A stretch of DNA of 64,000 nt, taken from assembly GCF_014526325.1 (NCBI RefSeq), contig NZ_JACNMJ010000001.1, positions 1,240,001 through 1,304,000 on the forward strand, read 5' to 3'. Of the stretch, positions 1-64,000 are shown piece by piece. The position numbers and the translations under genes were made by a program. Each line of letters starts with the position of its first letter. Position 1 is the stretch's first letter. The stretch comes from Psychroserpens algicola (GTDB taxonomy: Bacteria; Bacteroidota; Bacteroidia; Flavobacteriales; Flavobacteriaceae). The notes under the pieces are model-generated. The model had not been told where the DNA came from, did no database searches, and saw only the letters and a program-made list of their open reading frames with translations.

Positions 1-1236
1 TGCCTGGCGTAGCTCAAAACTAGACCCAATACCTTCAAAGAATTTGGTTTGATTTTTTTGTTCGATACGTTCAGCTAGTTCTAAATTTTCTTTTTTGTTT
101 TCATAATCTTCAATCGCAAATTGGTAATCACTTTTTGCTGAAGCAATCTGAAGTTTTATGCGTTGTTCGGTTTCGGTTAATTCGGTTTTAGCTTTTTCAT
201 AATTAATTTGAGCACGTTGGGTTGATGCGCTTCTCATTCCTGAACTAAAAATCGGAATGTTTAAACTTACACCAATTAAAGAAGACCCAAACCAATCCTG
301 GCTTTTTTTGGCAAAACTAAATTCATCACTATAAGCAGAATAACCACCATTAATAAAGGCATCAAGTGTAGGTAAGGCTTTGCTTTTTTCTAATTTCAAG
401 AGTAAGGCTTTAGACTCGGTGTCATTTTCGGCAATTAGATAATCGATGGTGTTTTCTGGATTAGCTTCAGCTTCAAGAATGTCAAGAGACATGTTTTGCT
501 GGGTTAAACTTTCTAAATCATCGGTAAGTGTTAGCGAATCATAGACGTCTATTCCTAAGGTGATGTTTAGCATCTGATACGCCAAAGTTTTAAGTCTGTT
601 GGTATTATTTAAACTGCTTTTTACTCCAGACAATGTGATTTTAAGTTGCTCTACGCTTTCTTCTTCCTCTAAACCATTTTCAAAAATTTTATTCGTCTCG
701 AAGAGGTTTTTTTCAAGGACTTCAATGTTACGCTCTAAAATGGTAACACTTTCTTCGGCTAAGAGCACATTTCCGTAGGCTTCTATAACCGATTTTCTGA
801 CTTCTAAATCTGTTTTTACTTTAGCATTTTTAGAAATTTCCAGAAATACTTTAGCCGATTGCAAACCGACAATATAAGAACCGTCAAATATTTTCTGATT
901 TAATGTTGCAAAAGCAGTCATGCTTTGTTTGGTGCCAAAAACCACTTCAGCAAATTCACCTTGTTGACCACCAAAAAATTCGGCAGGAATAACCTGAACC
1001 TGTTGTTTTAAAAAGTTTTGATAATCAATACTGGCATTAATTTGAGGTAAGCCCGTAGCAATGGTTTCCCATTTTTGTTTTTCGGCAGCTGTAATATCGC
1101 GTTCAGCATTAAGTGCTGTGCGATTGTTTTCTAAAGCATAATCTATAGCTTCTTGAAGCGATAAGCTTGATGGCTTGTCTTGTGAAAAGCCCATACAAGT
1201 TATAATCATGCTTAATGCTATGAGTGTTTTTCTCAT
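1..1236 (-). CDS. TolC-family outer membrane efflux protein (3' end outside window)
   Basis: The frame is open on the minus strand from ATG at 1236 to the left edge, so the C-terminus is missing. Translation begins with a signal peptide (MRKTLIALSMIITCMGFSQ) followed by SLSLQEAIDYALENN, the usual start of outer membrane efflux proteins of the TolC/OEP family. Long helical, Asn/Leu/Glu-rich segments follow, including the second-repeat motif GVSLNIPIFSSG near residue 320. The family forms trimeric outer-membrane channels that work with an inner-membrane pump and a periplasmic adaptor. The gene starts 9 bp after the stop of the tetR gene, so the two form an operon; pump and adaptor are probably further left, beyond the window. 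Family is secure, substrate unknown. Confidence 0.9.
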   Translation of the reverse strand, partial: MRKTLIALSMIITCMGFSQDKPSSLSLQEAIDYALENNRTALNAERDITAAEKQKWETIATGLPQINASIDYQNFLKQQVQVIPAEFFGGQQGEFAEVVFGTKQSMTAFATLNQKIFDGSYIVGLQSAKVFLEISKNAKVKTDLEVRKSVIEAYGNVLLAEESVTILERNIEVLEKNLFETNKIFENGLEEEESVEQLKITLSGVKSSLNNTNRLKTLAYQMLNITLGIDVYDSLTLTDDLESLTQQNMSLDILEAEANPENTIDYLIAENDTESKALLLKLEKSKALPTLDAFINGGYSAYSDEFSFAKKSQDWFGSSLIGVSLNIPIFSSGMRSASTQRAQINYEKAKTELTETEQRIKLQIASAKSDYQFAIEDYENKKENLELAERIEQKNQTKFFEGIGSSFELRQA

Positions 1237-1245
1237 TTGGTAATA

Positions 1246-1851
1246 CTAATTTTGATTGATGTTTAATAATTCTGTTAGTGTTTCAAGACCTTTTGGTGTA
1301 CAAATGCCTCTTAAATGATATTCTAAATAATATTCCATCAAGGCATTCATAGAAAATGTTTTTAATGGAAATAATTCTTGGTCTTTAAGAGACACCATAC
1401 CATAGAAATAAATTCTGGAAATAAAATCAATATTTAAATCTTTTCTATAAAGTCCTAACTCCATCCCACGTTTTAAATTTTCGGTAACACAACCTTGCAT
1501 GACTTCAAATTGCTTTGATTTTAGTGATGCAAAAATCTTGGGATAGTATTTTTGTAACTGGTATTGAGGTGAGGTTTTTTCATTTTTTAAATGCTCCATT
1601 ATAAACTGCTTGATGTCATAAACCTCTTCGATAGGGTTCTTTTTTAATTCACATATGCAGTCAATACCATGCGAAATGGTTTCAAAAATATGTAGCGTCG
1701 TGGCTTCTACTAATTTAGTTTTATTAGGGAAATGCACGTAGATGGTTTTTTTTGAAATGCCCATTTCATTGGCAATATCATCCATTGTAACACTTTTAAA
1801 CCCTAAGGTTAAAAACAAATCTACCGACTTATGTATAATTTTTTCTCTCAT
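1246..1851 (-). CDS. TetR/AcrR-family transcriptional regulator
   Basis: A 201-aa protein beginning MREKIIHKSVDLFLTLGF. Its N-terminal helix-turn-helix (VTMDDIANEMGISKKTIYVHF, split here at residues 20-40) is the classic TetR DNA-binding domain; the C-terminal ligand domain is unspecific. An upstream in-frame ATG at 1890 is unlikely to be used because a flavobacterial -7 box (TATCTTTG, minus strand, 1861-1868) lies between it and the ATG at 1851. It is the first gene of an operon with the TolC-like gene 9 bp downstream, so it probably represses its own efflux operon. The inducer is unknown. Confidence 0.88.
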   Translation of the reverse strand: MREKIIHKSVDLFLTLGFKSVTMDDIANEMGISKKTIYVHFPNKTKLVEATTLHIFETISHGIDCICELKKNPIEEVYDIKQFIMEHLKNEKTSPQYQLQKYYPKIFASLKSKQFEVMQGCVTENLKRGMELGLYRKDLNIDFISRIYFYGMVSLKDQELFPLKTFSMNALMEYYLEYHLRGICTPKGLETLTELLNINQN

Positions 1852-1860
1852 AATCAGGGA

Positions 1861-1868
1861 CAAAGATA
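1861..1868 (-). promoter_or_regulatory. -7 box of the tetR-tolC operon
   Basis: TATCTTTG on the minus strand matches the Bacteroidota consensus TAnnTTTG and lies 9 nt upstream of the ATG at 1851. The leader would be only a few nucleotides long. This decides the start codon of the tetR gene. Confidence 0.5.
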
Positions 1869-1937
1869 TGGCAGGAAACTTTAAAAACAAAAAAAGTTTC
1901 CAAAGTTTTAAAGTTTTTTTAACATTGCGTTAAAGTC

Positions 1938-1970
1938 TTGCGATAGGTTTATTGATTTGCACTATTTTTG
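1938..1970 (+). promoter_or_regulatory. Promoter of the polyprenyl synthase gene, near-leaderless
   Basis: TTG at 1938-1940 and TATTTTTG at 1963-1970 are 22 nt apart, a good match to the Bacteroidota -33/-7 promoter. The ATG at 1975 begins only 4 nt after the -7 box, so the mRNA should be leaderless or nearly so. This also argues against the upstream in-frame ATG at 1957. Confidence 0.6.
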
Positions 1971-1974
1971 TGCA

Positions 1975-2949
1975 ATGCAAAATATTCAATTCTATCATGA
2001 CGCATTTATAGAGCATCTTAACGCTTTTGTTGAGCCAAAAAAACCTGAAACGCTCTATGAACCAATCAACTACATATTGCAACTTGGTGGTAAACGTTTA
2101 CGACCTGTTTTAACCCTGATGACTGCAGAAATTTTTGGTTGCGATTATACTAAAGCATTGCATGCCGCACTTAGTGTTGAGGTGTTCCATAATTTTTCAC
2201 TTGTACATGATGATATTATGGATGATGCGCCATTGCGACGTGGAAAAATAACCGTTCATGAAAAATGGGACATCAATACAGGGATTCTTTCTGGTGATGC
2301 GATGCTCATCATGGCTTATCGCTTATTTGAAAATTATGAGCCAAAGGTATTTCAGGATTTAGCCAAATTATTTAGCAAAACAGCTTTAGAAGTTTGTGAA
2401 GGGCAGCAATATGATGTGGATTTTGAAACGCGTGATGATGTGACAATTTCTGAATATCTAAAAATGATTGAATACAAAACAGCCGTTTTAGTTGGTGCAG
2501 CGATGAAAATGGGTGCTATTGTTGCCGATGCGTCTGAAGAATGTAGAAATTCTATTTATGATTTTGGAAAAAACTTGGGCATTGCCTTTCAGTTGCAAGA
2601 TGATTATTTAGATGTTTTTGGAGATCCAGAAACCTTTGGAAAACAAGTTGGAGGTGATATCATTGAAAATAAAAAAACGTATCTCTATCTTAAAGCTCTT
2701 GAGTTTTCTAACGCTGAAGATCGTTTACAACTCGAACATTTGTATAGTGTTAGTCCTTCTAATCCAAATGATAAAATAGACACTGTTAAGCAATTATTTG
2801 TATCTAGTGGTTCTGCTCAAGCAACTAAAGCTGAAATTGAACATTATACCAATAAAGCTTTTTCTGTTTTAGAATCTATTAAGGTTTCCGAAGACAATAA
2901 AGAAGCACTAAGGGCTTTTGGGAATAGTTTAATGAATCGAAATGTCTAA
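1975..2949 (+). CDS. Trans-isoprenyl diphosphate synthase (polyprenyl synthetase)
   Basis: A 324-aa polyprenyl synthetase. It condenses isopentenyl diphosphate units onto an allylic diphosphate in the cytoplasm, most likely for the menaquinone side chain. The two Asp-rich motifs that bind Mg-diphosphate are clear: DDIMDDAPLRRG near residue 83 and QLQDDYLDVFGD near residue 210. GGKRLRP near residue 40 is the IPP-binding region. Length fits octaprenyl/solanesyl-type synthases, but chain length cannot be read from sequence alone. The start is set by the promoter: an in-frame ATG six codons upstream lies before the -7 box. The next gene starts on the last base of this stop codon (TAATG), so the two are translationally coupled. 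Confidence 0.92.
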   Translation: MQNIQFYHDAFIEHLNAFVEPKKPETLYEPINYILQLGGKRLRPVLTLMTAEIFGCDYTKALHAALSVEVFHNFSLVHDDIMDDAPLRRGKITVHEKWDINTGILSGDAMLIMAYRLFENYEPKVFQDLAKLFSKTALEVCEGQQYDVDFETRDDVTISEYLKMIEYKTAVLVGAAMKMGAIVADASEECRNSIYDFGKNLGIAFQLQDDYLDVFGDPETFGKQVGGDIIENKKTYLYLKALEFSNAEDRLQLEHLYSVSPSNPNDKIDTVKQLFVSSGSAQATKAEIEHYTNKAFSVLESIKVSEDNKEALRAFGNSLMNRNV

Positions 2950-3302
2950 TGCAACAGCCTGTTAGTTTTGAGGATTTAATAGCTAAGGCAGAAGCATTAA
3001 ATCTCTATCAAAACCTTGTGATACAAGTAAATAAAGATTTTCTTCTGGCAAATATTGACCTCGATTTTGAAGTTGATATTTTACCGTCTAGTATGAAATA
3101 TCTTTTGCATGAAGTTATTTTTAAACTCATTCAAGAGAAATTTGCTGACTATCTTAACCTACTTTATATCATAGATGTTTCCGAAGAAAAAATAAAACAA
3201 CTTGACGGTAGTGATACTCTAGTATTATCTGAGCAAGTCACATTTTTGATATTGCAACGTGAATGGCAAAAAGTGTGGTTTAGAAATCACTATAAGAGTT
3301 AA
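2949..3302 (+). CDS. Conserved hypothetical protein coupled to polyprenyl synthase
   Basis: A 117-aa soluble protein with no signal peptide or membrane segment. It is rich in Leu, Glu and Lys and looks alpha/beta. I do not recognise a domain. Its ATG overlaps the stop codon of the polyprenyl synthase gene by one base (TAATG), which indicates translational coupling and makes it a real gene. The role is unknown; a link to isoprenoid metabolism is only suggested by position. Confidence 0.7.
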   Translation: MQQPVSFEDLIAKAEALNLYQNLVIQVNKDFLLANIDLDFEVDILPSSMKYLLHEVIFKLIQEKFADYLNLLYIIDVSEEKIKQLDGSDTLVLSEQVTFLILQREWQKVWFRNHYKS

Positions 3303-3307
3303 ATAAT

Positions 3308-3823
3308 TTAGAAAAACACTCTTATAAAAGGCATCCAGGGATCAGCATAAATACTTTTTTCTCTGTCATATAACACATCATATCGAATGCCTAATGTTAT
3401 ATTATTACTGCGATATCCAATGCCTGCAAAAAGTGCAGGATACCAGTAATTTTGATCTTCGAAAGCCGAATTGTCAAACTTCCGACTCACATTTAATTCT
3501 TCAAATTCACCTGATAACTGAAGTTCGGGAATAGGGTTGTACAAACCAATAACACTCGCGCCAAATATGGTCGACTTAAAAACATTCTTTTGCTTATTGT
3601 AGGTTCCATTGAGACCTAATCCCATAGCGAATTCTGAATTAAATTGATATATAGCACTCGGCGCTAATGTGCCACTAAAAAAACCGTCTCCAAAACTCAA
3701 GCCTATACCACCTCCAAAACGCACATGTTCCCAAAAATTAGTTTGTCGATCAGAATTTTGATTTTGAGAAAAAGCAACAATTGAAAAATTCATAAAAACG
3801 AATACAAAAACTAAGGTTTTCAT
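3308..3823 (-). CDS. Small outer-membrane beta-barrel protein
   Basis: A 171-aa protein with a signal peptide (MKTLVFVFVFMNFSIVAFSQ) and then alternating aromatic/Gly-rich strands (FGGGIGLSFGDGFF, GYRSNNITLGIRYDVLYD) ending in Phe-Phe (FIRVFF), as in small 8-stranded outer-membrane barrels. An alternative start at 3847 adds eight residues and cannot be excluded. It is divergent from sucA across a 139-bp gap. Homologues next to sucA are, from memory, sometimes labelled alpha-ketoglutarate decarboxylase. Nothing in the sequence supports an enzyme, and that label probably comes only from the neighbour. Confidence 0.75.
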   Translation of the reverse strand: MKTLVFVFVFMNFSIVAFSQNQNSDRQTNFWEHVRFGGGIGLSFGDGFFSGTLAPSAIYQFNSEFAMGLGLNGTYNKQKNVFKSTIFGASVIGLYNPIPELQLSGEFEELNVSRKFDNSAFEDQNYWYPALFAGIGYRSNNITLGIRYDVLYDREKSIYADPWMPFIRVFF

Positions 3824-3915
3824 TTTTAATAGATGTGAAAAGTTCATAATCCAAAATTTGAGTTAAAATACATTCATAAATATATCAAAAACGCACCTAT
3901 TTTTAGTAATTGTTG

Positions 3916-3923
3916 TATTTTTG
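3916..3923 (+). promoter_or_regulatory. Putative -7 box for sucA
   Basis: TATTTTTG matches the TAnnTTTG consensus 39 nt upstream of the sucA ATG. No convincing -33 TTG was seen at the right distance, so this is a tentative call. Confidence 0.4.
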
Positions 3924-3962
3924 TTTAAATTTTGTTGAAGCGAAAACGACTCACATCAAATA

Positions 3963-6719
3963 ATGGATAAATATTCCTTTTTAAACGCAGCACATACAGC
4001 ATACTTTGCTGATTTATACGAACAATACCAAAAACATCCTGATTCTGTAGAACCAAGCTGGAGAGCTTTTTTTCAAGGTTACGACTTTGGAAGCGAGACC
4101 TACGGCATGGAAGGTGATATTGTAGAAGGTGTTTCTGCACAAATTCCAGAGCACGTACAAAAAGAATTTCAGGTTGTAAAACTGATCGATGGCTATAGAA
4201 GTCGAGGTCATTTATTTACGAAAACCAACCCTGTTAGAGATCGTAGAAAATACGAGCCGACTTTAGCAATTGAAAATTTTGGCCTTTCTAAAGCAGATTT
4301 AGACACCGAATTTAATGCAGGTGAAACGCTAGGGATTGGGAAACAAACTTTAAAAGAAATTATCAGGCACCTGGAAAGCATTTATTGCGACTCCATTGGT
4401 GTTGAGTATATGTATATTAGAAATCCATTAGAGATTCAATGGATTCAAAACAAGTTGAATATTAATGATAATCAACCTCGATTTTCTGCTGAAGAAAAAA
4501 AGCATATTCTCAAAAAACTAAACGAAGCTGTCTCTTTTGAGAGTTTTTTACATACCAAGTATGTTGGACAAAAACGTTTCTCTTTAGAAGGAAACGAATC
4601 GTTGATTCCTGCATTAGACTCACTTATTGAAAATGCCTCTGTTCATGGTGTTAAGGAGTTTGTTATGGGAATGGCACACCGTGGTCGTTTGAGTACTTTA
4701 ACCAATATCTTCGGAAAATCTGCTAAAGACATTTTTAGTGAATTTGATGGAAAAGATTACGAGCAAGAAGTGTTTGATGGTGATGTAAAATACCATTTAG
4801 GCTGGACGAGTAATCGTGTAAGCGATAACGGAAAAGAAATTAATCTGAATATCGCTCCAAACCCGTCTCACCTTGAAACAGTTGGTGCTGTTGTTGAAGG
4901 TATTGTAAGAGCAAAACAAGACGATAAATATCCAGATAATCCATCGCAAGTACTACCAATTGTAGTGCATGGTGATGCTGCAATTTCTGGTCAAGGCTTA
5001 GTTTACGAAGTTGTTCAAATGGCTAAGTTAGATGGCTATAAAACAAACGGAACGATACATATAGTGGTTAATAATCAAATCGGATTTACAACTAATTATC
5101 TCGACGGACGATCAAGTACTTACTGTACAGATGTTGGTAAAGTGACCTTGTCTCCGGTTTTACATGTTAATGCTGATGATGCGGAAGCTGTGGTTCATGC
5201 CATGCTATTTGCACTCCATTTTAGAATGAAGTTTAAGCGTGATGTCTTTATCGATTTACTGGGTTACAGAAAGTATGGCCATAATGAAGGTGACGAACCA
5301 CGTTTTACACAACCAAAATTATACAAAGCGATTTCAAAACATAAAAACCCAAGAGATATTTATGCTGAAAAGCTAATAGCTGAAGGTGTTATTGATAAAC
5401 AATATGTATCGCAACTAGAAAAAGAATACAAAGATAAACTGGAAGAAAATCTTGAAGATTCCAGAAAAATTGATAAAACAGTTATCACACCATTTATGCA
5501 AGATGAATGGGTGAATTATCAAACTGTTATTGAAGATAAAATGCTTCAGGCTGTTGATACGACTTATCCTAAAGAAGGTTTGGCTAAAATCACAAAAGTG
5601 ATTTCAAACTTACCAGAAGACAAAAAGTTTATCCGAAAAATTGAACGTTTAGTACAATCTCGCCAAACCATGTTTGACGAGGACAAGCTAGATTGGGCCA
5701 TGGCTGAACATTTAGCTTATGGAACTTTATTAGAAGAAGGTTACGATGTTCGTATTTCGGGTCAGGATGTTGAGCGTGGGACGTTTTCACACCGGCATGC
5801 TGTAGTTAAAGTTGAAGATAGCGAAGAAGAGATTTTATTGCTTAATCAAATCAGTGACAAGCAAGGTCAATTTTTTATCTATAATTCATTGCTTTCAGAA
5901 TATGGAGTCGTTGGTTTTGATTATGGATATGCTATGGCTAGTCCGAAAACATTGGTTATCTGGGAAGCACAATTTGGCGATTTTAGTAATGGTGCTCAGA
6001 TTATGTTAGATCAATACATTTCCGCAGCTGAAGACAAATGGAAACTTCAAAACGGTTTAGTCATGTTGTTACCTCACGGTTATGAAGGTCAAGGTGCCGA
6101 GCACTCTTCAGGTCGTATGGAACGTTACTTACAGTTATGCGCAAAAGATAATATGTTTGTTATGGACTGTACAACGCCTGCAAACATGTACCATTTATTA
6201 CGTAAGCAAATGAAGGCCGAATTTAGAAAGCCTTTAATCGTGTTTACACCTAAAAGTTTGTTACGTCATCCTTTAGTCGTTTCTACTGTAGATGAATTTG
6301 CAAATGGAAGCTTCCAAATGGTTATTGATGATGCTTCAGTTAAGACAGATAAGGTTAAGACTCTGGTATTTGTAACAGGTAAATTCTATTACGACTTATT
6401 AGAGGAGAGAGAAGACCTTAAAAGAGAGGATGTAGCATTGGTGCGAATAGAACAATTATTCCCGTTACCAGAGCAACAAATTAAAGATGTCATTGCAAAA
6501 TATAAAAATGCAGAAGATATTGTTTGGGCCCAAGAAGAACCAAGAAACATGGGAGCTTATGGTCATATCTTAATGCACTTAGATGAGGCTAAATCATTTA
6601 GAGCAGCTACGCGTCGACCTTATGGAGCGCCAGCAGCAGGAAGTAGTGTGCGTTCTAAAAAACGCCACCAGGAAGTGATTGATTATGTCTTTGATAAAAC
6701 CAAAAACAACCAACGTTAG
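3963..6719 (+). CDS. sucA: 2-oxoglutarate dehydrogenase E1 component
   Basis: A 918-aa thiamine-diphosphate enzyme that decarboxylates 2-oxoglutarate in the TCA cycle and passes the succinyl group to SucB. The N-terminus has the E1o signature NAAHTAYFADLYEQY. The central part has GMAHRGRLSTLTN (near 235), PSHLETVGAVVEG (near 300), VHGDAAISGQG and the ThDP-binding VNNQIGFTT. The C-terminal transketolase-like domain contains HGYEGQGAEHSSGRMER (near 700) and ends with WAQEEPRNMGAY. Length is typical of the family. sucB follows 50 bp downstream on the same strand, so the two are co-transcribed. Confidence 0.97.
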   Translation: MDKYSFLNAAHTAYFADLYEQYQKHPDSVEPSWRAFFQGYDFGSETYGMEGDIVEGVSAQIPEHVQKEFQVVKLIDGYRSRGHLFTKTNPVRDRRKYEPTLAIENFGLSKADLDTEFNAGETLGIGKQTLKEIIRHLESIYCDSIGVEYMYIRNPLEIQWIQNKLNINDNQPRFSAEEKKHILKKLNEAVSFESFLHTKYVGQKRFSLEGNESLIPALDSLIENASVHGVKEFVMGMAHRGRLSTLTNIFGKSAKDIFSEFDGKDYEQEVFDGDVKYHLGWTSNRVSDNGKEINLNIAPNPSHLETVGAVVEGIVRAKQDDKYPDNPSQVLPIVVHGDAAISGQGLVYEVVQMAKLDGYKTNGTIHIVVNNQIGFTTNYLDGRSSTYCTDVGKVTLSPVLHVNADDAEAVVHAMLFALHFRMKFKRDVFIDLLGYRKYGHNEGDEPRFTQPKLYKAISKHKNPRDIYAEKLIAEGVIDKQYVSQLEKEYKDKLEENLEDSRKIDKTVITPFMQDEWVNYQTVIEDKMLQAVDTTYPKEGLAKITKVISNLPEDKKFIRKIERLVQSRQTMFDEDKLDWAMAEHLAYGTLLEEGYDVRISGQDVERGTFSHRHAVVKVEDSEEEILLLNQISDKQGQFFIYNSLLSEYGVVGFDYGYAMASPKTLVIWEAQFGDFSNGAQIMLDQYISAAEDKWKLQNGLVMLLPHGYEGQGAEHSSGRMERYLQLCAKDNMFVMDCTTPANMYHLLRKQMKAEFRKPLIVFTPKSLLRHPLVVSTVDEFANGSFQMVIDDASVKTDKVKTLVFVTGKFYYDLLEEREDLKREDVALVRIEQLFPLPEQQIKDVIAKYKNAEDIVWAQEEPRNMGAYGHILMHLDEAKSFRAATRRPYGAPAAGSSVRSKKRHQEVIDYVFDKTKNNQR

Positions 6720-6769
6720 ATTACTAAAATATAAACCGATACAAACGCTTAAAATAAAATTATAGAACG

Positions 6770-8038
6770 ATGATTTTAGAAATGAAAGTTCCTTCACCAG
6801 GAGAATCAATCACAGAAGTAGAAATTGCTGAATGGTTAGTTGCCGATGGCGATTATGTTGAAAAAGATCAAGCCATTGCTGAAGTTGATAGTGATAAAGC
6901 TACATTAGAGTTGCCTGCTGAAGCAAGCGGAACAATTACACTTAAAGCAGAAGAAGGCGATGCTGTTGAGGTTGGAGCTGTTGTGTGCTTAATTGATACA
7001 AGTGCTGCTAAACCTGAAGGTGGAGATGATGCACCAGCTACTTATGGTGGTGGAGACGAAGGAGGTAATGCTAATGCAGAAAAGGATTTAGCTAAAGATC
7101 AAAAAGCGACACCTAATTCATCTAACCATGAAAAAGCACCAAACCCAGCAAAAGGCACCTACGCTTCAGGTGTTGCGAGTCCGGCAGCAAAAAAGATATT
7201 AGACGAAAAAGGTATTGAGTCTTCTTCAGTTTCCGGAACAGGAAGAGATGGTCGTATTACTAAAGATGACGCAGTAAATGCTGTACCATCAATGGGAACA
7301 CCAACAGGAGGAAATCGTGGGACATCGAGAAGTAAAATGTCAATGTTACGTCGTAAGGTTGCTGAGCGTTTAGTAGAAGCAAAAAATACAACTGCCATGT
7401 TAACGACGTTTAACGAAGTTGATATGTCACCTATTTTTGAATTACGTAAGCAATATAAAGAAGACTTTAAAGCGAAACACGGTGTAGGCCTTGGGTTTAT
7501 GAGTTTCTTTACATTAGCCGTAGTTCGTGCATTAAAATTATATCCAGCCGTGAATTCTATGATTGATGGTAAAGAGATGTTGAGCTATGACTTTGTTGAT
7601 ATTTCTATAGCAGTATCTGGTCCTAAAGGATTAATGGTGCCAGTAATTAGAAATGCTGAAAACTTAAGTTTCAGAGGCGTAGAGTCTGAAGTAAAGCGTT
7701 TAGCGATTCGTGCTCGTGACGGACAAATTACTGTTGATGAAATGACAGGAGGAACATTTACCATTTCTAATGGTGGTGTCTTTGGAAGTATGTTATCGAC
7801 ACCAATTATCAATCCGCCACAAAGTGGAATCTTAGGAATGCACAACATCGTTGAGCGTCCTGTTGCGATTGACGGAAAAGTTGAGATCAGACCAATCATG
7901 TATGTGGCCTTATCTTATGATCATAGAATTATTGATGGTAAAGAATCTGTTGGTTTCTTAGTTGCTGTTAAAGAAGCACTGGAAAACCCTGAAGAATTAT
8001 TAATGAATAATGATGTGAAGAAAGCTTTAGAAATGTAA
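6770..8038 (+). CDS. sucB: Dihydrolipoyl succinyltransferase, E2 of 2-oxoglutarate dehydrogenase
   Basis: A 422-aa E2 enzyme. Residues 1-76 form one lipoyl domain with lipoyl-lysine K43 in [10 protein letters not shown] Gly/Ala-rich linker follows, then the E3/E1-binding domain near 134-170 ([26 protein letters not shown]), then the catalytic domain from about 190 with the active-site motif SYDHRIIDG near 384. It transfers succinyl groups from SucA to CoA. A single lipoyl domain and the E1o partner upstream identify the succinyl rather than the acetyl enzyme. It is the last gene of the operon; a terminator follows 24 bp after the stop. Confidence 0.95.
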
Positions 8039-8061
8039 GCTTAACATTAGTTAACGTATAT

Positions 8062-8098
8062 AAAAAAGCCCAATTCAAAGTTTGAATTGGGCTTTTTC
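8062..8098. terminator. Bidirectional intrinsic terminator after sucB
   Basis: Inverted repeat AAAAAGCCCAATTCA / TGAATTGGGCTTTTT with a short loop, A-run on the left and T-run on the right. It can end sucB on the plus strand and the small-gene array on the minus strand. Confidence 0.9.
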
Positions 8099-8126
8099 TT
8101 CCTAATAAAAAATAACTAACTAATAA

Positions 8127-8237
8127 CTAAAAAAAATTAACAAGAATGTTAATTGATATTATTAAAATGGCACTAAAGATTAAGCCTACAATAAATATTC
8201 TGTTTGTTAGACTTTGTTTGTTTTTCATCGTTTCCAT
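8127..8237 (-). CDS. Small single-pass membrane protein (36 aa)
   Basis: A short minus-strand frame, METMKNKQSLTNRIFIVG followed by a hydrophobic stretch ending NILVNFF. A polar, positively charged N-terminus of about 12 residues precedes one strongly hydrophobic helix of about 22 residues, the usual design of small inner-membrane proteins. A second ATG at 8228 is an equally possible start. It lies downstream of the four-unit array on the same strand and before the shared terminator at 8062-8098, so read-through from the last unit could express it. No homologue is recognised; real coding status is uncertain. Confidence 0.4.
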   Translation of the reverse strand: METMKNKQSLTNRIFIVGLIFSAILIISINILVNFF

Positions 8238-8271
8238 TTTTTATATGTTTTAAATTAAATGTTTTTTGTTT

Positions 8272-8370
8272 TCAATAAAGCTCTGAGCTTATGAAGACAC
8301 TCAGAGCCTTATATACCCTAATTAATTAATAGAGTTACCATAAAAAAATCCCTCTAATTCTAATAACTCT
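8272..8370 (-). ncRNA. Predicted short transcript D of the regulated array
   Basis: Predicted from the promoter at 8375-8421 and the hairpin at 8280-8307 (GGCTCTGA / TCAGAGC on the minus strand, followed by TTTATT). The T-run is weaker than in units A-C, so read-through into the 36-aa gene is possible. It is the most divergent unit: the shared CTATTAAT element is present (8325-8332), but about 40 nt inside the transcript instead of at its 5' end. A minimal seven-codon frame (MVTLLIN) overlaps this element. Whether it works as RNA or as a leader is unknown. Confidence 0.4.
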
Positions 8371-8374
8371 GGTG

Positions 8375-8421
8375 TAAAATTCGACATTATAAGCATGTCA
8401 GACAATACGTAGTTCTACGTA
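8375..8421 (-). promoter_or_regulatory. Operator plus promoter of unit D
   Basis: Palindrome TACGTAGTTCTACGTA at 8406-8421, then on the minus strand TTG (8403-8405), a 20-nt spacer and GAATTTTA (8375-8382). The architecture is identical in length (47 bp) to units A-C. The operator centre would sit near -43, a class II activator position. Confidence 0.65.
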
Positions 8422-8480
8422 TATTTTGATTTTTTATTAATTTTTTTGTTAAAGATGTGTTCCCGATGAAGGTTAAAAAC

Positions 8481-8549
8481 AAAAAAGCTCTAAACCAAAA
8501 ACAGTTTAGAGCTTTAATCCTTTTTTTAAGAAAGGAAATTGATTAATAG
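8481..8549 (-). ncRNA. Predicted short transcript C of the regulated array
   Basis: About 69 nt from CTATTAAT (8542-8549, 5 nt after the -7 box) to the end of a strong terminator (minus strand AAAGCTCTAAAC / GTTTAGAGCTTT, 8484-8515, then a T-run). The 5' element CTATTAAT is shared with units A and B, but the GGGAG motif of A and B is missing. A possible eight-codon frame (MLLINFLS) begins 3 nt before the shared element; I do not consider it strong evidence of coding. Confidence 0.5.
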
Positions 8550-8554
8550 CATTA

Positions 8555-8601
8555 CAAAAATCGCTATTAATGCAACACCAATCAATACGTAGTTCTACGT
8601 A
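8555..8601 (-). promoter_or_regulatory. Operator plus promoter of unit C
   Basis: Palindrome TACGTAGTTCTACGTA at 8586-8601, TTG (minus strand, 8583-8585), a 20-nt spacer and GATTTTTG (8555-8562). Same 47-bp layout as the other three units. Confidence 0.7.
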
Positions 8602-8616
8602 TATTTTTGGAATACA

Positions 8617-8687
8617 TAAAAAAACTCTAAACCAAAAAATTGATTTAGAGTTTTAGATAAATTAAATTCTCCCTTAGAAATTAATAG
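8617..8687 (-). ncRNA. Predicted short transcript B of the regulated array
   Basis: About 70 nt from CTATTAAT (8680-8687, 5 nt after the -7 box) to the T-run of a terminator with stem AACTCTAAA / TTTAGAGTT (8623-8652). The 5' part reads CTATTAATTTCTAAGGGAG, nearly the same as unit A. No convincing start codon or reading frame lies inside. Confidence 0.55.
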
Positions 8688-8692
8688 ATGTG

Positions 8693-8739
8693 TAAATATC
8701 CATATTAAAGCATATGAAGTCAATAGGTATATTTACCTG
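8693..8739 (-). promoter_or_regulatory. Operator plus promoter of unit B, with compensatory half-site changes
   Basis: The operator at 8724-8739 reads TAGGTATATTTACCTG. It differs from TACGTAGTTCTACGTA but keeps the dyad: AGGTA and TACCT are still complementary with the same 4-nt centre. TTG (8721-8723, minus strand), a 20-nt spacer and GATATTTA (8693-8700) follow exactly as in the other units. Symmetric change of both half-sites suggests selection on protein binding. Confidence 0.6.
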
Positions 8740-8745
8740 TTTTTC

Positions 8746-8815
8746 AAAAAAAAACTCTGAATCGTTTTAACAATTCAGAGTTTTGTGATTTAATTCTCCC
8801 TATAAGAATTAATAG
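8746..8815 (-). ncRNA. Predicted short transcript A of the regulated array
   Basis: About 70 nt from CTATTAAT (8808-8815, 6 nt after the -7 box) to the T-run of a terminator with stem AACTCTGAAT / ATTCAGAGTT (8753-8782). The 5' part reads CTATTAATTCTTATAGGGAG. ATTCT and AGAAT around GGG can form a small hairpin that would expose the purine-rich part. Best read as a small regulatory RNA; a coding role is not supported. Confidence 0.55.
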
Positions 8816-8821
8816 CTGACA

Positions 8822-8868
8822 CAAATATCAGCATTAAAAAAAGGGAAGTCAATACGTAGTTCTACGTA
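8822..8868 (-). promoter_or_regulatory. Operator plus promoter of unit A, overlapping the regulator's stop codon
   Basis: Palindrome TACGTAGTTCTACGTA at 8853-8868 contains the TAG stop codon (8862-8864) of the response-regulator gene. TTG (8850-8852), a 20-nt spacer and GATATTTG (8822-8829) follow on the minus strand. The operator is therefore read both as the end of the regulator gene and as a binding site. Confidence 0.7.
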
Positions 8869-9497
8869 TATTTTGATAAAAATTCTTCATATTCTTTTGC
8901 ATATAATACAATACTATTGGCTTTTGATTCTAGTTTTAGCTTTGTACGTATATGACTTTTATGTTTTTCTACTGTGCGATCTGAGATAAATAAGTCCTTT
9001 CCAATCTCTTTTGCAGTTTTATTCAACGCTATAAGTTTCAGTACTTTCATTTCGGTATCTGTAAGCGTTTTTAATTCGTCTGGCGTTTCAGTTATTTCGA
9101 GATACTCTATAAGTTCTGGACTAAAATAAGATCGCTCTTCTAGTACAGAAGCAATACAATTTTCTATTTCAGCGATAGCAAATTCCTTAAGAATGTATCC
9201 GTAGATACCAAGAGATTTGGCTTTATTATAGATGTCTTCACTTTTTTCAAAAGTGATGATTATAATTTTTGTTTTTAAACCTATTGTTTTACATTTTTCA
9301 GCAACCTGTAAACCTGTTAGTATAGGCATCTGAATGTCTAAAATAGCAATATCAGGCTTATGGGCATTTATGAGCGTAAACGCTTCCTTTCCGTTTTTTG
9401 CACTAGCAATAACATTAAAATGTTTTTCAAGAAGAAAGTCATTAAGACCTTTAAGAATGAGTGGATGATCGTCTGCTATGATAATTGACGTCGACAT
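8862..9497 (-). CDS. NarL/FixJ-family response regulator (REC-LuxR HTH)
   Basis: A 211-aa response regulator. The receiver domain (1-120) has acidic residues D9 and D10, phospho-acceptor D54 in AILDIQMP, T82 and K104. The C-terminal LuxR-type helix-turn-helix (about 145-205) contains LTDTEMKVLKLIALNKTAKE and ISDRTVEKHKSHIRTKL, the second being the recognition helix. No histidine kinase is adjacent. It lies 53 bp after an aspartyl protease gene on the same strand, so they may be co-transcribed. Four copies of a 16-bp palindrome, the typical size of a LuxR-dimer site, follow directly downstream, the first overlapping this gene's stop codon. I infer that this protein controls those promoters. 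Confidence 0.93.
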   Translation of the reverse strand: MSTSIIIADDHPLILKGLNDFLLEKHFNVIASAKNGKEAFTLINAHKPDIAILDIQMPILTGLQVAEKCKTIGLKTKIIIITFEKSEDIYNKAKSLGIYGYILKEFAIAEIENCIASVLEERSYFSPELIEYLEITETPDELKTLTDTEMKVLKLIALNKTAKEIGKDLFISDRTVEKHKSHIRTKLKLESKANSIVLYAKEYEEFLSKYT

Positions 9498-9550
9498 AGG
9501 GCTGTTATTGTGAGGGATTTTATATAAAGATAATGAGATTTTATCTTTTC

Positions 9551-9991
9551 TTATAATTTTAAGTACAAGTATTTTTTTTCATAATCTATTATAGCCTTCG
9601 ATTTTTTTAAAATATCAGCACCAATTATTCCATCTACAGGCTGTGCATTATGCGTTGTAAGCGCTGTGTTGACGTGTGTAAGATTGAACAAGATTAAAGC
9701 GACTTTCTCTTTTTTCCATTTGCCAATTTTAAGAGTGTTCTTTTTTGACACCTGAGTGAGCATATCAGTCGCTCCAGCACCAGCAGCCTTGACCTCAGAG
9801 TCTTTTGCAATCAAATTAAAAGTCTCAATGGCATCAAAACCTACACAAGAATTTGAGGCTCCTGTATCTAAAATGAACAGACCTGTAACACCATTAATCT
9901 TTGCCTTGATTTCAAAATGATTGGTTTTAGTGAGTTTTAATTTCACTTTAGTATAACCTTTATCTAACAAATAGTCTTTTAGCGTTTCCAT
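9551..9991 (-). CDS. Retropepsin-like aspartyl protease
   Basis: A 146-aa protein starting METLKDYLLDKGY. The active-site motif LDTGASNS (D42-T-G) and the later DGIIGADIL, a counterpart of the second conserved loop, identify a retropepsin-like fold. A single copy of the motif means it must act as a homodimer. No signal peptide is present, so it is probably cytoplasmic. An upstream in-frame ATG at 10027 is rejected because a -7 box (TATATTTG, minus strand, 10008-10015) lies between it and the ATG at 9991. The response-regulator gene follows 53 bp downstream. The substrate is unknown. Confidence 0.85.
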   Translation of the reverse strand: METLKDYLLDKGYTKVKLKLTKTNHFEIKAKINGVTGLFILDTGASNSCVGFDAIETFNLIAKDSEVKAAGAGATDMLTQVSKKNTLKIGKWKKEKVALILFNLTHVNTALTTHNAQPVDGIIGADILKKSKAIIDYEKKYLYLKL

Positions 9992-10007
9992 TGCTGCAAT
10001 TTTAAAG

Positions 10008-10015
10008 CAAATATA
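10008..10015 (-). promoter_or_regulatory. -7 box of the aspartyl protease gene
   Basis: TATATTTG on the minus strand, 16 nt upstream of the ATG at 9991; it fixes the start of the protease gene. Confidence 0.5.
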
Positions 10016-10056
10016 ATAGGAATGCATTTACCTACGGAAATTATTATTTATTCATT

Positions 10057-10064
10057 TATTTTTG
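10057..10064 (+). promoter_or_regulatory. -7 box of tatD-like gene, near-leaderless
   Basis: TATTTTTG followed by CAAA and the ATG at 10069. Only 4 nt separate box and start codon. Confidence 0.55.
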
Positions 10065-10068
10065 CAAA

Positions 10069-10836
10069 ATGATAATTACAGACACACATACACATTTATA
10101 TAGTGATGCTTTTGATGAGGATCGACACGATATGATACAACGTGCTATGGCACAAAACGTAACGCGCTTTTTTATTCCAGCTATAGATTCGGGATATACC
10201 GATGCAATGTTACAGCTTGAGTCTGATTTTCCTGAGCATGTGTTTTTAATGATGGGTTTGCATCCTACATCAGTAAAAGCTAATTATAAGGAAGAGCTAA
10301 AGCATGTTGAAGCCATGTTAGCCAAGCGTCATTTTTATGCGGTTGGTGAAATTGGAATCGACTTGTATTGGGACACATCAACACTAGAGATTCAAAAAGA
10401 TGCATTTAAGCAACAAATTAATTTAGCAAAGCACTATGGTTTGCCTATAGTTATTCATTGTAGAGAAGCTTTTGATGAGATTTTTGACGTCTTAGAGGAA
10501 GTGAAAGATGATAAACTTTTTGGGATTTTTCATTGTTTCACAGGAACGCTTGAGCAAGCACATCAAGCCATATCCTATAATATGAAATTAGGTATTGGAG
10601 GTGTGGCGACTTTTAAAAATGGAAAGATTGATCAGTTTTTAAATAACATTGATTTAAAACATATTGTTTTAGAAACAGATTCGCCTTATCTGGCTCCAAA
10701 ACCCTTCAGAGGGAAGCGAAACGAAAGTGCTTACATCACTAAAGTTTTAGAGAAATTAAGTGAAATTTATACTGTTTCCGAAGAAAAAATTGCCGAAATT
10801 ACAACTCAAAATTCCAAAGAAATATTCGGAATATAA
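10069..10836 (+). CDS. TatD-family metal-dependent hydrolase (DNase)
   Basis: A 255-aa TIM-barrel hydrolase. The metal ligands of the TatD family are visible in order: DTHTHLYSD at the N-terminus, GLHPTSV (near 64), GEIGIDLYWD (near 95), VIHCREAF (near 128), HCFTGT (near 154) and ETDSPYLAP (near 204). Members are metal-dependent 3'-5' exonucleases acting on DNA or RNA, or deacylases. It is followed 2 bp later by an asparaginase gene, so the two form an operon. Family certain; exact substrate not. Confidence 0.93.
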   Translation: MIITDTHTHLYSDAFDEDRHDMIQRAMAQNVTRFFIPAIDSGYTDAMLQLESDFPEHVFLMMGLHPTSVKANYKEELKHVEAMLAKRHFYAVGEIGIDLYWDTSTLEIQKDAFKQQINLAKHYGLPIVIHCREAFDEIFDVLEEVKDDKLFGIFHCFTGTLEQAHQAISYNMKLGIGGVATFKNGKIDQFLNNIDLKHIVLETDSPYLAPKPFRGKRNESAYITKVLEKLSEIYTVSEEKIAEITTQNSKEIFGI

Positions 10837-10838
10837 AT

Positions 10839-11870
10839 ATGTCTACAAATCAGCCTAACATATTATTAGTTTACACAGGAGGAACCATTGGAATGATTAA
10901 GCATCCTGAAACAGGAGCGCTCAAATCGTTTGATTTTAAAAATTTACTAAAAAACATTCCGGAGCTTAAGTTGTTAGATTGCAATATTGACGCCGTATCA
11001 TTTGAAGAGCCAATAGACTCAAGTAATATGAATGTCACCTATTGGGTTCAAATTGCTGAAATCATTGAAGACAACTATGACGCTTTTGATGGCTTTGTGG
11101 TATTGCATGGTAGTGATACTATGAGCTATTCGGCTTCAGCATTAAGTTTTATGTTTGAGAATTTAGCAAAGCCTATCATTTTTACGGGCTCACAATTACC
11201 AATTGGAGACTTAAGAACCGATGCTAAAGAAAACCTGATTACTTCCATACAAATGGCATCTTTACAAAAGAGAGGTGTTCCTGTGATTAGAGAAGTAGGG
11301 TTGTACTTTGAATATAAATTATATCGCGGAAATCGAACGACAAAAATAAATGCAGAACATTTTGAAGCATTTGAGTCTATGAACTACCCTCACTTAGCAG
11401 AATCAGGTGTGCATTTAAAGGTATCCTATGAAGATTTGTTTAAACCTAATGTTCGAAGAAAATTAGTGGTTCATAAACAATTTGAAACGGATATACTATT
11501 GGTAAAGCTATTTCCAGGGATATCAGAATCGGTTTTAACTCCGTTATTCAATCTCACACATATAAAAGGTATAGTGCTTGAAACTTATGGCGCAGGAAAC
11601 ACGTCAACAGCGTCCTGGTTCATCACCTTATTAAAAGAAACGATTAAAAGAGGTGTTCCAATTGTAAATATTACCCAATGTGCTGGAGGTAGTGTGAATA
11701 TGGGACAATATGAGACTAGCACACAATTAAAATCGATTGGTGTCATTTCTGGAAACGACATCACAACAGAAGCAGCTCTTGCTAAAATGATGTTTATGCT
11801 GGGAGAAAAAGTATCTCTTAAAACGTTTAAAACTATTTTTGAAACACCACTTAGAGGTGAAATGTCTTAA
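10839..11870 (+). CDS. ansA: Type I (cytoplasmic) L-asparaginase
   Basis: A 343-aa asparaginase of the bacterial type I family that hydrolyses asparagine to aspartate and ammonia. The first catalytic Thr is in LVYTGGTIGM near residue 14. The second cluster is LHGSDTMSYSASAL near 89, with GSDTM, and the Lys of RTDAKENLITS lies near 127. No signal peptide, which fits the cytoplasmic enzyme. It follows the tatD-like gene by 2 bp and precedes tRNA-Ser by 59 bp. Confidence 0.92.
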   Translation: MSTNQPNILLVYTGGTIGMIKHPETGALKSFDFKNLLKNIPELKLLDCNIDAVSFEEPIDSSNMNVTYWVQIAEIIEDNYDAFDGFVVLHGSDTMSYSASALSFMFENLAKPIIFTGSQLPIGDLRTDAKENLITSIQMASLQKRGVPVIREVGLYFEYKLYRGNRTTKINAEHFEAFESMNYPHLAESGVHLKVSYEDLFKPNVRRKLVVHKQFETDILLVKLFPGISESVLTPLFNLTHIKGIVLETYGAGNTSTASWFITLLKETIKRGVPIVNITQCAGGSVNMGQYETSTQLKSIGVISGNDITTEAALAKMMFMLGEKVSLKTFKTIFETPLRGEMS

Positions 11871-11929
11871 AAAATAAGATCAAAGTTTTTTAAATATAAT
11901 TTGAGTTGTATGTTTGCATGCTCAAAACT

Positions 11930-12017
11930 AGAGAGGTGGCCGAGTGGTCGAAGGCGCACGCCTGGAAAGTGTGTATACTCCAAAAGGGTATCGAGGGTTC
12001 GAATCCCTTCCTCTCTG
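11930..12017 (+). tRNA. tRNA-Ser (anticodon GGA)
   Basis: The acceptor stem pairs AGAGAGG (11930-11936) with CCTCTCT (12010-12016), with discriminator G12017. The anticodon stem CACGC/GTGTG encloses loop CTGGAAA, giving anticodon GGA, which reads UCC and UCU. A long variable arm (GTATACTCCAAAAGGGTATC) identifies a class II tRNA, and the T-loop GGTTCGAATCC is intact. The CCA end is not encoded. Confidence 0.97.
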
Positions 12018-12023
12018 CGAATA

Positions 12024-12086
12024 CATGAAAACACCCAAATAAATTTGTCGAAGCTTGCTTCAGTAAATTTATTTGGGTGTTTTCAT
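12024..12086 (+). terminator. Long perfect hairpin after tRNA-Ser
   Basis: A 22-bp inverted repeat: the left arm begins ATGAAAACACCC at 12024 and the right arm ends GGGTGTTTTCAT at 12086. The loop carries GAAGCTTGCTTC. It is placed to terminate or process the tRNA transcript. The right arm, but not the left, is copied in every 117-bp unit that follows. Confidence 0.7.
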
Positions 12087-12650
12087 AAGCAAACGGGAGT
12101 TTGCTAATAGCATGTATTACCAGCATAGCATATTGGGATCAGCGCAGCTCATCCCTTTAGATTATTGAAGCTTGCTTCAGTAAATTTATTTGGGTGTTTT
12201 CATAAGCAAACGGGAGTTTGCTAACAGCATGTATTGCCAGCATAGCATATTGGGATCAGCGCAGCTCATCCCTTTAGATTATCGAAGCTTGCTTCAGTAA
12301 ATTTATTTGGGTGTTTTCATAAGCAAACGGGAGTTTGCTAATAGCATGTATTACCAGCATAGCATATTGGGATCAGCGCAGCTCATCCCTTTAGATTATT
12401 GAAGCTTGCTTCAGTAAATTTATTTGGGTGTTTTCATAAGCAAACGGGAGTTTGCTAACAGCATGTATTGCCAGCATAGCATATTGGGATCAGCGCAGCT
12501 CATCCCTTTAGACTGTCGAAGCTTGCTTCAGTAAATTTATTTGGGTGTTTTCATAAGCAAACGGGAGTTTGCTAACAGCATGTATTACCAGCATAGCATA
12601 TTGGGATCAGCGCAGCTCATCCCTTTAGATTGTCGAAGCTTGCTTCAGTA
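12050..12650 (+). repeat. 117-bp tandem repeat, five units plus a partial sixth
   Basis: GAAGCTTGCTTCAG recurs at 12050, 12167, 12284, 12401, 12518 and 12635, so the period is exactly 117 bp. Units are almost identical. Units 1 and 3 share one set of variants (AATAGC, TTACC) and units 2 and 4 another (AACAGC, TTGCC), suggesting that a 234-bp dimer was duplicated. Each unit can fold into two hairpins: AGCAAAC-GGGA-GTTTGCT and GGGAT...ATCCC. No continuous reading frame runs through the array. Confidence 0.92.
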
Positions 12651-13000
12651 ATATAATTACTATTTAATCTACAATTTAAATAGTAATTCCTAAACAGCGT
12701 TTATCAAAAACGTATCGTTATATAGATTGTCGGTTGGTTGTTTAAAACGAGCTATAAGGAAAGAAATTTCTTTAAAAAAGAGGTTTTGTTACTTTTTATC
12801 TGCACTATTTTGTTAGAATTTGTAAGTTTTTTTCAAATCAGAACCATAAATCCAAAACATTTTATTTAAATTCGTCATCATAAAATATCAAATTGAGAGA
12901 AACAACGTTAAACCTCACGACTCAATTGGTGTTTTTATTTTTTAATTACAATTTTTTTATATCTTTAACACTTTAGCTAATAAAATTAAGAACAAGAACG
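12651..13000. other. Intergenic region upstream of exbB
   Basis: This 350-bp AT-rich gap holds a hairpin with 13-bp arms (AATTACTATTTAA 12655-12667 and its complement 12676-12688) directly after the repeat array; it lacks a T-run. The remainder must include the exbB promoter, but no clear -33/-7 pair was found. No coding frame is seen. Confidence 0.5.
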
Positions 13001-13771
13001 ATGAAAAGACTATTTTCTATCTTAGCCATAGCATGTATCATGGCTTTCGGTACTGTTAATGCAAGTACAAATGCTTACACAGTAGAAGCTGCAACTACAG
13101 CAGTTGCCACATCATTTCAAGAAGAACCAGCAGCAGCTGAAAAATCTTTTACTCAAAAAGTAAAAGAACGTTTTATTGAAGGTGGTCCATTCTTTATGGG
13201 AATTGTATTGCTATGTTTAATTCTTGGATTAGCTATTGCTATCGAAAGAATTATCTATTTAAATCTTGCAACGACAAATTCAAAGAAATTAACAGCAAAT
13301 GTAGAAGATGCACTTAATTCTGGTGGAATTGAAGCTGCAAAAGAAGTTTGTAGAAATACAAAAGGTCCTGTTGCATCTATCTTTTATCAAGGATTAGATA
13401 GAGCCGATGAAGATATTGATGCTGCTGAAAAAGCTGTTGTAGCTTATGGTGGTGTTCAAATGGGACAATTAGAAAAGAATGTATCTTGGATATCATTATT
13501 CATCGCTTTAGCACCAATGCTTGGTTTCATGGGAACTGTACTTGGTATGATTGATGCCTTTGATAAAATTGAAGCTGCAGGTGATATGAACCCTTCTTTA
13601 GTAGCGGGTGGTATTAAAGTAGCCTTATTAACAACGGTATTTGGTCTAATTGTTGCTATTATATTACAAATCTTTTACAATTACATTATATCAAAAATTG
13701 ATAGCATCGTTAACGATATGGAAGATGCGTCTATCTCACTAATGGATTTATTAGTTAGACACAAGAAATAA
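13001..13771 (+). CDS. exbB: ExbB/TolQ/MotA-family proton channel protein
   Basis: A 256-aa inner-membrane protein. An extra N-terminal signal-like helix (1-22) precedes the three helices typical of ExbB/TolQ: GPFFMGIVLLCLILGLAIAI (about 62-82), then WISLFIALAPMLGFMGTVLG (about 160-185) and GIKVALLTTVFGLIVAII (about 200-220). The last two carry the conserved Gly/Thr-rich channel motifs. With ExbD it converts proton motive force into work on the outer membrane. It starts a four-gene cluster with two exbD genes. The extended N-terminus is common in Bacteroidota versions. Confidence 0.92.
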   Translation: MKRLFSILAIACIMAFGTVNASTNAYTVEAATTAVATSFQEEPAAAEKSFTQKVKERFIEGGPFFMGIVLLCLILGLAIAIERIIYLNLATTNSKKLTANVEDALNSGGIEAAKEVCRNTKGPVASIFYQGLDRADEDIDAAEKAVVAYGGVQMGQLEKNVSWISLFIALAPMLGFMGTVLGMIDAFDKIEAAGDMNPSLVAGGIKVALLTTVFGLIVAIILQIFYNYIISKIDSIVNDMEDASISLMDLLVRHKK

Positions 13772-13798
13772 TAAACCAATTATTAAATCAAACATAAC

Positions 13799-14242
13799 AT
13801 GAATATTCAAAAAATAATCAAAATTGTTGCTTTAGTAATCGGTCTAATTGCAGTATTCTTTTTAGTAAGAATAATGATGATAGGAGATGAAGCAATCGAG
13901 GCTGATCCAGCTAACCAAGGTATATTATCTGGTTTTGCGAATTTGGCTTATGTTGTTTTAGCAATTGCAACGATATCTGCTGTTGTTTTTAGTTTGGTTA
14001 ACCTCGTTAGCCATCCTGATAAACTTAAAAAAGCATTAATGTCTTTAGGCGTTTTTGCTCTAGTTCTAGCAATCGCATGGTTTGCATCTTCAGGTGAAGA
14101 GCGACTATTAAGTGATGGTACAACGCTTTCAGAAGGAGGATCTCAATTGATTGAAGCAGGAATTAAAGCATTTTACATTTTAATTATGTTAGCAGCAGGC
14201 TTAATGTTGTTTTTCGGAGTTAAAAAGATGCTAAGTAAATAA
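13799..14242 (+). CDS. Integral membrane protein of the ExbB-ExbD cluster
   Basis: A 147-aa protein with four predicted membrane segments (about 7-27, 44-66, 78-95 and 124-142) and no recognised catalytic motif. It sits between exbB and exbD with gaps of 27 and 13 bp. From memory, a protein of this kind is regularly found at this position in Bacteroidota exb clusters. It may be an accessory part of the energy-transducing complex, an inference from position only. Confidence 0.75.
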   Translation: MNIQKIIKIVALVIGLIAVFFLVRIMMIGDEAIEADPANQGILSGFANLAYVVLAIATISAVVFSLVNLVSHPDKLKKALMSLGVFALVLAIAWFASSGEERLLSDGTTLSEGGSQLIEAGIKAFYILIMLAAGLMLFFGVKKMLSK

Positions 14243-14255
14243 TATATTATTAATT

Positions 14256-14864
14256 ATGGCAAAACGATCAGCACCAGAAGTTAATGCAGGATCTATGGCA
14301 GATATTGCATTCCTACTTCTTATATTTTTCTTAGTGACAACTACAATTCCTAAAGATTCAGGAATTAGTCGTAAGTTACCTCCAATGGAGCCACCTAATG
14401 ACGAAGACGTTATCATTAAGCAAAAAAATATTTTTACTGTTTTATTAAATGGTAAAGATCAGTTATTGGTAGAGGATGATCTGATGGAGTTAAAAGATTT
14501 GAGAAAAGCTGCTATCGAGTTTTTAGATAATGGTGGTGATGGTACATGTAACTATTGCAACGGAAGAAAAGATCCTAAGTCATCTGATAATCCTGATAAA
14601 GCTATCATCTCTCTTAAAAACGAAAGAGAAACATCTTATTCTGCATATATTTCAGTGCAAAATGAATTAGTAGCTGCCTATAATGATTTGCGTAATAAGA
14701 GAGCACTCCAAATCGGACCTCAAAGAGGATTCAGAGAAATGGACTTTGTATTGATGGAGAAAAATTATAAAGATCCAAAGTTCAATGGCGATAAGGACAA
14801 GTTAAAAGCTGTAATTGATCAAATTAGAGCCGAATATCCTGAAAAGCTTTCTGAAGTACAATAA
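14256..14864 (+). CDS. exbD: ExbD/TolR-family biopolymer transport protein, first copy
   Basis: A 202-aa protein with one N-terminal membrane helix (DIAFLLLIFFLVTTTI, about 16-31) containing the conserved proton-carrying Asp D16, then a periplasmic domain. It is longer than most ExbD proteins because of an insert with CNYCNGRKD (a CxxC motif, near residue 93) and a charged stretch. ExbB is two genes upstream and a second ExbD follows 17 bp downstream. The CxxC could form a disulfide or bind metal in the periplasm; that is speculation. Confidence 0.9.
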   Translation: MAKRSAPEVNAGSMADIAFLLLIFFLVTTTIPKDSGISRKLPPMEPPNDEDVIIKQKNIFTVLLNGKDQLLVEDDLMELKDLRKAAIEFLDNGGDGTCNYCNGRKDPKSSDNPDKAIISLKNERETSYSAYISVQNELVAAYNDLRNKRALQIGPQRGFREMDFVLMEKNYKDPKFNGDKDKLKAVIDQIRAEYPEKLSEVQ

Positions 14865-14881
14865 AAAAAACATTAAGAATT

Positions 14882-15355
14882 ATGTCTAAATTTAAAAGTA
14901 AAAAAGACAATGCTTTACCAGCTGTAAATACAGCATCTTTACCAGATATTGTTTTTATGCTATTGTTTTTCTTTATGGTAGTAACAGTTATGAGAGAAGA
15001 TACTCTTTTAATTGAAAACAGGTTACCTTTAGCCGATCAGGTTGAAAAACTAGAAAAGAAATATCCAATAAGTTATATCTACGCAGGTAAACCAGCTCGA
15101 GGTTATGAGAAATACGGAACCGAAGCTAGATTACAACTTAATGATAAATTTGCTGAAATAAGTGAAATTAAAGCTTTTATCAATGCCGAAAGAGCAGCAA
15201 TTAGAGAAGAACTTGTCGATTACTTGACCGTGTCTTTAAAAGTTGATAAGGAAGCTAATATGGGTATTGTTGGAGATATAAAAGAACAGCTTAGAGAAGC
15301 TAATGCGTTAAAAATTAATTATAGTGTAGGTACAGGTAGTGCACTCGATAATTAA
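14882..15355 (+). CDS. exbD: ExbD/TolR-family biopolymer transport protein, second copy
   Basis: A 157-aa protein with a single N-terminal helix (LPDIVFMLLFFFMVVTVM) carrying the conserved Asp D22, followed by a periplasmic domain. Two different ExbD proteins with one ExbB is a known arrangement in this phylum and suggests a mixed ExbD dimer in the complex. No TonB gene is in the window. A strong terminator lies 22 bp after the stop codon, ending the exb operon. Confidence 0.9.
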   Translation: MSKFKSKKDNALPAVNTASLPDIVFMLLFFFMVVTVMREDTLLIENRLPLADQVEKLEKKYPISYIYAGKPARGYEKYGTEARLQLNDKFAEISEIKAFINAERAAIREELVDYLTVSLKVDKEANMGIVGDIKEQLREANALKINYSVGTGSALDN

Positions 15356-15377
15356 TACTAACCATATGATTTATTTT

Positions 15378-15405
15378 AAAGCATCCAAATTTGGATGCTT
15401 TTTTT
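15378..15405 (+). terminator. Intrinsic terminator of the exb operon
   Basis: Perfect inverted repeat AAAGCATCCAAA / TTTGGATGCTTT followed by a T-run. Confidence 0.9.
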
Positions 15406-15440
15406 AGTTATGAGCTGAAATTTTCTTTAAACTATTGAGT

Positions 15441-15448
15441 TATATTTG
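15441..15448 (+). promoter_or_regulatory. -7 box of the PorT-like gene, near-leaderless
   Basis: TATATTTG ends 4 nt before the ATG at 15453 and shows that the gene is transcribed separately from the exb operon. It excludes an upstream in-frame start at 15435. Confidence 0.55.
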
Positions 15449-15452
15449 TGAT

Positions 15453-16181
15453 ATGAAACACCTGTTATTGTATTTTTTTATTTTGATTCCTTGTATTGGC
15501 TTGATGGCTCAAGACAATGATAATCCCATTGCAGATGTTAAAGTTCAGGATAGTATAAAAGTTGTTGATAATAAGTATAGAGAAGACCAGTTCTATGTAT
15601 CTATTACTTATAATTTACTTGGTAACAAACCAGATGGTGTTTCTCAGAGTGGTTTTTCGAGTGGCTTTCATTTCGGATTCATAAGAGATATGCCAATTAA
15701 TGATAAACGTAATATTGCCATAGGACTTGGTTTGGGACTGTCAACCAACTCATATAACCAAACCCTATTAATCTCTAAATTCAATAACGATTTTGCATAC
15801 TCTGTCATTGATGGTGATGTATCATTTAGCAAAAATAAATTTACGACTTACCTTCTAGAGGTTCCTTTAGAATTTAGGTGGCGAACATCTACACCAACTG
15901 ATTATAATTTCTGGCGAATTTATGGTGGTATTAAATTTGGATACATAGTGTATAATTCCTCTAAGTTTAATGGTAGTGCTGATACAATTAAATTATCTAA
16001 TATTGATGATTTTAACGATTTTCAATATGGGTTGACCTTGAGCGCTGGTTACTCTAATGTGAATTTTCATTTGTATTATGCGCTCAACAGTATTTTTAGC
16101 AATGAAGCCAAACTAGAGAGTAGTGGTAGTTCAATTGATATGAATACAGTTAAAATAGGACTTATTTTCTACATTTTATAA
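15453..16181 (+). CDS. PorT-like outer-membrane beta-barrel protein
   Basis: A 242-aa protein with a signal peptide (MKHLLLYFFILIPCIGLMAQ) and a barrel with many alternating strands (GFHFGFIRDMPI, IAIGLGLGLSTNSY, GLTLSAGYSNVNFHLYYAL) ending VKIGLIFYIL. The pattern fits the PorT/outer-membrane b-barrel family, whose founding member belongs to the type IX secretion system. Many paralogues exist in this phylum, so a type IX role is not established. It has its own promoter after the exb terminator. Confidence 0.75.
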   Translation: MKHLLLYFFILIPCIGLMAQDNDNPIADVKVQDSIKVVDNKYREDQFYVSITYNLLGNKPDGVSQSGFSSGFHFGFIRDMPINDKRNIAIGLGLGLSTNSYNQTLLISKFNNDFAYSVIDGDVSFSKNKFTTYLLEVPLEFRWRTSTPTDYNFWRIYGGIKFGYIVYNSSKFNGSADTIKLSNIDDFNDFQYGLTLSAGYSNVNFHLYYALNSIFSNEAKLESSGSSIDMNTVKIGLIFYIL

Positions 16182-16187
16182 GCCGAA

Positions 16188-16793
16188 CTACATCCAGTAA
16201 TTTAATAAAACAAGTTGAGGTAATAAACCGACAAAACAACCTACGATTAACTCAATGGGTGTATGCGCTTTTAAATGTAATCTCGATGTAGCAATTGCAC
16301 CTAAAATAATACACATTAAGGCTATAGTTCCATTGATATTTATCTTAAAATGAATGGCCACAGCAACTGCAAACATAAAAAAACCTGCAGATGCGATCAT
16401 ATGTATACTCGCTTTAAATTTTGCGAGAGCTAAGGCCAGACAAGTTATTGTTGAAATAAGTATGCCTATAAAAAAGAAATATAATTCTGGAATGTCATTA
16501 ATAGGTAGCACACGAACTAAAATAAGTACGATTATACAACTATTGATAATTAAAGGTAATTGCCGCTCTTTAACGGTTTCTAAGTGAAATGACTGGACTT
16601 TATTTATGGTCTTTAATAAATAAAAGAGTAGAATTGGTAAAATTACGGTAAGAATGGTAATTGAAAATAACTTAGCTTTTATGACTGGTTCTGGAATAAA
16701 GCGAGGTGATTTTGAAAAATAAAATATCACACCGAGTAATGGCATCAATAATGGATGAAAAATGTATGATATGCTTTTGAGGATTTGGTTCAA
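16188..16793 (-). CDS. PAP2-like integral membrane protein
   Basis: A 201-aa protein with about six membrane helices. Near the C-terminus SRLHLKAHTPIELIVG resembles the last PAP2 phosphatase motif (SRxxxxxHxxxD), with Glu in place of Asp, and KASIHMIASAG occupies the place of the PSGH motif but has lost its Pro, Ser-Gly pair. It is therefore a degenerate PAP2-type protein whose activity is doubtful. The start is TTG: no ATG precedes the first helix. It begins 11 bp after an XRE regulator gene on the same strand, so the two are co-transcribed. Confidence 0.7.
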   Translation of the reverse strand: MNQILKSISYIFHPLLMPLLGVIFYFSKSPRFIPEPVIKAKLFSITILTVILPILLFYLLKTINKVQSFHLETVKERQLPLIINSCIIVLILVRVLPINDIPELYFFFIGILISTITCLALALAKFKASIHMIASAGFFMFAVAVAIHFKININGTIALMCIILGAIATSRLHLKAHTPIELIVGCFVGLLPQLVLLNYWM

Positions 16794-16804
16794 ATGATTT
16801 TAAA

Positions 16805-17146
16805 CTATAAATTACGTAATTGTGATTTTAATTGTTCAATAAGAATGTCTTTTTCTTTTAACCGTTTCTCGTATTGATCTTTTAATTGGTCGAACAAATC
16901 TAAATTTAATGTATAAATACTGATACTTTTAATTCTTCTTGAATCTAGCGGTGAATTATTCGCTATTAATTCTAAAATATTTGTATCTAGGATGTTTGCG
17001 ATTTTTTGTAAGCGAACCAAATCTATTTTAGTTTTATTATTTTCTAAATCAGAATAAGCACTTTGAGAAATGTTAATTTGATCTGCTAAAAATTCTTGTG
17101 AATACCCTTTTAGCTCTCTAATTTTTTTAATCAGCGTTCCAACCAT
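16805..17146 (-). CDS. XRE-family transcriptional regulator
   Basis: A 113-aa protein. Residues 4-60 form a Cro/C1-type helix-turn-helix (IKKIRELKGYSQEFLADQ, ISQSAYSDLENNKTKI), and the C-terminal 35 residues are a Lys/Glu-rich coiled coil (DQLKDQYEKRLKEKDILIEQ) that probably dimerises. It is transcribed divergently from the lipoprotein gene. A perfect inverted repeat lies in the shared upstream region at 17219-17238, a plausible binding site. Downstream is the PAP2-like gene. Confidence 0.88.
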   Translation of the reverse strand: MVGTLIKKIRELKGYSQEFLADQINISQSAYSDLENNKTKIDLVRLQKIANILDTNILELIANNSPLDSRRIKSISIYTLNLDLFDQLKDQYEKRLKEKDILIEQLKSQLRNL

Positions 17147-17218
17147 GATGATAAAGTTTTAAAGTTAGTAAATATATCTGTTTAAGCGATATCTTATTTG
17201 AAAATCTAATAACACAAT

Positions 17219-17246
17219 ATATAGAAAATATTCTATATTTGAATAT
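17219..17246. promoter_or_regulatory. Candidate operator over the lipoprotein promoter
   Basis: ATATAGAA-AATA-TTCTATAT (17219-17238) is a perfect 8-4-8 inverted repeat. It overlaps the -7 box TATATTTG (17234-17241), and a second dyad, ATATTC-N7-GAATAT, spans 17228-17246. Position suggests repression, perhaps by the divergent XRE regulator. Confidence 0.45.
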
Positions 17247-17337
17247 CAAACTGAAATTTCATTGATATCTGATCTTGAAAGATATGCCATTAACACTTAA
17301 GGCGTATCCATTAATATTAATTATTAAATCCAATAAA

Positions 17338-18897
17338 ATGAAAACAAATATTAATTACTTAATACGATTAACTTTAATTTGTGTAATGCTATTCTCTAGT
17401 TGTCAAAAAGATGATGACATGATAGAAGAGTCTAATGTCTCAAATAAAATGAAATTTAAAATTGACACTTATGAATTGATTAATTACACAACAATTAATG
17501 ATTATAAGGTTAAACAAAAGGTCGATTTATTAAATTCCACTAGAATTGATAAAGGTAAATTCGGTATCGCAAAAAATAATCAACATGAGATTATTATAGA
17601 TACAACATCTGTTAAGTTTGTTTCAACCGATATGGGGTATGAGTCATATACATTTAATGTACTAAATTCAGAAGAGGGCAATTATATAGAAAATATTGTT
17701 GTTTCTCGATATCCAAATGACAGCATTCAAACTGTTTTAGTTACTCATCATTTAAGCCATCCTTTAAATGACATAAACCTCAATGAATTAGACAGTAATA
17801 TTTCATATACTACATATGACATAATAGATGATACAACAAATGTTGTACAGTCTAAGAGTTCAAATTACTCTTGTGTAACCGTCACAGTAACAATTATGGT
17901 TGACAAGTGCAAAGGTGAAAACCAAGGAGCTGATACATGTAATGATGAAAACGGACAGCCATTACAAGTTCCTCACACTATGATTATTGCAGAAGCATGT
18001 GGTTTTAACGGAGGAGGAGGGTCCTCAGGGGCCAACACAGGTTCTGCTCCTGGAGATCCTGGTGGAAATGGAACTACAACAGGTGGAAATGTTGATGTTT
18101 CTAATTTACCTGAAGATTTTATTATTACCACTCCGAACGTTAATATTGTAAATGTGTTAAAACAAACTTTTGGTCTAAGTGATTTTGATCAAGATGATAT
18201 AGAACTTATTAATTATATGAATAATAACTATTCTCCATTTGAAATTGAAGGATTTGAAAATATTACTGAAAAAGCTTATTTTTATTTATTAAATAGCTCT
18301 TTTACTGAAGCTTCAATTAATTTTATGTACAGTTCATTGATATTAATGATGACAGATTCCTCAGTAAGTTTTACTGATATAATGAATTTTCGTTTATCAG
18401 AATTATATGAGCCAATTGTTGAAGATGGTGATACATATATCTATGACATAACTATTACCGAAGAAAACGCCATGAATTTTGATACAGTGCAAGAGTTTGT
18501 AGAATATAAAAATGATATTGAGTATGAACTAAATGCAAATAATGAATTATTACTCAATGGACAATTTTCAACAAAAGCTGAAATTTCCCTTGGACTAAGA
18601 GCATTAATAAATATTAATGTCAAACAAAACCTAAAAGATGAAAGTATCAATCAAGATTATGAAATTACCGATGTAATTACTAGTTTTACAGGTTTTACAT
18701 TAGGAGGTAGCTGGGAACAAATCTCATTACCCAGTGATTATACGGTTTTAGGTAATGTGGCTATTGTTACTGTTGAAGGGATATTGCATTACAATTTGTT
18801 TGCAGAAGGTATTGGAACAGTATTCTCAGAGCTTAAGGTATTTGAGTTAAAGATTAATATAGAAACAGGTGAACTTATATCAATTATTGAAATATAA
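17338..18897 (+). CDS. Secreted lipoprotein of unknown function
   Basis: A 519-aa protein. The signal peptide ends in a lipobox with the lipidated Cys at residue 22 (VMLFSSCQKDDD). The Asp-rich residues after Cys suggest export to the outer membrane. Residues 175-210 hold four Cys residues (CVTVTVTIMVDKC, CNDENGQ, EACGFNGGG), and then a Gly/Ser/Thr-rich linker separates N- and C-terminal halves. I recognise no domain. The start at 17338 is chosen because the signal peptide begins there; the frame also has an ATG at 17275. A candidate operator and -7 box lie about 100 bp upstream. Confidence 0.75.
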   Translation: MKTNINYLIRLTLICVMLFSSCQKDDDMIEESNVSNKMKFKIDTYELINYTTINDYKVKQKVDLLNSTRIDKGKFGIAKNNQHEIIIDTTSVKFVSTDMGYESYTFNVLNSEEGNYIENIVVSRYPNDSIQTVLVTHHLSHPLNDINLNELDSNISYTTYDIIDDTTNVVQSKSSNYSCVTVTVTIMVDKCKGENQGADTCNDENGQPLQVPHTMIIAEACGFNGGGGSSGANTGSAPGDPGGNGTTTGGNVDVSNLPEDFIITTPNVNIVNVLKQTFGLSDFDQDDIELINYMNNNYSPFEIEGFENITEKAYFYLLNSSFTEASINFMYSSLILMMTDSSVSFTDIMNFRLSELYEPIVEDGDTYIYDITITEENAMNFDTVQEFVEYKNDIEYELNANNELLLNGQFSTKAEISLGLRALININVKQNLKDESINQDYEITDVITSFTGFTLGGSWEQISLPSDYTVLGNVAIVTVEGILHYNLFAEGIGTVFSELKVFELKINIETGELISIIEI

Positions 18898-18903
18898 AGC
18901 TAA

Positions 18904-19029
18904 ATGAAAACAATTATAGCAATAAACTATATTCAATCTTTTACGATTTGGCAAATATTTAATATTGTAGTATTATTTGCTATCATATATGTTTTGTATA
19001 GATGGATACATAGAAGAAATAAAAAATAG
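18904..19029 (+). CDS. Small single-pass membrane protein (41 aa)
   Basis: ATG at 18904, 6 bp after the stop of the lipoprotein gene, opens a 41-codon frame: a polar N-terminus, one hydrophobic helix (FNIVVLFAIIYVLY, about 19-32) and a basic tail RWIHRRNKK. The positive-inside tail predicts N-out topology. It ends just before the terminator at 19039, so it would be the last gene of the lipoprotein operon. No homologue is recognised. Confidence 0.5.
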   Translation: MKTIIAINYIQSFTIWQIFNIVVLFAIIYVLYRWIHRRNKK

Positions 19030-19038
19030 ATTTTACTG

Positions 19039-19070
19039 AAACAGAACGACAATTTGTCGTTCTGTTTGTT
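19039..19070. terminator. Terminator between convergent lipoprotein operon and rpoN
   Basis: Inverted repeat AAACAGAACGACAA / TTGTCGTTCTGTTT with flanking T-rich tail on the plus strand. Confidence 0.8.
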
Positions 19071-19083
19071 TTAACTAATGAGA

Positions 19084-20544
19084 TTATATTTTCTTCCGCA
19101 ATCTCGCCACTGGAATATCTAGCTGTTCACGATATTTTGCTACTGTTCGACGTGCAATAGGATAGCCTTTTTCCTTTAGGATTGTAGCTAACTTTTCATC
19201 AGTAAGCGGTTTTTTCTTGTCCTCTTCCTCTATAACAGTTTCTAAAATTTTCTTGATTTCTCTTGTAGATACTTCTTCACCTTGATCGTTTGTCATCGAT
19301 TCACTGAAAAATTCTTTGATGAGTTTGGTACCATAAGGCGTGTCTACGTATTTACTATTTGCTACACGAGATACTGTCGATACATCCATGTCAATTTCGT
19401 CAGCAATATCCTTTAAAATCATAGGTTTGAGTTTACGCTCATCACCTGTAAGGAAGTATTCTTTTTGATAATGCATAATAGCACTCATGGTTACAAAAAG
19501 AGTTTGTTGACGTTGTTTGATAGCCTCTATAAACCATTTGGCAGCGTCAAGCTTTTGTTTGATAAACATGACTGCATCTTTTTGAGATTTGCTTTTGTCT
19601 TTAGATGCTTTATAGCCTTTCATCATGTCACTATACTCTCTTGATACGTGAAGTTCGGGAGCATTTCTTCCGTTAAGCGTCAATTCTAATTCACCATCTA
19701 CAATTTTAATGGCAAAATCAGGAACAACATGCTCTACGATTTTATTATTTCCAGCATAAGATCCTCCAGGCTTTGGATTTAAACGTTCTATTTCTTCGAT
19801 AGCATCTCTAAGCTGTGCTTCAGTAATATCAAATTTTTGAAGTAATTTCTTGTAATGTTTTTTAGTGAATTGATCAAAAGCCTTATCAATGATATTGCAG
19901 GCCAATTCTACATCGGGATACTTTTCTTTTCTGTGTAGCTGGATGCTTAAACACTCTTGAAGATTCCGAGCGCCAACTCCAGCAGGATCCAGCTGATGGA
20001 CTTTGTGTAATACTTGTTCAATTTTTTCTTCGGTGGTAAATACGTTTTGAGTGAAGGCCAAATCATCCATAATATCACTCAATGAACGACGAATGTATCC
20101 ACTTTCATCAACACTACCAACAAGAAACTCGGCAATCTCACGTTCTTCATCACTAAGTCTGAACGTATTTAACTGTTGCCTCAAATGTTGGGTAAAAGAA
20201 GTTCCTGCAGCATAAGGTACATTTTTTTCCTCGTCATCAGCACTATAGTTATTAGCTTGAGTACGATATTCAGGGACATCATCATCACTCAAATATTCGT
20301 CAATATTGATGTCTTCTGTATTAATTTCTTCATTGTCATTATAGTCATCTTCCGAATTATCAAATTCGTCGTATGCATCCTCATCTTTGGTTTCTTTTCC
20401 GGTATCTAAAGCTGGATTTTCTTCCAATTCTTGCTTAATGCGTTGCTCAAATGCTTGTGTTGGCAGCTGTATCAACTTCATGAGTTGAATTTGTTGCGGT
20501 GACAACTTTTGCGATAATTTGAACTGTAAATATTGTTTAAGCAT
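19084..20544 (-). CDS. rpoN: RNA polymerase sigma-54 factor
   Basis: A 486-aa sigma-54. Region I is LSQKLSPQQIQLMKLIQLP at the N-terminus (residues 10-28) and is Gln/Leu-rich, as needed for activator response. A very acidic region II (about 50-115) follows, then the core-binding domain, the helix-turn-helix (about 375-395, ADEIDMDVSTVSRVANSKYV) and the RpoN box ARRTVAKYRE near the C-terminus. It recognises -24/-12 promoters and depends on enhancer-binding ATPases, none of which is encoded nearby. Confidence 0.96.
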   Translation of the reverse strand: MLKQYLQFKLSQKLSPQQIQLMKLIQLPTQAFEQRIKQELEENPALDTGKETKDEDAYDEFDNSEDDYNDNEEINTEDINIDEYLSDDDVPEYRTQANNYSADDEEKNVPYAAGTSFTQHLRQQLNTFRLSDEEREIAEFLVGSVDESGYIRRSLSDIMDDLAFTQNVFTTEEKIEQVLHKVHQLDPAGVGARNLQECLSIQLHRKEKYPDVELACNIIDKAFDQFTKKHYKKLLQKFDITEAQLRDAIEEIERLNPKPGGSYAGNNKIVEHVVPDFAIKIVDGELELTLNGRNAPELHVSREYSDMMKGYKASKDKSKSQKDAVMFIKQKLDAAKWFIEAIKQRQQTLFVTMSAIMHYQKEYFLTGDERKLKPMILKDIADEIDMDVSTVSRVANSKYVDTPYGTKLIKEFFSESMTNDQGEEVSTREIKKILETVIEEEDKKKPLTDEKLATILKEKGYPIARRTVAKYREQLDIPVARLRKKI

Positions 20545-20622
20545 GTTTTGGTTTCCTTTAAAGTAAAGTTAAAAAAACTATTGATATAAGTTTATAAAAT
20601 CAAATGCTTTTAAGAATAATTT

Positions 20623-20664
20623 AAAAGACCTATTAGGTTTTAATTCTAATAGGTCTTTTTTTTT
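20623..20664 (-). terminator. Terminator after asnS
   Basis: Inverted repeat AAAAGACCTATTA / TAATAGGTCTTTT; it ends asnS transcription before rpoN. Confidence 0.8.
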
Positions 20665-20682
20665 ATAAATGAATATTAGTTC

Positions 20683-22113
20683 CTAAAATTCTGCATTTTG
20701 AGGCGTTCTTGGATAAGGAATCACATCTCTAATATTGCCCATTCCAGTGGCAAACATGACTAATCGCTCAAATCCTAACCCAAAGCCAGAATGTACAGCT
20801 GTACCATACTTTCGTAAGTCTAAGTACCACCATAATTCTTCTTCTTCAATATTTAAGGCTTTCATTTTTTCTTTTAAAACATCCAAACGTTCTTCACGTT
20901 GTGATCCACCTACCATTTCTCCAATACCAGGAAATAAGATATCCATAGCACGAACGGTTTTACCATCTTCGTTTAAACGCATATAAAATGCTTTGATATT
21001 TGCTGGATAATCAAATAAAATTACTGGACACTTGAAATGTTTTTCGACTAAGAAACGTTCGTGCTCACTTTGTAAGTCGGCTCCCCATTCTTCAATGATG
21101 TAGTTGAATTTTTTCTTCTTATTTGGTTTGCAGTTTTTTAATATTTCTATCGCTTCTGTATAGCTTACACGTTTAAAATTGTTATCGACAACAAACTTTA
21201 TTTTCTCAATTAAACTCATTTCCGAACGCTCAGCCTGAGGCTTAGTTTTTTCCTCATCTAATAAGCGTTTTTCAAGGAATTCTAAGTCCTCTTTGTTATA
21301 ATCTAAAACGTAGCTTAATACCGATTTCATAAAGTCTTCGGCTAGATCCATATTTCCAGCCAAATCCATAAACGCGACTTCAGGTTCAATCATCCAAAAC
21401 TCAGCTAAATGACGTGACGTATTTGAATTTTCAGCTCTAAATGTAGGTCCAAATGTATACACTTTTCCTAAAGACATCGCATAAGTTTCAGCTTCTAATT
21501 GCCCAGATACAGTCAGGTTGGTTTCTTTTCCGAAGAAATCGTCTTTATAGTTTACATTTCCGTCGTCATCTAAAGGCGGGTTTTTTGCATCTAAAGCACT
21601 TACTCTAAACATTTCACCTGCACCTTCAGCATCACTACCAGTAATAATTGGCGTATGCATGTAATAAAACCCATTATCATTAAAATATTTATGAATGGCA
21701 AATGATAGTGACGAACGTAAACGCATTACAGCGCTAAAAGTGCTTGTACGTGTGCGTAAATGTGCATTTTCACGAAGAAATTCAAAGGTGTGCTTTTTAG
21801 GCTGAATAGGATATTCTTCAGGATCTGAATCGCCAAGAATCTCAATAGAGTTGACTTGTATTTCTACCTTTTGACCCTTTCCTTGACTCTCTACCAATTC
21901 ACCTTTAATATGAACAGCAGCACCAGTTGTTATGCGTTTAAGAATCGTTTCATCTGTATTTTCAAAATCAACGACACATTGTATATTATGTATTGTAGAA
22001 CCATCGTTTAAAGCGATAAATCGATTGGCTCTAAACGTTCTTACCCAACCTTTAATTTCTATAGGTTGAAATGTAATGTCTTGTGTCAATAATTGTGAAA
22101 CTGTATAGCTCAT
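20683..22113 (-). CDS. asnS: Asparaginyl-tRNA synthetase
   Basis: A 476-aa class IIb synthetase. The N-terminal OB-fold anticodon-binding domain (IEIKGWVRTFRANRFIALNDG, split at residues 17-37) is followed by the catalytic core: motif 2 TFGPTFRAENSNTSRHLAEF near 228 and motif 3 GFGLGFERLVMF near the C-terminus. The Asn-specific FRAENSNTSRHL differs from AspRS. It charges tRNA-Asn in the cytoplasm. A -7 box TATATTTG (minus strand, 22131-22138) lies 17 nt before the ATG. Confidence 0.96.
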   Translation of the reverse strand: MSYTVSQLLTQDITFQPIEIKGWVRTFRANRFIALNDGSTIHNIQCVVDFENTDETILKRITTGAAVHIKGELVESQGKGQKVEIQVNSIEILGDSDPEEYPIQPKKHTFEFLRENAHLRTRTSTFSAVMRLRSSLSFAIHKYFNDNGFYYMHTPIITGSDAEGAGEMFRVSALDAKNPPLDDDGNVNYKDDFFGKETNLTVSGQLEAETYAMSLGKVYTFGPTFRAENSNTSRHLAEFWMIEPEVAFMDLAGNMDLAEDFMKSVLSYVLDYNKEDLEFLEKRLLDEEKTKPQAERSEMSLIEKIKFVVDNNFKRVSYTEAIEILKNCKPNKKKKFNYIIEEWGADLQSEHERFLVEKHFKCPVILFDYPANIKAFYMRLNEDGKTVRAMDILFPGIGEMVGGSQREERLDVLKEKMKALNIEEEELWWYLDLRKYGTAVHSGFGLGFERLVMFATGMGNIRDVIPYPRTPQNAEF

Positions 22114-22130
22114 TATTTTGAAATTTTATG

Positions 22131-22138
22131 CAAATATA
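22131..22138 (-). promoter_or_regulatory. -7 box of asnS
   Basis: TATATTTG on the minus strand, 17 nt upstream of the ATG at 22113. Confidence 0.5.
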
Positions 22139-22143
22139 AATGT

Positions 22144-24552
22144 TTAAGAATTTATGGTTTCCTCAGAATCATCATCTTCCTCAGGAATAATATTTATGGA
22201 TGGTTTACGCATGACTTCTTTATTTGCAATGCTTCGTTCTAAAGATAATAATAGCGAAGGCAGTAACAATAAATTAGATAACATAGCAAACAATAAAGTA
22301 GCAGAAACTAAAGCGCCTAAAGCTACGGTTCCACCAAAACTTGAGGTTGTAAATACAATAAACCCAAAGAATAATACGATGGATGTGTAGAACATGCTCA
22401 CACCTGTTTCTCGTAATGCCGCATAAACCGACTTGCGTATTTTCCAATGGTTTGATTGCAATTCTTGACGATACTTTGCCAAAAAGTGAATGGTATCATC
22501 CACCGAAATACCAAAGGCAATACTAAATACCAAAATTGTAGATGGTTTAATAGGAACACCTAAATATCCCATCAATCCGGCAGTGATGACTAAAGGAAGC
22601 ACGTTAGGTATTAATGACACAATAATCATTCGAAGAGACCTAAACATATACGCCATAAATAACGAAATAAGTAATATGGCTAAGGATAGCGATATGGCTA
22701 AGTTTTTAACTAAATATTTTGTGCCTTTTTGGAATACTAATGCCTTTCCGGTCATGGTCACATTATAACGATCGGCAGGCTGAAATACTTTCTTTATTTT
22801 ATTCTGAAGGTCTTCTTCAATACGTTCCATTTTATCTGTTCCAACATCTTTCATGAATGTTGTTATACGAGCATACTGACCTGTGCTATCAACAAAATTT
22901 TGAAGTAGATTTACATCAGAAGACGAGTTTTTTGCATAGGCCAGAATAAAACTGTTTTCCTGACTTGTCGGTAACTGATAGTATTTCGGATTGCCATTAT
23001 AATAAGCTTGCTTACTATATTTTACCAGACTCACTACTGAAATTGGTCGTGATAGTTCAGGTATTTCCTCGATGAGTTCTTCGACTTGCTCCATCTTTTT
23101 GAGCGTACTCAATTTCATGACACCTTTTTTACGTTTGGTATCAACCATAATCTCCAAAGGCATTATGCCATCAAACTCTTCCTCAAAAAAGCGAATATCT
23201 TTAAAAAAGGCCTCTTCTTTTGGCATATCTTCTATGAGGCTACCAGAGATTTTTATTTTGTAAATACCAATAATACTTGCTATGATAAGTACAAGAGAGG
23301 TGACATAAATGGCAATTTTTTGTTCTCTTACCATACGTTCTATCCAATTGACAAAACCACCAATCCATCGTTTGTTTAAATGCTCCAGGTGTCGCTCTTT
23401 AGGGTAAGGTAAAAATGTGTAAATGATTGGAATGATAAGCAAGCACAATATAAAAATTGCCAGTATACTCAATGATGCTACAATACCAAACTCTTTGAGT
23501 AATTTGCTTTCAGTTAAAATAAACGTCGCAAATCCAGAGGCTGTAGTAACGTTAGTCATTAAAGTGGCATTACCAATTTTGGTAATTACACGCTGTAGCG
23601 ACTTGACTTTATTACCATGTAATTTTACTTCGTGCTGGTATTTATTAATAAGAAAGATGCAGTTAGGGATACCAATAACAATGATTAAAGGTGGAATTAA
23701 CGCTGTAAGTACTGTAATTTCATAGTTGAGTAAACCTAAAATTCCGAAGGTCCACATCACACCAACACAAACGACGATGAGTGAAATAAAAGTAGCTCTA
23801 AATGACCTAAAAAATAAAAAGAAAATAAGCGACGTAACACCTAAAGCTAGACCTATAAAAAGACCAATTTCATCAACTATATTTTGTGAATTTAAGGTCC
23901 GTATATAGGGCATTCCAGAAATTCGAACATCTAAATCTGTAGTAGCTTCAAAGGCTTTAATTTTTTTATCAAGCGTAAGCATGATAAAGTCTTTTCTAGC
24001 CGATGTATTTACGATATCTTTTTTTAAATAGATGGCCGTTCTGATGGTTTTCGTTTCTGTATTGAACAGGAAATTGTCATAAAACGGATATTTTTTAAAT
24101 AACTCCTCTTGCAGAATATCAATTTGTTCAATTGACGTTATAGAATCTTTTATAAAAGGAATTAAATCAAACTTTTCTGTAGTGTCATTTTTGACAAGTT
24201 TTTGTAAATCGTTTAAAGAAACGACAGTTTCAACTTCCTCATACGCTTTAAAATCTTCGGAAAGTTGATTCCAGGCATTTAGTTTTTCAACAGTAAAAAG
24301 GGTAGAGTCTTTAACACCTAAAATGATTAAATTACCTTCTTCACCAAAGATATCAAGAAACCCGTTATAGGTGATATTGACTTCGTGATCGTCGGGAAGC
24401 AAATTGGCTTCAGTATACGTAAAACGCATGTGTTTCCACTGATAACTGAAGAATAATGTCGCCAAAATGATGATTACAAGTATGCCAATTTTGTTGCGTA
24501 ATATCAATCGCGCAACAATTTCCCAAAAATCCTTTGTAAACAATTTAAACAT
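22144..24552 (-). CDS. RND-superfamily (MMPL/SSD-type) membrane exporter
   Basis: An 802-aa protein with twelve predicted membrane helices in two halves. Each half has one N-terminal helix, a large periplasmic loop and five clustered helices (first cluster from about 225, second from about 625). The helix-4-type motifs VFSIAFGISVDDTIHF and LIIVIGIPNCIFLINKY are characteristic of the MMPL/sterol-sensing branch of RND proteins; the second half keeps the Asp-Asp pair for proton coupling. The C-terminal tail is acidic and cytoplasmic. It likely exports lipids or hydrophobic molecules. A -7 box TACCTTTG is present at 24572-24579. Confidence 0.87.
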   Translation of the reverse strand: MFKLFTKDFWEIVARLILRNKIGILVIIILATLFFSYQWKHMRFTYTEANLLPDDHEVNITYNGFLDIFGEEGNLIILGVKDSTLFTVEKLNAWNQLSEDFKAYEEVETVVSLNDLQKLVKNDTTEKFDLIPFIKDSITSIEQIDILQEELFKKYPFYDNFLFNTETKTIRTAIYLKKDIVNTSARKDFIMLTLDKKIKAFEATTDLDVRISGMPYIRTLNSQNIVDEIGLFIGLALGVTSLIFFLFFRSFRATFISLIVVCVGVMWTFGILGLLNYEITVLTALIPPLIIVIGIPNCIFLINKYQHEVKLHGNKVKSLQRVITKIGNATLMTNVTTASGFATFILTESKLLKEFGIVASLSILAIFILCLLIIPIIYTFLPYPKERHLEHLNKRWIGGFVNWIERMVREQKIAIYVTSLVLIIASIIGIYKIKISGSLIEDMPKEEAFFKDIRFFEEEFDGIMPLEIMVDTKRKKGVMKLSTLKKMEQVEELIEEIPELSRPISVVSLVKYSKQAYYNGNPKYYQLPTSQENSFILAYAKNSSSDVNLLQNFVDSTGQYARITTFMKDVGTDKMERIEEDLQNKIKKVFQPADRYNVTMTGKALVFQKGTKYLVKNLAISLSLAILLISLFMAYMFRSLRMIIVSLIPNVLPLVITAGLMGYLGVPIKPSTILVFSIAFGISVDDTIHFLAKYRQELQSNHWKIRKSVYAALRETGVSMFYTSIVLFFGFIVFTTSSFGGTVALGALVSATLLFAMLSNLLLLPSLLLSLERSIANKEVMRKPSINIIPEEDDDSEETINS

Positions 24553-24571
24553 CTGAGTTCTAAAAGAAGCG

Positions 24572-24579
24572 CAAAGGTA
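24572..24579 (-). promoter_or_regulatory. -7 box of the RND exporter gene
   Basis: TACCTTTG on the minus strand, 19 nt upstream of the ATG at 24552. Confidence 0.45.
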
Positions 24580-24625
24580 GAAAAAACCTAGGGATAAGCT
24601 ATAAAATTAACGATATATTATCGTC

Positions 24626-25903
24626 TTATAAACTAACATTAAATGTAAACTTAGCTGCAATATTATCAGCAATCGATGGCAGGTGATAACCGCCATATCT
24701 GTAGGCAAAACTAAGACCGAAACCAAAAAGTAATTTGTTAAGTTCAAACCCAGCTTCAGAATACCCTTTTCTTAGCGTACTAAAATTAATCCCTTGATGA
24801 CGTTCTATATCTTGCATATCTCCCAAAGCAAATCTTGAAATAAGGACCAATTGTGGTTTGTATCGTTCGGAAATTTTAAACGGTTTTACAAAATGTTTGA
24901 ATTGAAGGGTTGCAAACCGATCTGAGAAAAATTCATTAAAATACATAGTTTCAAAACTATTGATACCAGCAACAGAGAAACGTTGAAGGATAGTTTCTTT
25001 AGTAATGTTGTTTGGGTAAGCGTGATACAAGTGCGTTAGCGGTGTTTTTCCTGATGCGATTCCGCTGGTAAGAATGGCTTCAGTAAATACCTGATCATTA
25101 AAAATAAAGCGATGTACCGTTCTAAAATCTGCTTTTGAGAAATTAAAATCACCATTTAAAACGCCTTTAAAACTTTGGGTAAGTTGAAATGAAAATTTAG
25201 GGTATCCGTTTTTAACTTCTTTAGTTTTTCCTTCGGAAATTTCAAAATCACTAAACGGACTCCATTGAAATGCGACTTTTGCCAAACTAACATCAAAATT
25301 TTCAAATGAATTTCCGTTGATATCAAAGCTGTAGTTGTAAGTTGGGTCAATTTTACTTACTGATAGTTCTGTTTCAGTAAGCAAATGATTTGAAAGTTCA
25401 TGCTCAACAGCAATTGCTTTGGTGATGTGCTTATGAAATAAATCTATGTTTAATAAACGAGGTTCAAAAAAAGAAAAAAAGCGCTTATCGGTTAAAAAGT
25501 TTGAACTTCCTGTTTCTTGTAAATCATCTGTATAGGAAAAGTTCAACCAGGTATTTGTTGCTTTATTAACTCTAAATCCTCCGCCAATTTTGTATTTAAA
25601 CCGATGATCTCTAAAGCCATAAACAACATAGCTGTTAATTCGGTATTTTTCTGAAAACTCATCGTTTGTTTCTCCTCCAAGTCCGCTCCTAAGCCCTTCA
25701 TACTGGTTGTACTTCACCAAATACCTCATGTCAATATTTAGAAATTTTGTTGGAAAAAACCCATTGCCTAACTGTCTTAAAAACTCTTTTTTACTTAAGG
25801 AGTCGTTTTTGACTTTAGTCGAATCAGTGGAAGGGGAATTTGTTTGCGAATGTAATGCACAAGTCAATAGCGTAATAAAAATTAAGCAACAAATCTTATG
25901 CAT
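24626..25903 (-). CDS. Outer-membrane beta-barrel protein, DUF5686-like C-terminal barrel
   Basis: A 425-aa protein with a signal peptide (MHKICCLIFITLLTCALHSQ) and a long series of amphipathic strands ending in KFTFNVSL. Segments such as SFETMYFNEFFSDRFATLQF and the closing GFGLSFAYRYGGYHLP resemble the C-terminal barrel of DUF5686/carboxypeptidase-regulatory-like proteins. These normally exceed 800 residues with an N-terminal extracellular domain; that domain is missing here. The assignment is by pattern only. It lies in an operon-like run with the RND exporter 73 bp downstream. Confidence 0.65.
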   Translation of the reverse strand: MHKICCLIFITLLTCALHSQTNSPSTDSTKVKNDSLSKKEFLRQLGNGFFPTKFLNIDMRYLVKYNQYEGLRSGLGGETNDEFSEKYRINSYVVYGFRDHRFKYKIGGGFRVNKATNTWLNFSYTDDLQETGSSNFLTDKRFFSFFEPRLLNIDLFHKHITKAIAVEHELSNHLLTETELSVSKIDPTYNYSFDINGNSFENFDVSLAKVAFQWSPFSDFEISEGKTKEVKNGYPKFSFQLTQSFKGVLNGDFNFSKADFRTVHRFIFNDQVFTEAILTSGIASGKTPLTHLYHAYPNNITKETILQRFSVAGINSFETMYFNEFFSDRFATLQFKHFVKPFKISERYKPQLVLISRFALGDMQDIERHQGINFSTLRKGYSEAGFELNKLLFGFGLSFAYRYGGYHLPSIADNIAAKFTFNVSL

Positions 25904-25964
25904 TGAATAACTTGATAAATTGGATTAATAAAAAAAGCGACTAACAAGGGTCGCTTTTTGAGGT

Positions 25965-26522
25965 TTATACGGTCATGATTTCTTTCTCCTTGACTTCAAA
26001 AATATCGTCTATTTTTTTAACGTATTTATCGGTCATTTGTTGTATGTCAATTTCAGCATTTTTCTGTTGATCTTCAGAAGCATCATCCAGACCTTTAATC
26101 TCGTTATTAGCATCTTTACGTGCATTTCTAACTCCAATTTTAGCATCTTCAGCTTCTGCTTTAGCCTGTTTAGATAAATCACGTCTGCGTTCTTCGGTTA
26201 AAGGTGGTACATTAATGATGATGGTTTCTCCATTATTCATAGGGTTGAATCCTAAGTTAGCAACCATAATACCACGTTCAATTTCCTGTAGCATACTTTT
26301 TTCCCAAGGTTGAACTGTAATGGTTCTACCATCAGGTGTATTTACATTGGCTACTTGGGATAAAGGTGTTTGAGATCCATAATAATCGACCATAACACTA
26401 CCTAACATAGCCGGACTTGCTTTTCCTGCTCTAATATTTACAAATTGTTTTTCGAGATGCTTAATAGCACCATCCATTGCTTCTTGAGCTGTATCTAGTA
26501 TAAATTTTATGTCTTCGTTCAT
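25965..26522 (-). CDS. frr: Ribosome recycling factor
   Basis: A 185-aa protein of standard length. Family motifs are AIKHLEKQFVNIRAGKASP near residue 20, VDYYGSQTPLSQVANV, and VPPLTEERRRDLSKQAK near 105-120. With EF-G it splits post-termination ribosomes. It follows pyrH by 49 bp on the same strand, the usual pyrH-frr pair. Confidence 0.97.
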   Translation of the reverse strand: MNEDIKFILDTAQEAMDGAIKHLEKQFVNIRAGKASPAMLGSVMVDYYGSQTPLSQVANVNTPDGRTITVQPWEKSMLQEIERGIMVANLGFNPMNNGETIIINVPPLTEERRRDLSKQAKAEAEDAKIGVRNARKDANNEIKGLDDASEDQQKNAEIDIQQMTDKYVKKIDDIFEVKEKEIMTV

Positions 26523-26571
26523 ATTTAAAAACTTTAATATGTAAAATGTTTACCAAAAAATGCGCCAAACA

Positions 26572-27279
26572 TTATAGATTAACTTTAGTACCTATGTTTT
26601 CACCGGAAACAACTTTTAATAAATTTCCTTTTTTGTTCATATCAAAAACGATGATAGGTAATTTATTTTCTTGACTTAGTGTGAATGCTGTTGTATCCAT
26701 CACTTTAAGTCCTTTACGCAATACATCGTCAAATGTAATATGATCAAATTTTACTGCATTTAAATCTTTTTCAGGATCTGCAGTATAAATACCATCTACT
26801 CGAGTTCCTTTTAAAATGACATCGGCTTCAATTTCTATCGCTCTTAATACGGCTGCAGAATCGGTTGTAAAATACGGATTACCAGTCCCACCACCAAAAA
26901 TGACAACACGACCTTTTCTAAGGTGGCTCATTGCTTTTCTTCTAATAAAAGGCTCGGCAACTTCGTTGATTTTAATAGCCGTTTGTAATCGTGTTTTTAC
27001 ATTAGCATCTTCAAGTGCATTTTGTAAAGCCAGACCATTAATGACCGTTGCGAGCATTCCCATATGATCGCCTTGAACGCGATCCATTCCTGCCATAGCT
27101 CCAGCAACACCTCTAAAAATATTTCCGCCACCAATAACGATAGCAACTTCTACACCTAAATCGGTAATTTCTTTAATGTCTTTAGCGTACTCTGCTAAAC
27201 GTTCTGGATCAATTCCGTATTGGCGTGATCCCATTAGTGCTTCACCAGATAATTTCAGTAGAATTCTTTTGTATTTCAT
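26572..27279 (-). CDS. pyrH: UMP kinase
   Basis: A 235-aa amino-acid-kinase-fold enzyme that phosphorylates UMP to UDP. It shows [14 protein letters not shown] at the N-terminus, the Gly-rich [13 protein letters not shown] near 45, [16 protein letters not shown] near 70 and [20 protein letters not shown] near 130. A -7 box TATATTTG (minus strand, 27302-27309) lies 22 nt upstream. frr follows downstream. Confidence 0.97.
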
Positions 27280-27301
27280 TTGTTTCGTGTCGAAAGTTTA
27301 G

Positions 27302-27309
27302 CAAATATA
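27302..27309 (-). promoter_or_regulatory. -7 box of pyrH-frr
   Basis: TATATTTG on the minus strand, between the tsf terminator and pyrH. Confidence 0.45.
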
Positions 27310-27346
27310 ATCATTATTGTAATTTAGAAAAGTAGAATTTAGATAT

Positions 27347-27379
27347 AAAAAAACCTCTCATAAACTGAGAGGTTTTTTT
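27347..27379 (-). terminator. Terminator after tsf
   Basis: AAAAAAACCTCTC / GAGAGGTTTTTTT inverted repeat with T-run on either strand. Confidence 0.9.
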
Positions 27380-27398
27380 ATAAGCAGTATTATAAAGT

Positions 27399-28373
27399 TT
27401 ATCCTACTGTAGCACGCTTAAACCCTGTAACGGCAACATCACCGTAAGATTCAACATATTGAGCAACAGTTTTCTTTTCATCTTTGATAAACTTTTGATC
27501 TAATAAACATTGTTCTTGATCTAAAGTTGTGTTATCAGAAATGAAACGCTCCATTTTTCCTGGTAAGATTCTATCCCAGATTTGTTCTGGTTTACCTTCA
27601 GCTTTTAATTCGGCTTTAGCAGCTTCTTCAGCTTGAGCTAAGACTTCAGGAGTTAATTGTGCCATAGAAATATACTGAGGTACATTTTTTAAGGTCTTAC
27701 CTAAACGTCCTAATTCTTCATTATCTTTTTCAATAACTGCAATTCTCGCTTCAGTTTCAGAAGCAACATATGCAGGATCAAAATCTTTGTAAGACAATGT
27801 TGTTGCTCCCATAGAAGCAACTTGCATAGCAACATCTTTAACTAAAGTCTCAGCGTTATCTACTTTTGCAGATAAACCAACTAAAGCAGCAATTTTGTTA
27901 ATGTGAACATATTGTCCAACAAAAGGTGCATCTAATCTTTCAAAAGCAGTGATGTCTAATTTTTCACCAATAACTCCTGTTTGTTCTGTTAACTTTTCAG
28001 CAACAGTCATTCCACCAAAATCAGCAGCTAAAAATTCGTCTTTAGTATTGTAGTTTAATGCAACTTCTGCTAATTCGTTAGCTAATGCTACAAAGTTTTC
28101 GTTTTTACCAACAAAATCAGTTTCACATCCTAATACGATAGCAACACCAGAAGTGTTATCATCATTAATTTTAGCGATTGCAGCACCTTCAGATGAATCT
28201 CTGTCAGCTCTTTTTTCTGCAACTTTTTGTCCTTTTTTACGAAGTACTTCAATGGCTTTATCAAAATCGCCTCCAGCTTCAACTAAGGCTTTTTTACAAT
28301 CCATCATACCAGCTCCTGTAGCTTGTCTTAATTTGTTTACTTCTGCGGCTGTAATTTTTACAGTATTTTCCAT
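27399..28373 (-). CDS. tsf: Elongation factor Ts
   Basis: A 324-aa nucleotide exchange factor for EF-Tu. The N-terminal UBA-like domain has KLRQATGAGMMDCKKAL (residues 15-31), and the core contains GCETDFVGKNENFVALANEL (near 78), the TDFV motif contacting EF-Tu. The C-terminus has CLLDQKFIKDEKKTVAQYV. It is about 40 residues longer than the E. coli protein, as is usual in this phylum. rpsB lies 86 bp upstream on the same strand. Confidence 0.96.
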   Translation of the reverse strand: MENTVKITAAEVNKLRQATGAGMMDCKKALVEAGGDFDKAIEVLRKKGQKVAEKRADRDSSEGAAIAKINDDNTSGVAIVLGCETDFVGKNENFVALANELAEVALNYNTKDEFLAADFGGMTVAEKLTEQTGVIGEKLDITAFERLDAPFVGQYVHINKIAALVGLSAKVDNAETLVKDVAMQVASMGATTLSYKDFDPAYVASETEARIAVIEKDNEELGRLGKTLKNVPQYISMAQLTPEVLAQAEEAAKAELKAEGKPEQIWDRILPGKMERFISDNTTLDQEQCLLDQKFIKDEKKTVAQYVESYGDVAVTGFKRATVG

Positions 28374-28459
28374 TGTTTAAAAAATTTAAAAAAGTCGTTT
28401 AATTTATATTCCGTAAAGAAAACAATTAAACGACTTATTTATATTGTGTAATTGTTAAT

Positions 28460-29278
28460 TTATTCTTCTTCGTTAGTTGCAACTGGTGCAGCTACTTCAG
28501 CTTTTTTCTCAACTTTCTTTTCAGTTGTTTTTACTTCTTTTTTTGCTGCTGGTGATTTTTCACTTTTAGCATCTTTTTCAGCTTTGTCTGATTTTCTTTC
28601 AGCTAAACCATCAGCTACTGCAGAGGTTACTACAGACATGATGCAGTTGATAGATTTAGAAGCATCATCATTAGCAGGAATTAAGTAATCGACTTCGCGA
28701 GGATCGGAGTTCGTATCCACCATAGCGAAGATTGGGATATTTAATTTCTGAGCTTCTTTGATAGCGATGTGCTCACGTTTGATATCGACAACAAATAAAG
28801 CACCTGGTAAACGTGTCATATCAGAAATTGAACCTAAGTTCTTTTCTAATTTAGCACGTTGACGGTCTACTTGTAAACGTTCTTTTTTAGAAAGCGAGTT
28901 GAATGTTCCGTCTTTCTTCATACGATCAATCATAGCCATTTTCTTAACAGCTTTTCTAATTGTTACGAAGTTCGTTAACATTCCACCAGGCCATCTTTCA
29001 GTAATGTAAGGCATGTTTACATTTCCTGCTTTTTCAGCAACGATGTCTTTAGCTTGTTTTTTTGTAGCAACAAATAAGATTTTCTTTCCAGAGGCAGCAA
29101 TTTTGTGAAGTGCTTCTCCTGTTTCTTGAATTTTTGCTTGTGTTTTGTAAAGGTTGATGATATGGATACCGTTACGCTCCATATAAATGTAAGGCGCCAT
29201 GTTTGGATCCCATTTTCTTGTCAAGTGACCAAAGTGTACACCTGCTTCAAGTAAGTCTTTTACTTCTACTTTTTCCAT
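28460..29278 (-). CDS. rpsB: 30S ribosomal protein S2
   Basis: A 272-aa protein with S2 motifs DLLEAGVHFGHLTRKWDP (residues 9-26), MPYITERWPGGMLTNF (near 91) and NIPIFAMVDTNSDPREVDY (near 180). From about 230 a Lys/Ala/Glu-rich tail (KSEKSPAAKKEVKTTEKK) extends the protein beyond the usual core; such tails are low-complexity and probably flexible. It is followed by tsf, the standard rpsB-tsf pair. Confidence 0.97.
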   Translation of the reverse strand: MEKVEVKDLLEAGVHFGHLTRKWDPNMAPYIYMERNGIHIINLYKTQAKIQETGEALHKIAASGKKILFVATKKQAKDIVAEKAGNVNMPYITERWPGGMLTNFVTIRKAVKKMAMIDRMKKDGTFNSLSKKERLQVDRQRAKLEKNLGSISDMTRLPGALFVVDIKREHIAIKEAQKLNIPIFAMVDTNSDPREVDYLIPANDDASKSINCIMSVVTSAVADGLAERKSDKAEKDAKSEKSPAAKKEVKTTEKKVEKKAEVAAPVATNEEE

Positions 29279-29438
29279 GTTGTAATTGTTTACGTTCTAT
29301 TAAATTAGCAATGATCAAGTGGTTGCTCTCGAAAATCGAGATTCAATTACTTCTTTAGTTGTATTGAAAGTAACTTGCTCGCCTTCATCATTTAGATGCT
29401 AAACTGTACCTGAACTCGTTCCAGGATTTTTTTATTGT
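29279..29438 (-). promoter_or_regulatory. rpsB upstream region, possible leader
   Basis: A 160-bp gene-free stretch between the hairpin at 29439-29473 and rpsB. On the minus strand it contains CTGGAACGAGTTCAGG and, nearer rpsB, ATTGAATCTCGATTTTCGAG with short self-complementary parts (CTCGATTTTCGAG). Such a structured segment could be an autogenous S2 leader, but I cannot match it to a known family. Confidence 0.3.
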
Positions 29439-29473
29439 AAAGCTGTTCTGAAATAATACTTCAGAACAGCTTT
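29439..29473 (-). terminator. Hairpin after rpsI
   Basis: Perfect 14-bp inverted repeat AAAGCTGTTCTGAA / TTCAGAACAGCTTT with 7-nt loop. The T-run is weak, but the location between rpsI and rpsB fits a terminator. Confidence 0.65.
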
Positions 29474-29522
29474 GAGATTTTTATATTCCGAAGAAAATTC
29501 AGAATAATAAAAAAGGTAAGGA

Positions 29523-29909
29523 TTAACGTTTCGAGAACTGGAATTTTTTCCTTGCTTTCTTCTGACCGAATTTCTTACGTTCAACCATTCGAGGGTCTCT
29601 AGTTAATAATCCTTCTGGCTTTAATATTAGTCTGTTTTCTGCATCAATCTCACACATAGCGCGAGATAATGCTAAACGGATCGCTTCGGCTTGACCTGTA
29701 ATGCCACCACCAAAAACGTTTACTGTAATATCAAAGTTGCCATCGTTGTTAGTCATAGCTAAAGGTTGGTTTACTTTGTACTGCAATGTTGCAGTAGGAA
29801 AATAAGCCGCTATGTCCTTTTTGTTAATCGTGATCTTGCCTTTTCCTTCAGCAAGGTACACACGTGCAACAGCCGTCTTTCTACGGCCGATTTTGTGAAT
29901 TACTTCCAT
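29523..29909 (-). CDS. rpsI: 30S ribosomal protein S9
   Basis: A 128-aa protein. It has the S9 signature IGRRKTAVARVYL at the N-terminus, GGGITGQAEAIRLALSRAM near 68 and the basic C-terminus ending KKARKKFQFSKR, which reaches the P-site tRNA. Its ATG overlaps the stop of rplM by one base (TAATG). Confidence 0.97.
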   Translation of the reverse strand: MEVIHKIGRRKTAVARVYLAEGKGKITINKKDIAAYFPTATLQYKVNQPLAMTNNDGNFDITVNVFGGGITGQAEAIRLALSRAMCEIDAENRLILKPEGLLTRDPRMVERKKFGQKKARKKFQFSKR

Positions 29910-30364
29910 TAGTTAACTTTTGTTAAGTCAATTGTTTTCGGTTTTTGAGCCTCATGTTTGTGCTCAGAACCTACAACAACGTTTAAATTACGGAATAAAT
30001 CTGCACCTAATTTGTTTTTAGGGAGCATTCCTTTTACTGATTTTTCCACGATTCTTGCTGGATCTTTCCCAAACAATTCATTCGCAGTTAAACTTCTTTG
30101 ACCACCTGGATAACCTGTGTGACGAATGTACGTTTTGTCATTCCACTTGTTTCCTGATAAGTTGATTTTTTCAGCATTGATAACAATTACGTTATCGCCA
30201 CAATCAACATGTGGTGTGAAGTTAGGCTTGTGTTTACCTCTTAAAAGTATTGCTACTTTAGAAGCTAAACGACCTAGCGTTTGATTTTCAGCATCAACTA
30301 AAACCCACTCTTTGTTAACAGTAGCTTTGTTTGCTGAAATCGTTTTGTAGCTTAATGTGTCCAC
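29909..30364 (-). CDS. rplM: 50S ribosomal protein L13 (GTG start)
   Basis: A 151-aa protein. I place the start at GTG 30364, giving (M)[15 protein letters not shown], which fits L13 of this phylum; an in-frame start at 30391 would add nine unlikely residues. Motifs are [33 protein letters not shown] and [15 protein letters not shown]. Its stop overlaps the rpsI start (TAATG), so L13 and S9 are coupled. The promoter at 30429-30459 gives a leader of about 60 nt with two small hairpins. Confidence 0.96.
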
Positions 30365-30428
30365 ACTTATTAATATTAGTTGCCTGTACACGACAGACGG
30401 TTAAACTTTCTCTCTCGAAAAGAGTTTG

Positions 30429-30459
30429 CAAATTTACGATTAAATATTTGATTACCAAA
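30429..30459 (-). promoter_or_regulatory. Promoter of rplM-rpsI
   Basis: On the minus strand TTTG (30456-30459), 19 nt, then TAAATTTG (30429-30436): a near-perfect Bacteroidota -33/-7 promoter. The following leader holds hairpin-forming CTCTTTTCGAGAG and CTGTCGTGTACAG, possible sites for autogenous control. Confidence 0.7.
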
Positions 30460-30848
30460 TCCTAATTAGGCATAATTTTATAAAGACTAAAAATAACTGT
30501 AGTTTGCTAACTTAGTGATGTTTAGCGCATGCATCAAAATTTTACTTAACCTGATCTGTATTATTAAAATTTATGTCCGAATTTTTAAATCTGAAAACAG
30601 GTCCTTAATCCAGATGTATAATTGTTTTGAGTTTAAAATCAGGTGATTACATTCGTTGCTTACGTATTTATACGCATTTTGATATTGCGGCATAAACTCT
30701 TTATGTACTGCTCGACTCCTGTATTAATTTTACAATGAATTCATTATCAAGTTATTCTGAATAAAGAATAGCATACAGAATCTGTAGAAAAAAAGGGAGG
30801 TATCCGAAAAGCCTAATTAAAAAAGAGTAGGGAAAAAATATTAAAATT
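30460..30848. other. Gene-free region between rplM and a hypothetical gene
   Basis: About 390 bp with no convincing frame. It contains an imperfect inverted repeat around 30750-30780 (TTCTGAATAAAG and GCATACAGAA) and an AGGGAGG-type purine run at 30795. Nothing else is identified. Confidence 0.4.
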
Positions 30849-31364
30849 ATGGAAGCTCAAGTATTAAATTTTCATTTGGTTGTTCCTCAGGAACACTTAT
30901 TAAACGTTGGCGAGTATGCAATCCAGCAGCATGGTAAACTTCAAGCTTATAGTGGTACACAAGCTATTAAGCAATTTGGAATTGATGTCGAAGGTTCTGG
31001 TGCTACTGCCAAAGGGCATTTAAATGGTAAAATTACCTGCTACGATTACAAAGCCATATATAAAGTATTTCAGTTAGACGATTCTGAATCTGCAGATTAT
31101 TGGTTTGTAACTTACAAGAAAAGTACAAGTCATGACGAACTTAAGCTCGTCAACAGTAATACAACGACAACAACTGTAAACTACGATTTAGATTTTACTT
31201 TACAAGGAAACGATTGGGGACAAACTGCTGTTTATATCACTTACAAAGTGATTAGATTAACCGTAGATGGTGTCAATAAAGATTATGTGGTCACTAATAA
31301 CGCAAGTGCAGGAGCCAATAATTCTGATGGTAGCAAATACCAGGGTGGGTTTAAAGCACAATAA
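30849..31364 (+). CDS. Hypothetical soluble protein
   Basis: A 171-aa protein without signal peptide or membrane helix. Beta-rich segments (VLNFHLVVPQEHLLNV, FVTYKKSTSHDELKLV, DLDFTLQGNDWGQTAVYITY) suggest a beta-sandwich, and the C-terminus is Asn/Gly/Ser-rich (NNASAGANNSDGSKYQGG). I do not recognise the family. It has a long upstream region and a strong terminator 30 bp after its stop, so it is a single-gene unit, probably well expressed. Confidence 0.7.
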   Translation: MEAQVLNFHLVVPQEHLLNVGEYAIQQHGKLQAYSGTQAIKQFGIDVEGSGATAKGHLNGKITCYDYKAIYKVFQLDDSESADYWFVTYKKSTSHDELKLVNSNTTTTTVNYDLDFTLQGNDWGQTAVYITYKVIRLTVDGVNKDYVVTNNASAGANNSDGSKYQGGFKAQ

Positions 31365-31393
31365 TTACTACAGCTCCTTATATATTATATAGC

Positions 31394-31424
31394 AAAAAAA
31401 GGCCAATTATATTGGTCTTTTTTG
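31394..31424. terminator. Bidirectional terminator between convergent genes
   Basis: AAAAAAGGCCAAT / ATTGGTCTTTTTT inverted repeat (one mismatch) between the hypothetical gene and sua5. Confidence 0.85.
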
Positions 31425-31429
31425 CTTAT

Positions 31430-32392
31430 TTACGCTCTCACAGTCGCGCGTTGTAATCTGTCGTTGATTGATTTTCCTAATCCGAAATCAGGAAACCGTT
31501 CTGCGATGATAATGTCTAAATCGTGTTTATCCAGCTGGTGTAAGGCATCATACAATTTTGAAGCCGCTTCCTGTAAGTCGGTTGCTTCTGATAGTACAAT
31601 TTGAAATGCAATACCATCATCTTCGGAAGGGCTGTTAATTGCTAAAATACCAATGCGTTTGTCTTTGTGTTTTTTTATCGCTTCGGAAATATCATCCACC
31701 AAAATAGTTTCCGTTTTAGGTGCATAATGGCGATCTAACATTCCAGGCGCATCAGGAGCGATTTGCTTTCTGTTTTTTACTGAAATAGGCCCAACTATAT
31801 TTTCAATTGCTTCAACAGAGGTCGAGCCTAATCGATAAATAATTGGTTCGTCGTTTTCAAAGCCTATAATAGTCGATTCAATACCGCGTTGACATGGTCC
31901 GCCATCAAGTACCATCTCTATCTTGTCTTTAAAATAATCATTGACATGTTGTGCTGTGGTCGGACTGATACTTCCAAAGGGATTAGCGCTTGGTGCAGCT
32001 AAAGGAAAGTCTAAACGTTGAAGCAATTCTAAAGCTACAGGATGATTCGGAATACGAACAGCAACCGTATCTTTTCCTGCGGTTATGATATCAGGAATTC
32101 CTGAATTCTTTTTTAAAACTAAAGTTAAGGGTCCAGGCCAAAAAGCATCAGCTAATAGTTGTGCTTTTTCAGGAATGTAGCTTACAATGTCTGGTAATAC
32201 ATCAACCGAAGGAATATGCACAATCAACGGATTAAAAAATGGACGTTGCTTGGTTTCAAAAATAGACTTAATTGCTTTTTCGCTAAAGATATTTCCAGCG
32301 AGTCCATAAACAGTTTCTGTAGGAATGGCCACTAAGGCATCCTTATTTAAAATAGCAATTGCTTTTGACAGGTCTGTTGATATGATACTCAT
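31430..32392 (-). CDS. L-threonylcarbamoyladenylate synthase (Sua5 type)
   Basis: A 320-aa full-length Sua5-type enzyme that makes threonylcarbamoyl-AMP for the t6A37 tRNA modification. The YrdC domain (1-205) has VAIPTETVYGLAG near 22, KQRPFFNPLIVHI near 48, and SANPFGSISPTTAQHV near 135. The C-terminal Sua5 domain starts after PDAPGMLDRHYAP (near 212), the linker motif that closes the active site. Length separates it from the short TsaC form. Confidence 0.94.
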   Translation of the reverse strand: MSIISTDLSKAIAILNKDALVAIPTETVYGLAGNIFSEKAIKSIFETKQRPFFNPLIVHIPSVDVLPDIVSYIPEKAQLLADAFWPGPLTLVLKKNSGIPDIITAGKDTVAVRIPNHPVALELLQRLDFPLAAPSANPFGSISPTTAQHVNDYFKDKIEMVLDGGPCQRGIESTIIGFENDEPIIYRLGSTSVEAIENIVGPISVKNRKQIAPDAPGMLDRHYAPKTETILVDDISEAIKKHKDKRIGILAINSPSEDDGIAFQIVLSEATDLQEAASKLYDALHQLDKHDLDIIIAERFPDFGLGKSINDRLQRATVRA

Positions 32393-32463
32393 ATTAGGTT
32401 TTTCACTGCAATATTAGTTCAAAAAAATGAAATATTAATTTGAAAAGACGAATGCGCTTTTAC

Positions 32464-32471
32464 TAGTTTTG
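32464..32471 (+). promoter_or_regulatory. -7 box of the ABC-F gene
   Basis: TAGTTTTG, 19 nt upstream of the ATG at 32491. Confidence 0.5.
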
Positions 32472-32490
32472 CAACTTTAAAAGAAGAACG

Positions 32491-34122
32491 ATGATTTCAG
32501 TAGATAATTTAGCAGTAGAATTTAGTGGTCATACCTTGTTTAGCGATGTATCTTTTACCATAAATGCCGATGATAAAATTGCCTTAATGGGAAAGAATGG
32601 TGCCGGAAAATCGACCATGATGAAAATTATTGCTGGTGTTCAAAAGGCAACGCGTGGTCATGTAAGAACGCCTAAAGATGCCGTTATAGCATATTTGCCT
32701 CAGCATTTATTAACGGAAGATAATACGACTGTTTTTGATGAAGCCTCTAAAGTTTTTAGTCAGGTGTTTGCCATGCGTGATGAAATGGACGCCTTAAACA
32801 AGCAGCTGGAAACCCGAACCGATTATGAATCGGAGGATTATATGAAAATCATCGAACGCGTATCTGATTTAGGAGAGAAGTATTACGCTTTAGAAGAAGT
32901 GAATTATGATGCCGAAGTTGAAAAAGCCCTGAAAGGACTAGGGTTTAAGCCAACCGATTTTACCAGACCAACCAGCGAATTTTCTGGAGGCTGGCGTATG
33001 CGGATTGAACTGGCCAAAATTTTACTTCAAAAGCCAGATTTGATTTTGTTAGATGAGCCTACCAATCATATTGATATTGAATCGGTAATCTGGCTCGAAG
33101 ACTTTTTAGTGAATAAAGCCAATGCTGTTGTTGTCATTTCGCATGACAGAGCATTTATTGATAGTATTACCAATCGTACGATTGAAGTCACTATGGGACG
33201 CATTTACGATTATAAAGCCAAGTACACTCATTATTTACAATTGCGTGAGGAGCGTCGCGCGCACCAGATTAAAGCCTATCAGGAGCAGCAAAAGATGATT
33301 GCCGATAATATGGCATTTATCGAACGTTTTAAAGGTACGTATTCTAAAACCAATCAAGTAGCATCACGAGAGCGCATGCTTGAAAAATTGGATATTATTG
33401 AAATAGATGATATTGATACTTCGGCTTTAAAGTTACGTTTTCCGCCCACACAACGTTCGGGAGATTATCCTGTAACGGTTAAAGACGTGTCTAAATCCTA
33501 TGGCGATCATGTGGTGTTTAACGATGCGAATATGTCGATAGCTAGAGGCGAGAAAGTCTGTTTTGTAGGTCGTAATGGTGAAGGGAAATCGACCATGATT
33601 AAAGCCATTTTAGGTGAAATCGATGTGGAAGGGACTTGTACCTTAGGACATAATGTAAAGGTTGGGTATTTTGCACAAAACCAAGCCGCTTTATTAGATG
33701 AAAGCTTAAGCATTTTTCAAACGGTTGATGAGGTTGCTAAAGGCGATATCCGAACGCAAATCAAAAACATCTTGGGACGCTTTATGTTTAAAGGTGACGA
33801 TATTGATAAAAAAGTAAGTGTATTGTCTGGAGGTGAAAAAACCCGATTAGCGATGGTGAAGTTATTGCTTGAACCTGTGAATGTATTGATTCTCGATGAA
33901 CCAACAAACCATCTGGATTTAAAATCGAAAGACGTTTTAAAAGAAGCGCTTCAGGATTTTGATGGCACACTGATATTGGTGTCTCACGATCGTGATTTTC
34001 TGCAAGGTCTGGCTAACAAAGTTTTTGAGTTTAAAGACAAGCGTGTGATTGAACACTTTGAAACGATTGATGCGTATTTAGAGCGTAATAAAATTGAGAG
34101 TATTAAAGCGCTTGATTTGTAG
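32491..34122 (+). CDS. ABC-F family ATPase (ribosome-associated)
   Basis: A 543-aa protein with two ABC domains and no membrane part. The first has Walker A GKNGAGKST (near 36), signature FSGGWRMRIELAK and Walker B LILLDEPTNHID. The second has GRNGEGKST (near 359), LSGGEKTRLAMVK and VLILDEPTNHLD. The interdomain linker (about 250-310) is charged and contacts the ribosome in family members. ABC-F proteins act on the ribosomal E site as translation or antibiotic-resistance factors. Length and linker fit a housekeeping YbiT/EttA-like member; subgroup uncertain. Confidence 0.93.
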   Translation: MISVDNLAVEFSGHTLFSDVSFTINADDKIALMGKNGAGKSTMMKIIAGVQKATRGHVRTPKDAVIAYLPQHLLTEDNTTVFDEASKVFSQVFAMRDEMDALNKQLETRTDYESEDYMKIIERVSDLGEKYYALEEVNYDAEVEKALKGLGFKPTDFTRPTSEFSGGWRMRIELAKILLQKPDLILLDEPTNHIDIESVIWLEDFLVNKANAVVVISHDRAFIDSITNRTIEVTMGRIYDYKAKYTHYLQLREERRAHQIKAYQEQQKMIADNMAFIERFKGTYSKTNQVASRERMLEKLDIIEIDDIDTSALKLRFPPTQRSGDYPVTVKDVSKSYGDHVVFNDANMSIARGEKVCFVGRNGEGKSTMIKAILGEIDVEGTCTLGHNVKVGYFAQNQAALLDESLSIFQTVDEVAKGDIRTQIKNILGRFMFKGDDIDKKVSVLSGGEKTRLAMVKLLLEPVNVLILDEPTNHLDLKSKDVLKEALQDFDGTLILVSHDRDFLQGLANKVFEFKDKRVIEHFETIDAYLERNKIESIKALDL

Positions 34123-34661
34123 TTTTCTTCTTTTTTCTATTCATTTTGCCTTGATGCAAATTGCGAAGCACATCATGAGCTCCATAAAATGAGTATAGGC
34201 GAATAAACGAATCAAAAAATCAAAACGATTTATTAGGAAATTACTCATTGATTTTTATTGTGTAATATGGTATTCGTGAATACTTTGTATTTGCTAAAGC
34301 ATCATTCGTTTTTAAAGCTACATGCCTGAAGCTGCGCTTCGCACTTCCGCTTTTTCACTCATTATTTCTTAAAATCGTTGTTTCCGACTGTGTCGGAATT
34401 TGGGACATCCACCTATATGGTGTTTGTGTCTTACCAATGGTAATTTCTATTTTATTAACGACTTACTGCGTTAGCGATTGCAGCGTAAAGCCCACAGTGA
34501 GGTACGAACGAGGACTTGCAGTGGAAAGCGCGACCTAAGCGATCCTGCAAGGTTTTGAAAACCTTGTAGGGATGAGTGTGGTAACGCCCAACACATAATC
34601 TTAGTTAATTCGCGTCATACAAATAACTAAGCGCCAATTTTTTGACTACTTTTGCAAAGTC
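34123..34661. other. Gene-free region with palindromes, possible repeat remnant
   Basis: About 540 bp less AT-rich than other gaps. It contains the dyads TTCCGAC-TGT-GTCGGAA (34382-34398) and CCTGCAAGGTTTTGAAAACC plus its continuation (34544-34570), and the segment around 34470-34540 (AAAGCCCACAGTGAGG, GCAGTGGAAAGCG). Similar sequences are, from memory, scattered in flavobacterial intergenic regions, so this may be a decayed dispersed repeat. No frame is convincing. Confidence 0.45.
34647..34654 (+). promoter_or_regulatory. -7 box of the YgiQ-like gene
   Basis: TACTTTTG, 7 nt upstream of the ATG at 34662; very short leader. Confidence 0.55.
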
Positions 34662-36620
34662 ATGCAAGAAGAATTAAGACTTTCGAGTTGGTTGCCTACC
34701 ACAAACAAAGAGGTGAAAATACGCGGATGGGAAGCGCTAGACGTTATCCTGTTTAGTGGCGATGCCTATGTAGATCACCCTACGTTTGGTCCGGCAGTTA
34801 TTGGGCGTTTACTAGAAAGTATGGGCTTGCGTGTGGCGATTGTACCACAACCGAATGTCAATGATAATCTTCAGGATTTTGTAAAACTTGGTCAGCCACG
34901 CTTGTTTTTTGGTGTGACAGGCGGTTGTATGGATCCGATGATTAGCAATTATAATGCTAATAAAAAGCGTCGTGATAAAGATGCTTATACGCCTAATGGT
35001 GATATAGGTTTTAGACCTGATTATGCTTCAACGGTGTATTCTAATATTTTAAAGGAAAAATGGCCAGACACACCAGTTTTAATTGGTGGTATTGAAGGTT
35101 CCTTACGTCGTGTGACGCATTATGATTACTGGAGTGACAAGCTTATGCCAACCATTCTGGAGACGTCTAAAGCTGATATGCTGGTGTATGGAATGGGCGA
35201 ACAACCGCTTCGTGAAATTGTTCGTTTGCTGGAAAAAGGCGTGCCGTTTCAAAGTATCAATACGGTAAATCAAACGGCAGTACTTTTAGATAAACACGAT
35301 AAAATTCCGAAAAACAGCAATTGGGAAGATGTTGAAATTGCGTCTCATGAAACCTGCTTAAAGGATAAAAAGCAATACGCTTCTAATTTTAAAGTCATCG
35401 AGCAGGAATCGAATAAGCTGGCAGCGCGACGAATTTTTCAGAAAGTAGGTGATAAGACCTTGATGATTAATCCGCCCTATCCAACCATGACTGAGGCCGA
35501 AATTGATGCCTCTTTCGATTTGCCATACACGCGATTGCCGCATCCGAAATACAATAAACGAGGACCAATTCCTGCGTTTGAAATGATTAAGTTTTCTATC
35601 AACATTCATAGAGGCTGTTTTGGTGGTTGTAGCTTTTGTACGATTTCGGCACATCAGGGAAAATTTATTGCATCCCGAAGTCAGGAGTCCATTTTAAAGG
35701 AGGTTGATACGGTTGCAAATATGCCCGATTTTAAAGGTTATTTATCTGATATTGGTGGTCCGAGTGCCAACATGTATCAAATGAAAGGGAAGGTACAATC
35801 GATTTGCGATAAGTGTGTGGCGCCGAGTTGTATTTCGCCAGTAATTTGCAGTAATCTCGATACGTCTCATAAACCGCTAACCGAATTGTATCAGGCGGTT
35901 GACAGTCACCCGAAAGTAAAGAAATCGTTTATCGGTTCTGGAATTCGTCACGATATGCTGGTACCAGAATTTAATAAAAATGCCGACCCGAAAGAGCTGG
36001 ACGATTATACCGAAGAGGTGATGACCAAGCATGTGTCTGGTCGCTTGAAAGTGGCGCCAGAACATACCAGTGATCCGGTGTTAAAGCTGATGCGTAAGCC
36101 GTCGTTTACCTATTTCCATAAGTTTAAGGAGCGCTTTGATAAGATTAATATTAAGAAGGGGTTGAAACTTCAGTTGATTCCGTATTTTATTTCGAATCAT
36201 CCGGCTTGTGAAGTTGAGGATATGGCGAATCTCGCTGCCGAAACCAAAGATATGGGCTTTCAGTTAGAGCAAGTGCAAGGCTTTACACCAACACCGATGA
36301 CTGTAGCGACGGTGATTTATTATAGTGGGTATCATCCGTATACGCTTAAAAAAGTGAACACGCCAAAAACGCGTAAGGAGAAAGATGAGCAGCATCGTTT
36401 TTTCTTCTGGTATAAAGATGAAAATAAGGCGTGGATTAGAAAAACCTTAAATAAATTGGGTCGCCAGGATTTATTAGACGTTTTACTTCCTGCCAAAACC
36501 GAAAAATGGCGTAAAAATAAACCGAAAGGTGAGGCTAAAAACACCTTTAATGATGCAGTGCCTTTTAATCAGCGGAAGACGAAGGTAAAGTATAAGGGAA
36601 AGAAGAGGAAGAGGAAGTAG
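34662..36620 (+). CDS. YgiQ-family radical SAM protein
   Basis: A 652-aa protein. The N-terminal half is the UPF0313 domain (LPTTNKEVKIRGWEALDVIL, HPTFGPAVIGRLLE). The radical SAM cluster motif C-x3-C-x2-C is in HRGCFGGCSFCTISAHQGK near residue 315, and a Lys/Arg-rich tail closes the protein. Function of the family is not settled. The stop codon abuts the convergent stop of the restriction-enzyme gene (36620/36621), which marks the left edge of the defence island. Confidence 0.92.
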   Translation: MQEELRLSSWLPTTNKEVKIRGWEALDVILFSGDAYVDHPTFGPAVIGRLLESMGLRVAIVPQPNVNDNLQDFVKLGQPRLFFGVTGGCMDPMISNYNANKKRRDKDAYTPNGDIGFRPDYASTVYSNILKEKWPDTPVLIGGIEGSLRRVTHYDYWSDKLMPTILETSKADMLVYGMGEQPLREIVRLLEKGVPFQSINTVNQTAVLLDKHDKIPKNSNWEDVEIASHETCLKDKKQYASNFKVIEQESNKLAARRIFQKVGDKTLMINPPYPTMTEAEIDASFDLPYTRLPHPKYNKRGPIPAFEMIKFSINIHRGCFGGCSFCTISAHQGKFIASRSQESILKEVDTVANMPDFKGYLSDIGGPSANMYQMKGKVQSICDKCVAPSCISPVICSNLDTSHKPLTELYQAVDSHPKVKKSFIGSGIRHDMLVPEFNKNADPKELDDYTEEVMTKHVSGRLKVAPEHTSDPVLKLMRKPSFTYFHKFKERFDKINIKKGLKLQLIPYFISNHPACEVEDMANLAAETKDMGFQLEQVQGFTPTPMTVATVIYYSGYHPYTLKKVNTPKTRKEKDEQHRFFFWYKDENKAWIRKTLNKLGRQDLLDVLLPAKTEKWRKNKPKGEAKNTFNDAVPFNQRKTKVKYKGKKRKRK

Positions 36621-38018
36621 TTATAATTTTATCTTTTTTAAATAGATTTCATCCCTTACATAACTTGCATTAAACCAAAAACAATGTTTTGTGTATTCAG
36701 TCAATCCTGTCAATTTATCTGTAACAGGTAAATCATAAGTATCTGCTGCATTTCTAGCGTGAGGTCTAACGTGGCTTATTCTGTTTGCACTTTTCTTTGG
36801 AAAATAAGTTTTTCTTACTCCTTTTTTAGTTACTTCTTTTACGATTTCTCCACTTAAAACTGTCTTTACCATTTCTTGCCAAACTTTTTTTGCTTCAACA
36901 ATATCAGAGTAGGGCATATTCCAAAACTTCACTTTTCTTAAAATCAGATTTTCTCCCTCAAATTGATAAAACACGAAGAAAAACTTACTTTCCAAAATGT
37001 TCTTAAAATCTGAATCTTCCCAATCTGTCTCTACAAGTTCTTGATATTCAAATGTTGGAAATGAAATATCTTCTTTTGGTAGATTATTTTCTTTAAGTCG
37101 GATAGTTTTTACTTGAATATCGGCTTTTTCAAATTCCTCAATTTTTTGACCGAGTTGAAGTCCAAGGATTGCATTTGTAAGATTTGCAAAATAGCTTTTT
37201 GCATTTTGATTTAATTCTAAACCCAACTCTTTCTCTATTTGTCCTGCTGATTTGCCATAAAATGGATGAAATTTTAAAATTACTATTTCCTCAATTGAGC
37301 GAACTTTGTCTAAAATTTCAGGTCGTTCAATTATTTTTCCATAAACTGCAGTTTCTTCTTGAGCAATGTTTGCAATTATGTGATTTACATATCCTTGTTT
37401 TAAAGAATATGCTCTTTGTTTTGCTTGTTCTTTATTAAACGGTTGGTCTCTAAACGATTTTAGAGCAGTTGAACCTTTTGTACAAGCTCCAAGATAGAAT
37501 GTGTCTCCTTCTGATAATTCGTGAGCTTTTCCGTCTTTAATTTTTTGATTTATTAATTCCCAATCTTGTTTAATAATTTTTAAGTCTTCATTGGGATATT
37601 GCCAGCCTTGAACTAATTTTATTATGTAATCAAGTAAATCTAAATCTCTATCGTGAAGATAAAATACCAAAAGTAAATGTGCGTTTTTCTTCCAAAACGA
37701 ACTTGTTTCAAATTCTTCTTTATGAACTTCTAAATAGTTGATAATGTTTAAGACCAGCCTTTCTTTTGAACGATATTCTCCGTTTTTGAGAGTCTTTAAA
37801 GGACTTGTTTTTAATTCAAGACCAGCTTCCAAAAAATCAGGTTCTGCATCAGAATTTGGTTCGTAACCAAAATAGAATTTCTCTAATATTTGACCAAAAT
37901 TTCCTTTTCCTTTATAACCGTGTTTTTCTATTTCTGAACCACAAGCTTGTCTTAAAGTTTGGTTTTTAAGTTGTTTTGCAAATTCAATAATTGAATCAGC
38001 CGAAGTTATATCAAGCAT
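36621..38018 (-). CDS. Sau3AI-type type II restriction endonuclease
   Basis: A 465-aa endonuclease built of two MutH-like domains, as in Sau3AI. In the N-terminal domain the MutH catalytic set is visible: E46, D61 and E68-x-K70 in EPDFLEAGLELKTSP, with the MutH spacing D-x6-E-x-K. GACTKGSTALKSF and AKQRAYSLKQGYV follow near 180-210. In the C-terminal domain the equivalent site reads ADIQVKTIRL (about 299-308), with Gln for the catalytic Glu, so it is a pseudo-nuclease that probably binds DNA, as known for Sau3AI. Expected target GATC. The ATG overlaps the stop of the methyltransferase gene by 8 bp; an upstream TTG was not used. Confidence 0.92.
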   Translation of the reverse strand: MLDITSADSIIEFAKQLKNQTLRQACGSEIEKHGYKGKGNFGQILEKFYFGYEPNSDAEPDFLEAGLELKTSPLKTLKNGEYRSKERLVLNIINYLEVHKEEFETSSFWKKNAHLLLVFYLHDRDLDLLDYIIKLVQGWQYPNEDLKIIKQDWELINQKIKDGKAHELSEGDTFYLGACTKGSTALKSFRDQPFNKEQAKQRAYSLKQGYVNHIIANIAQEETAVYGKIIERPEILDKVRSIEEIVILKFHPFYGKSAGQIEKELGLELNQNAKSYFANLTNAILGLQLGQKIEEFEKADIQVKTIRLKENNLPKEDISFPTFEYQELVETDWEDSDFKNILESKFFFVFYQFEGENLILRKVKFWNMPYSDIVEAKKVWQEMVKTVLSGEIVKEVTKKGVRKTYFPKKSANRISHVRPHARNAADTYDLPVTDKLTGLTEYTKHCFWFNASYVRDEIYLKKIKL

Positions 38019-39258
38019 ATTCAAATTGGTTTATCTGTTTATAAAGTTCTTCTCCAATTTTTTCAATTACTCCAACAACTAAAGCATTTCCCATAAAAAA
38101 CGCTCGTTTTGTATCTGTAATCCCCTCCAATTTGGTATGATTATCTGGAAACATATTTAACCTTTCTAACTCTATTGGCGTTAATCTTCTCAAACCTCTA
38201 TCAGAAACAATTACGTGCTTAAATCTTGAAGGTGATTTTCCACCTTCTCCTGTTATAATTGTTCTTGAAGCATTGTCTAAAGCATCTGGATAAATCATTC
38301 CACCTTCTGAATATTTGTAAACAAAACCATCTGGTGATTTTCGTTCAATGGTTTTTGCTCCTTTTAAATATTCCCATTTTTCTTTATCTTTTTCATCAAT
38401 GAAAAATTCAGGTGTTACTTCTCCATTTTGCAATACATCTGCTAAAACGGTTTTCTTTCCATCATAATTTGGTTCTGTTTTGGTAGTATAAACTTTACCT
38501 TTAATTAATAAACCCGTATTTTGAAAAGGCGACAACTTTCCGTTTTTATTAAAATTGTTAGTTATTTCTACTAAATCTCCTTTTAATTCTAATTCTTGAA
38601 TTGAATTTGTTTTAGCAACAGGAAAAGCGTTTGCAATAGTTCCTTCTTCTGTTAGCCAATTTGTTTTATTTGATTTTTGAAGTCTTTTGTAAATTTCTGT
38701 TGATTTATGATAGCCGATAAAGAAAACCCTACGTCTTCTTTGTGGCATTCCGTATTCAGCTGCATTTATAACACGCCATTCTACAGCATAACCTAAATCA
38801 TTTAAGCTTTGAAGCATAACTGCAAAATCTCGACCTCTTTGTTTTGCAGGAGATTTTAAAAGTCGATCAACATTTTCTAAAAACAAGTATTTAGGTTTGT
38901 TCTTCTTGTTTTCTAAAATTTTATGAATTGACCACCATAAAACGCCTTTTTTACCTTTTAGGCCTTTAGAATTATGTAATGTAGTGGCAACAGAATAATC
39001 TTGACAAGGAAATCCACCAACCAATAAATCGTGATCCGGAATTTCCTCTACATTTCTTGTTACAACTTCATTTATGTCTTCGTTTGAGTGATTTTCCTTA
39101 CCAAAACGAGCTTCATAAACTTTAGAAGCGTGTTGCATTTTGGTTGAAGGTTCCCATTGATTGCTCCAAACAATTTCGTAGTTACTTCTTTCAAGTCCAA
39201 GACGAAATCCACCAACTCCAGCAAATAATTCTGCAACTTTCATTATCTTATTTTTCAT
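38011..39258 (-). CDS. DNA (cytosine-5) methyltransferase
   Basis: A 415-aa C5 methyltransferase. Motif I is LFAGVGGFRLGLE; motif IV with catalytic C85 is GGFPCQDYSV; motif VI is FLENVDRLL; motif VIII is QRRRRVFFIGY; motifs IX-X are RLTPIELERLNMFP and GNALVVGVIEKI. The target-recognition region lies between about 195 and 330. It should protect host DNA against the Sau3AI-like partner by methylating C in GATC. Its first ATG overlaps the end of the controller gene by 11 bp; a second at 39243 is possible. Order on the strand is controller, methylase, endonuclease. Confidence 0.95.
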   Translation of the reverse strand: MKNKIMKVAELFAGVGGFRLGLERSNYEIVWSNQWEPSTKMQHASKVYEARFGKENHSNEDINEVVTRNVEEIPDHDLLVGGFPCQDYSVATTLHNSKGLKGKKGVLWWSIHKILENKKNKPKYLFLENVDRLLKSPAKQRGRDFAVMLQSLNDLGYAVEWRVINAAEYGMPQRRRRVFFIGYHKSTEIYKRLQKSNKTNWLTEEGTIANAFPVAKTNSIQELELKGDLVEITNNFNKNGKLSPFQNTGLLIKGKVYTTKTEPNYDGKKTVLADVLQNGEVTPEFFIDEKDKEKWEYLKGAKTIERKSPDGFVYKYSEGGMIYPDALDNASRTIITGEGGKSPSRFKHVIVSDRGLRRLTPIELERLNMFPDNHTKLEGITDTKRAFFMGNALVVGVIEKIGEELYKQINQFEYA

Positions 39259-39556
39259 TTTCTTGAGCTTTATAATATTTAATTTTTTCTTCTGCCACTT
39301 TCAGTATTTCGGAAGTAGATTCCGTATATTTTAGTTCGTCTGCAATTTTTTCCGAGTACCAATTTATTATTAATTCACTTTCGGGAAGTCCATAAAAATT
39401 GGCGAGTCTTACGATTTGTTCCATTGTCGGTTTTCTTTCGTTTTTCTCGAATTTGCTTATCAGAGATTGGTCAATATCTACTTTAGCCGCAACTTTTCGA
39501 AGTATCAATTCTTTTTCCTCTCTGGCACATTTTAGAGTGTCGCCTAGTGTTTTCAT
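39248..39556 (-). CDS. XRE-family controller protein of the restriction system
   Basis: A 102-aa protein starting MKTLGDTLKCAREEKEL, with a helix-turn-helix at 5-60 (LRKVAAKVDIDQSLISKFEK) and a helical tail (about 65-102). It is the first gene of the restriction-modification operon and fits a C-protein that times methylase and endonuclease expression. The start at 39556 is preferred because the only upstream in-frame start (TTG, 39589) lies inside the -7 box. Half-sites GGACAA/TTGTCC between -7 box and ATG suggest autorepression. Confidence 0.88.
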   Translation of the reverse strand: MKTLGDTLKCAREEKELILRKVAAKVDIDQSLISKFEKNERKPTMEQIVRLANFYGLPESELIINWYSEKIADELKYTESTSEILKVAEEKIKYYKAQENEK

Positions 39557-39557
39557 T

Positions 39558-39594
39558 GGACAAATTAATTTTAGACAATAATTGTCCAAATATA
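39558..39594 (-). promoter_or_regulatory. Promoter and operator of the restriction-modification operon
   Basis: -7 box TATATTTG (minus strand, 39587-39594), directly followed by the perfect palindrome GACAATTATTGTC (39574-39586) and a further TTGTCC half-site (39558-39563) touching the start codon. Sites downstream of the -7 box would block transcription when occupied. Confidence 0.55.
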
Positions 39595-39738
39595 TGTATA
39601 TATATTTAATTTATTAAGGTTAGTGATAAAATATTTATTCAATGGATTATTTAAAAAGATATTCTAGCCTTATTTGGTAGTAAAAGTAAATAAAGAATAT
39701 TCTTTGGTGGTCAATTTAAATTAACTTTAAATAGTTTA

Positions 39739-39746
39739 TATTTTTG
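39739..39746 (+). promoter_or_regulatory. -7 box of the MutH-like/NurA-like operon
   Basis: TATTTTTG, 36 nt upstream of the ATG at 39783. A TTG start at 39744 lies within this box and is therefore rejected. Confidence 0.45.
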
Positions 39747-39782
39747 AACAAACACTTAACTTTAAGAATACTGCTAAATTAT

Positions 39783-40523
39783 ATGGGTCACACAGCTAAT
39801 ATTATAATTAACGAAATCTATAATCTACTAAGAGAAAAAACTATAAAAGATATAATTGATTTAGAAACCGATAATATTTATAATAAATCTGCAGTATCAG
39901 TAATAATAAAAAGATACATAGATAAAAATTCAATATATAATTTAGATGTATTAAAAGATTATAAAATTGTTGTGAAGTTTATTCCGGTTGATTTAAAATA
40001 TAATTGTTTTGAAGCAATGTCATTTTCTTCTACATCATTATATAATATTCTCTTTGAGAATTGGGATAGCCCAGATGTTTTAGAAAGAGCCTCATTGAGA
40101 AATCAATTAAATTTTAATTATCTTTTTATTCCAATAGTAAAAATTAAAATAAAAGGTGTTTATAATAATTACTATGATTGGGAAATTGGTGATTTTACTT
40201 TTTGGGAGCCAACTAGGAATGAATTAAATTTGATTAGCGCAGAATGGAATCAAGTTAAAGAAGTAATAAAGAACGGTGTAGTCTTGAGAAAAGTTAAATA
40301 TGGAAAATCATTTAGGACAACTAATAATTTACCTAAACAATCGAAAACTAATTTTATACATTTAAGACCACATGCTAAGAATAGTTTTGATTACGATATA
40401 CCATATTTGAAGTATACAAATGGGGCTGTTGAAATAACTAAGCAATCCTTTTGGTTAAATAAAAAATTTATTAATCAGTTATTAGAAAAGTACAAATGGA
40501 AAAAGATTTTAAAGGAAGAGTGA
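39783..40523 (+). CDS. Stand-alone homologue of the Sau3AI C-terminal (pseudo-MutH) domain
   Basis: A 246-aa protein that aligns along its length with the C-terminal domain of the neighbouring Sau3AI-like enzyme. The closest match is FIHLRPHAKNSFDYDIP and EITKQSFWLNKKF (about 191-229) against ISHVRPHARNAADTYDLP and EYTKHCFWFN. Earlier, DYKIVVKFIPVD corresponds to ADIQVKTIRL; the catalytic Glu is replaced (Val), so it should not cut DNA. I infer a DNA-binding protein, perhaps for GATC or a related site. The next gene, NurA-like, overlaps its 3' end by 28 bp. Very AT-rich codon use unlike the flanking housekeeping genes. Confidence 0.7.
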   Translation: MGHTANIIINEIYNLLREKTIKDIIDLETDNIYNKSAVSVIIKRYIDKNSIYNLDVLKDYKIVVKFIPVDLKYNCFEAMSFSSTSLYNILFENWDSPDVLERASLRNQLNFNYLFIPIVKIKIKGVYNNYYDWEIGDFTFWEPTRNELNLISAEWNQVKEVIKNGVVLRKVKYGKSFRTTNNLPKQSKTNFIHLRPHAKNSFDYDIPYLKYTNGAVEITKQSFWLNKKFINQLLEKYKWKKILKEE

Positions 40524-41506
40524 TTTTTTCTGACAATTATAAAACTACTATTGATTCAATAAAATTAATTAATAAATCGTTTACGAGCCGTGCTAAAATA
40601 GTTAAGTCTAGTGCAGAGTCATTTGATCTTTCTGATAGTTCTGACATTAGAGTAATTGAAGGTTATGAAAATGTTACTCAAATATTATCAGAAAATTTAA
40701 AACAAGCAGAGATTTTATGTGCTTATGATGAATCTATTTTAGAACTTAATTCTTTAGAGGGGAAAGTAAGATGTACTGTCCATAATTCAGTAATACAAAA
40801 TAATGAAGAATATATTCCTGCAGCTTATGTTACTTTAAAATTTTTCACTAAATCTAATCTGATTTCTGGAAAAGCAACAGAATTTTCAGATATAATTAGA
40901 ACCGATGACGTAGCTGTAGATTTAGCAAAGGAATATGTTAAAGAACGAGCATACTTTTTATCTAAAGCTGCTCCATCTAATTCTTTGATTTTTATAGATG
41001 GTTCAATGTTTTCTGGTGCTTCAACTAATGGCAACTTTTTATTAATAGATTACTTGCTTTCAAAGGACTGTAGACCTGTTTTTTTTGTAAAGAATAGTGA
41101 GAGTACAATTATAACAGAACGATTTGATTTTGCTAACGGATATAATTCTGATTTACATTGGGCATATGTAAATCTTAAACCAGGTAATGTTTCACCTGTA
41201 TTTGCATATACCTCTAAAGAAGGAAGAAGTAAAGCAATGTGCTTTATGAAAGTTTTCGATAACAGAAGTCCAGTGCGAATAGAATTCCCTTTAAAAGCCT
41301 TTGAAGAAGGCTGGTATGGTGATGAGGTGTTTGATTTTATCTATTATCAATATCTAGCTAATGGAAGCTCTAATAACGTTCAGCCAAGAATTATTCAAGT
41401 TTCCGAAATGTATGCTAGAGAAATATTGAAATCAACAAATCTATATAAGGAAATTGAAAGAATGGGATTAACAAAAAGTATGAATGAGGAAAGAGATATG
41501 TATTAG
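40496..41506 (+). CDS. NurA-like nuclease
   Basis: A 336-aa protein with the NurA pattern. D168 in FIDGSMFSG matches the metal-binding DGS, E150 lies 18 residues before it (KEYVKERAYFL), as in NurA, and an earlier AYDESI (D78) fits the first acidic site. The C-terminal region FMKVFDNRSPVRIEFP and VSEMYAREIL matches the conserved end of the family. NurA is a Mn-dependent 5'-3' nuclease that works with HerA on DNA ends. A HerA-type ATPase is encoded 3 kb away in the convergent operon, which supports the call. The stop codon overlaps that of the convergent gene by 4 bp. Confidence 0.65.
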   Translation: MEKDFKGRVIFSDNYKTTIDSIKLINKSFTSRAKIVKSSAESFDLSDSSDIRVIEGYENVTQILSENLKQAEILCAYDESILELNSLEGKVRCTVHNSVIQNNEEYIPAAYVTLKFFTKSNLISGKATEFSDIIRTDDVAVDLAKEYVKERAYFLSKAAPSNSLIFIDGSMFSGASTNGNFLLIDYLLSKDCRPVFFVKNSESTIITERFDFANGYNSDLHWAYVNLKPGNVSPVFAYTSKEGRSKAMCFMKVFDNRSPVRIEFPLKAFEEGWYGDEVFDFIYYQYLANGSSNNVQPRIIQVSEMYAREILKSTNLYKEIERMGLTKSMNEERDMY

Positions 41507-42369
41507 CCCATTAATTCCTCTATAATATATTTATTAATTAAAGCAGGCATTTCTCCTAAATCACTAGATATTTTAAAAGAAAGATCTTTTAAAACATTAT
41601 AAAATATTTCATTAGCTATAAGCCGTTGTTCACCTTTGTAATTATCTAAAATTAAATCTAATAAGTATTTTGCATTTTTTCTTTTGCTTAAATCTAAATA
41701 ATATTGATAAGATCCTTTTTTAAAATATAATGAGGTTTTAGGTAAGTCGACATTATTTGTAATAAATTTTCTGAAAACAGAGTCTTTGCCAGTTGTCCAT
41801 CCTACTTTTTTACCTAAACTAATATCTTTTTCTTCCATTTCTTTTTCTATAGAAATAAAAAATTTATGATAATTGTTTAGTTTTTTTGTTGATAAACCTT
41901 CTGTATTAAAGCTATTCTCAAAATTATCTGCACCAAAAAGCACTAAGAAAACGCACCAGATTTTTTCTTGAGTTTTTAGTGATAATTCCTTTCCTAGTTT
42001 AAAGTTATTAGTGTCAAATGCTTTGAACACTTCCTGAATATTATAATTTTTAATTGAATATAGCTTAAACATTCCATTGGCGCCTATAAAGACTTTATCA
42101 TTATTTATTAAGTTTCCTTTTATGATATAATTGGATTTAAAACATTGATCGATAAGTTCTCTAGTAAAAAGGTATTTTAATTCATCCATTGAAATGGAAC
42201 CTTCTAGCATTAATTTGTTTAAATCATTATTGTTTTTTTTCAAAAACATCAAAGTTTTAAAAACATCTATTCCTTCACTATTTTCAAAATGGTAAATTTC
42301 TTTTGTTTTTAAATTTTCTTTAAATGCAGAGCTAAGACTATTGAATAATTTAACTAATAATTCTTCCAT
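41503..42369 (-). CDS. Unrecognised protein of the HerA cassette
   Basis: A 288-aa Lys/Asn/Leu-rich, mostly helical protein without signal peptide or membrane helix. I recognise no domain. Its ATG overlaps the stop codon of the Rad50-like gene (TAATG), so it is translationally coupled and very likely works with it. It is the last gene of the minus-strand operon and overlaps the NurA-like gene tail to tail by 4 bp. It could be a structural or regulatory subunit of the complex; no catalytic motif is visible. Confidence 0.6.
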   Translation of the reverse strand: MEELLVKLFNSLSSAFKENLKTKEIYHFENSEGIDVFKTLMFLKKNNNDLNKLMLEGSISMDELKYLFTRELIDQCFKSNYIIKGNLINNDKVFIGANGMFKLYSIKNYNIQEVFKAFDTNNFKLGKELSLKTQEKIWCVFLVLFGADNFENSFNTEGLSTKKLNNYHKFFISIEKEMEEKDISLGKKVGWTTGKDSVFRKFITNNVDLPKTSLYFKKGSYQYYLDLSKRKNAKYLLDLILDNYKGEQRLIANEIFYNVLKDLSFKISSDLGEMPALINKYIIEELMG

Positions 42370-44552
42370 TAATATTCTATAATTTTAATACCATTTGAAT
42401 TTGGTCTAGTAAATACAGCTAAAACTAACCTATTTTGATTTTCAAGTTTTTTAATTGATTCAATTACTGTATTCAATGCTCCTTGAGCCATGTTTCCGAT
42501 TTCGTCAAGTAAAACAACGATATATTTACCTTCAACATTTTCTATTCTTTGTTTCAAATAATTAGCACTAGCTAATCCAGTTGACACATCATCTTTTTTT
42601 ATAATGATATCTTTTTCGCAATGGAATTCTTGTTTAATCATGTCATAAAATTTTAATTGAACAAATCGACCATCAGCTCTTAATAATTTGTTGTCCATAG
42701 AGTGTGCTATTATTTTACCAGCTAATTCTATGAAATTTACATCTTCAATTGCTGTAAACTTAGACAGGTTACCGGTTTCTATTTCAGAGATTAATTCACC
42801 ATAGGGACCTAGGTTTGCATTGATTCTAGTTAGCATAAGTAAAAAATTCTTTATTTTGTTTTTTTGGATATCATTATATCTTGATGGTTTTTTTGCTTTT
42901 TCCATCCCTAGCGACCTTTCTTTTAATCTATAGTCTGAGTCTAAATCATTTAATCTATCATGTAAATCTCTTAATTTTTTTAAAATATCCGTTTTAGATG
43001 AGCCTAAATTTTCCATCAATTGTGGATTTGCAATTTTAGTTTTAGCGTTATATTGTAATGCAGATATTTTATCGAGAGAATCAAACCTACTTAAATCTGA
43101 TATTTGTAGGTCATTAGCACAAGTTGCACAGGTTAAATCGAAGCTATTTTTAACTGATTTTAATGTCTGTTTTAGTTCTTTTAACTCAGCTTCAGATTTA
43201 TAATAAGTACTATCATCATCGTTAACAAGTTTCTTTTTGTTTTCTTTATTAAGTTGAGTCTTAATCCTCATAAATTGGCTGATATAACCTTTGATAGGTT
43301 TTAAATCTAATTTTAAAAATGATTTCAAGGATTCATAATTTTTCACTTTATGTTCATTAATAATAGATTCAAGACTTCGCTTTAGTTTTTTCGAGTCAAC
43401 TGAAGTAGCGTTCTTCAGAAAATGATCTATTTCATTTGCCATTAACTTTTCTAGTAAATCAATTAAATCTTTATACGAGTTGTGAATTATATAAGCTTTA
43501 TCATTCTTTTTTTCCGAAATAAATCGAAGTATTGTGTCTTTGATGTACTCAATACTTTCGCTGAATTTATTTTGCATTTCAACGTAATCTACTCTTTGAA
43601 AAATATCATTAATTTCAGTTTCTTTAATCAAATCATAATGCCGTACGTTGATTTCGTTATCAACAATTAATTTTTCTAATTCGGAATCGCTATTGATTTC
43701 TGAGATTAACTTATATATTTTTTCTTTAAAATTCTTCTCTAAAACTGCTAATTCATTGTTTAACTCTTTAATTTTTAATTCATCTTTTTTTTCTATTTTA
43801 GACGGTTTTTTTAGGAGCTTAAATGCTTTTTGTTTTTTTAATATTTTAGATTCTAGTTCCAATTGTTTTTTACAATATAGACTTAGATTATTTAGATTGT
43901 TATATCTTTCTAATTCAGTTAATATAGATTGCTTGGATTTAATTCTTTTTTCAATATTTTTTATTTTCTCTTTGATTTCCTCAGTATCTTTTTCTAACTT
44001 TTTAATTTTATCATCATTTCTAACACTATCAAATTCTTTTGAAATATCACTAAAATATTTTGCTATTTTAATAATTTTTACTCTTAACTTATCATTCCAA
44101 ACACTTAAGTCTTTTATTACTGCGTTTAATCTTTCACTTGGATTTGTTGGAACATCATAAATAACAGTGAGGTCTTTATGTAAAATTTTATAATTAATTG
44201 GAGCTCCTTGGTCTATCTGAATTATTTTACCTCTTCCTTTTATTTTGGATAGAGATAGCTCTTTATTGTCTGGTAATTTTAAATTAATTTTATAATTTAA
44301 TTTATAAGAGGCTTCATCATCGTAACGGGATATAGCATCTTTAATAGATTTTAAAATTCTTTCGTCATCAAGTTTGTCAGCTTCTAAGGCATAAGCTAAT
44401 AGATTTAGAACAAATGTTTTACCGTAGCTATTGTCTGCTGTAATCTCAAAAATCCTCTTTTTTGAATTTACAATTGGTTGAATGAACTCTTCTCGAGGAT
44501 TATAGGTTTTTTTCTCACCTAATATTTCTAATGTGTAATCAATATTATTCAT
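42369..44552 (-). CDS. Rad50/SbcC-like SMC-type ATPase
   Basis: A 727-aa protein with SMC/Rad50 design. An N-terminal ATPase half holds Walker A ADNSYGKT (39-46). Long coiled coils (about 180-300 and 350-580, Lys/Glu-rich heptads) enclose a hook CATC (C475, C478) that could bind zinc as a half-site, and the C-terminal half has Walker B IVVLLDEIGNM (about 680). The signature region STGLASANYLKQ is degenerate compared with LSGGQ. It is shorter than SbcC. Stop and start overlap with both neighbours (8 bp with the 57-aa gene, TAATG with the 288-aa gene). A role in sensing or bridging DNA ends is inferred. Confidence 0.75.
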   Translation of the reverse strand: MNNIDYTLEILGEKKTYNPREEFIQPIVNSKKRIFEITADNSYGKTFVLNLLAYALEADKLDDERILKSIKDAISRYDDEASYKLNYKINLKLPDNKELSLSKIKGRGKIIQIDQGAPINYKILHKDLTVIYDVPTNPSERLNAVIKDLSVWNDKLRVKIIKIAKYFSDISKEFDSVRNDDKIKKLEKDTEEIKEKIKNIEKRIKSKQSILTELERYNNLNNLSLYCKKQLELESKILKKQKAFKLLKKPSKIEKKDELKIKELNNELAVLEKNFKEKIYKLISEINSDSELEKLIVDNEINVRHYDLIKETEINDIFQRVDYVEMQNKFSESIEYIKDTILRFISEKKNDKAYIIHNSYKDLIDLLEKLMANEIDHFLKNATSVDSKKLKRSLESIINEHKVKNYESLKSFLKLDLKPIKGYISQFMRIKTQLNKENKKKLVNDDDSTYYKSEAELKELKQTLKSVKNSFDLTCATCANDLQISDLSRFDSLDKISALQYNAKTKIANPQLMENLGSSKTDILKKLRDLHDRLNDLDSDYRLKERSLGMEKAKKPSRYNDIQKNKIKNFLLMLTRINANLGPYGELISEIETGNLSKFTAIEDVNFIELAGKIIAHSMDNKLLRADGRFVQLKFYDMIKQEFHCEKDIIIKKDDVSTGLASANYLKQRIENVEGKYIVVLLDEIGNMAQGALNTVIESIKKLENQNRLVLAVFTRPNSNGIKIIEY

Positions 44553-44718
44553 TACTAGTTAACTTGTCTAGAATTTCTTCCGCATTTATATTTTCTATGT
44601 CTGCTAAAAAAATTTCTTTTATTAATTTTAAAGTTAGTTCATCATCTGAAATTTCTTCAAGGTCATATTTAAAAAGTTCAATCAGTTCTTTTCTATATTT
44701 ATCTTCTTTATCTATCAT
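44545..44718 (-). CDS. Small acidic protein of the HerA cassette (57 aa)
   Basis: A 57-aa, strongly charged helical protein (MIDKEDKYRKELIELFKYD, then LEEISDDELTLKLIKEIF). The ATG overlaps the HerA stop by the pattern ATGA, and its end overlaps the Rad50-like start by 8 bp, so it is wedged between them in a coupled operon. Amino-acid composition suggests a helical bundle or adaptor between the two ATPases. A longer frame from 44790 is rejected since it would lie mostly inside the HerA gene. Confidence 0.6.
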   Translation of the reverse strand: MIDKEDKYRKELIELFKYDLEEISDDELTLKLIKEIFLADIENINAEEILDKLTSNE

Positions 44719-46319
44719 AATACTCCTGATTTTGAGAGTGGAAATTTTGCTAATTTTAATTGGGGTAATCCATGGATATTTGTGACGCAATATCCAGCTT
44801 TCATTGACTGTATGTCATCTGGGCTAATACCATTAGTTTTTTTGTTAATCTCATCAGTTTTAAACATAAATTTTGTGTTAATTACTGATGTTAGGCCGTT
44901 TGGAATGTCATTAATATTTTGTGAAGAAAAAACTACCCCTATTTTTTTACTCCTACCAATCCTACAAATAGTATCTAAATCTCCTAACGCATTTCTAGAT
45001 GCAGATGATTTGTAAAATTGATGGACTTCATCTATAATTATCAGAATAGGTATATCATTATTGTTTTCAGTCTTTTCAACTACTATTCTATTTAATAAAT
45101 ATCTTAAAACTATAGAGCCGAATTCTATGCTTCGCGCTACATCTATTACTGTCATTTTACCTTCCTGTAAAATCGAATCAGCATCTATTTCATTTCCTTT
45201 CTCATTTTCAAAATATTTATTAGCATTTTTCAATCTAGATATCATAGCATTTGCTGTACCTGGGTTTAATCTAGTAGTTCCATCTCTTTCTGCTACATCT
45301 CTTGTGTTGAAGTTATAATCTTGCTCTTTACAATCCTCTAAAAAATCTAAAAATTGAGAAAAACTTCCATTAGGGTAGTTTCTCTGCCAATATCTAAAAA
45401 CATCAGGAAGAGCTTGGGTTGCTAATTCTGTTAAATTTTCTACTATTCCAAGTAAAGACTCTGGGTCAATTTTACTAGCATTAAGTGTTATTGGTGTGCA
45501 TAAATCTTCGCTAACCCCTTGAGAAATTAAATTATTTAAATTTTCATGAGCACTATATAGAATCTCGTAATTTTGAATGCCTTTAGGTTCAAAGTTTAAT
45601 GAAGTCCACTCTCTCTTCGCTTCCATATTGCTGGTTTGAGTTTGTTTATCCATATTAAGGAAATCTACATCCTTAACGTTGATAGCTAAAACACAACCAT
45701 ATCGATTAATTTCATCAGCTGTAATCTTATTCTCAATAAAATGTTGTGCCAAATATTTGGTGGCAACAGTTTTTCCTGACCCTGTTTTTCCAGTTATTTG
45801 TATTTGATGCCAGTAGACATCTTCAGGAATTTTTAGTTTTACAGGTTGGCCATTCACATCATTTATTTTTTGACATCTTGAGGTGTGAACCGTTGCAGGA
45901 AATAAGAATGGACCATTATTGTTTCCTGCATCTGTTGCTTTTAATATTTCTTCTTCAGTAGAAAGTCTTGCAAGAGCTTGAGGTTTAATATAATCAACCA
46001 ATCCATCTTCTCTTTGAGTAATATCGTAAACTCTATGAGCAGTAATTTGATTTTTGCATTCCCTATCTGCTTCTTGTAGACCTAAGTTTAAATCAGCAAG
46101 AAGGGGGCTAGGTGAATATATAGACGTTTGCTCACTTTCTTCAACTCTGAGGACAAATTTCCTTTTGTCTTCTGTGTCTCTGTTGTTATCCTCTAAATCT
46201 CCCTTGAGTGTCATATCTACTGTTAGATAGCTTCCCTTTGGTAATAGCCCAGAATTAGAATTCTTTTTTGATGTTAGGACAATTTTTCCTGATTTTTCAT
46301 ACAATACAATCCAATTCAT
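44715..46319 (-). CDS. HerA-type hexameric DNA translocase
   Basis: A 534-aa HerA/FtsK-superfamily ATPase. An N-terminal beta-rich domain (1-120) is followed by Walker A ITGKTGSGKT (about 174-183), Walker B ILIIIDEVHQF (about 422-432), then CRIGRSKKIGVVFSSQNINDIP, which holds the arginine finger and the sensor Gln. HerA proteins form hexameric rings that push DNA into a partner nuclease such as NurA. It is the first gene of the minus-strand operon, before the 57-aa, Rad50-like and 288-aa genes. A weak -7 box (TATCTTTA, 46360-46367) lies 40 nt upstream. Confidence 0.88.
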   Translation of the reverse strand: MNWIVLYEKSGKIVLTSKKNSNSGLLPKGSYLTVDMTLKGDLEDNNRDTEDKRKFVLRVEESEQTSIYSPSPLLADLNLGLQEADRECKNQITAHRVYDITQREDGLVDYIKPQALARLSTEEEILKATDAGNNNGPFLFPATVHTSRCQKINDVNGQPVKLKIPEDVYWHQIQITGKTGSGKTVATKYLAQHFIENKITADEINRYGCVLAINVKDVDFLNMDKQTQTSNMEAKREWTSLNFEPKGIQNYEILYSAHENLNNLISQGVSEDLCTPITLNASKIDPESLLGIVENLTELATQALPDVFRYWQRNYPNGSFSQFLDFLEDCKEQDYNFNTRDVAERDGTTRLNPGTANAMISRLKNANKYFENEKGNEIDADSILQEGKMTVIDVARSIEFGSIVLRYLLNRIVVEKTENNNDIPILIIIDEVHQFYKSSASRNALGDLDTICRIGRSKKIGVVFSSQNINDIPNGLTSVINTKFMFKTDEINKKTNGISPDDIQSMKAGYCVTNIHGLPQLKLAKFPLSKSGVL

Positions 46320-46436
46320 ATTTTTTTAGAAGTTTTTTGTTATAATGTTTTATTTATTTTAAAGATAGAAATAATAGTTAAATTAACTTTCTTTAAAATG
46401 GATTCAAAAAAGGAATTTTTATAAGTTAAATGTCTC

Positions 46437-49283
46437 CTAATGCGCCTCCAACCAATTATCACCAATATCTAAATCGACATCTAAAGGCACCTCTAATTTG
46501 TAGGCATTTTCCATTTCGGTTTTGATAATGGTTTTCATGGTCACGAGTTCGGGTTTGTAGATGTCAAATACCAGTTCATCATGGACTTGCAGCAACATTT
46601 TTGATTTATAATCGCCTGCCTGGAGCTGTTTATGAATATTAATCATCGCAATTTTGATGATATCGGCAGCGCTTCCCTGGATTGGTGCATTCACAGCATT
46701 TCGTTCGGCAGCACCACGAACCACAGCATTTCGCGAATTGATGTCTTTTAAATAACGACGCCTGCCTAAAACGGTTTGTACATACCCATGGTCTCGCGCA
46801 AAATCAACCTGCTCATGAATATAACTACGTAGCTTCGGATAGGTTTCATAATAGGTGTCGATGAGTTCTTTAGATTCACTACGCGATAAATTGGTTTGAT
46901 TGCTTAAACCAAAGGCAGACACGCCATAAATGATTCCGAAGTTGACGGTTTTGGCATTGCTTCGTTGCTCGCGAGTGACTTCAGAAATAGGCACGTTAAA
47001 CACTTTTGAAGCCGTCGACGCGTGAATATCTTCCCCATTTTTAAAGGCTTCAATCATGGTTTCTTCCTGACTTAAGGCTGCGATGATTCGGAGTTCTATC
47101 TGCGAATAATCGGCAGCGAGTAAGGTGTACTCGTCGTTTCTCGGAATAAAAGCTTTTCGAACCTGACGACCACGTTCGGTACGTATCGGAATGTTTTGTA
47201 AATTCGGATTGTTACTACTCAGTCGTCCCGTTGCAGCAACCGTTTGCATATAATCGGTATGTACACGTCCTGTGTGTGCTTCAATCTGTAAAGGCAAGGC
47301 ATCGACATAGGTGCTTTTTAATTTTGACAAGCCTCTGTAGTCTAAAATTTGCTGAATGATTGCATGCTCCTTTGCCAAATAACTCAGTACATCTTCTGCG
47401 GTTGAATATTGTCCGGTTTTAGTTTTTTTAGGCTTATCGACCAGTTTTAATTTTTCAAATAAAATAACACCCAATTGCTTTGGTGAGGCGATATTAAATT
47501 CTTCGCCAGCAGCTTCATAAATACTTTTTTCAAGGTTGGTAATATCTGTATTGAGTTGCTCTGATAATGAATGTAGAAAATCCTGATCCAGATTGATACC
47601 TTCCAGTTCCATCGTCGCTAAGACACGAAGCAACGGAATTTCAATCTCGTCAAACAATTTTTGGGTATTGGCCTCACCGAGTTCTTTTTCGAAATGCTCT
47701 TTTAATTGAAGTGTAATATCGGCATCTTCAACGGCGTATTCGGTTTGTTTTTCTAAGGGAACCTCACGCATCGACAGTTGGTTTTTGCCTTTTTTTCCTA
47801 AGAGTTCGGTAATTGAAATCGGTGTGTAATTGAGATAAGTTTCAGAAAGCACATCCATATTATGTCGCATATCTGGATTGATGAGGTAATGCGCTAACAT
47901 GGTGTCAAAGAGTTTGCCTCTGACTTCAATATTGTATTTAGCGAGGACTTTAATATCATACTTTAAATTCTGACCAATTTTTTCGATGGCTTCATTTTCA
48001 AAAAATGGTCGCAGGATTTCTATGAGTTCTTGCGCAGCCTCTTTGTCCTCCGGAAATGGAACATAAAAGCCTTTTCCGGCTTCCCATGAAAAGGCGATAC
48101 CAACGAGTTCAGCTGTGAGCGGATTAAGCCCTGTAGTTTCGGTATCAAAACACACCGATGTTTGATTCATCAGGTTACTGACAAACAATTTGGTTGCCAT
48201 TCCTGGTGCGATACTCTGGTAAAAATGAGCGGTGTTTTCAGCCGTTTTACGAGTATATTCTGAAGCAGTTTCAGGAGTTGCCGAAGCATCACCTCCAAAC
48301 AATGAAAATTGTCCGGCTCCAGCCGATTGTTGTTCTTTTGGTGTGGCTTTTGACTTGGTTTCAGTTTGAGAGCTTGTCGTGGTTGCAGCATCAGGAACTT
48401 CAGTAGCAAATGTTTTTAAGAAATTATCGGTTAGACGTCTAAATTCTAAATCGGTAAAAATTTGCTTGACTTTTTCAACATCAGGATGATCGAGTTCAAA
48501 ATCTTTCGCATTAAATGTCACAGGAACATCCAGCATAATGGTTGCCAGTTTTTTTGAAAGTAAACCAAGTTCGCCATTGGCTTCAACTTTTTCTTTCATT
48601 TTTCCTTTAAGCTGGTCGGTATTGGCTAATAAGCCTTCCATACTTCCAAATTGAGCGATGAATTTTTTAGCCGTTTTTTCACCAACACCTGGAAGTCCCG
48701 GAATATTATCACTTGAGTCGCCCATCATGCCTAAAAAATCAATGACTTGCATGGGATCGGTCACTTCAAATTTCTTCTGTACTTCAGGAATACCCCAAGT
48801 TTCGTAGCCACCACCAAAAACAGGTCTGTACATAAAAATGTTTTCGGTAACGAGTTGCGCAAAATCTTTATCGGGAGTAACCATATAGGTTTTATAGCCT
48901 TCTTTTTCGGCTTGACGCGACAAGGTGCCAATCACATCATCGGCTTCGTAACCTTCTTTGACCATGATTGGAATGTGCATAGCTTTAAGAATTTCACATA
49001 TATACGGAATTGCAGTTTTAATGCCTTCTGGAGTTTCATCACGATTGGCCTTGTAGGCTTCAAACATTTCGACGCGGTCTGCGCTTCCACCTTTATCAAA
49101 ACAAACGGCTAAATGATCTGGTCGCTCACGTTTGATGACATCGAGCAAGGAGTTCATAAAGCCCATAATGGCTGAAGTATCTTCGCCTTTGGAATTGATT
49201 CTCGGGTTTTTTATAAAAGCGTAATACCCACGGAAAATAAGGGCGTAGGCATCGACAAGAAATAAGCGTTTTTGATCTGACAT
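46437..49283 (-). CDS. polA: DNA polymerase I
   Basis: A 948-aa polymerase with three domains. The 5'-3' exonuclease (1-290) has FLVDAYALIFRGYYAF and GYEADDVIGTL. The 3'-5' exonuclease (about 370-560) has intact acidic residues (CFDTETTGLNP). The polymerase has motif A LLAADYSQIELRIIA, motif B RSNAKTVNFGIIYGVSAFG and motif C LLQVHDELVFD. A low-complexity linker near 295-330 (KSKATPKEQQSAGAG) joins the first two. The active proofreading domain distinguishes it from Taq-like forms. It marks the right border of the defence island. Confidence 0.97.
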   Translation of the reverse strand: MSDQKRLFLVDAYALIFRGYYAFIKNPRINSKGEDTSAIMGFMNSLLDVIKRERPDHLAVCFDKGGSADRVEMFEAYKANRDETPEGIKTAIPYICEILKAMHIPIMVKEGYEADDVIGTLSRQAEKEGYKTYMVTPDKDFAQLVTENIFMYRPVFGGGYETWGIPEVQKKFEVTDPMQVIDFLGMMGDSSDNIPGLPGVGEKTAKKFIAQFGSMEGLLANTDQLKGKMKEKVEANGELGLLSKKLATIMLDVPVTFNAKDFELDHPDVEKVKQIFTDLEFRRLTDNFLKTFATEVPDAATTTSSQTETKSKATPKEQQSAGAGQFSLFGGDASATPETASEYTRKTAENTAHFYQSIAPGMATKLFVSNLMNQTSVCFDTETTGLNPLTAELVGIAFSWEAGKGFYVPFPEDKEAAQELIEILRPFFENEAIEKIGQNLKYDIKVLAKYNIEVRGKLFDTMLAHYLINPDMRHNMDVLSETYLNYTPISITELLGKKGKNQLSMREVPLEKQTEYAVEDADITLQLKEHFEKELGEANTQKLFDEIEIPLLRVLATMELEGINLDQDFLHSLSEQLNTDITNLEKSIYEAAGEEFNIASPKQLGVILFEKLKLVDKPKKTKTGQYSTAEDVLSYLAKEHAIIQQILDYRGLSKLKSTYVDALPLQIEAHTGRVHTDYMQTVAATGRLSSNNPNLQNIPIRTERGRQVRKAFIPRNDEYTLLAADYSQIELRIIAALSQEETMIEAFKNGEDIHASTASKVFNVPISEVTREQRSNAKTVNFGIIYGVSAFGLSNQTNLSRSESKELIDTYYETYPKLRSYIHEQVDFARDHGYVQTVLGRRRYLKDINSRNAVVRGAAERNAVNAPIQGSAADIIKIAMINIHKQLQAGDYKSKMLLQVHDELVFDIYKPELVTMKTIIKTEMENAYKLEVPLDVDLDIGDNWLEAH

Positions 49284-49524
49284 GTTATATCATATTTTAT
49301 TTAAGTAAGCTTCAAAAAACGACCTTTTTTCAGTTCTGATTCAAAATAAAAATGAAACCTAACTAGGGCTATGTTTAATTTTTCTTTTTTACATAATCTA
49401 AAACATCATCATTTTCACCTAAGCTAACCTAAACAAAAAATGATATTGAGGATTTTTTTGAAGTTTATAAAATTACAAAACTTAAATCTTGATATGAAAC
49501 AATGGTTTACTAAATAATAAACGA
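49284..49524. other. Gene-free region between polA and the cupin terminator
   Basis: AT-rich region of about 240 bp upstream of polA. It must contain the polA promoter, but no clear -33/-7 pair was found, and no frame is convincing. Confidence 0.4.
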
Positions 49525-49556
49525 AAAGAAAGTCGGTCCCTACTCCGACTTTCTTT
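49525..49556. terminator. Terminator after the cupin gene
   Basis: AAAGAAAGTCGG / CCGACTTTCTTT with an 8-nt loop. Confidence 0.85.
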
Positions 49557-49585
49557 GCTCAAAAATATAATTGAAGACAATCCAA

Positions 49586-50125
49586 TTATGTTATAAATGT
49601 GATGCCATGCCGACCACATATTTCTGAAACCTTTTTAAAGTCTGGAGGACCAGCGGGTAAATCGGCTAATTCTTTAAACATCAGTTCAATTCCGGCAGGA
49701 AAGGCACTAGTTATCATTTTGGCTTTTTCTGTGCCTACGACTTTCCAGGAGTGAGGTATATTTTTTGGAGCATAGGCTGTATCACCAGCTTCTAGGACAG
49801 TAGTACTACCATTTATCATGATTTCTATTTGACCTTTAATAACTCTAAAAATTTCATCTTCTTTGGTATGAATATGAGGCGGAATGCCAACACCTGGTTC
49901 TACATCGTCTACCCATTCTACGATTTGATTGTTGGTTTCACTGCCCATCAACTTATGAGTTTGTATGTCACCTATGACATTTAAGAGTTCACCTTCTTTA
50001 TCTCTGATGATTTTTGATTTTAAGTCGCCCTTAAATTTGGATGGTATCTTAGCAAAAGCACTTTGAGGTAGTAAAGTTAAAATGCTTAAGCCACTTAGTG
50101 ACTTTAAAAAATGTTGTCGTTTCAT
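49586..50125 (-). CDS. Secreted cupin-domain protein
   Basis: A 179-aa protein. The signal peptide (MKRQHFLKSLSGLSILTLLP then QSAFA) is followed by a single cupin barrel. Cupin motif 1 is GIPPHIHTKEDEIFRVIKG, with metal ligands H, H and E, and motif 2 is EAGDTAYAPKNIPHSW. Such proteins bind a metal and act as isomerases, dioxygenases or sugar-binding factors; the reaction is not predictable. The start at 50125 is preferred over 50194 because the signal peptide begins there and the longer form would overlap the adhesin gene by 56 bp. It follows that gene by 13 bp. Confidence 0.85.
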   Translation of the reverse strand: MKRQHFLKSLSGLSILTLLPQSAFAKIPSKFKGDLKSKIIRDKEGELLNVIGDIQTHKLMGSETNNQIVEWVDDVEPGVGIPPHIHTKEDEIFRVIKGQIEIMINGSTTVLEAGDTAYAPKNIPHSWKVVGTEKAKMITSAFPAGIELMFKELADLPAGPPDFKKVSEICGRHGITFIT

Positions 50126-50138
50126 TGTGTTGTGATTT

Positions 50139-53100
50139 TTATAATTGTTCAATTTCAAAAAATGTTCCTCTACCATTTGCCAATATTGTGGCACCTGCTG
50201 CTGGTCTAGAAAAAGAGACGTCTAGAGTTTGTCCGGCTGTAAGGTTTATGATTGAGGTTACCTGACGAACTACCTGTCCATTACCATGATGGTTAAATTC
50301 TTGTCTGCGTTCTTGAGTTCCATTTACACGGATTCTTACGGCGAATTGGCCAGTTCCTGTATTATCATCCATAGTGATTTGTGAAGTTACACGATATAGA
50401 CCAGTGGTTGGTACTGTAAAACGATCTGTTGTGGTATTAAAATTTCCGTTAGTATCGAAATCTACGGTGTCAAAATTTACTTTTACAGTCCCACTTCCTG
50501 TTTCAGTTTGTGCTGTACTCATAGTGATACGAGCAATAGATTTAGTTGGGTTAAGGCTAGATAGATCTACGGTTTGTGGCACTTGGCCGTCATCTTCTAT
50601 TTCAAGGGTTAAGATATTAGTAGACGAGTTGAAGTTGAATGTGTCTATATGTTGGTTGTCAGTATTTACAGTTTGAAGACTGGATAGATCAACTGTTTGA
50701 GCAGGTTGTCCATCGTCTTGTATTTCAAGAGTTAGAATATTACTAGATGTATTAAAACTAAATGTGTCAATTTGTTGATTGTCTGTATCGATTGTAGGAT
50801 TTTGAAAAGTAACATTACCTGTACCATCCGTCGTCATTACTTGACCATTTATACCATCTATTAGTGGCATATTGTATTGGTCATTAATATTCATTAAACC
50901 ACTTTTGTATATAATAAGGGCATTTCCACGTGCTAGATCTGAGGTTCCATTGCCGATACTAAAGAGCCTATCATTATTATTTGCTGCTGTGCTATTTACA
51001 GGAACATAAGTAGTATTATAATGTCCTATACTGGTTTCAGCATAAGATGGTGCTTCAGTCAAATGTCCCATAGCTGTTGACAAACGGCCTGAAGCTGTTG
51101 TTGAGCGACCCAATGCTGTAGAAGTATCTCCAGATGCATCTGTGTTATTTCCAAGGGCAACACTATAATTGCCACTAGCCTCAGCGCTATTCCCTATAGC
51201 TACGCTTCCAATGCCTATAGCTCGAGTAATTATACCCATAGAAACACTATTTTCACCTGAGGCGAGCGCATTTAAACCTGCTGCAAAGGAATTTTCGCCA
51301 ACATTAGCTTCGTCCCATACATTTGAATTGAATAAGCCAAAGTTTCCTCTCACTTCACCCACTCTAAAAGCAGACTTATGTGGATTAAAGAACATACGAG
51401 AACCATTACCTGACAAAGTTATTGGGTCTCCTGCTCCATTGGTGCCAGTAACTTCAAAGCCATCATTACCACTAACTCTAACGGCTCCATTAGTAGCGTT
51501 AATTATTCTGCCATTTCCAAGACCACCTTCATCATAAGCTTGGTCTAATGTGTTTTGGGTATTTCCATCTTGCAAGCTAGATAAATCAACAGTAGTTGTA
51601 TTGCCAGCTTCAGTAATTTCTAAATCTGTTCCGTTTAATGTTGCTGCAGTAATTACTTCATTACTCGCATCTGTATCATTATCATTAGCGATATGATTAT
51701 TTATTGCAGTAGTATTACTCGCAACAGCCGTAGATTGATCTAATGCTGATAAATCTACAGTATCAGAATTACCATTTTCAATGTCAACAGTTAAAATATT
51801 ACTACCATTAAGACTCAGGTTTTCTATGTTTTGATTGTCTGAACCAGTGCCATCTTGTAATGCTGATAAATCTATATTAGTTGTAGTACTAGCCTCAGTT
51901 ATTTGTAAGGTAGTTCCACTGAGAGAAGCTGCAGTAATTACTTCATTACTCGCATCTGTATCATTATCATTAGCAATATGATTATTTATTGCAGTAGTAT
52001 TACTCGCAACAGCCGTAGATTGATCTAATGCTGATAAATCTACGGTGTCAGAATTACCATTTTCAATGTCAATAGTTAACATATTACTACCATTAAGACT
52101 CAGGTTTTCTATGTTTTGATTGTCTGAACCAGTGCCATCCTGTAATATTCCCAAATCAATAGAAGTTCCTGTACCGTTTTGAATCCCTAAATTTAAAGTT
52201 GTGCCTGTTAATGAAGCGGCTGTTAAATTCTGATTGTCTGTATTTGTGAAAACTGTACTAGGATCAACCCAGTTAGCATCACCATTAGCATCAGTACTTA
52301 AAATGTAACCTAAAGTTTCATTTCCATCGGTATAGCGAAACGTTGAAGCTACTTCTAATAAATCATTGACATATACATTACCCGAACCATTATTACCTAC
52401 AATACCAAAATGACCTGCCCAATTGATTGTTCCTCCAGTAGCAGTAGCTAATACACCAGTATTAACGATACCACCTGAAGTTGCAGTAAATAAACCACCT
52501 ATATTTTCATCACTGGCACCAGATACTGTGGCATAGATGCCTGTGTTATTGTCACCACTACCACTAACTGATGTAGAAACCCCAATATTATTATCTCCAT
52601 TTGCAGTATTTGAAAGCGATGCGGCAATTGATGTTGATGATGAGTTTGAATTTTGAACTATTACAGCAGAACCTATGATGGCAGATGTACTTGATGTTTC
52701 TGCAGTGATATATTGCCCATAACCACCAGTTGAAGAGGTTTGTGAATAATCTATATTCATACCACTAACTTGAGCGCCAGAATAGTTTATGTCTAATGCA
52801 GCAATTGGTGTAGTATCACCAATACCAACATTACCTTGAGTAAATATATTGTCATTTATATCATTTGGGTTTGCTGAGGTACCTTCTTCATGCCAATCGG
52901 CATCACTTGTTTGGTTTTGAAAACTAATATTACCAGCACCATCTGTGGTCATGACTTGTCCAGATGTTCCATCAGTTAAAGGCATGTTATATGCATCGTT
53001 AATATTCATTAAGCCATTTTTGTATATGGTTAGAGCGTTGCTTCTGAGGGTATTTGATGTACCATTTCCTACTACAAATAAGCGGTCATTTGCATTAAAA

Positions 53101-54722
53101 GCAGTTGATGAATTTTCAGTATAATTGGTATTGTATAATCCAAATACGGTTTCAGCATAGGATTCGGCATTTAAATAAGTTCCCATAGTTACAGAATTAG
53201 CTGCATTTGAGTTGGAGTATTCTCCAAAGGCAAACGAATAGTCAGCATTAGTAGCATTTTGTGAACGACCAAAGGCAAAACTATAGTCACCTCTTGCAAA
53301 AATATTATTACCAAAAGCAAAAGATCTATCTCCATAGGCTCCAGAATTATTTCCGCTTGCAAAGGCATAATTTCCGTTAGCATCATTATCTAATCCAGTG
53401 GAAAAACTATAGTTTCCTGTAGCTGTAGATTCAATACCAAAAGCTATTGCATAATTTCCACTAGCTTGGGTGTCATTACCAACTGAAAAGCTGTAATCAC
53501 CAATATTGGTATCATCCCAGCGTCCTCTATCAGCAAAACCAGCTCTAAGTGCACCTTTTCTAGGATTAAAAAACATACGCATACCATCACCAGTAATTTC
53601 ATCGTCTATAGTATTTCCTGACCCATAAGTTCCTGTAATTAATAAGCCGTCTGTTCCATTAATTGTCACTGCTCCATTGTCTGCCATAATATCTTTACCA
53701 ACACCAGCACCACCTTCATCATAGGCTTGGTCTAAGGTATTTTGGGTATCTCCATCGCCAATTACATCCTGAAAAGTCACATTACCGATACCATCAGTAG
53801 TCATGACTTGGCCATTGGTGCCATCTGTTTCTGGCAATATATAGCGATTGGCATTACCTATTCCAAATGAAGTTTTACCTATGAAATAACCAGCATAGCC
53901 ATTGGTGTTTCTAACGTCTGAGTACATACCATAATGAGTACCAGAAAGGGGTGAAGCGATTAGTATTCTATAACCATACTTGTCTCCTGTATTTGTGTTA
54001 GACCCTACAGGAAAACTGATATTCGCCCCATAAAGATCTCCTGGTCCTGACACACCTCCAAAATTTCCACTGTAAAGATTTAAGTTGCTATTAGCATTAA
54101 TATTAATGGCATTAGCTCTAAATAGATAACTGAAATCATTAATGTTTCCAGTAATTTGACTGTAAATTCCAGTTACTCCAGCTGTCCCAGATCCATTTAA
54201 TGTTAATGAAGATGATAAACCTCTTAGGGAACCTGCATTATTTGTAATATTTAAAGGTCTAACTAAGGAGATTCCATTAATGTTTGATACATTTTCATCT
54301 ACTACTAAAAGTTTGTTACCACTAATATTAGGATTCCCTATTCCAACCCTTCCTTGTCTATAGATATTATCATTGATATCATAAGGAGCTGTTGTAGAGA
54401 CTCCTTCATACCAATCTGCATCTTCTGTATGGTTTCCAACTGTTATCCAAGATGTGGCTCCATTATCCCAATAATAAAAACCTTTAGTCGGAGTTCCGTT
54501 TCCGGTAACAAACACCATCATGCCATCTTGATCTACTGTTGGGTTTGTCGTTGGGAAATTATCTATACGAGGTATTAATATACCATCAGCATTGGTTGGA
54601 CTTGCCAAATTAGACGCACTGACATCTAAAGTCGCTTTTGGGTCTGTATTACCAACACCAACTTGGGCAAAACTTGGTAAAGAACAAAGTAGTAATAGTA
54701 GGGAGAGTTTAATTGTCTTCAT
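50139..54722 (-). CDS. Very large secreted repeat protein with YadA-head-like repeats and C1q-like C-terminus
   Basis: A 1527-aa exported protein. The signal peptide MKTIKLSLLLLLCSLPSFAQ is followed by VGVGNTDPKATLDVSASN, a start typical of flavobacterial fibre proteins. Two blocks of 14-residue repeats (for example GDYSFAFGRSQNAT and SGNYSVALGNNTDA; about 410-540 and 1140-1225) resemble the left-handed beta-roll of trimeric autotransporter heads. Between them lies a 95-residue duplication. The last 130 residues (TGLYRVTSQITMDD, GRGTFFEIEQL) look like a C1q/TNF-type trimer domain. No type IX sorting domain or YadA anchor was seen. A trimeric surface or appendage fibre is inferred. Confidence 0.75.
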   Translation of the reverse strand: MKTIKLSLLLLLCSLPSFAQVGVGNTDPKATLDVSASNLASPTNADGILIPRIDNFPTTNPTVDQDGMMVFVTGNGTPTKGFYYWDNGATSWITVGNHTEDADWYEGVSTTAPYDINDNIYRQGRVGIGNPNISGNKLLVVDENVSNINGISLVRPLNITNNAGSLRGLSSSLTLNGSGTAGVTGIYSQITGNINDFSYLFRANAININANSNLNLYSGNFGGVSGPGDLYGANISFPVGSNTNTGDKYGYRILIASPLSGTHYGMYSDVRNTNGYAGYFIGKTSFGIGNANRYILPETDGTNGQVMTTDGIGNVTFQDVIGDGDTQNTLDQAYDEGGAGVGKDIMADNGAVTINGTDGLLITGTYGSGNTIDDEITGDGMRMFFNPRKGALRAGFADRGRWDDTNIGDYSFSVGNDTQASGNYAIAFGIESTATGNYSFSTGLDNDANGNYAFASGNNSGAYGDRSFAFGNNIFARGDYSFAFGRSQNATNADYSFAFGEYSNSNAANSVTMGTYLNAESYAETVFGLYNTNYTENSSTAFNANDRLFVVGNGTSNTLRSNALTIYKNGLMNINDAYNMPLTDGTSGQVMTTDGAGNISFQNQTSDADWHEEGTSANPNDINDNIFTQGNVGIGDTTPIAALDINYSGAQVSGMNIDYSQTSSTGGYGQYITAETSSTSAIIGSAVIVQNSNSSSTSIAASLSNTANGDNNIGVSTSVSGSGDNNTGIYATVSGASDENIGGLFTATSGGIVNTGVLATATGGTINWAGHFGIVGNNGSGNVYVNDLLEVASTFRYTDGNETLGYILSTDANGDANWVDPSTVFTNTDNQNLTAASLTGTTLNLGIQNGTGTSIDLGILQDGTGSDNQNIENLSLNGSNMLTIDIENGNSDTVDLSALDQSTAVASNTTAINNHIANDNDTDASNEVITAASLSGTTLQITEASTTTNIDLSALQDGTGSDNQNIENLSLNGSNILTVDIENGNSDTVDLSALDQSTAVASNTTAINNHIANDNDTDASNEVITAATLNGTDLEITEAGNTTTVDLSSLQDGNTQNTLDQAYDEGGLGNGRIINATNGAVRVSGNDGFEVTGTNGAGDPITLSGNGSRMFFNPHKSAFRVGEVRGNFGLFNSNVWDEANVGENSFAAGLNALASGENSVSMGIITRAIGIGSVAIGNSAEASGNYSVALGNNTDASGDTSTALGRSTTASGRLSTAMGHLTEAPSYAETSIGHYNTTYVPVNSTAANNNDRLFSIGNGTSDLARGNALIIYKSGLMNINDQYNMPLIDGINGQVMTTDGTGNVTFQNPTIDTDNQQIDTFSFNTSSNILTLEIQDDGQPAQTVDLSSLQTVNTDNQHIDTFNFNSSTNILTLEIEDDGQVPQTVDLSSLNPTKSIARITMSTAQTETGSGTVKVNFDTVDFDTNGNFNTTTDRFTVPTTGLYRVTSQITMDDNTGTGQFAVRIRVNGTQERRQEFNHHGNGQVVRQVTSIINLTAGQTLDVSFSRPAAGATILANGRGTFFEIEQL
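51571..52140 (-). repeat. 285-bp in-frame tandem duplication inside the repeat protein gene
   Basis: Two copies offset by 285 bp (95 codons): GCAGTAATTACTTCATTACT begins at about 51646 and again at 51931, ACTACCATTAAGACTCAGG at 51801 and 52086. Copies are nearly identical over most of their length, which suggests recent duplication or gene conversion. Confidence 0.85.
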
Positions 54723-54750
54723 AGTAAAATAATTTTGAGCCATTAGCAGA

Positions 54751-54948
54751 TTAAAGTTTTACGTCGACATCAAAGGCATTTCTAACATCTCTGATTATAG
54801 TGTGGACGTAGTAGGTAACTGCAAGAAAAAGTTCACTTCCGCCTAGAATAAATGGGTTAAGGTTTCCCATCAACTGAATGGATACATGACCTGCCAAAAA
54901 ACTTGAATTAATAATTAATAGGGAGACGAGAAGCGTAGACGTTTTCAT
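54751..54948 (-). CDS. Small membrane or exported protein (65 aa)
   Basis: A 65-aa protein starting MKTSTLLVSLLIINSSFLAG, a signal peptide or membrane helix, with a second hydrophobic stretch (ILGGSELFLAVTYYV, about 34-48) and a charged tail. It lies 28 bp upstream of the repeat-protein gene on the same strand and 156 bp after the hybrid sensor gene, so it may be the first gene of the fibre operon. No family is recognised. Confidence 0.5.
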   Translation of the reverse strand: MKTSTLLVSLLIINSSFLAGHVSIQLMGNLNPFILGGSELFLAVTYYVHTIIRDVRNAFDVDVKL

Positions 54949-55104
54949 CTGAAAAATGGTTTATGATTAATAGCATCACAAACCTATTGCTAAACGCTAA
55001 AAATGGTCTTGATTATTTTTTCAAAAGCAAGGAGTATTTTGTCAAAATGATGAAAAATGACATGGAGTATTTTATCAAATTAAAAATAAAATACTGAAAA
55101 TCAG

Positions 55105-58100
55105 TTAATTACGAAATTCAGACGGACTTTGCTCAAATTCGTCCTTAAACGCCTTAGAAAACCAGTTGGGATCGTTAAATCCTGTGGAATATGCAATTTC
55201 AGAAACGGATAAATCTGTGGTTTTTAGTAGTTCTTTACCTTTTTCTAATCGTACTTTTCTAATAAAAATTGCTGTGCTTGTATTAGAGACAGCTTTGAGT
55301 TTGCGGTAAAGCTGTGAGTCACTCATTGCCATAAATTGTGCTAATTCGGTAGCTCCAAATTTGGAGTCATCCAAATGTGTATGAATACCTTCAATGACTT
55401 TATTTAAAAAGATGATATTTTTATCACTAGCTTCCTTTTTATGTTTTGTTGTTTCAACAATTGTTTTTACCGAATAGCGCTCTTGGAGTTGCTTTCGTTT
55501 GGCAATGAGCATGTGGATGCGTAGTCGTAATTCTTCTTTTTGAAAAGGTTTGGTCAAATAGGCGTCTGCACCACTGGTAATTCCTTCTAATTTATCCTCT
55601 TGCATGGCCTTAGAGGTGAGCATTACTATTGGAATGTGGTTGGTATTAGTATTGGCTTGTAGCTTTTGTGTTAATTGAAAACCATCCATAACAGGCATCA
55701 TTACATCGGTTATAACAATGTCTGGGATGGTTGTTTCAGCAAGTGTTAGGCCTTCTTTACCATTTATTGCATAACTTACTTTGTAATCGGGCTGTAAGCA
55801 GGAGGCGATGTAACGTGCCATATCAGCATTGTCTTCAACAATAAGAACTGTATTAGAATCATCATCTGAAATGGTTTCATTGAGTTGAGGCACAACAGTA
55901 CCTAATGGTATTTGATGATCACTCAGAGTGATATGTTCTTTAGGTGCAGAAGTTGTTATTGGCAGTGTGATTGTAAATGATGTTCCGATATCTAGTTTTG
56001 ATTCAACAGTTATGATACCATTGCACAATTCGACGAGTTCTTTTGTTAAAGCGAGTCCGATGCCTGTACCTTGCGATACGCTATGTTCGTTGTTTTCTAC
56101 TTGATAAAACCGATCAAAAATATGAGGCAAAGCGTCTTCAGAAATTCCGAAACCTTCATCAGTTATTTGAATTTGTAATGTTGTAGGGTTTAACTTATTT
56201 ACAGAGATTTTTAGTTCAGAATTTTCCGGAGAAAACTTTAAGGCATTAGAGATCATATTCGTTAGAATTTGACGCATTTTCTCGGCATCAAAATCCATCA
56301 TTATTTCATCTTGGTTAGTGTTGAAATGGATGCTAATATGTTTATCTGTAGCAATACTCAAAAAACCAGCTACAATATGATTAGAAAATGCAACAATATC
56401 ATTTTGAATAAGATTTAAATTAAGCCGACCCTTTTCGAGCTTTGCTAAATCCAGCATTTGATTGACCAGATTAAGAAGGTTATTGCTGTTTTGTTCTATG
56501 GTATTTAGTGACGTATTAACATCTTCTGTATCAGAAAATCGTTCTTTTAAATTACCAATATAACCCAGAATAATGGTTAACGGTGTTCTAAATTCGTGCG
56601 TGATGTTAGTAATGAACCGAGACTTTAAATTGTCTAAATCTTGTAATCGTTTAGATTCCTGACCAGCAATTTGGCGTTGGAGACTAATTCTGTAAAAGGT
56701 GTAAACCAAGCTTAAAAATAATGCTAAGTAAATGAGGTAAGCAACATTGCTTTTATACCAAGGCGGAGTAACATTGATATGTAATTCTAAAGGGTGTTTT
56801 TGCCATAAGTCGTTTCTCGATTTACCTTGTATTTGTAAAGTATATGATTTTGAAGATAAATTTAAAAGCTGAATACTATGTTTGCTGTTTAGGGTATTCC
56901 ATTCTTTATCATCTGGCAAAAGTTTGTAAACATATTTGATATTACTATTAGGTCTGAAATCTAACGCCGAAAAATCTATATTTACAGGGAAATCATTGTA
57001 ATTTAAGTTGAGACTTTTGGAATTAACGATACTAGTTGATAATGCATCTGAAATTCCAGGAGACATATAATGGTCTTTTATTTTTAAGCTGGTAAATTTT
57101 ATGTTTCCTTCCTGATCTAATTCTCCAATTCGATGTGGATTAAATATGTTTAAACCATTTATACCACCAAAATACAAATATCCATTGCTTTCATTTTTAA
57201 AAGTTGCACCAAGATTAAACTCAGTACTTTGAACGCCATCCTTTGGGTTGTAATTTGTAAATTCTTCGGTGGTTTTATTAAACTTAAATAAACCGCCATT
57301 TGTTGATAACCAAAGGTTCCCTAAGTCATCTTCATTGATATTATATACAAACGTATTACTTAGTCCTTCGCGTTTGCCGTAAGATGTGAAACTATCGGTT
57401 TCAGAATTGTATTTATTTAGTCCTTTTCTGCTGGCAACCCATAGTGTATTGTCTGTATCAATAAATGAACTCAAAACACCTCTGGTAGCTAGACCATTTG
57501 ACTCGTCATAATTTTTTATTGCGATTAATTGGTCAGCTTCAAAGTTAAGTTTTGACAATCCTTTTTGGGTAGACATCCAGTAATTATTGTTATGGTCTTC
57601 AACCATCGAAAGTGTAAAAACTGAAGCCAGTTCATTTGAACTATAATTTTTAAAACTAAAATCAGAATTGGCAACATTGCCAATAAATTTGCAAAATCCA
57701 GCATTAAATGTTGTCACCCATATATCTCCAGATTTATCTTTGAAAATATGCCTTATATTTTCTGATGGTAGTTTTGAATTGTCAGAAGCATCAATAGGAA
57801 CTGCTATTATTTTAGGATTATGGATGTCTAGATTTTGTAAAGGAATTACAAAAACACCTTTATGATTCACAAACCAGACATTGTTTTTAGTATCTCTGGT
57901 AATTCCTCTAATACGATTATGACTGTCAATTAATTTGAATTGAGATTTGTCATTATTATTTGAAATAATGAGTCCGCTTGAAGACCCAATAAACAAATAG
58001 TCCTTAGTGTCGTAAACAGCAAATACTGAAGGATCATCTAATGAAAAGTCATTTGTTGGCTGCTCAAAAACATTTTGGGTTTCAATGGCAGTAATGTCGA

Positions 58101-59091
58101 GATTAATATTTCCTATAAATAGTAAATTATTAGCAATAAATAATTCATTAATTGTATCAGAATTTATAGTCGAACTATCGTACTTTTTGTTGGCCTTATA
58201 ATGGTTAGAAATTATGAGACTATCATTTGAGTACTTAGCAATATAAAGTCCGGATGATGTCCCCAAATAATAGATATCATTTTTAAAGGTTAAAGTATTT
58301 ATATGAAGGTTAATAAGGTTTTTGTCCTTAACAACTGGAATCATAGCTATTTCAGATGTCTTATGATTCAGTTTGTAAATACCGTTGGTAGAAGCCACCA
58401 AAATCTCATCGTTTATGGTTTTAAGGTTTGTAATATTAGTATCGAGTTTGGTAAGTAATTTGAAATTTAAATCGATTCCAGAATCCATTACATTAGTTAA
58501 TGAAGCACTGTAAATATGACCATCATGAGTGCCTACATAAAGTTTGTTTTCAAAGGTTGTGATACCGGTAATTCGAAGCGGAAGTTTGTCAAGGCTATCA
58601 TTAAGATAATAGTAGTTTGCCCCATCAACTATAACTAAGCCACTATTGTAATAGGCAGCAATCACTAAATTCTTGTGCTTTATGATCCTTGTACAATTGG
58701 TATTAGTTTCACCAATATGACTTATAGACTCGTCAAGCGTGTTGTATCTAAGCAAGCCATGTTGTCCAGTGCCAATGTGTATGTCATTATCATTGGTTAA
58801 AATAGCACCAATTCTATAACCTGCAATATCTAATCCAGAAGAGCTGTCTGGCTGAGGTGTAAAAAAAGCATGACCATCATACCTGACGACACCATCAGAA
58901 GTCCCTAACCAAATAAAACCATTGATATCTTCGTCAATACAATGAATGGTTTCTTGAGGTAAGCCTTCATCTAAGCCAAGATGCGAAAAGGTTAACTTTT
59001 GAGCACTAGAAATTAAGCTGACTAAACATAAAAGCAGGAAAAGGTTAGTTGTACTTAATCTAGAAAAATAAATATGAATTTTATTTGTCAT
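55105..59091 (-). CDS. Hybrid two-component system protein (sensor kinase, receiver and AraC regulator in one)
   Basis: A 1328-aa one-piece two-component system. After a signal sequence a periplasmic sensor (about 30-720) carries beta-propeller repeats (QETIHCIDEDINGFIWLGTS, GLPQE-type two-component propeller), then a Y_Y_Y domain (about 720-780), one membrane helix (about 785-805), a HisKA with the phospho-His in ITHEFRTPLTIIL, a HATPase (FKDRFYQVENNE-type F-box, GTGIGLALTKEL), a receiver with Asp in DIVITDVMMPVMDG (about 1130), and a C-terminal AraC HTH (LSVSEIAYSTGFNDPNWFS). The first start is TTG; I use the ATG at 59091. Such proteins usually sense glycans; the nearby fibre operon is a possible target. 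Confidence 0.93.
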   Translation of the reverse strand: MTNKIHIYFSRLSTTNLFLLLCLVSLISSAQKLTFSHLGLDEGLPQETIHCIDEDINGFIWLGTSDGVVRYDGHAFFTPQPDSSSGLDIAGYRIGAILTNDNDIHIGTGQHGLLRYNTLDESISHIGETNTNCTRIIKHKNLVIAAYYNSGLVIVDGANYYYLNDSLDKLPLRITGITTFENKLYVGTHDGHIYSASLTNVMDSGIDLNFKLLTKLDTNITNLKTINDEILVASTNGIYKLNHKTSEIAMIPVVKDKNLINLHINTLTFKNDIYYLGTSSGLYIAKYSNDSLIISNHYKANKKYDSSTINSDTINELFIANNLLFIGNINLDITAIETQNVFEQPTNDFSLDDPSVFAVYDTKDYLFIGSSSGLIISNNNDKSQFKLIDSHNRIRGITRDTKNNVWFVNHKGVFVIPLQNLDIHNPKIIAVPIDASDNSKLPSENIRHIFKDKSGDIWVTTFNAGFCKFIGNVANSDFSFKNYSSNELASVFTLSMVEDHNNNYWMSTQKGLSKLNFEADQLIAIKNYDESNGLATRGVLSSFIDTDNTLWVASRKGLNKYNSETDSFTSYGKREGLSNTFVYNINEDDLGNLWLSTNGGLFKFNKTTEEFTNYNPKDGVQSTEFNLGATFKNESNGYLYFGGINGLNIFNPHRIGELDQEGNIKFTSLKIKDHYMSPGISDALSTSIVNSKSLNLNYNDFPVNIDFSALDFRPNSNIKYVYKLLPDDKEWNTLNSKHSIQLLNLSSKSYTLQIQGKSRNDLWQKHPLELHINVTPPWYKSNVAYLIYLALFLSLVYTFYRISLQRQIAGQESKRLQDLDNLKSRFITNITHEFRTPLTIILGYIGNLKERFSDTEDVNTSLNTIEQNSNNLLNLVNQMLDLAKLEKGRLNLNLIQNDIVAFSNHIVAGFLSIATDKHISIHFNTNQDEIMMDFDAEKMRQILTNMISNALKFSPENSELKISVNKLNPTTLQIQITDEGFGISEDALPHIFDRFYQVENNEHSVSQGTGIGLALTKELVELCNGIITVESKLDIGTSFTITLPITTSAPKEHITLSDHQIPLGTVVPQLNETISDDDSNTVLIVEDNADMARYIASCLQPDYKVSYAINGKEGLTLAETTIPDIVITDVMMPVMDGFQLTQKLQANTNTNHIPIVMLTSKAMQEDKLEGITSGADAYLTKPFQKEELRLRIHMLIAKRKQLQERYSVKTIVETTKHKKEASDKNIIFLNKVIEGIHTHLDDSKFGATELAQFMAMSDSQLYRKLKAVSNTSTAIFIRKVRLEKGKELLKTTDLSVSEIAYSTGFNDPNWFSKAFKDEFEQSPSEFRN

Positions 59092-59197
59092 CAACGATTA
59101 TAGTCAAACACTAAAATACTAATTCTTTAACTTATAGGGAAATACTTACTATTAATTGATAAGCAATTTGTAATTTTCCGAAGTAAAAAAAGAATGC

Positions 59198-60127
59198 ATG
59201 AAAAAGTTTTCGATAGCCATTCATGGTGGTGCAGGTACCTTAGTAAAAGGCATGATGACCCAAGAATTAGAAGCTAAATATAAAAGTGATTTAAAAGCGG
59301 CTTTAGATCAAGGTTATGCAATTTTAAATGAAGGCGGAACGGCTTTAGACGCTGTTGAGGTTGCGGTAAAAATTTTAGAAGATTCGCCCTTATTTAATGC
59401 AGGAAAAGGTTCGGTGTTTACAGCAACCGAATCCCACGAAATGGATGCGAGTATTATGGATGGAAAGACCTTAAATGCTGGTGCCGTGAGTTTAATTACC
59501 GGAATTAAAAACCCAGTGAGCCTAGCGCGTGATGTCATGGAACAAAGTGACCATGTGTTTTTAGCAGGTGAAGGCGCTATGAAATTTGCAAAAGAGCTAA
59601 ATTATACGCTCGAAGACGATACATATTTTTATGATGAATTTCGACACAAACAATGGCTGGAGATAAAAGATACCGATCAGTTTCAGCTGGATCATTCTAC
59701 CAAAAAAGATTCTAAATTTGGTACTGTTGGTGCTGTTGCCTGTGATCAAAACGGAAATATCGCTGCAGCGACATCTACAGGCGGCATGACCAATAAAAAA
59801 TGGGGACGCGTAGGTGATAGCCCGATGATAGGCGCCGGAAATTATGCCAATAACAAAACCTGTGCGATTTCATGTACTGGCAGTGGTGAGTTTTTTATTC
59901 GAGGTGTTGTTGCGTATGACGTGGCTTGCCTCATGGAGCATAAAAACATGAGTTTACATGACGCTTCTGAAGAAGTCATAAATAAACGAATTCTTGAAAT
60001 TGGTGGTGATGGTGGATTGATTGCTGTTGATGCCAAAGGCAATATTGCAATGCCTTTTAATACTGAAGGTATGTATCGTGCAAGTAAAACTTCAGAAGGA
60101 GAAGAAGCTATTTCTATTTATAAATAA
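59198..60127 (+). CDS. Isoaspartyl peptidase/L-asparaginase, Ntn hydrolase
   Basis: A 309-aa plant-type asparaginase precursor. The N-terminus has AIHGGAGTL; NAGKGSVFT (67-75) and MDASIMDG lie in the alpha subunit. Self-cleavage should occur before nucleophile T176 in SKFGTVGAVACD, giving alpha and beta chains; STGGMTNKKWGRVGDSP is the substrate-binding region. No signal peptide. The enzyme hydrolyses beta-aspartyl dipeptides, including beta-Asp-Arg from cyanophycin. Location beside cyanophycinase and cyanophycin synthetase supports that role. It is followed 3 bp later by a GNAT gene. Confidence 0.93.
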   Translation: MKKFSIAIHGGAGTLVKGMMTQELEAKYKSDLKAALDQGYAILNEGGTALDAVEVAVKILEDSPLFNAGKGSVFTATESHEMDASIMDGKTLNAGAVSLITGIKNPVSLARDVMEQSDHVFLAGEGAMKFAKELNYTLEDDTYFYDEFRHKQWLEIKDTDQFQLDHSTKKDSKFGTVGAVACDQNGNIAAATSTGGMTNKKWGRVGDSPMIGAGNYANNKTCAISCTGSGEFFIRGVVAYDVACLMEHKNMSLHDASEEVINKRILEIGGDGGLIAVDAKGNIAMPFNTEGMYRASKTSEGEEAISIYK

Positions 60128-60130
60128 GTC

Positions 60131-60955
60131 ATGACTGTTAGACATTTAGGACATACAGATTTTAATACGATAATGTCGTGTTTTCTATCGGCGTTTGAAA
60201 ACTATTTTGTTCCAATGCCTACAGATTATAATTTTTATAAGAAGCGTTGGGAAGCGGCTAAAGTTAACTTTAATTGGTCTTATGGGATGTTTGATGGTAA
60301 TACATTAGCTGGTTTTATAATTCATGCCATAGATGAACGCCATGGAGAACATATAGCATTTAATACAGGAACAGGTGTCATCCCAGAATACAGAGGACAA
60401 AAAATTGTAAAATCCATTTACGAGTATGCTATTACAGATTTAAAACGTCATGGAATTACCAAAAGTGTACTTGAAGTCATTACCAAAAATGAAAAAGCTA
60501 TAAAAGCTTATCAAGGTGTTGGATTTAATATTAGTAAAACGTTTAAATGTTTTGCAGGTAATTTATCAATAGATGAAGCTCAGATAACGGTTAAGAAAGT
60601 GCCTTTTTTTGAGATTGACTGGGATCATATTCCAAATCAAGATACCTACTCATGGGATTTTCATTCTAGGTGTTTAGAACATGGAAACTCTGATTATTAT
60701 TACGTGTATCATGATGATAAAATAGAATCATTTTTTGCAATTAATGCAGAAAATGGAACTATTAACCAACTCGAAGTTCTAATAAATCAAAACGAAAATT
60801 GGAAAAGATTATTTCAGGCTGTTCAGTCCATTAGAAAACAAGTCAGAATTATTAATGTTGATGACAGGCTTGAAGAAAAACTTCGTGCTATCGAAGATGT
60901 AGGTTTATTAAATACGGTAAATCAATATGAAATGGAATTGTATTTAAAGTCATAA
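60131..60955 (+). CDS. GNAT-family N-acetyltransferase
   Basis: A 274-aa protein. The N-terminal half is a GNAT domain with the acetyl-CoA-binding loop GVIPEYRGQKIVKSIYEYA (about 80-98) and the later SVLEVITKNEKAIKAYQGVGF. The C-terminal half looks like a second, degenerate GNAT-like fold. It starts 3 bp after the isoaspartyl peptidase gene and is in its operon; it may acetylate a cyanophycin-derived amino acid or peptide, which is inference. Confidence 0.8.
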   Translation: MTVRHLGHTDFNTIMSCFLSAFENYFVPMPTDYNFYKKRWEAAKVNFNWSYGMFDGNTLAGFIIHAIDERHGEHIAFNTGTGVIPEYRGQKIVKSIYEYAITDLKRHGITKSVLEVITKNEKAIKAYQGVGFNISKTFKCFAGNLSIDEAQITVKKVPFFEIDWDHIPNQDTYSWDFHSRCLEHGNSDYYYVYHDDKIESFFAINAENGTINQLEVLINQNENWKRLFQAVQSIRKQVRIINVDDRLEEKLRAIEDVGLLNTVNQYEMELYLKS

Positions 60956-60995
60956 GTTTTAGATCTAATCTAAACTGAAAAAAACATCAAAAAAA

Positions 60996-61859
60996 CTAGA
61001 TAAAAGGCGCCTCTATAGGTAGAACCGTTACTTTTCTGTTTTTTATATCGTATTGATCACCATTAGAAAGGACATGAACTGTAAGATTGGCCATGGTCAT
61101 AGGAGTTCCCTCTTGAAGTACTTTTTCGTTGTTATGAGTTAAACTACTACCATCAAAAACAATCACCATTCCCGAACCAATAACTGTACAGTCATTTCCA
61201 TTTTTGATGATAAGACCAGTGTCTTCTGCAAGACCTAAGCCAACTAAATCAGGATGTTTTGCAATAGCTTCACTTTGTCGTCCAAAACGACCACGTCTTA
61301 TAAAATGGGTATCAATAATTAAACTCGGAATTAAACTTAAGCCTTTATACATTGTCACTGCGCCTTTAATAAAAGATTCAGCGGCACTTCCACCAGCAAT
61401 CATTTCATTAGACATCGCCATAGCACCAGCACTTGTACCAGCAATGACGAAGCCTTCATCATTTTTATAACGGTCAATGAGAATATTATGAATACTTGTG
61501 CCTCCTATTTTGTTTGTGATTTTAGACTGGTTTCCACCAGAAAACATCACGCAATCGGCAGACGCTATAAGATCAATCGATTCTTGTTTTTCAGAATCTT
61601 TTTTACTTCTAATATCTAATACTGTAACGTCAGAGCAGCCCAAAGTTTTAAAAGCTGAGAGGTAATTATCTCCAACCTCTTTAGGTATGCTCGATGCAGT
61701 TGGGATAACCACAATTTTAGAATCAACACCACCTGCCTCTTTTACAACATGATATAAAATTCCTTCATCAATGAATTCTAAGGTGTATAATTCATTTTCT
61801 TCTAGCCCTTTATCTTCGTTTCCTCCAATAGGAATAAGCGTTCCTTTAACCTTCTGCAT
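60996..61859 (-). CDS. cphB: Cyanophycinase
   Basis: A 287-aa serine peptidase of the S51 family that cuts cyanophycin to beta-Asp-Arg dipeptides. The nucleophile S143 is in AGTSAGAMAMS, and MFSGGNQSKI (105-114), GGNEDKG at the N-terminus and DTHFIRRGRFGR (near 183) are family motifs. No signal peptide, so it acts on internal polymer. It is divergent from the cyanophycin synthetase gene over 94 bp, with a -7 box TATTTTTG (minus strand, 61888-61895). Confidence 0.93.
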   Translation of the reverse strand: MQKVKGTLIPIGGNEDKGLEENELYTLEFIDEGILYHVVKEAGGVDSKIVVIPTASSIPKEVGDNYLSAFKTLGCSDVTVLDIRSKKDSEKQESIDLIASADCVMFSGGNQSKITNKIGGTSIHNILIDRYKNDEGFVIAGTSAGAMAMSNEMIAGGSAAESFIKGAVTMYKGLSLIPSLIIDTHFIRRGRFGRQSEAIAKHPDLVGLGLAEDTGLIIKNGNDCTVIGSGMVIVFDGSSLTHNNEKVLQEGTPMTMANLTVHVLSNGDQYDIKNRKVTVLPIEAPFI

Positions 61860-61887
61860 AAAACTTTTCTGTAGATTGAATATTGGA

Positions 61888-61895
61888 CAAAAATA
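61888..61895 (-). promoter_or_regulatory. -7 box of cphB
   Basis: TATTTTTG on the minus strand, 28 nt upstream of the ATG at 61859, in the cphB-cphA divergent gap. Confidence 0.5.
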
Positions 61896-61953
61896 AACTA
61901 ATTTTTTTATTGAAAAATGTTATATTTATAATCTTTCACTTAAAAATCAACCT

Positions 61954-64000
61954 ATGGATATACGCAGTATAAATGCAATGAGAGGACCAAACTACTGGTC
62001 TGTAAGACGACATAAATTAATTGTCATGGTTTTAGATCTAGAGGACATGGAGCAATACCCCTCAAATAAAGTCGATGGTTTTTATGAACGTCTTAAAACA
62101 ATGTTCCCAGGAATGTATGAACATCGTTGCTCTGTGGGATCTCCAGGTGGTTTTTTTCAGCGTGTTGAAGAAGGCACTTGGATGGGACATATCATCGAGC
62201 ATATTGCATTAGAAATCCAAACCTTAGCAGGAATGGATGTTGGCTTCGGAAGAACTAGAGGCTATGGTGAAGAAGGGGTTTATAATGTTGTTTTTGCTTA
62301 CATGGAAGAATCTGTAGGTCGCTATGCAGCAAAAGCATCAGTTAGAATTTGTGAAGCTTTAATTTCAGGTGAGGACTATGATTTATCTGAAGATATTCAG
62401 CAAATGCGCGAATTGCGTGAAGCCGATCGTTTAGGACCAAGTACAGGCTCTATAGTAGAAGAAGCTGAATCTAGAGGCATTCCTTGGATTCGATTAAATA
62501 AATATTCACTGTGTCAATTGGGATATGGTGCTAATCAAAAGCGAATTCAGGCAACAGTTACAAGTGAAACGAGTAGTATTGGTGTAGAATTAGCTTGTGA
62601 TAAAGAAGATACAAAATACTTACTGGAACAAGCCGAAGTTGAAGTGCCTAAAGGTGATATCATTCGTCGTGAACGTAGCTTAGAAGAAGCATGCCGCTAT
62701 GTTGGCTATCCTTTGGTTATTAAGCCTATTGATGGCAATCATGGTCGTGGTATCACAGTTGATATTCAAAATTATGAAGACGCGCTTCAAGCCTTTCATC
62801 ATGCTAAAGAAAGTTCTAAAAGCGGAGCGATTATCGTTGAAAAGTTTATTAAAGGTGAAGATTATAGATTATTAGTCATAAATAACAAATTAGTGGCTGG
62901 AGCTATTCGTACGCCTGCTCATGTTATAGGTGACGGAACATCTACGGTACAAGAGCTTATAGATAAAGTCAATAGTGATCCCAGACGAGGTTTTGGGCAT
63001 GAAAATGTTCTGACGCAAATCTCTGTCAACGAACTGACCAAAACCATTATTAAAGATGCTGGTTATACTTTAGAATCTGTAATTGCTGAAGGCGAACGCC
63101 TGGTTTTAAAAGATACGGCTAATCTTAGTACAGGAGGAACAGCCGAAGATATCACAGATATTATTCATCCAGCAAACGTGAGTATGGCTGAGCGGATTTC
63201 CAAAATTATAGATTTGGATATTTGTGGTATTGATATCATGACTACCGACATCTCTAAACCACTATCTGAAACTGGTGGTGCTGTTTTAGAAGTTAATGCT
63301 GGTCCTGGATTTAGAATGCATTTAGCACCAACAACAGGTTTGCCTCGTAATGTAGCTGCTCCTGTAATTGATAAATTGTTTCCTCAAAAAGGAGATACAG
63401 GACGTATTCCTATCATCGCCACTTCTGGAACTAACGGAAAAACGACTACGACACGTCTTATTGCACATATCGCCAAAATGAAAGGCTATCGTGTTGGTTA
63501 CACGACAAGTGATGGTGTTTATATACAAAATAGATTACTCATGACTGGTGATTGTACTGGTCCATCGAGTGCCGAGTTCGTACTTAAAGATCCAACTGTG
63601 AATTTTGCCGTTTTAGAATGTGCACGAGGTGGTTTATTACGTGCCGGATTAGGGTTTAAAAAATGCGATGTAGCTGTTGTCACCAATGTAGCTGCCGATC
63701 ATCTAGGTTTAAAAGGAATTCATACCATAGAGCAGCTTGCTAAGGTTAAAGCGGTTATTCCAGAAACTGTTTTACCCGATGGCTATGCCATATTAAATGC
63801 CGATGATGATTTAGTATATGATATGCGACGTAATGTCGAATGTAATGTCGCTTTATTTTCTATGGATGAAAATAACCCAAGAATTAAAGCCTTACAACGT
63901 CTTAATGGTATCACTGCAGTGTATGAAAATGGTTATGTAACCATATGTAGAGGTGAATGGAAAATGCGTTTGATGAAGGCTGAAGATATCCCATTAACCT
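61954..64000 (+). CDS. cphA: Cyanophycin synthetase (3' end outside window)
   Basis: The frame is open from ATG 61954 to the right edge; 682 codons are present of a usual length near 875. It begins MDIRSINAMRGPNYWSVRRH. The N-terminal domain (1-160) is followed by an ATP-grasp domain (about 220-480; YPLVIKPIDGNHGRGITV, EVNAGPGFRMHLAP) that adds aspartate. A Mur-ligase-like domain then starts at the P-loop ATSGTNGKTTTT (about 489-500), which adds arginine; ECARGGLLRAGLGF and VTNVAADHLG follow. It makes the Asp-Arg storage polymer. cphB is divergent; the isoaspartyl peptidase is nearby. Confidence 0.95.
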   Translation, partial: MDIRSINAMRGPNYWSVRRHKLIVMVLDLEDMEQYPSNKVDGFYERLKTMFPGMYEHRCSVGSPGGFFQRVEEGTWMGHIIEHIALEIQTLAGMDVGFGRTRGYGEEGVYNVVFAYMEESVGRYAAKASVRICEALISGEDYDLSEDIQQMRELREADRLGPSTGSIVEEAESRGIPWIRLNKYSLCQLGYGANQKRIQATVTSETSSIGVELACDKEDTKYLLEQAEVEVPKGDIIRRERSLEEACRYVGYPLVIKPIDGNHGRGITVDIQNYEDALQAFHHAKESSKSGAIIVEKFIKGEDYRLLVINNKLVAGAIRTPAHVIGDGTSTVQELIDKVNSDPRRGFGHENVLTQISVNELTKTIIKDAGYTLESVIAEGERLVLKDTANLSTGGTAEDITDIIHPANVSMAERISKIIDLDICGIDIMTTDISKPLSETGGAVLEVNAGPGFRMHLAPTTGLPRNVAAPVIDKLFPQKGDTGRIPIIATSGTNGKTTTTRLIAHIAKMKGYRVGYTTSDGVYIQNRLLMTGDCTGPSSAEFVLKDPTVNFAVLECARGGLLRAGLGFKKCDVAVVTNVAADHLGLKGIHTIEQLAKVKAVIPETVLPDGYAILNADDDLVYDMRRNVECNVALFSMDENNPRIKALQRLNGITAVYENGYVTICRGEWKMRLMKAEDIPLT

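Follow-up and report, generated by a model that had tools for sequence, protein, structure and literature searches.

GATC is the site of the Sau3AI family of restriction enzymes. The translocase HerA, together with another nuclease, constitutes an anti-phage dsDNase (PMC11291478, available part), and the HerA-NurA pair of T. kodakarensis degrades dsDNA, for which an antiviral use was proposed by the authors (PMC12977600). In the available part of the latter source, the role of HerA-NurA, repair versus antiviral defence, appears as disputed in print. The locus described here ties a HerA-NurA-like pair to a DNA methylase and to a predicted site reader related to a restriction enzyme, and thus makes the repair-versus-defence question directly testable. 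Its gene combination was not found described in the open-licence papers searched.

The locus lies between polA and a YgiQ-like gene in the window, by which we mean the whole analysed stretch of 64,000 nucleotides (Table 1). The initial annotation had drawn a cassette of six genes, and all six ORFs were found where it had placed them. The two operons indeed meet tail to tail, with 4 bp shared by the stop ends of the convergent genes nurA and P288, while the remaining joints among the six genes are overlaps of 1, 4, 8 and 28 bp, the last between pMutH and nurA. The cassette is also AT-richer than its surroundings (GC 0.24-0.32, compared with about 0.39-0.42 for the gene on either side). However, its boundary was set too narrowly, since the HTH regulator and the C5-methylase (38011-39589) accompany the six genes in all three known copies and the Sau3AI gene does so in two.

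Table 1. Features of the locus, with positions in the window.
Feature	Position	Strand	Remarks
pMutH, 246 aa	39783..40523	+	ATG start; in-frame TTG at 39744
NurA-like nuclease, 336 aa (probable)	40496..41506	+	PF09376 match
P288, 288 aa, pI 8.7	41503..42369	-	no family match above cut-off
SMC/ABC-like ATPase, 727 aa	42369..44552	-	motifs only
57-aa acidic protein, net charge -10	44545..44718	-	fast evolving; 3/3 loci
HerA/FtsK-family DNA translocase, 534 aa	44715..46319	-	Pfam, PADLOC and PDB matches
HTH (Xre-type) regulator	39248..39589	-	HTH_19 9.1e-12; divergent from pMutH
C5-cytosine DNA methyltransferase	38011..39258	-	PF00145 6.8e-71
Sau3AI-family type II restriction enzyme	36621..38024	-	NCBIfam Sau3AI 550.6 bits
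Inverted repeat TTTAGACAAT-A-ATTGTCCAAA, candidate operator	39570..39590	.	arms 90% complementary

Two other genera (L002, and L003, which is Olleya) carry the six genes in unchanged order, always beside polA. Such recurrence is more than chance and supports the co-occurrence of the six families elsewhere. If the HTH regulator and the C5-methylase are included, eight genes stand in identical order in all three copies; since only these three turned up in the data searched, the constant methylase linkage could reflect shared ancestry or simple proximity. The Sau3AI gene is present in the window and in L002. In Olleya its place is taken by a 325-aa protein that is unrelated to it and whose GIY-YIG match is weak and below cut-off (E 0.028). 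All eight remaining genes are retained there, and no second Sau3AI match was found elsewhere in that genome. Thus the Sau3AI enzyme is an exchangeable member of the locus, with the swap seen in one of three copies, and the unit is larger than first drawn. The earlier description of a cassette beside a restriction-modification system understates the tie, given that the regulator and the methylase are found in every copy and the restriction enzyme is exchanged.

With dN/dS values of 0.04-0.23 over 16 gene pairs (NG86; a single pair for the 57-aa gene), the six genes look constrained as proteins, although the ratios are rough because most pairs come close to dS saturation. Between L002 and Olleya, where dS is high throughout, identity is lower for pMutH (66.7%), P288 (62.7%) and the ATPase (59.1%) than for NurA (90.1%) and HerA (82.3%), a pattern which might fit recognition versus executioner parts. 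Low dS was obtained for NurA (0.35) and HerA (0.44) between window and L002 and for pMutH (0.59) between window and Olleya, while the other 23 of 26 gene pairs gave 0.91 or more (NG86). These mixed values suggest recombination within the block, in which case the high NurA and HerA identity between window and L002 would partly be recent exchange.

Judged by its sequence, pMutH is related to the C-terminal half of Sau3AI, forms a protein of its own and lacks the nuclease motif. It matches the NCBIfam Sau3AI model at 3.8e-21, but only over positions 256-474 of 475 and with 75.5 bits against a cut-off of 300, and thus fails as a full-length Sau3AI; a PDB search returned Sau3AI 2reu (1e-10). The Sau3AI-related recognition domain claimed earlier is hence borne out. 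The MutH D..E.K motif, found in the catalytic N-half of the neighbouring Sau3AI, is absent from the matching place in pMutH, which is predicted to read target sites. The neighbour itself exceeds the cut-off of 300 (NF040973, 550.6 bits) and, with the PF00145 methylase, identifies 36621-39589 as a Sau3AI type II restriction-modification system. Its HTH regulator, kept in all three loci, probably starts at the ATG at 39556. Directly upstream of this start lies the inverted repeat, one of 18 inverted pairs listed for the AT-rich stretch; at this place GACAAT...GTCCAAA is kept in all three loci. The C5-methylase is 85-90% identical across the loci and presumably the self-marking enzyme, presumably at GATC. 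C5-methylases usually read their site in the middle part, and residues 185-320 are the least conserved here (76-82% versus 82-96% elsewhere), which weakens the case for a constant target site.

The identity of HerA is firm by profile comparison: DUF87 (1.7e-7), HerA_C (3.9e-7) and AAA_10 (2.3e-8) all match above cut-off, as the initial annotation would lead one to expect, PADLOC returned mad8 (2.7e-13) and HerA (1.4e-12), and the PDB search returned HerA 8xau (5.1e-5). Walker A lies at 177 and Walker B at 426. The 336-aa protein is a probable NurA-like nuclease. In favour of this part of the earlier claim, it matches PF09376 at E 8.9e-5 with 22.5 bits (cut-off 21) over model positions 82-218 of 254 only, and all three homologues match the same profile (E up to 1, best E 3.3e-5). 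Other comparisons failed: the protein was not reported in a whole-genome PF09376 run at E 0.01, a PDB profile search gave no NurA structure up to E 10, hhalign against 15 NurAs reached a probability of only 5.5 with thin profiles of three near-identical sequences, and an HMM built from the 15 NurAs did not match it above shuffles.

The 727-aa protein is classed as SMC/ABC-like on motifs only, namely a Walker-A-like ADNSYGKT at 39, a signature-like STG at 657 and a Walker B VVLLDE at 679, all kept in the three homologues. The earlier reading as Rad50 with a CxxC hook did not hold, as no Pfam match above cut-off and no PDB relative, Rad50 and SMC included, was found, and the hook (C475-C478), shared by the window and L002, is missing from the Olleya protein. 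P288 shares 85 and 63% identity with its homologues in the two other genera and has no family above cut-off in domain and PADLOC searches; PADLOC likewise gave no match for the ATPase or an 81-aa form of the small protein. Predicted models of the ATPase (pLDDT 42) and P288 (pLDDT 39), each from an alignment of three sequences, were unusable. The 57-aa protein is acidic in each of the three loci. Mre11, correctly reported as missing, has no Pfam domain among the nine scanned genes.

With regard to the genomic setting, the slot beside polA was compared in 10 relatives of the genus, three of which are empty while seven carry other cargo; four of these seven hold other C5-methylases, and helicase genes are also among the cargo. 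The polA side is thus a restriction/defence hotspot in the genus, which backs the defence-type location proposed earlier. The module itself is very rare and patchy. Only the genome already known was found by the ATPase search of 149 family genomes, by the NurA and HerA profiles in 395 phylum genomes each, and by the HerA profile in 397 family genomes and in the genera of L002 (68 genomes) and L003 (10 genomes). Plasmids searched with the ATPase, HerA, NurA and P288 and viral contigs searched with NurA, HerA and the ATPase gave zero matches. GATC depletion was considered as evidence for GATC targeting and rejected. The six genes contain 5 GATC versus 18.2 expected from synonymous-codon shuffling, with 6 versus 17.6 in L002 and 4 versus 16.6 in L003 without the small gene, and 0 of 400 shuffles was as low in any of the three. 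However, the flanking polA and YgiQ-like genes (8 versus 17.9) and unrelated slot cargo (L089, 0 versus 7.1; L094, 0 versus 4.8; L091, 5 versus 10.7) are depleted as well, so that depletion is no specific evidence; L097 (12 versus 15.6) and L045 (28 versus 24.2) are not clearly depleted.

HerA-NurA pairs occur elsewhere in the phylum. A PF09376 survey gave 40 matches in 38 of 345 genomes, of which 36 were retained; G283, G320, G392 and G295, under the cut-off, were left out, and these stretches were given profile and seed searches only. All five HerA-paired NurAs, from four genera as L052 and L059 share one, adjoin DNA methylase or type I restriction-modification genes; among the 31 unpaired NurAs, a crude motif indicated this for one. 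Calling of HerA neighbours relied on two seeds that represent a single HerA type, and methylases were in part recognised from a short motif, so that distant ones of either could be missed; the seed search detects only the HerA-paired NurA type and missed the other 31, whose positions come from the profile survey. The L045 NurA alone scores 20.9 bits (cut-off 21). On three cyanobacterial plasmids out of five, no annotated methylase adjoins the HerA-NurA pair, and seven ORFs beside these pairs lack a methylase motif.

Taken together, we see an even chance that all nine genes belong to a single restriction system whose two arms share one self-mark. The C5-methylase would mark host sites, presumably GATC. 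One arm would be the ordinary, exchangeable type II nuclease. In the other, ATP-driven arm, pMutH would read sites that lack methylation, the SMC/ABC-like ATPase may act together with P288 and the small acidic protein as a DNA-bridging sensor or loader, and the HerA ring with NurA would pump dsDNA and degrade it processively. We thus infer roles for the ATPase, P288 and the small protein, and expect a complex with site specificity, sensitivity to methylation and an anti-phage effect, hence a defence function. Counted for one system are the constant order of eight genes with regulator and methylase always included, the replacement of Sau3AI in Olleya while methylase and pMutH were retained, the missing D..E.K motif of pMutH, its gene overlap with nurA, the identity contrast between L002 and Olleya, the presence of helicase genes and of other C5-methylase systems in the polA slot, the contrast between paired and unpaired NurAs, the stand-alone MutH/Sau3AI-type protein found with a C5-methylase, PLD-SNF2 ATPase and Vsr in L. 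plantarum, and the published dsDNA degradation by HerA with a nuclease. Counted against it are the small number of copies, the less conserved middle part of the methylase, the weak NurA match with its failed comparisons, an ATPase and P288 without profile or usable structure, and the plasmid pairs without an adjoining methylase. More tentatively, and somewhat short of even, a dead copy of the site-reading half of the type II enzyme may serve an ATP-driven HerA-NurA/SMC shredder as targeting subunit. A single methylase would then protect the host from two nucleases of different mechanism, and the cheap type II nuclease could be exchanged while the motor arm stays. If true, a type II enzyme domain has found a second use as address label for a nuclease in the motor-driven destruction of foreign DNA, and HerA-NurA pairs would have a reason to adjoin DNA methylases.

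Rather unlikely, in our view, are two separate neighbouring systems, an ordinary Sau3AI-type one and a methylation-independent SMC/ABC-HerA-NurA one that senses DNA ends or aberrant structures and degrades such DNA, with pMutH as accessory DNA clamp only. Sensing of structure or ends is common among SMC-like ATPases, transcription of the two gene groups diverges from a gap of ~193 bp, and the cyanobacterial pairs point the same way; yet methylase and HTH regulator are kept in all copies while the type II nuclease is not, and pMutH is related to part of that very nuclease and its gene overlaps nurA. It is quite improbable that HerA-NurA and the SMC-like ATPase form a repair or end-processing module that resects breaks, for example cuts left by the neighbouring restriction enzyme whenever methylation lapses. 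DNA end resection is the role described for HerA-NurA of archaea and Deinococcus (PMC9960219, PMC12977600, available parts), but the rarity of the module, its nature as AT-rich cargo in a defence hotspot and the absence of Mre11 from the nine scanned genes argue against repair here. Least probable is a system directed against plasmids or integration, triggered by mobile-element entry or replication, with pMutH targeting a subset of sites; it would follow the HerA/FtsK capture model, as far as the available parts of PMC10853773 and PMC12839542 present it, but no Orc/Cdc6, DndG-like or PglZ model scored above cut-off among the nine genes.

Several known identities were considered and found unsupported: MADS, as only HerA gave a partial mad8 match among the nine genes (PADLOC) and the other mad genes are absent; DndFGH, BREX, Lamassu, Wadjet and ABC-3C, whose component models were unmatched in PADLOC or Pfam; and a Mre11-Rad50-HerA-NurA operon, given that the nine scanned genes show no Mre11 domain and that the ATPase has no Rad50 profile or PDB match. 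HerA gave only marginal P-loop matches, to BrxF (0.015) and PtuA (0.0056), and the matches of the methylase to DrmMII and DruM are those usual for C5-methylases (PADLOC). HerA/FtsK capture, DndFGH and BREX-related capture share with the one-system reading the idea that a pump brings invader DNA to a nuclease, in the available parts of PMC10853773 and PMC12839542, whereas none of their other components scored above cut-off here. HerA-DUF4297 (available part of PMC11291478) and Sir2-HerA are anti-phage systems that also couple HerA to an effector enzyme; they have a different effector and two genes only, with no methylase or site-reading protein. Archaeal and Deinococcus HerA-NurA share translocase and nuclease family with the locus, which differs by the lack of Mre11 and of a profile-detectable Rad50, by divergent subfamilies (HerA 534 aa, NurA 336 aa), by its mobile hotspot setting and by the added methylase and site-reading domain.

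Closer in arrangement are L045, L051, L052, L059, L102 and L103, where HerA-NurA likewise lies next to a DNA methylase. Their HerA and NurA belong to other subfamilies, pMutH was not found in L045, L051 and L052, and Pfam searches of L045 and L051 identified the methylase there as N6_N4; L045 further encodes an HNH protein and an AAA_15/AAA_21 ATPase. A Lactiplantibacillus plantarum plasmid (CP096858.1, L012) resembles the locus in its stand-alone MutH/Sau3AI-type protein with C5-methylase and ATPase, but has a PLD-SNF2 helicase, a ParB-like protein and Vsr in place of HerA, NurA and the SMC/ABC-like ATPase. Finally, the locus shares with Sau3AI-type restriction-modification (NF040973) the adjacent enzyme, methylase and HTH regulator, and pMutH is related to the C-terminal half of that enzyme; it differs in having pMutH as a separate protein that lacks the nuclease motif and is accompanied by HerA, NurA and an SMC/ABC-like ATPase.

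The interval between polA and a YgiQ-like radical-SAM gene (window 36620-46437) is a restriction/defence hotspot in the genus. In the window it holds nine genes (Table). The minus-strand group of Sau3AI-type enzyme, C5-methylase and HTH gene is divergent from the plus-strand pair pMutH (a stand-alone relative of the Sau3AI C-terminal half) and NurA-like gene, which meets the minus-strand genes for P288, the ABC-like protein, the 57-aa protein and HerA tail to tail. In 10 genomes of the same genus we compared about 14 kb on the 3' side of polA. None of these stretches contains the nine-gene block; in three (L090, L092, L098) the slot is empty, with <100 bp from polA to the YgiQ-like gene, and the other seven carry different cargo. 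Slot C5-methylases, detected by tblastn with the window methylase, show 28-33% identity to it, and a Pfam scan of 10 of the slot ORFs left two without any match. The defence-island location proposed in the initial annotation agrees with the cargo of these relatives, which includes C5-methylase systems and helicases, and the AT-richness noted there was borne out for the block.

Genes of the block and its flanks in the window, and cargo of the same slot in relatives
Feature	Window coordinates	Strand	Remarks
YgiQ-like radical-SAM gene	34662-36620		Flank; name assigned from sequence
Sau3AI-type enzyme	36621-38024	-	
C5-methylase	38011-39258	-	
HTH	39248-39589	-	
pMutH	39783-40523	+	
NurA-like	40496-41506	+	336 aa
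P288	41503-42369	-	288 aa
ABC-like	42369-44552	-	727 aa
57-aa protein	44545-44718	-	
HerA	44715-46319	-	
polA	46437-49283		Other flank; name assigned from sequence
L091 slot			C5-methylase with AAA/STAND and DUF2357-PDDEXK_7
L095 slot			Eco47II enzyme with C5-methylase
L096 slot			ORFs of L095 size at L095 places; YgiQ-like gene beyond stretch; ORF positions only
L097 slot			C5-methylase with HATPase protein and HNH
L089 slot			PLD-ResIII-DUF3427 helicase; PolA 99% identical to window PolA
L093 slot			1123-aa ORF
L094 slot			Schlafen-group helicase

A scan of one genome per species (84,980 species), which detects close relatives only, gave 49 stretches with the peptide pattern. Two of them encode a relative, and thereby two further loci were obtained, in Winogradskyella psychrotolerans D3R19 (L002) and Olleya namhaensis DSM 28881 (L003); judged by these carriers, the window too is probably from Flavobacteriaceae. 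Both carry the six genes from pMutH to HerA, the HTH gene and the methylase, so that the six genes do co-occur in two other genera. The order HTH, methylase, pMutH, NurA, P288, ABC, small protein, HerA is identical in all three copies, with polA beyond HerA. The Sau3AI gene is present in two of the three and missing from Olleya, where a 325-aa protein occupies its position beside the methylase (L003:5637-6614) and no second pMutH/Sau3AI match was found in the genome. This protein, unrelated to Sau3AI, matches GIY-YIG below threshold (E 0.028); PADLOC gave nothing at 0.01, the best PDB hit (E 0.94) was not credible, and the plasmid search gave no relative. Perhaps it represents a new restriction enzyme family. 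Methylase identity across the copies is 85-90%, lowest in residues 185-320 (76-82%). That the methylase stays when the type II nuclease is exchanged is the pattern expected if this methylase also serves the six-gene module; with three copies and a less conserved methylase middle, this is suggestive rather than conclusive.

The translocase is firmly identified as HerA, as first annotated: Pfam DUF87, HerA_C and AAA_10 all exceed their cut-offs, the best PADLOC models are mad8 (2.7e-13) and HerA (1.4e-12), and PDB HerA 8xau is matched at 5.1e-5. The relation of pMutH to Sau3AI held as well, since pMutH matches the Sau3AI model over the C-terminal half only and solved Sau3AI chains in the PDB over their C-terminal part; the D..E.K motif found at residue 59 of the neighbouring Sau3AI protein is absent at the corresponding place. 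A stand-alone 247-aa MutH/Sau3AI-type protein accompanies a C5-methylase, a ParB-like protein, a PLD-SNF2 helicase and Vsr on a Lactiplantibacillus plantarum plasmid (CP096858.1; L012:2070-9320), and an Exiguobacterium plasmid protein (L014:6755-8146) has an N-terminal Sau3AI-C-like region, then a long remainder without assignment, and adjoins further unassigned genes. CATG does not occur in the three restriction-modification genes (window 36621-39589), where synonymous shuffling predicts 7.2 and none of 400 shuffles came as low. GATC sites are under-represented in the block, both flanking housekeeping genes and some unrelated slot cargo (window 34662-49283), which would fit a lineage that often meets GATC-cutting restriction.

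The 336-aa protein probably belongs to the NurA family. The proposed NurA-like nuclease passes the Pfam cut-off, with three of three homologues matching; however, a PDB profile search and hhalign against 15 survey NurAs (prob 5.5) gave no support, the HMM of these 15 scored it no better than shuffles, and a six-frame PF09376 run at E 0.01 did not report it. By eye, its motifs are DES at 78 and DGS at 168, corresponding to DGS and DGT in family members. The annotation as a Rad50/SMC-like ATPase with CxxC hook was not supported beyond the motif layout. The 727-aa protein has a Walker-A-like motif near the N-terminus, with a signature-like and a Walker B motif close to the C-terminus, which is the layout of SMC/Rad50 ABC ATPases, but no Pfam model exceeds its cut-off (best DUF885, E 0.38), the PDB search gave no relative, and the CxxC is absent in the Olleya copy. 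Family searches with P288 and the small protein gave nothing above cut-off; PDB matches of P288 (best E 0.032) were rejected as not credible.

dN/dS was estimated by NG86 over 26 gene pairs. For the 16 pairs that involve the six genes, including a single one for the 57-aa gene, it ranges from 0.043 to 0.228. Within the six, conservation is highest for NurA and HerA and lowest for ABC, P288, pMutH and the 57-aa protein. NurA and HerA also exceed ABC, P288 and pMutH in conservation in the L002-L003 pair, with dS high throughout.

More widely, a survey of 345 genomes of the phylum, presumably Bacteroidota, kept 36 NurA loci, five with a HerA neighbour. All five pairs adjoin either a DNA methylase gene or genes for type I RM (called by Pfam for L045, L050 and L051, by similarity to the L051 methylase for L052 and L059), versus one of 31 NurA loci without such HerA that has a crude-methylase-motif ORF within three genes (Fisher p 1.6e-5, relatedness ignored). 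On plasmids, an annotated DNA methylase lies beside two of five HerA-NurA pairs (Halorarius, Deferribacter) and is missing beside the other three, all cyanobacterial; seven ORFs adjoining the latter lack the methylase motif. Survey and plasmid HerA and NurA subfamilies are not close to those of the window. L045:5020-14146, from another genome of the same family, is an independent cassette of N6/N4 methylase, HerA, NurA-like protein, AAA_15/AAA_21 ATPase, HNH protein and a 538-aa unassigned protein. The Deferribacter methylase-HerA-NurA locus (L103:6710-13183) has an IS200/TnpB element that separates its HerA (DUF87) ORF from another ATP-binding ORF.

The most economical reading of the block is an ATP-driven restriction arm. 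Sites lacking methylation would be read by pMutH; loading or licensing might fall to the SMC/ABC-like ATPase together with P288 and the acidic 57-aa protein, and HerA would pump DNA and NurA would cut. Among the matches listed for HerA, NurA, MutH and Sau3AI in open-licence literature, as far as the accessible text goes, no description of this combination was found; most subscription papers lie outside this scope, so absence is not proven. The text of PMC10853773 does not mention NurA, MutH or Sau3AI. There are precedents. HerA-DUF4297 is an anti-phage complex that cleaves dsDNA (PMC11291478). HerA-NurA of T. kodakarensis digests dsDNA, reportedly cannot make the overhangs that recombination requires, and was suggested by its authors to have an antiviral role (PMC12977600). 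Finally, in the proposed HerA/FtsK "capture" models, invader DNA is pumped to a nuclease (PMC10853773, PMC12839542).
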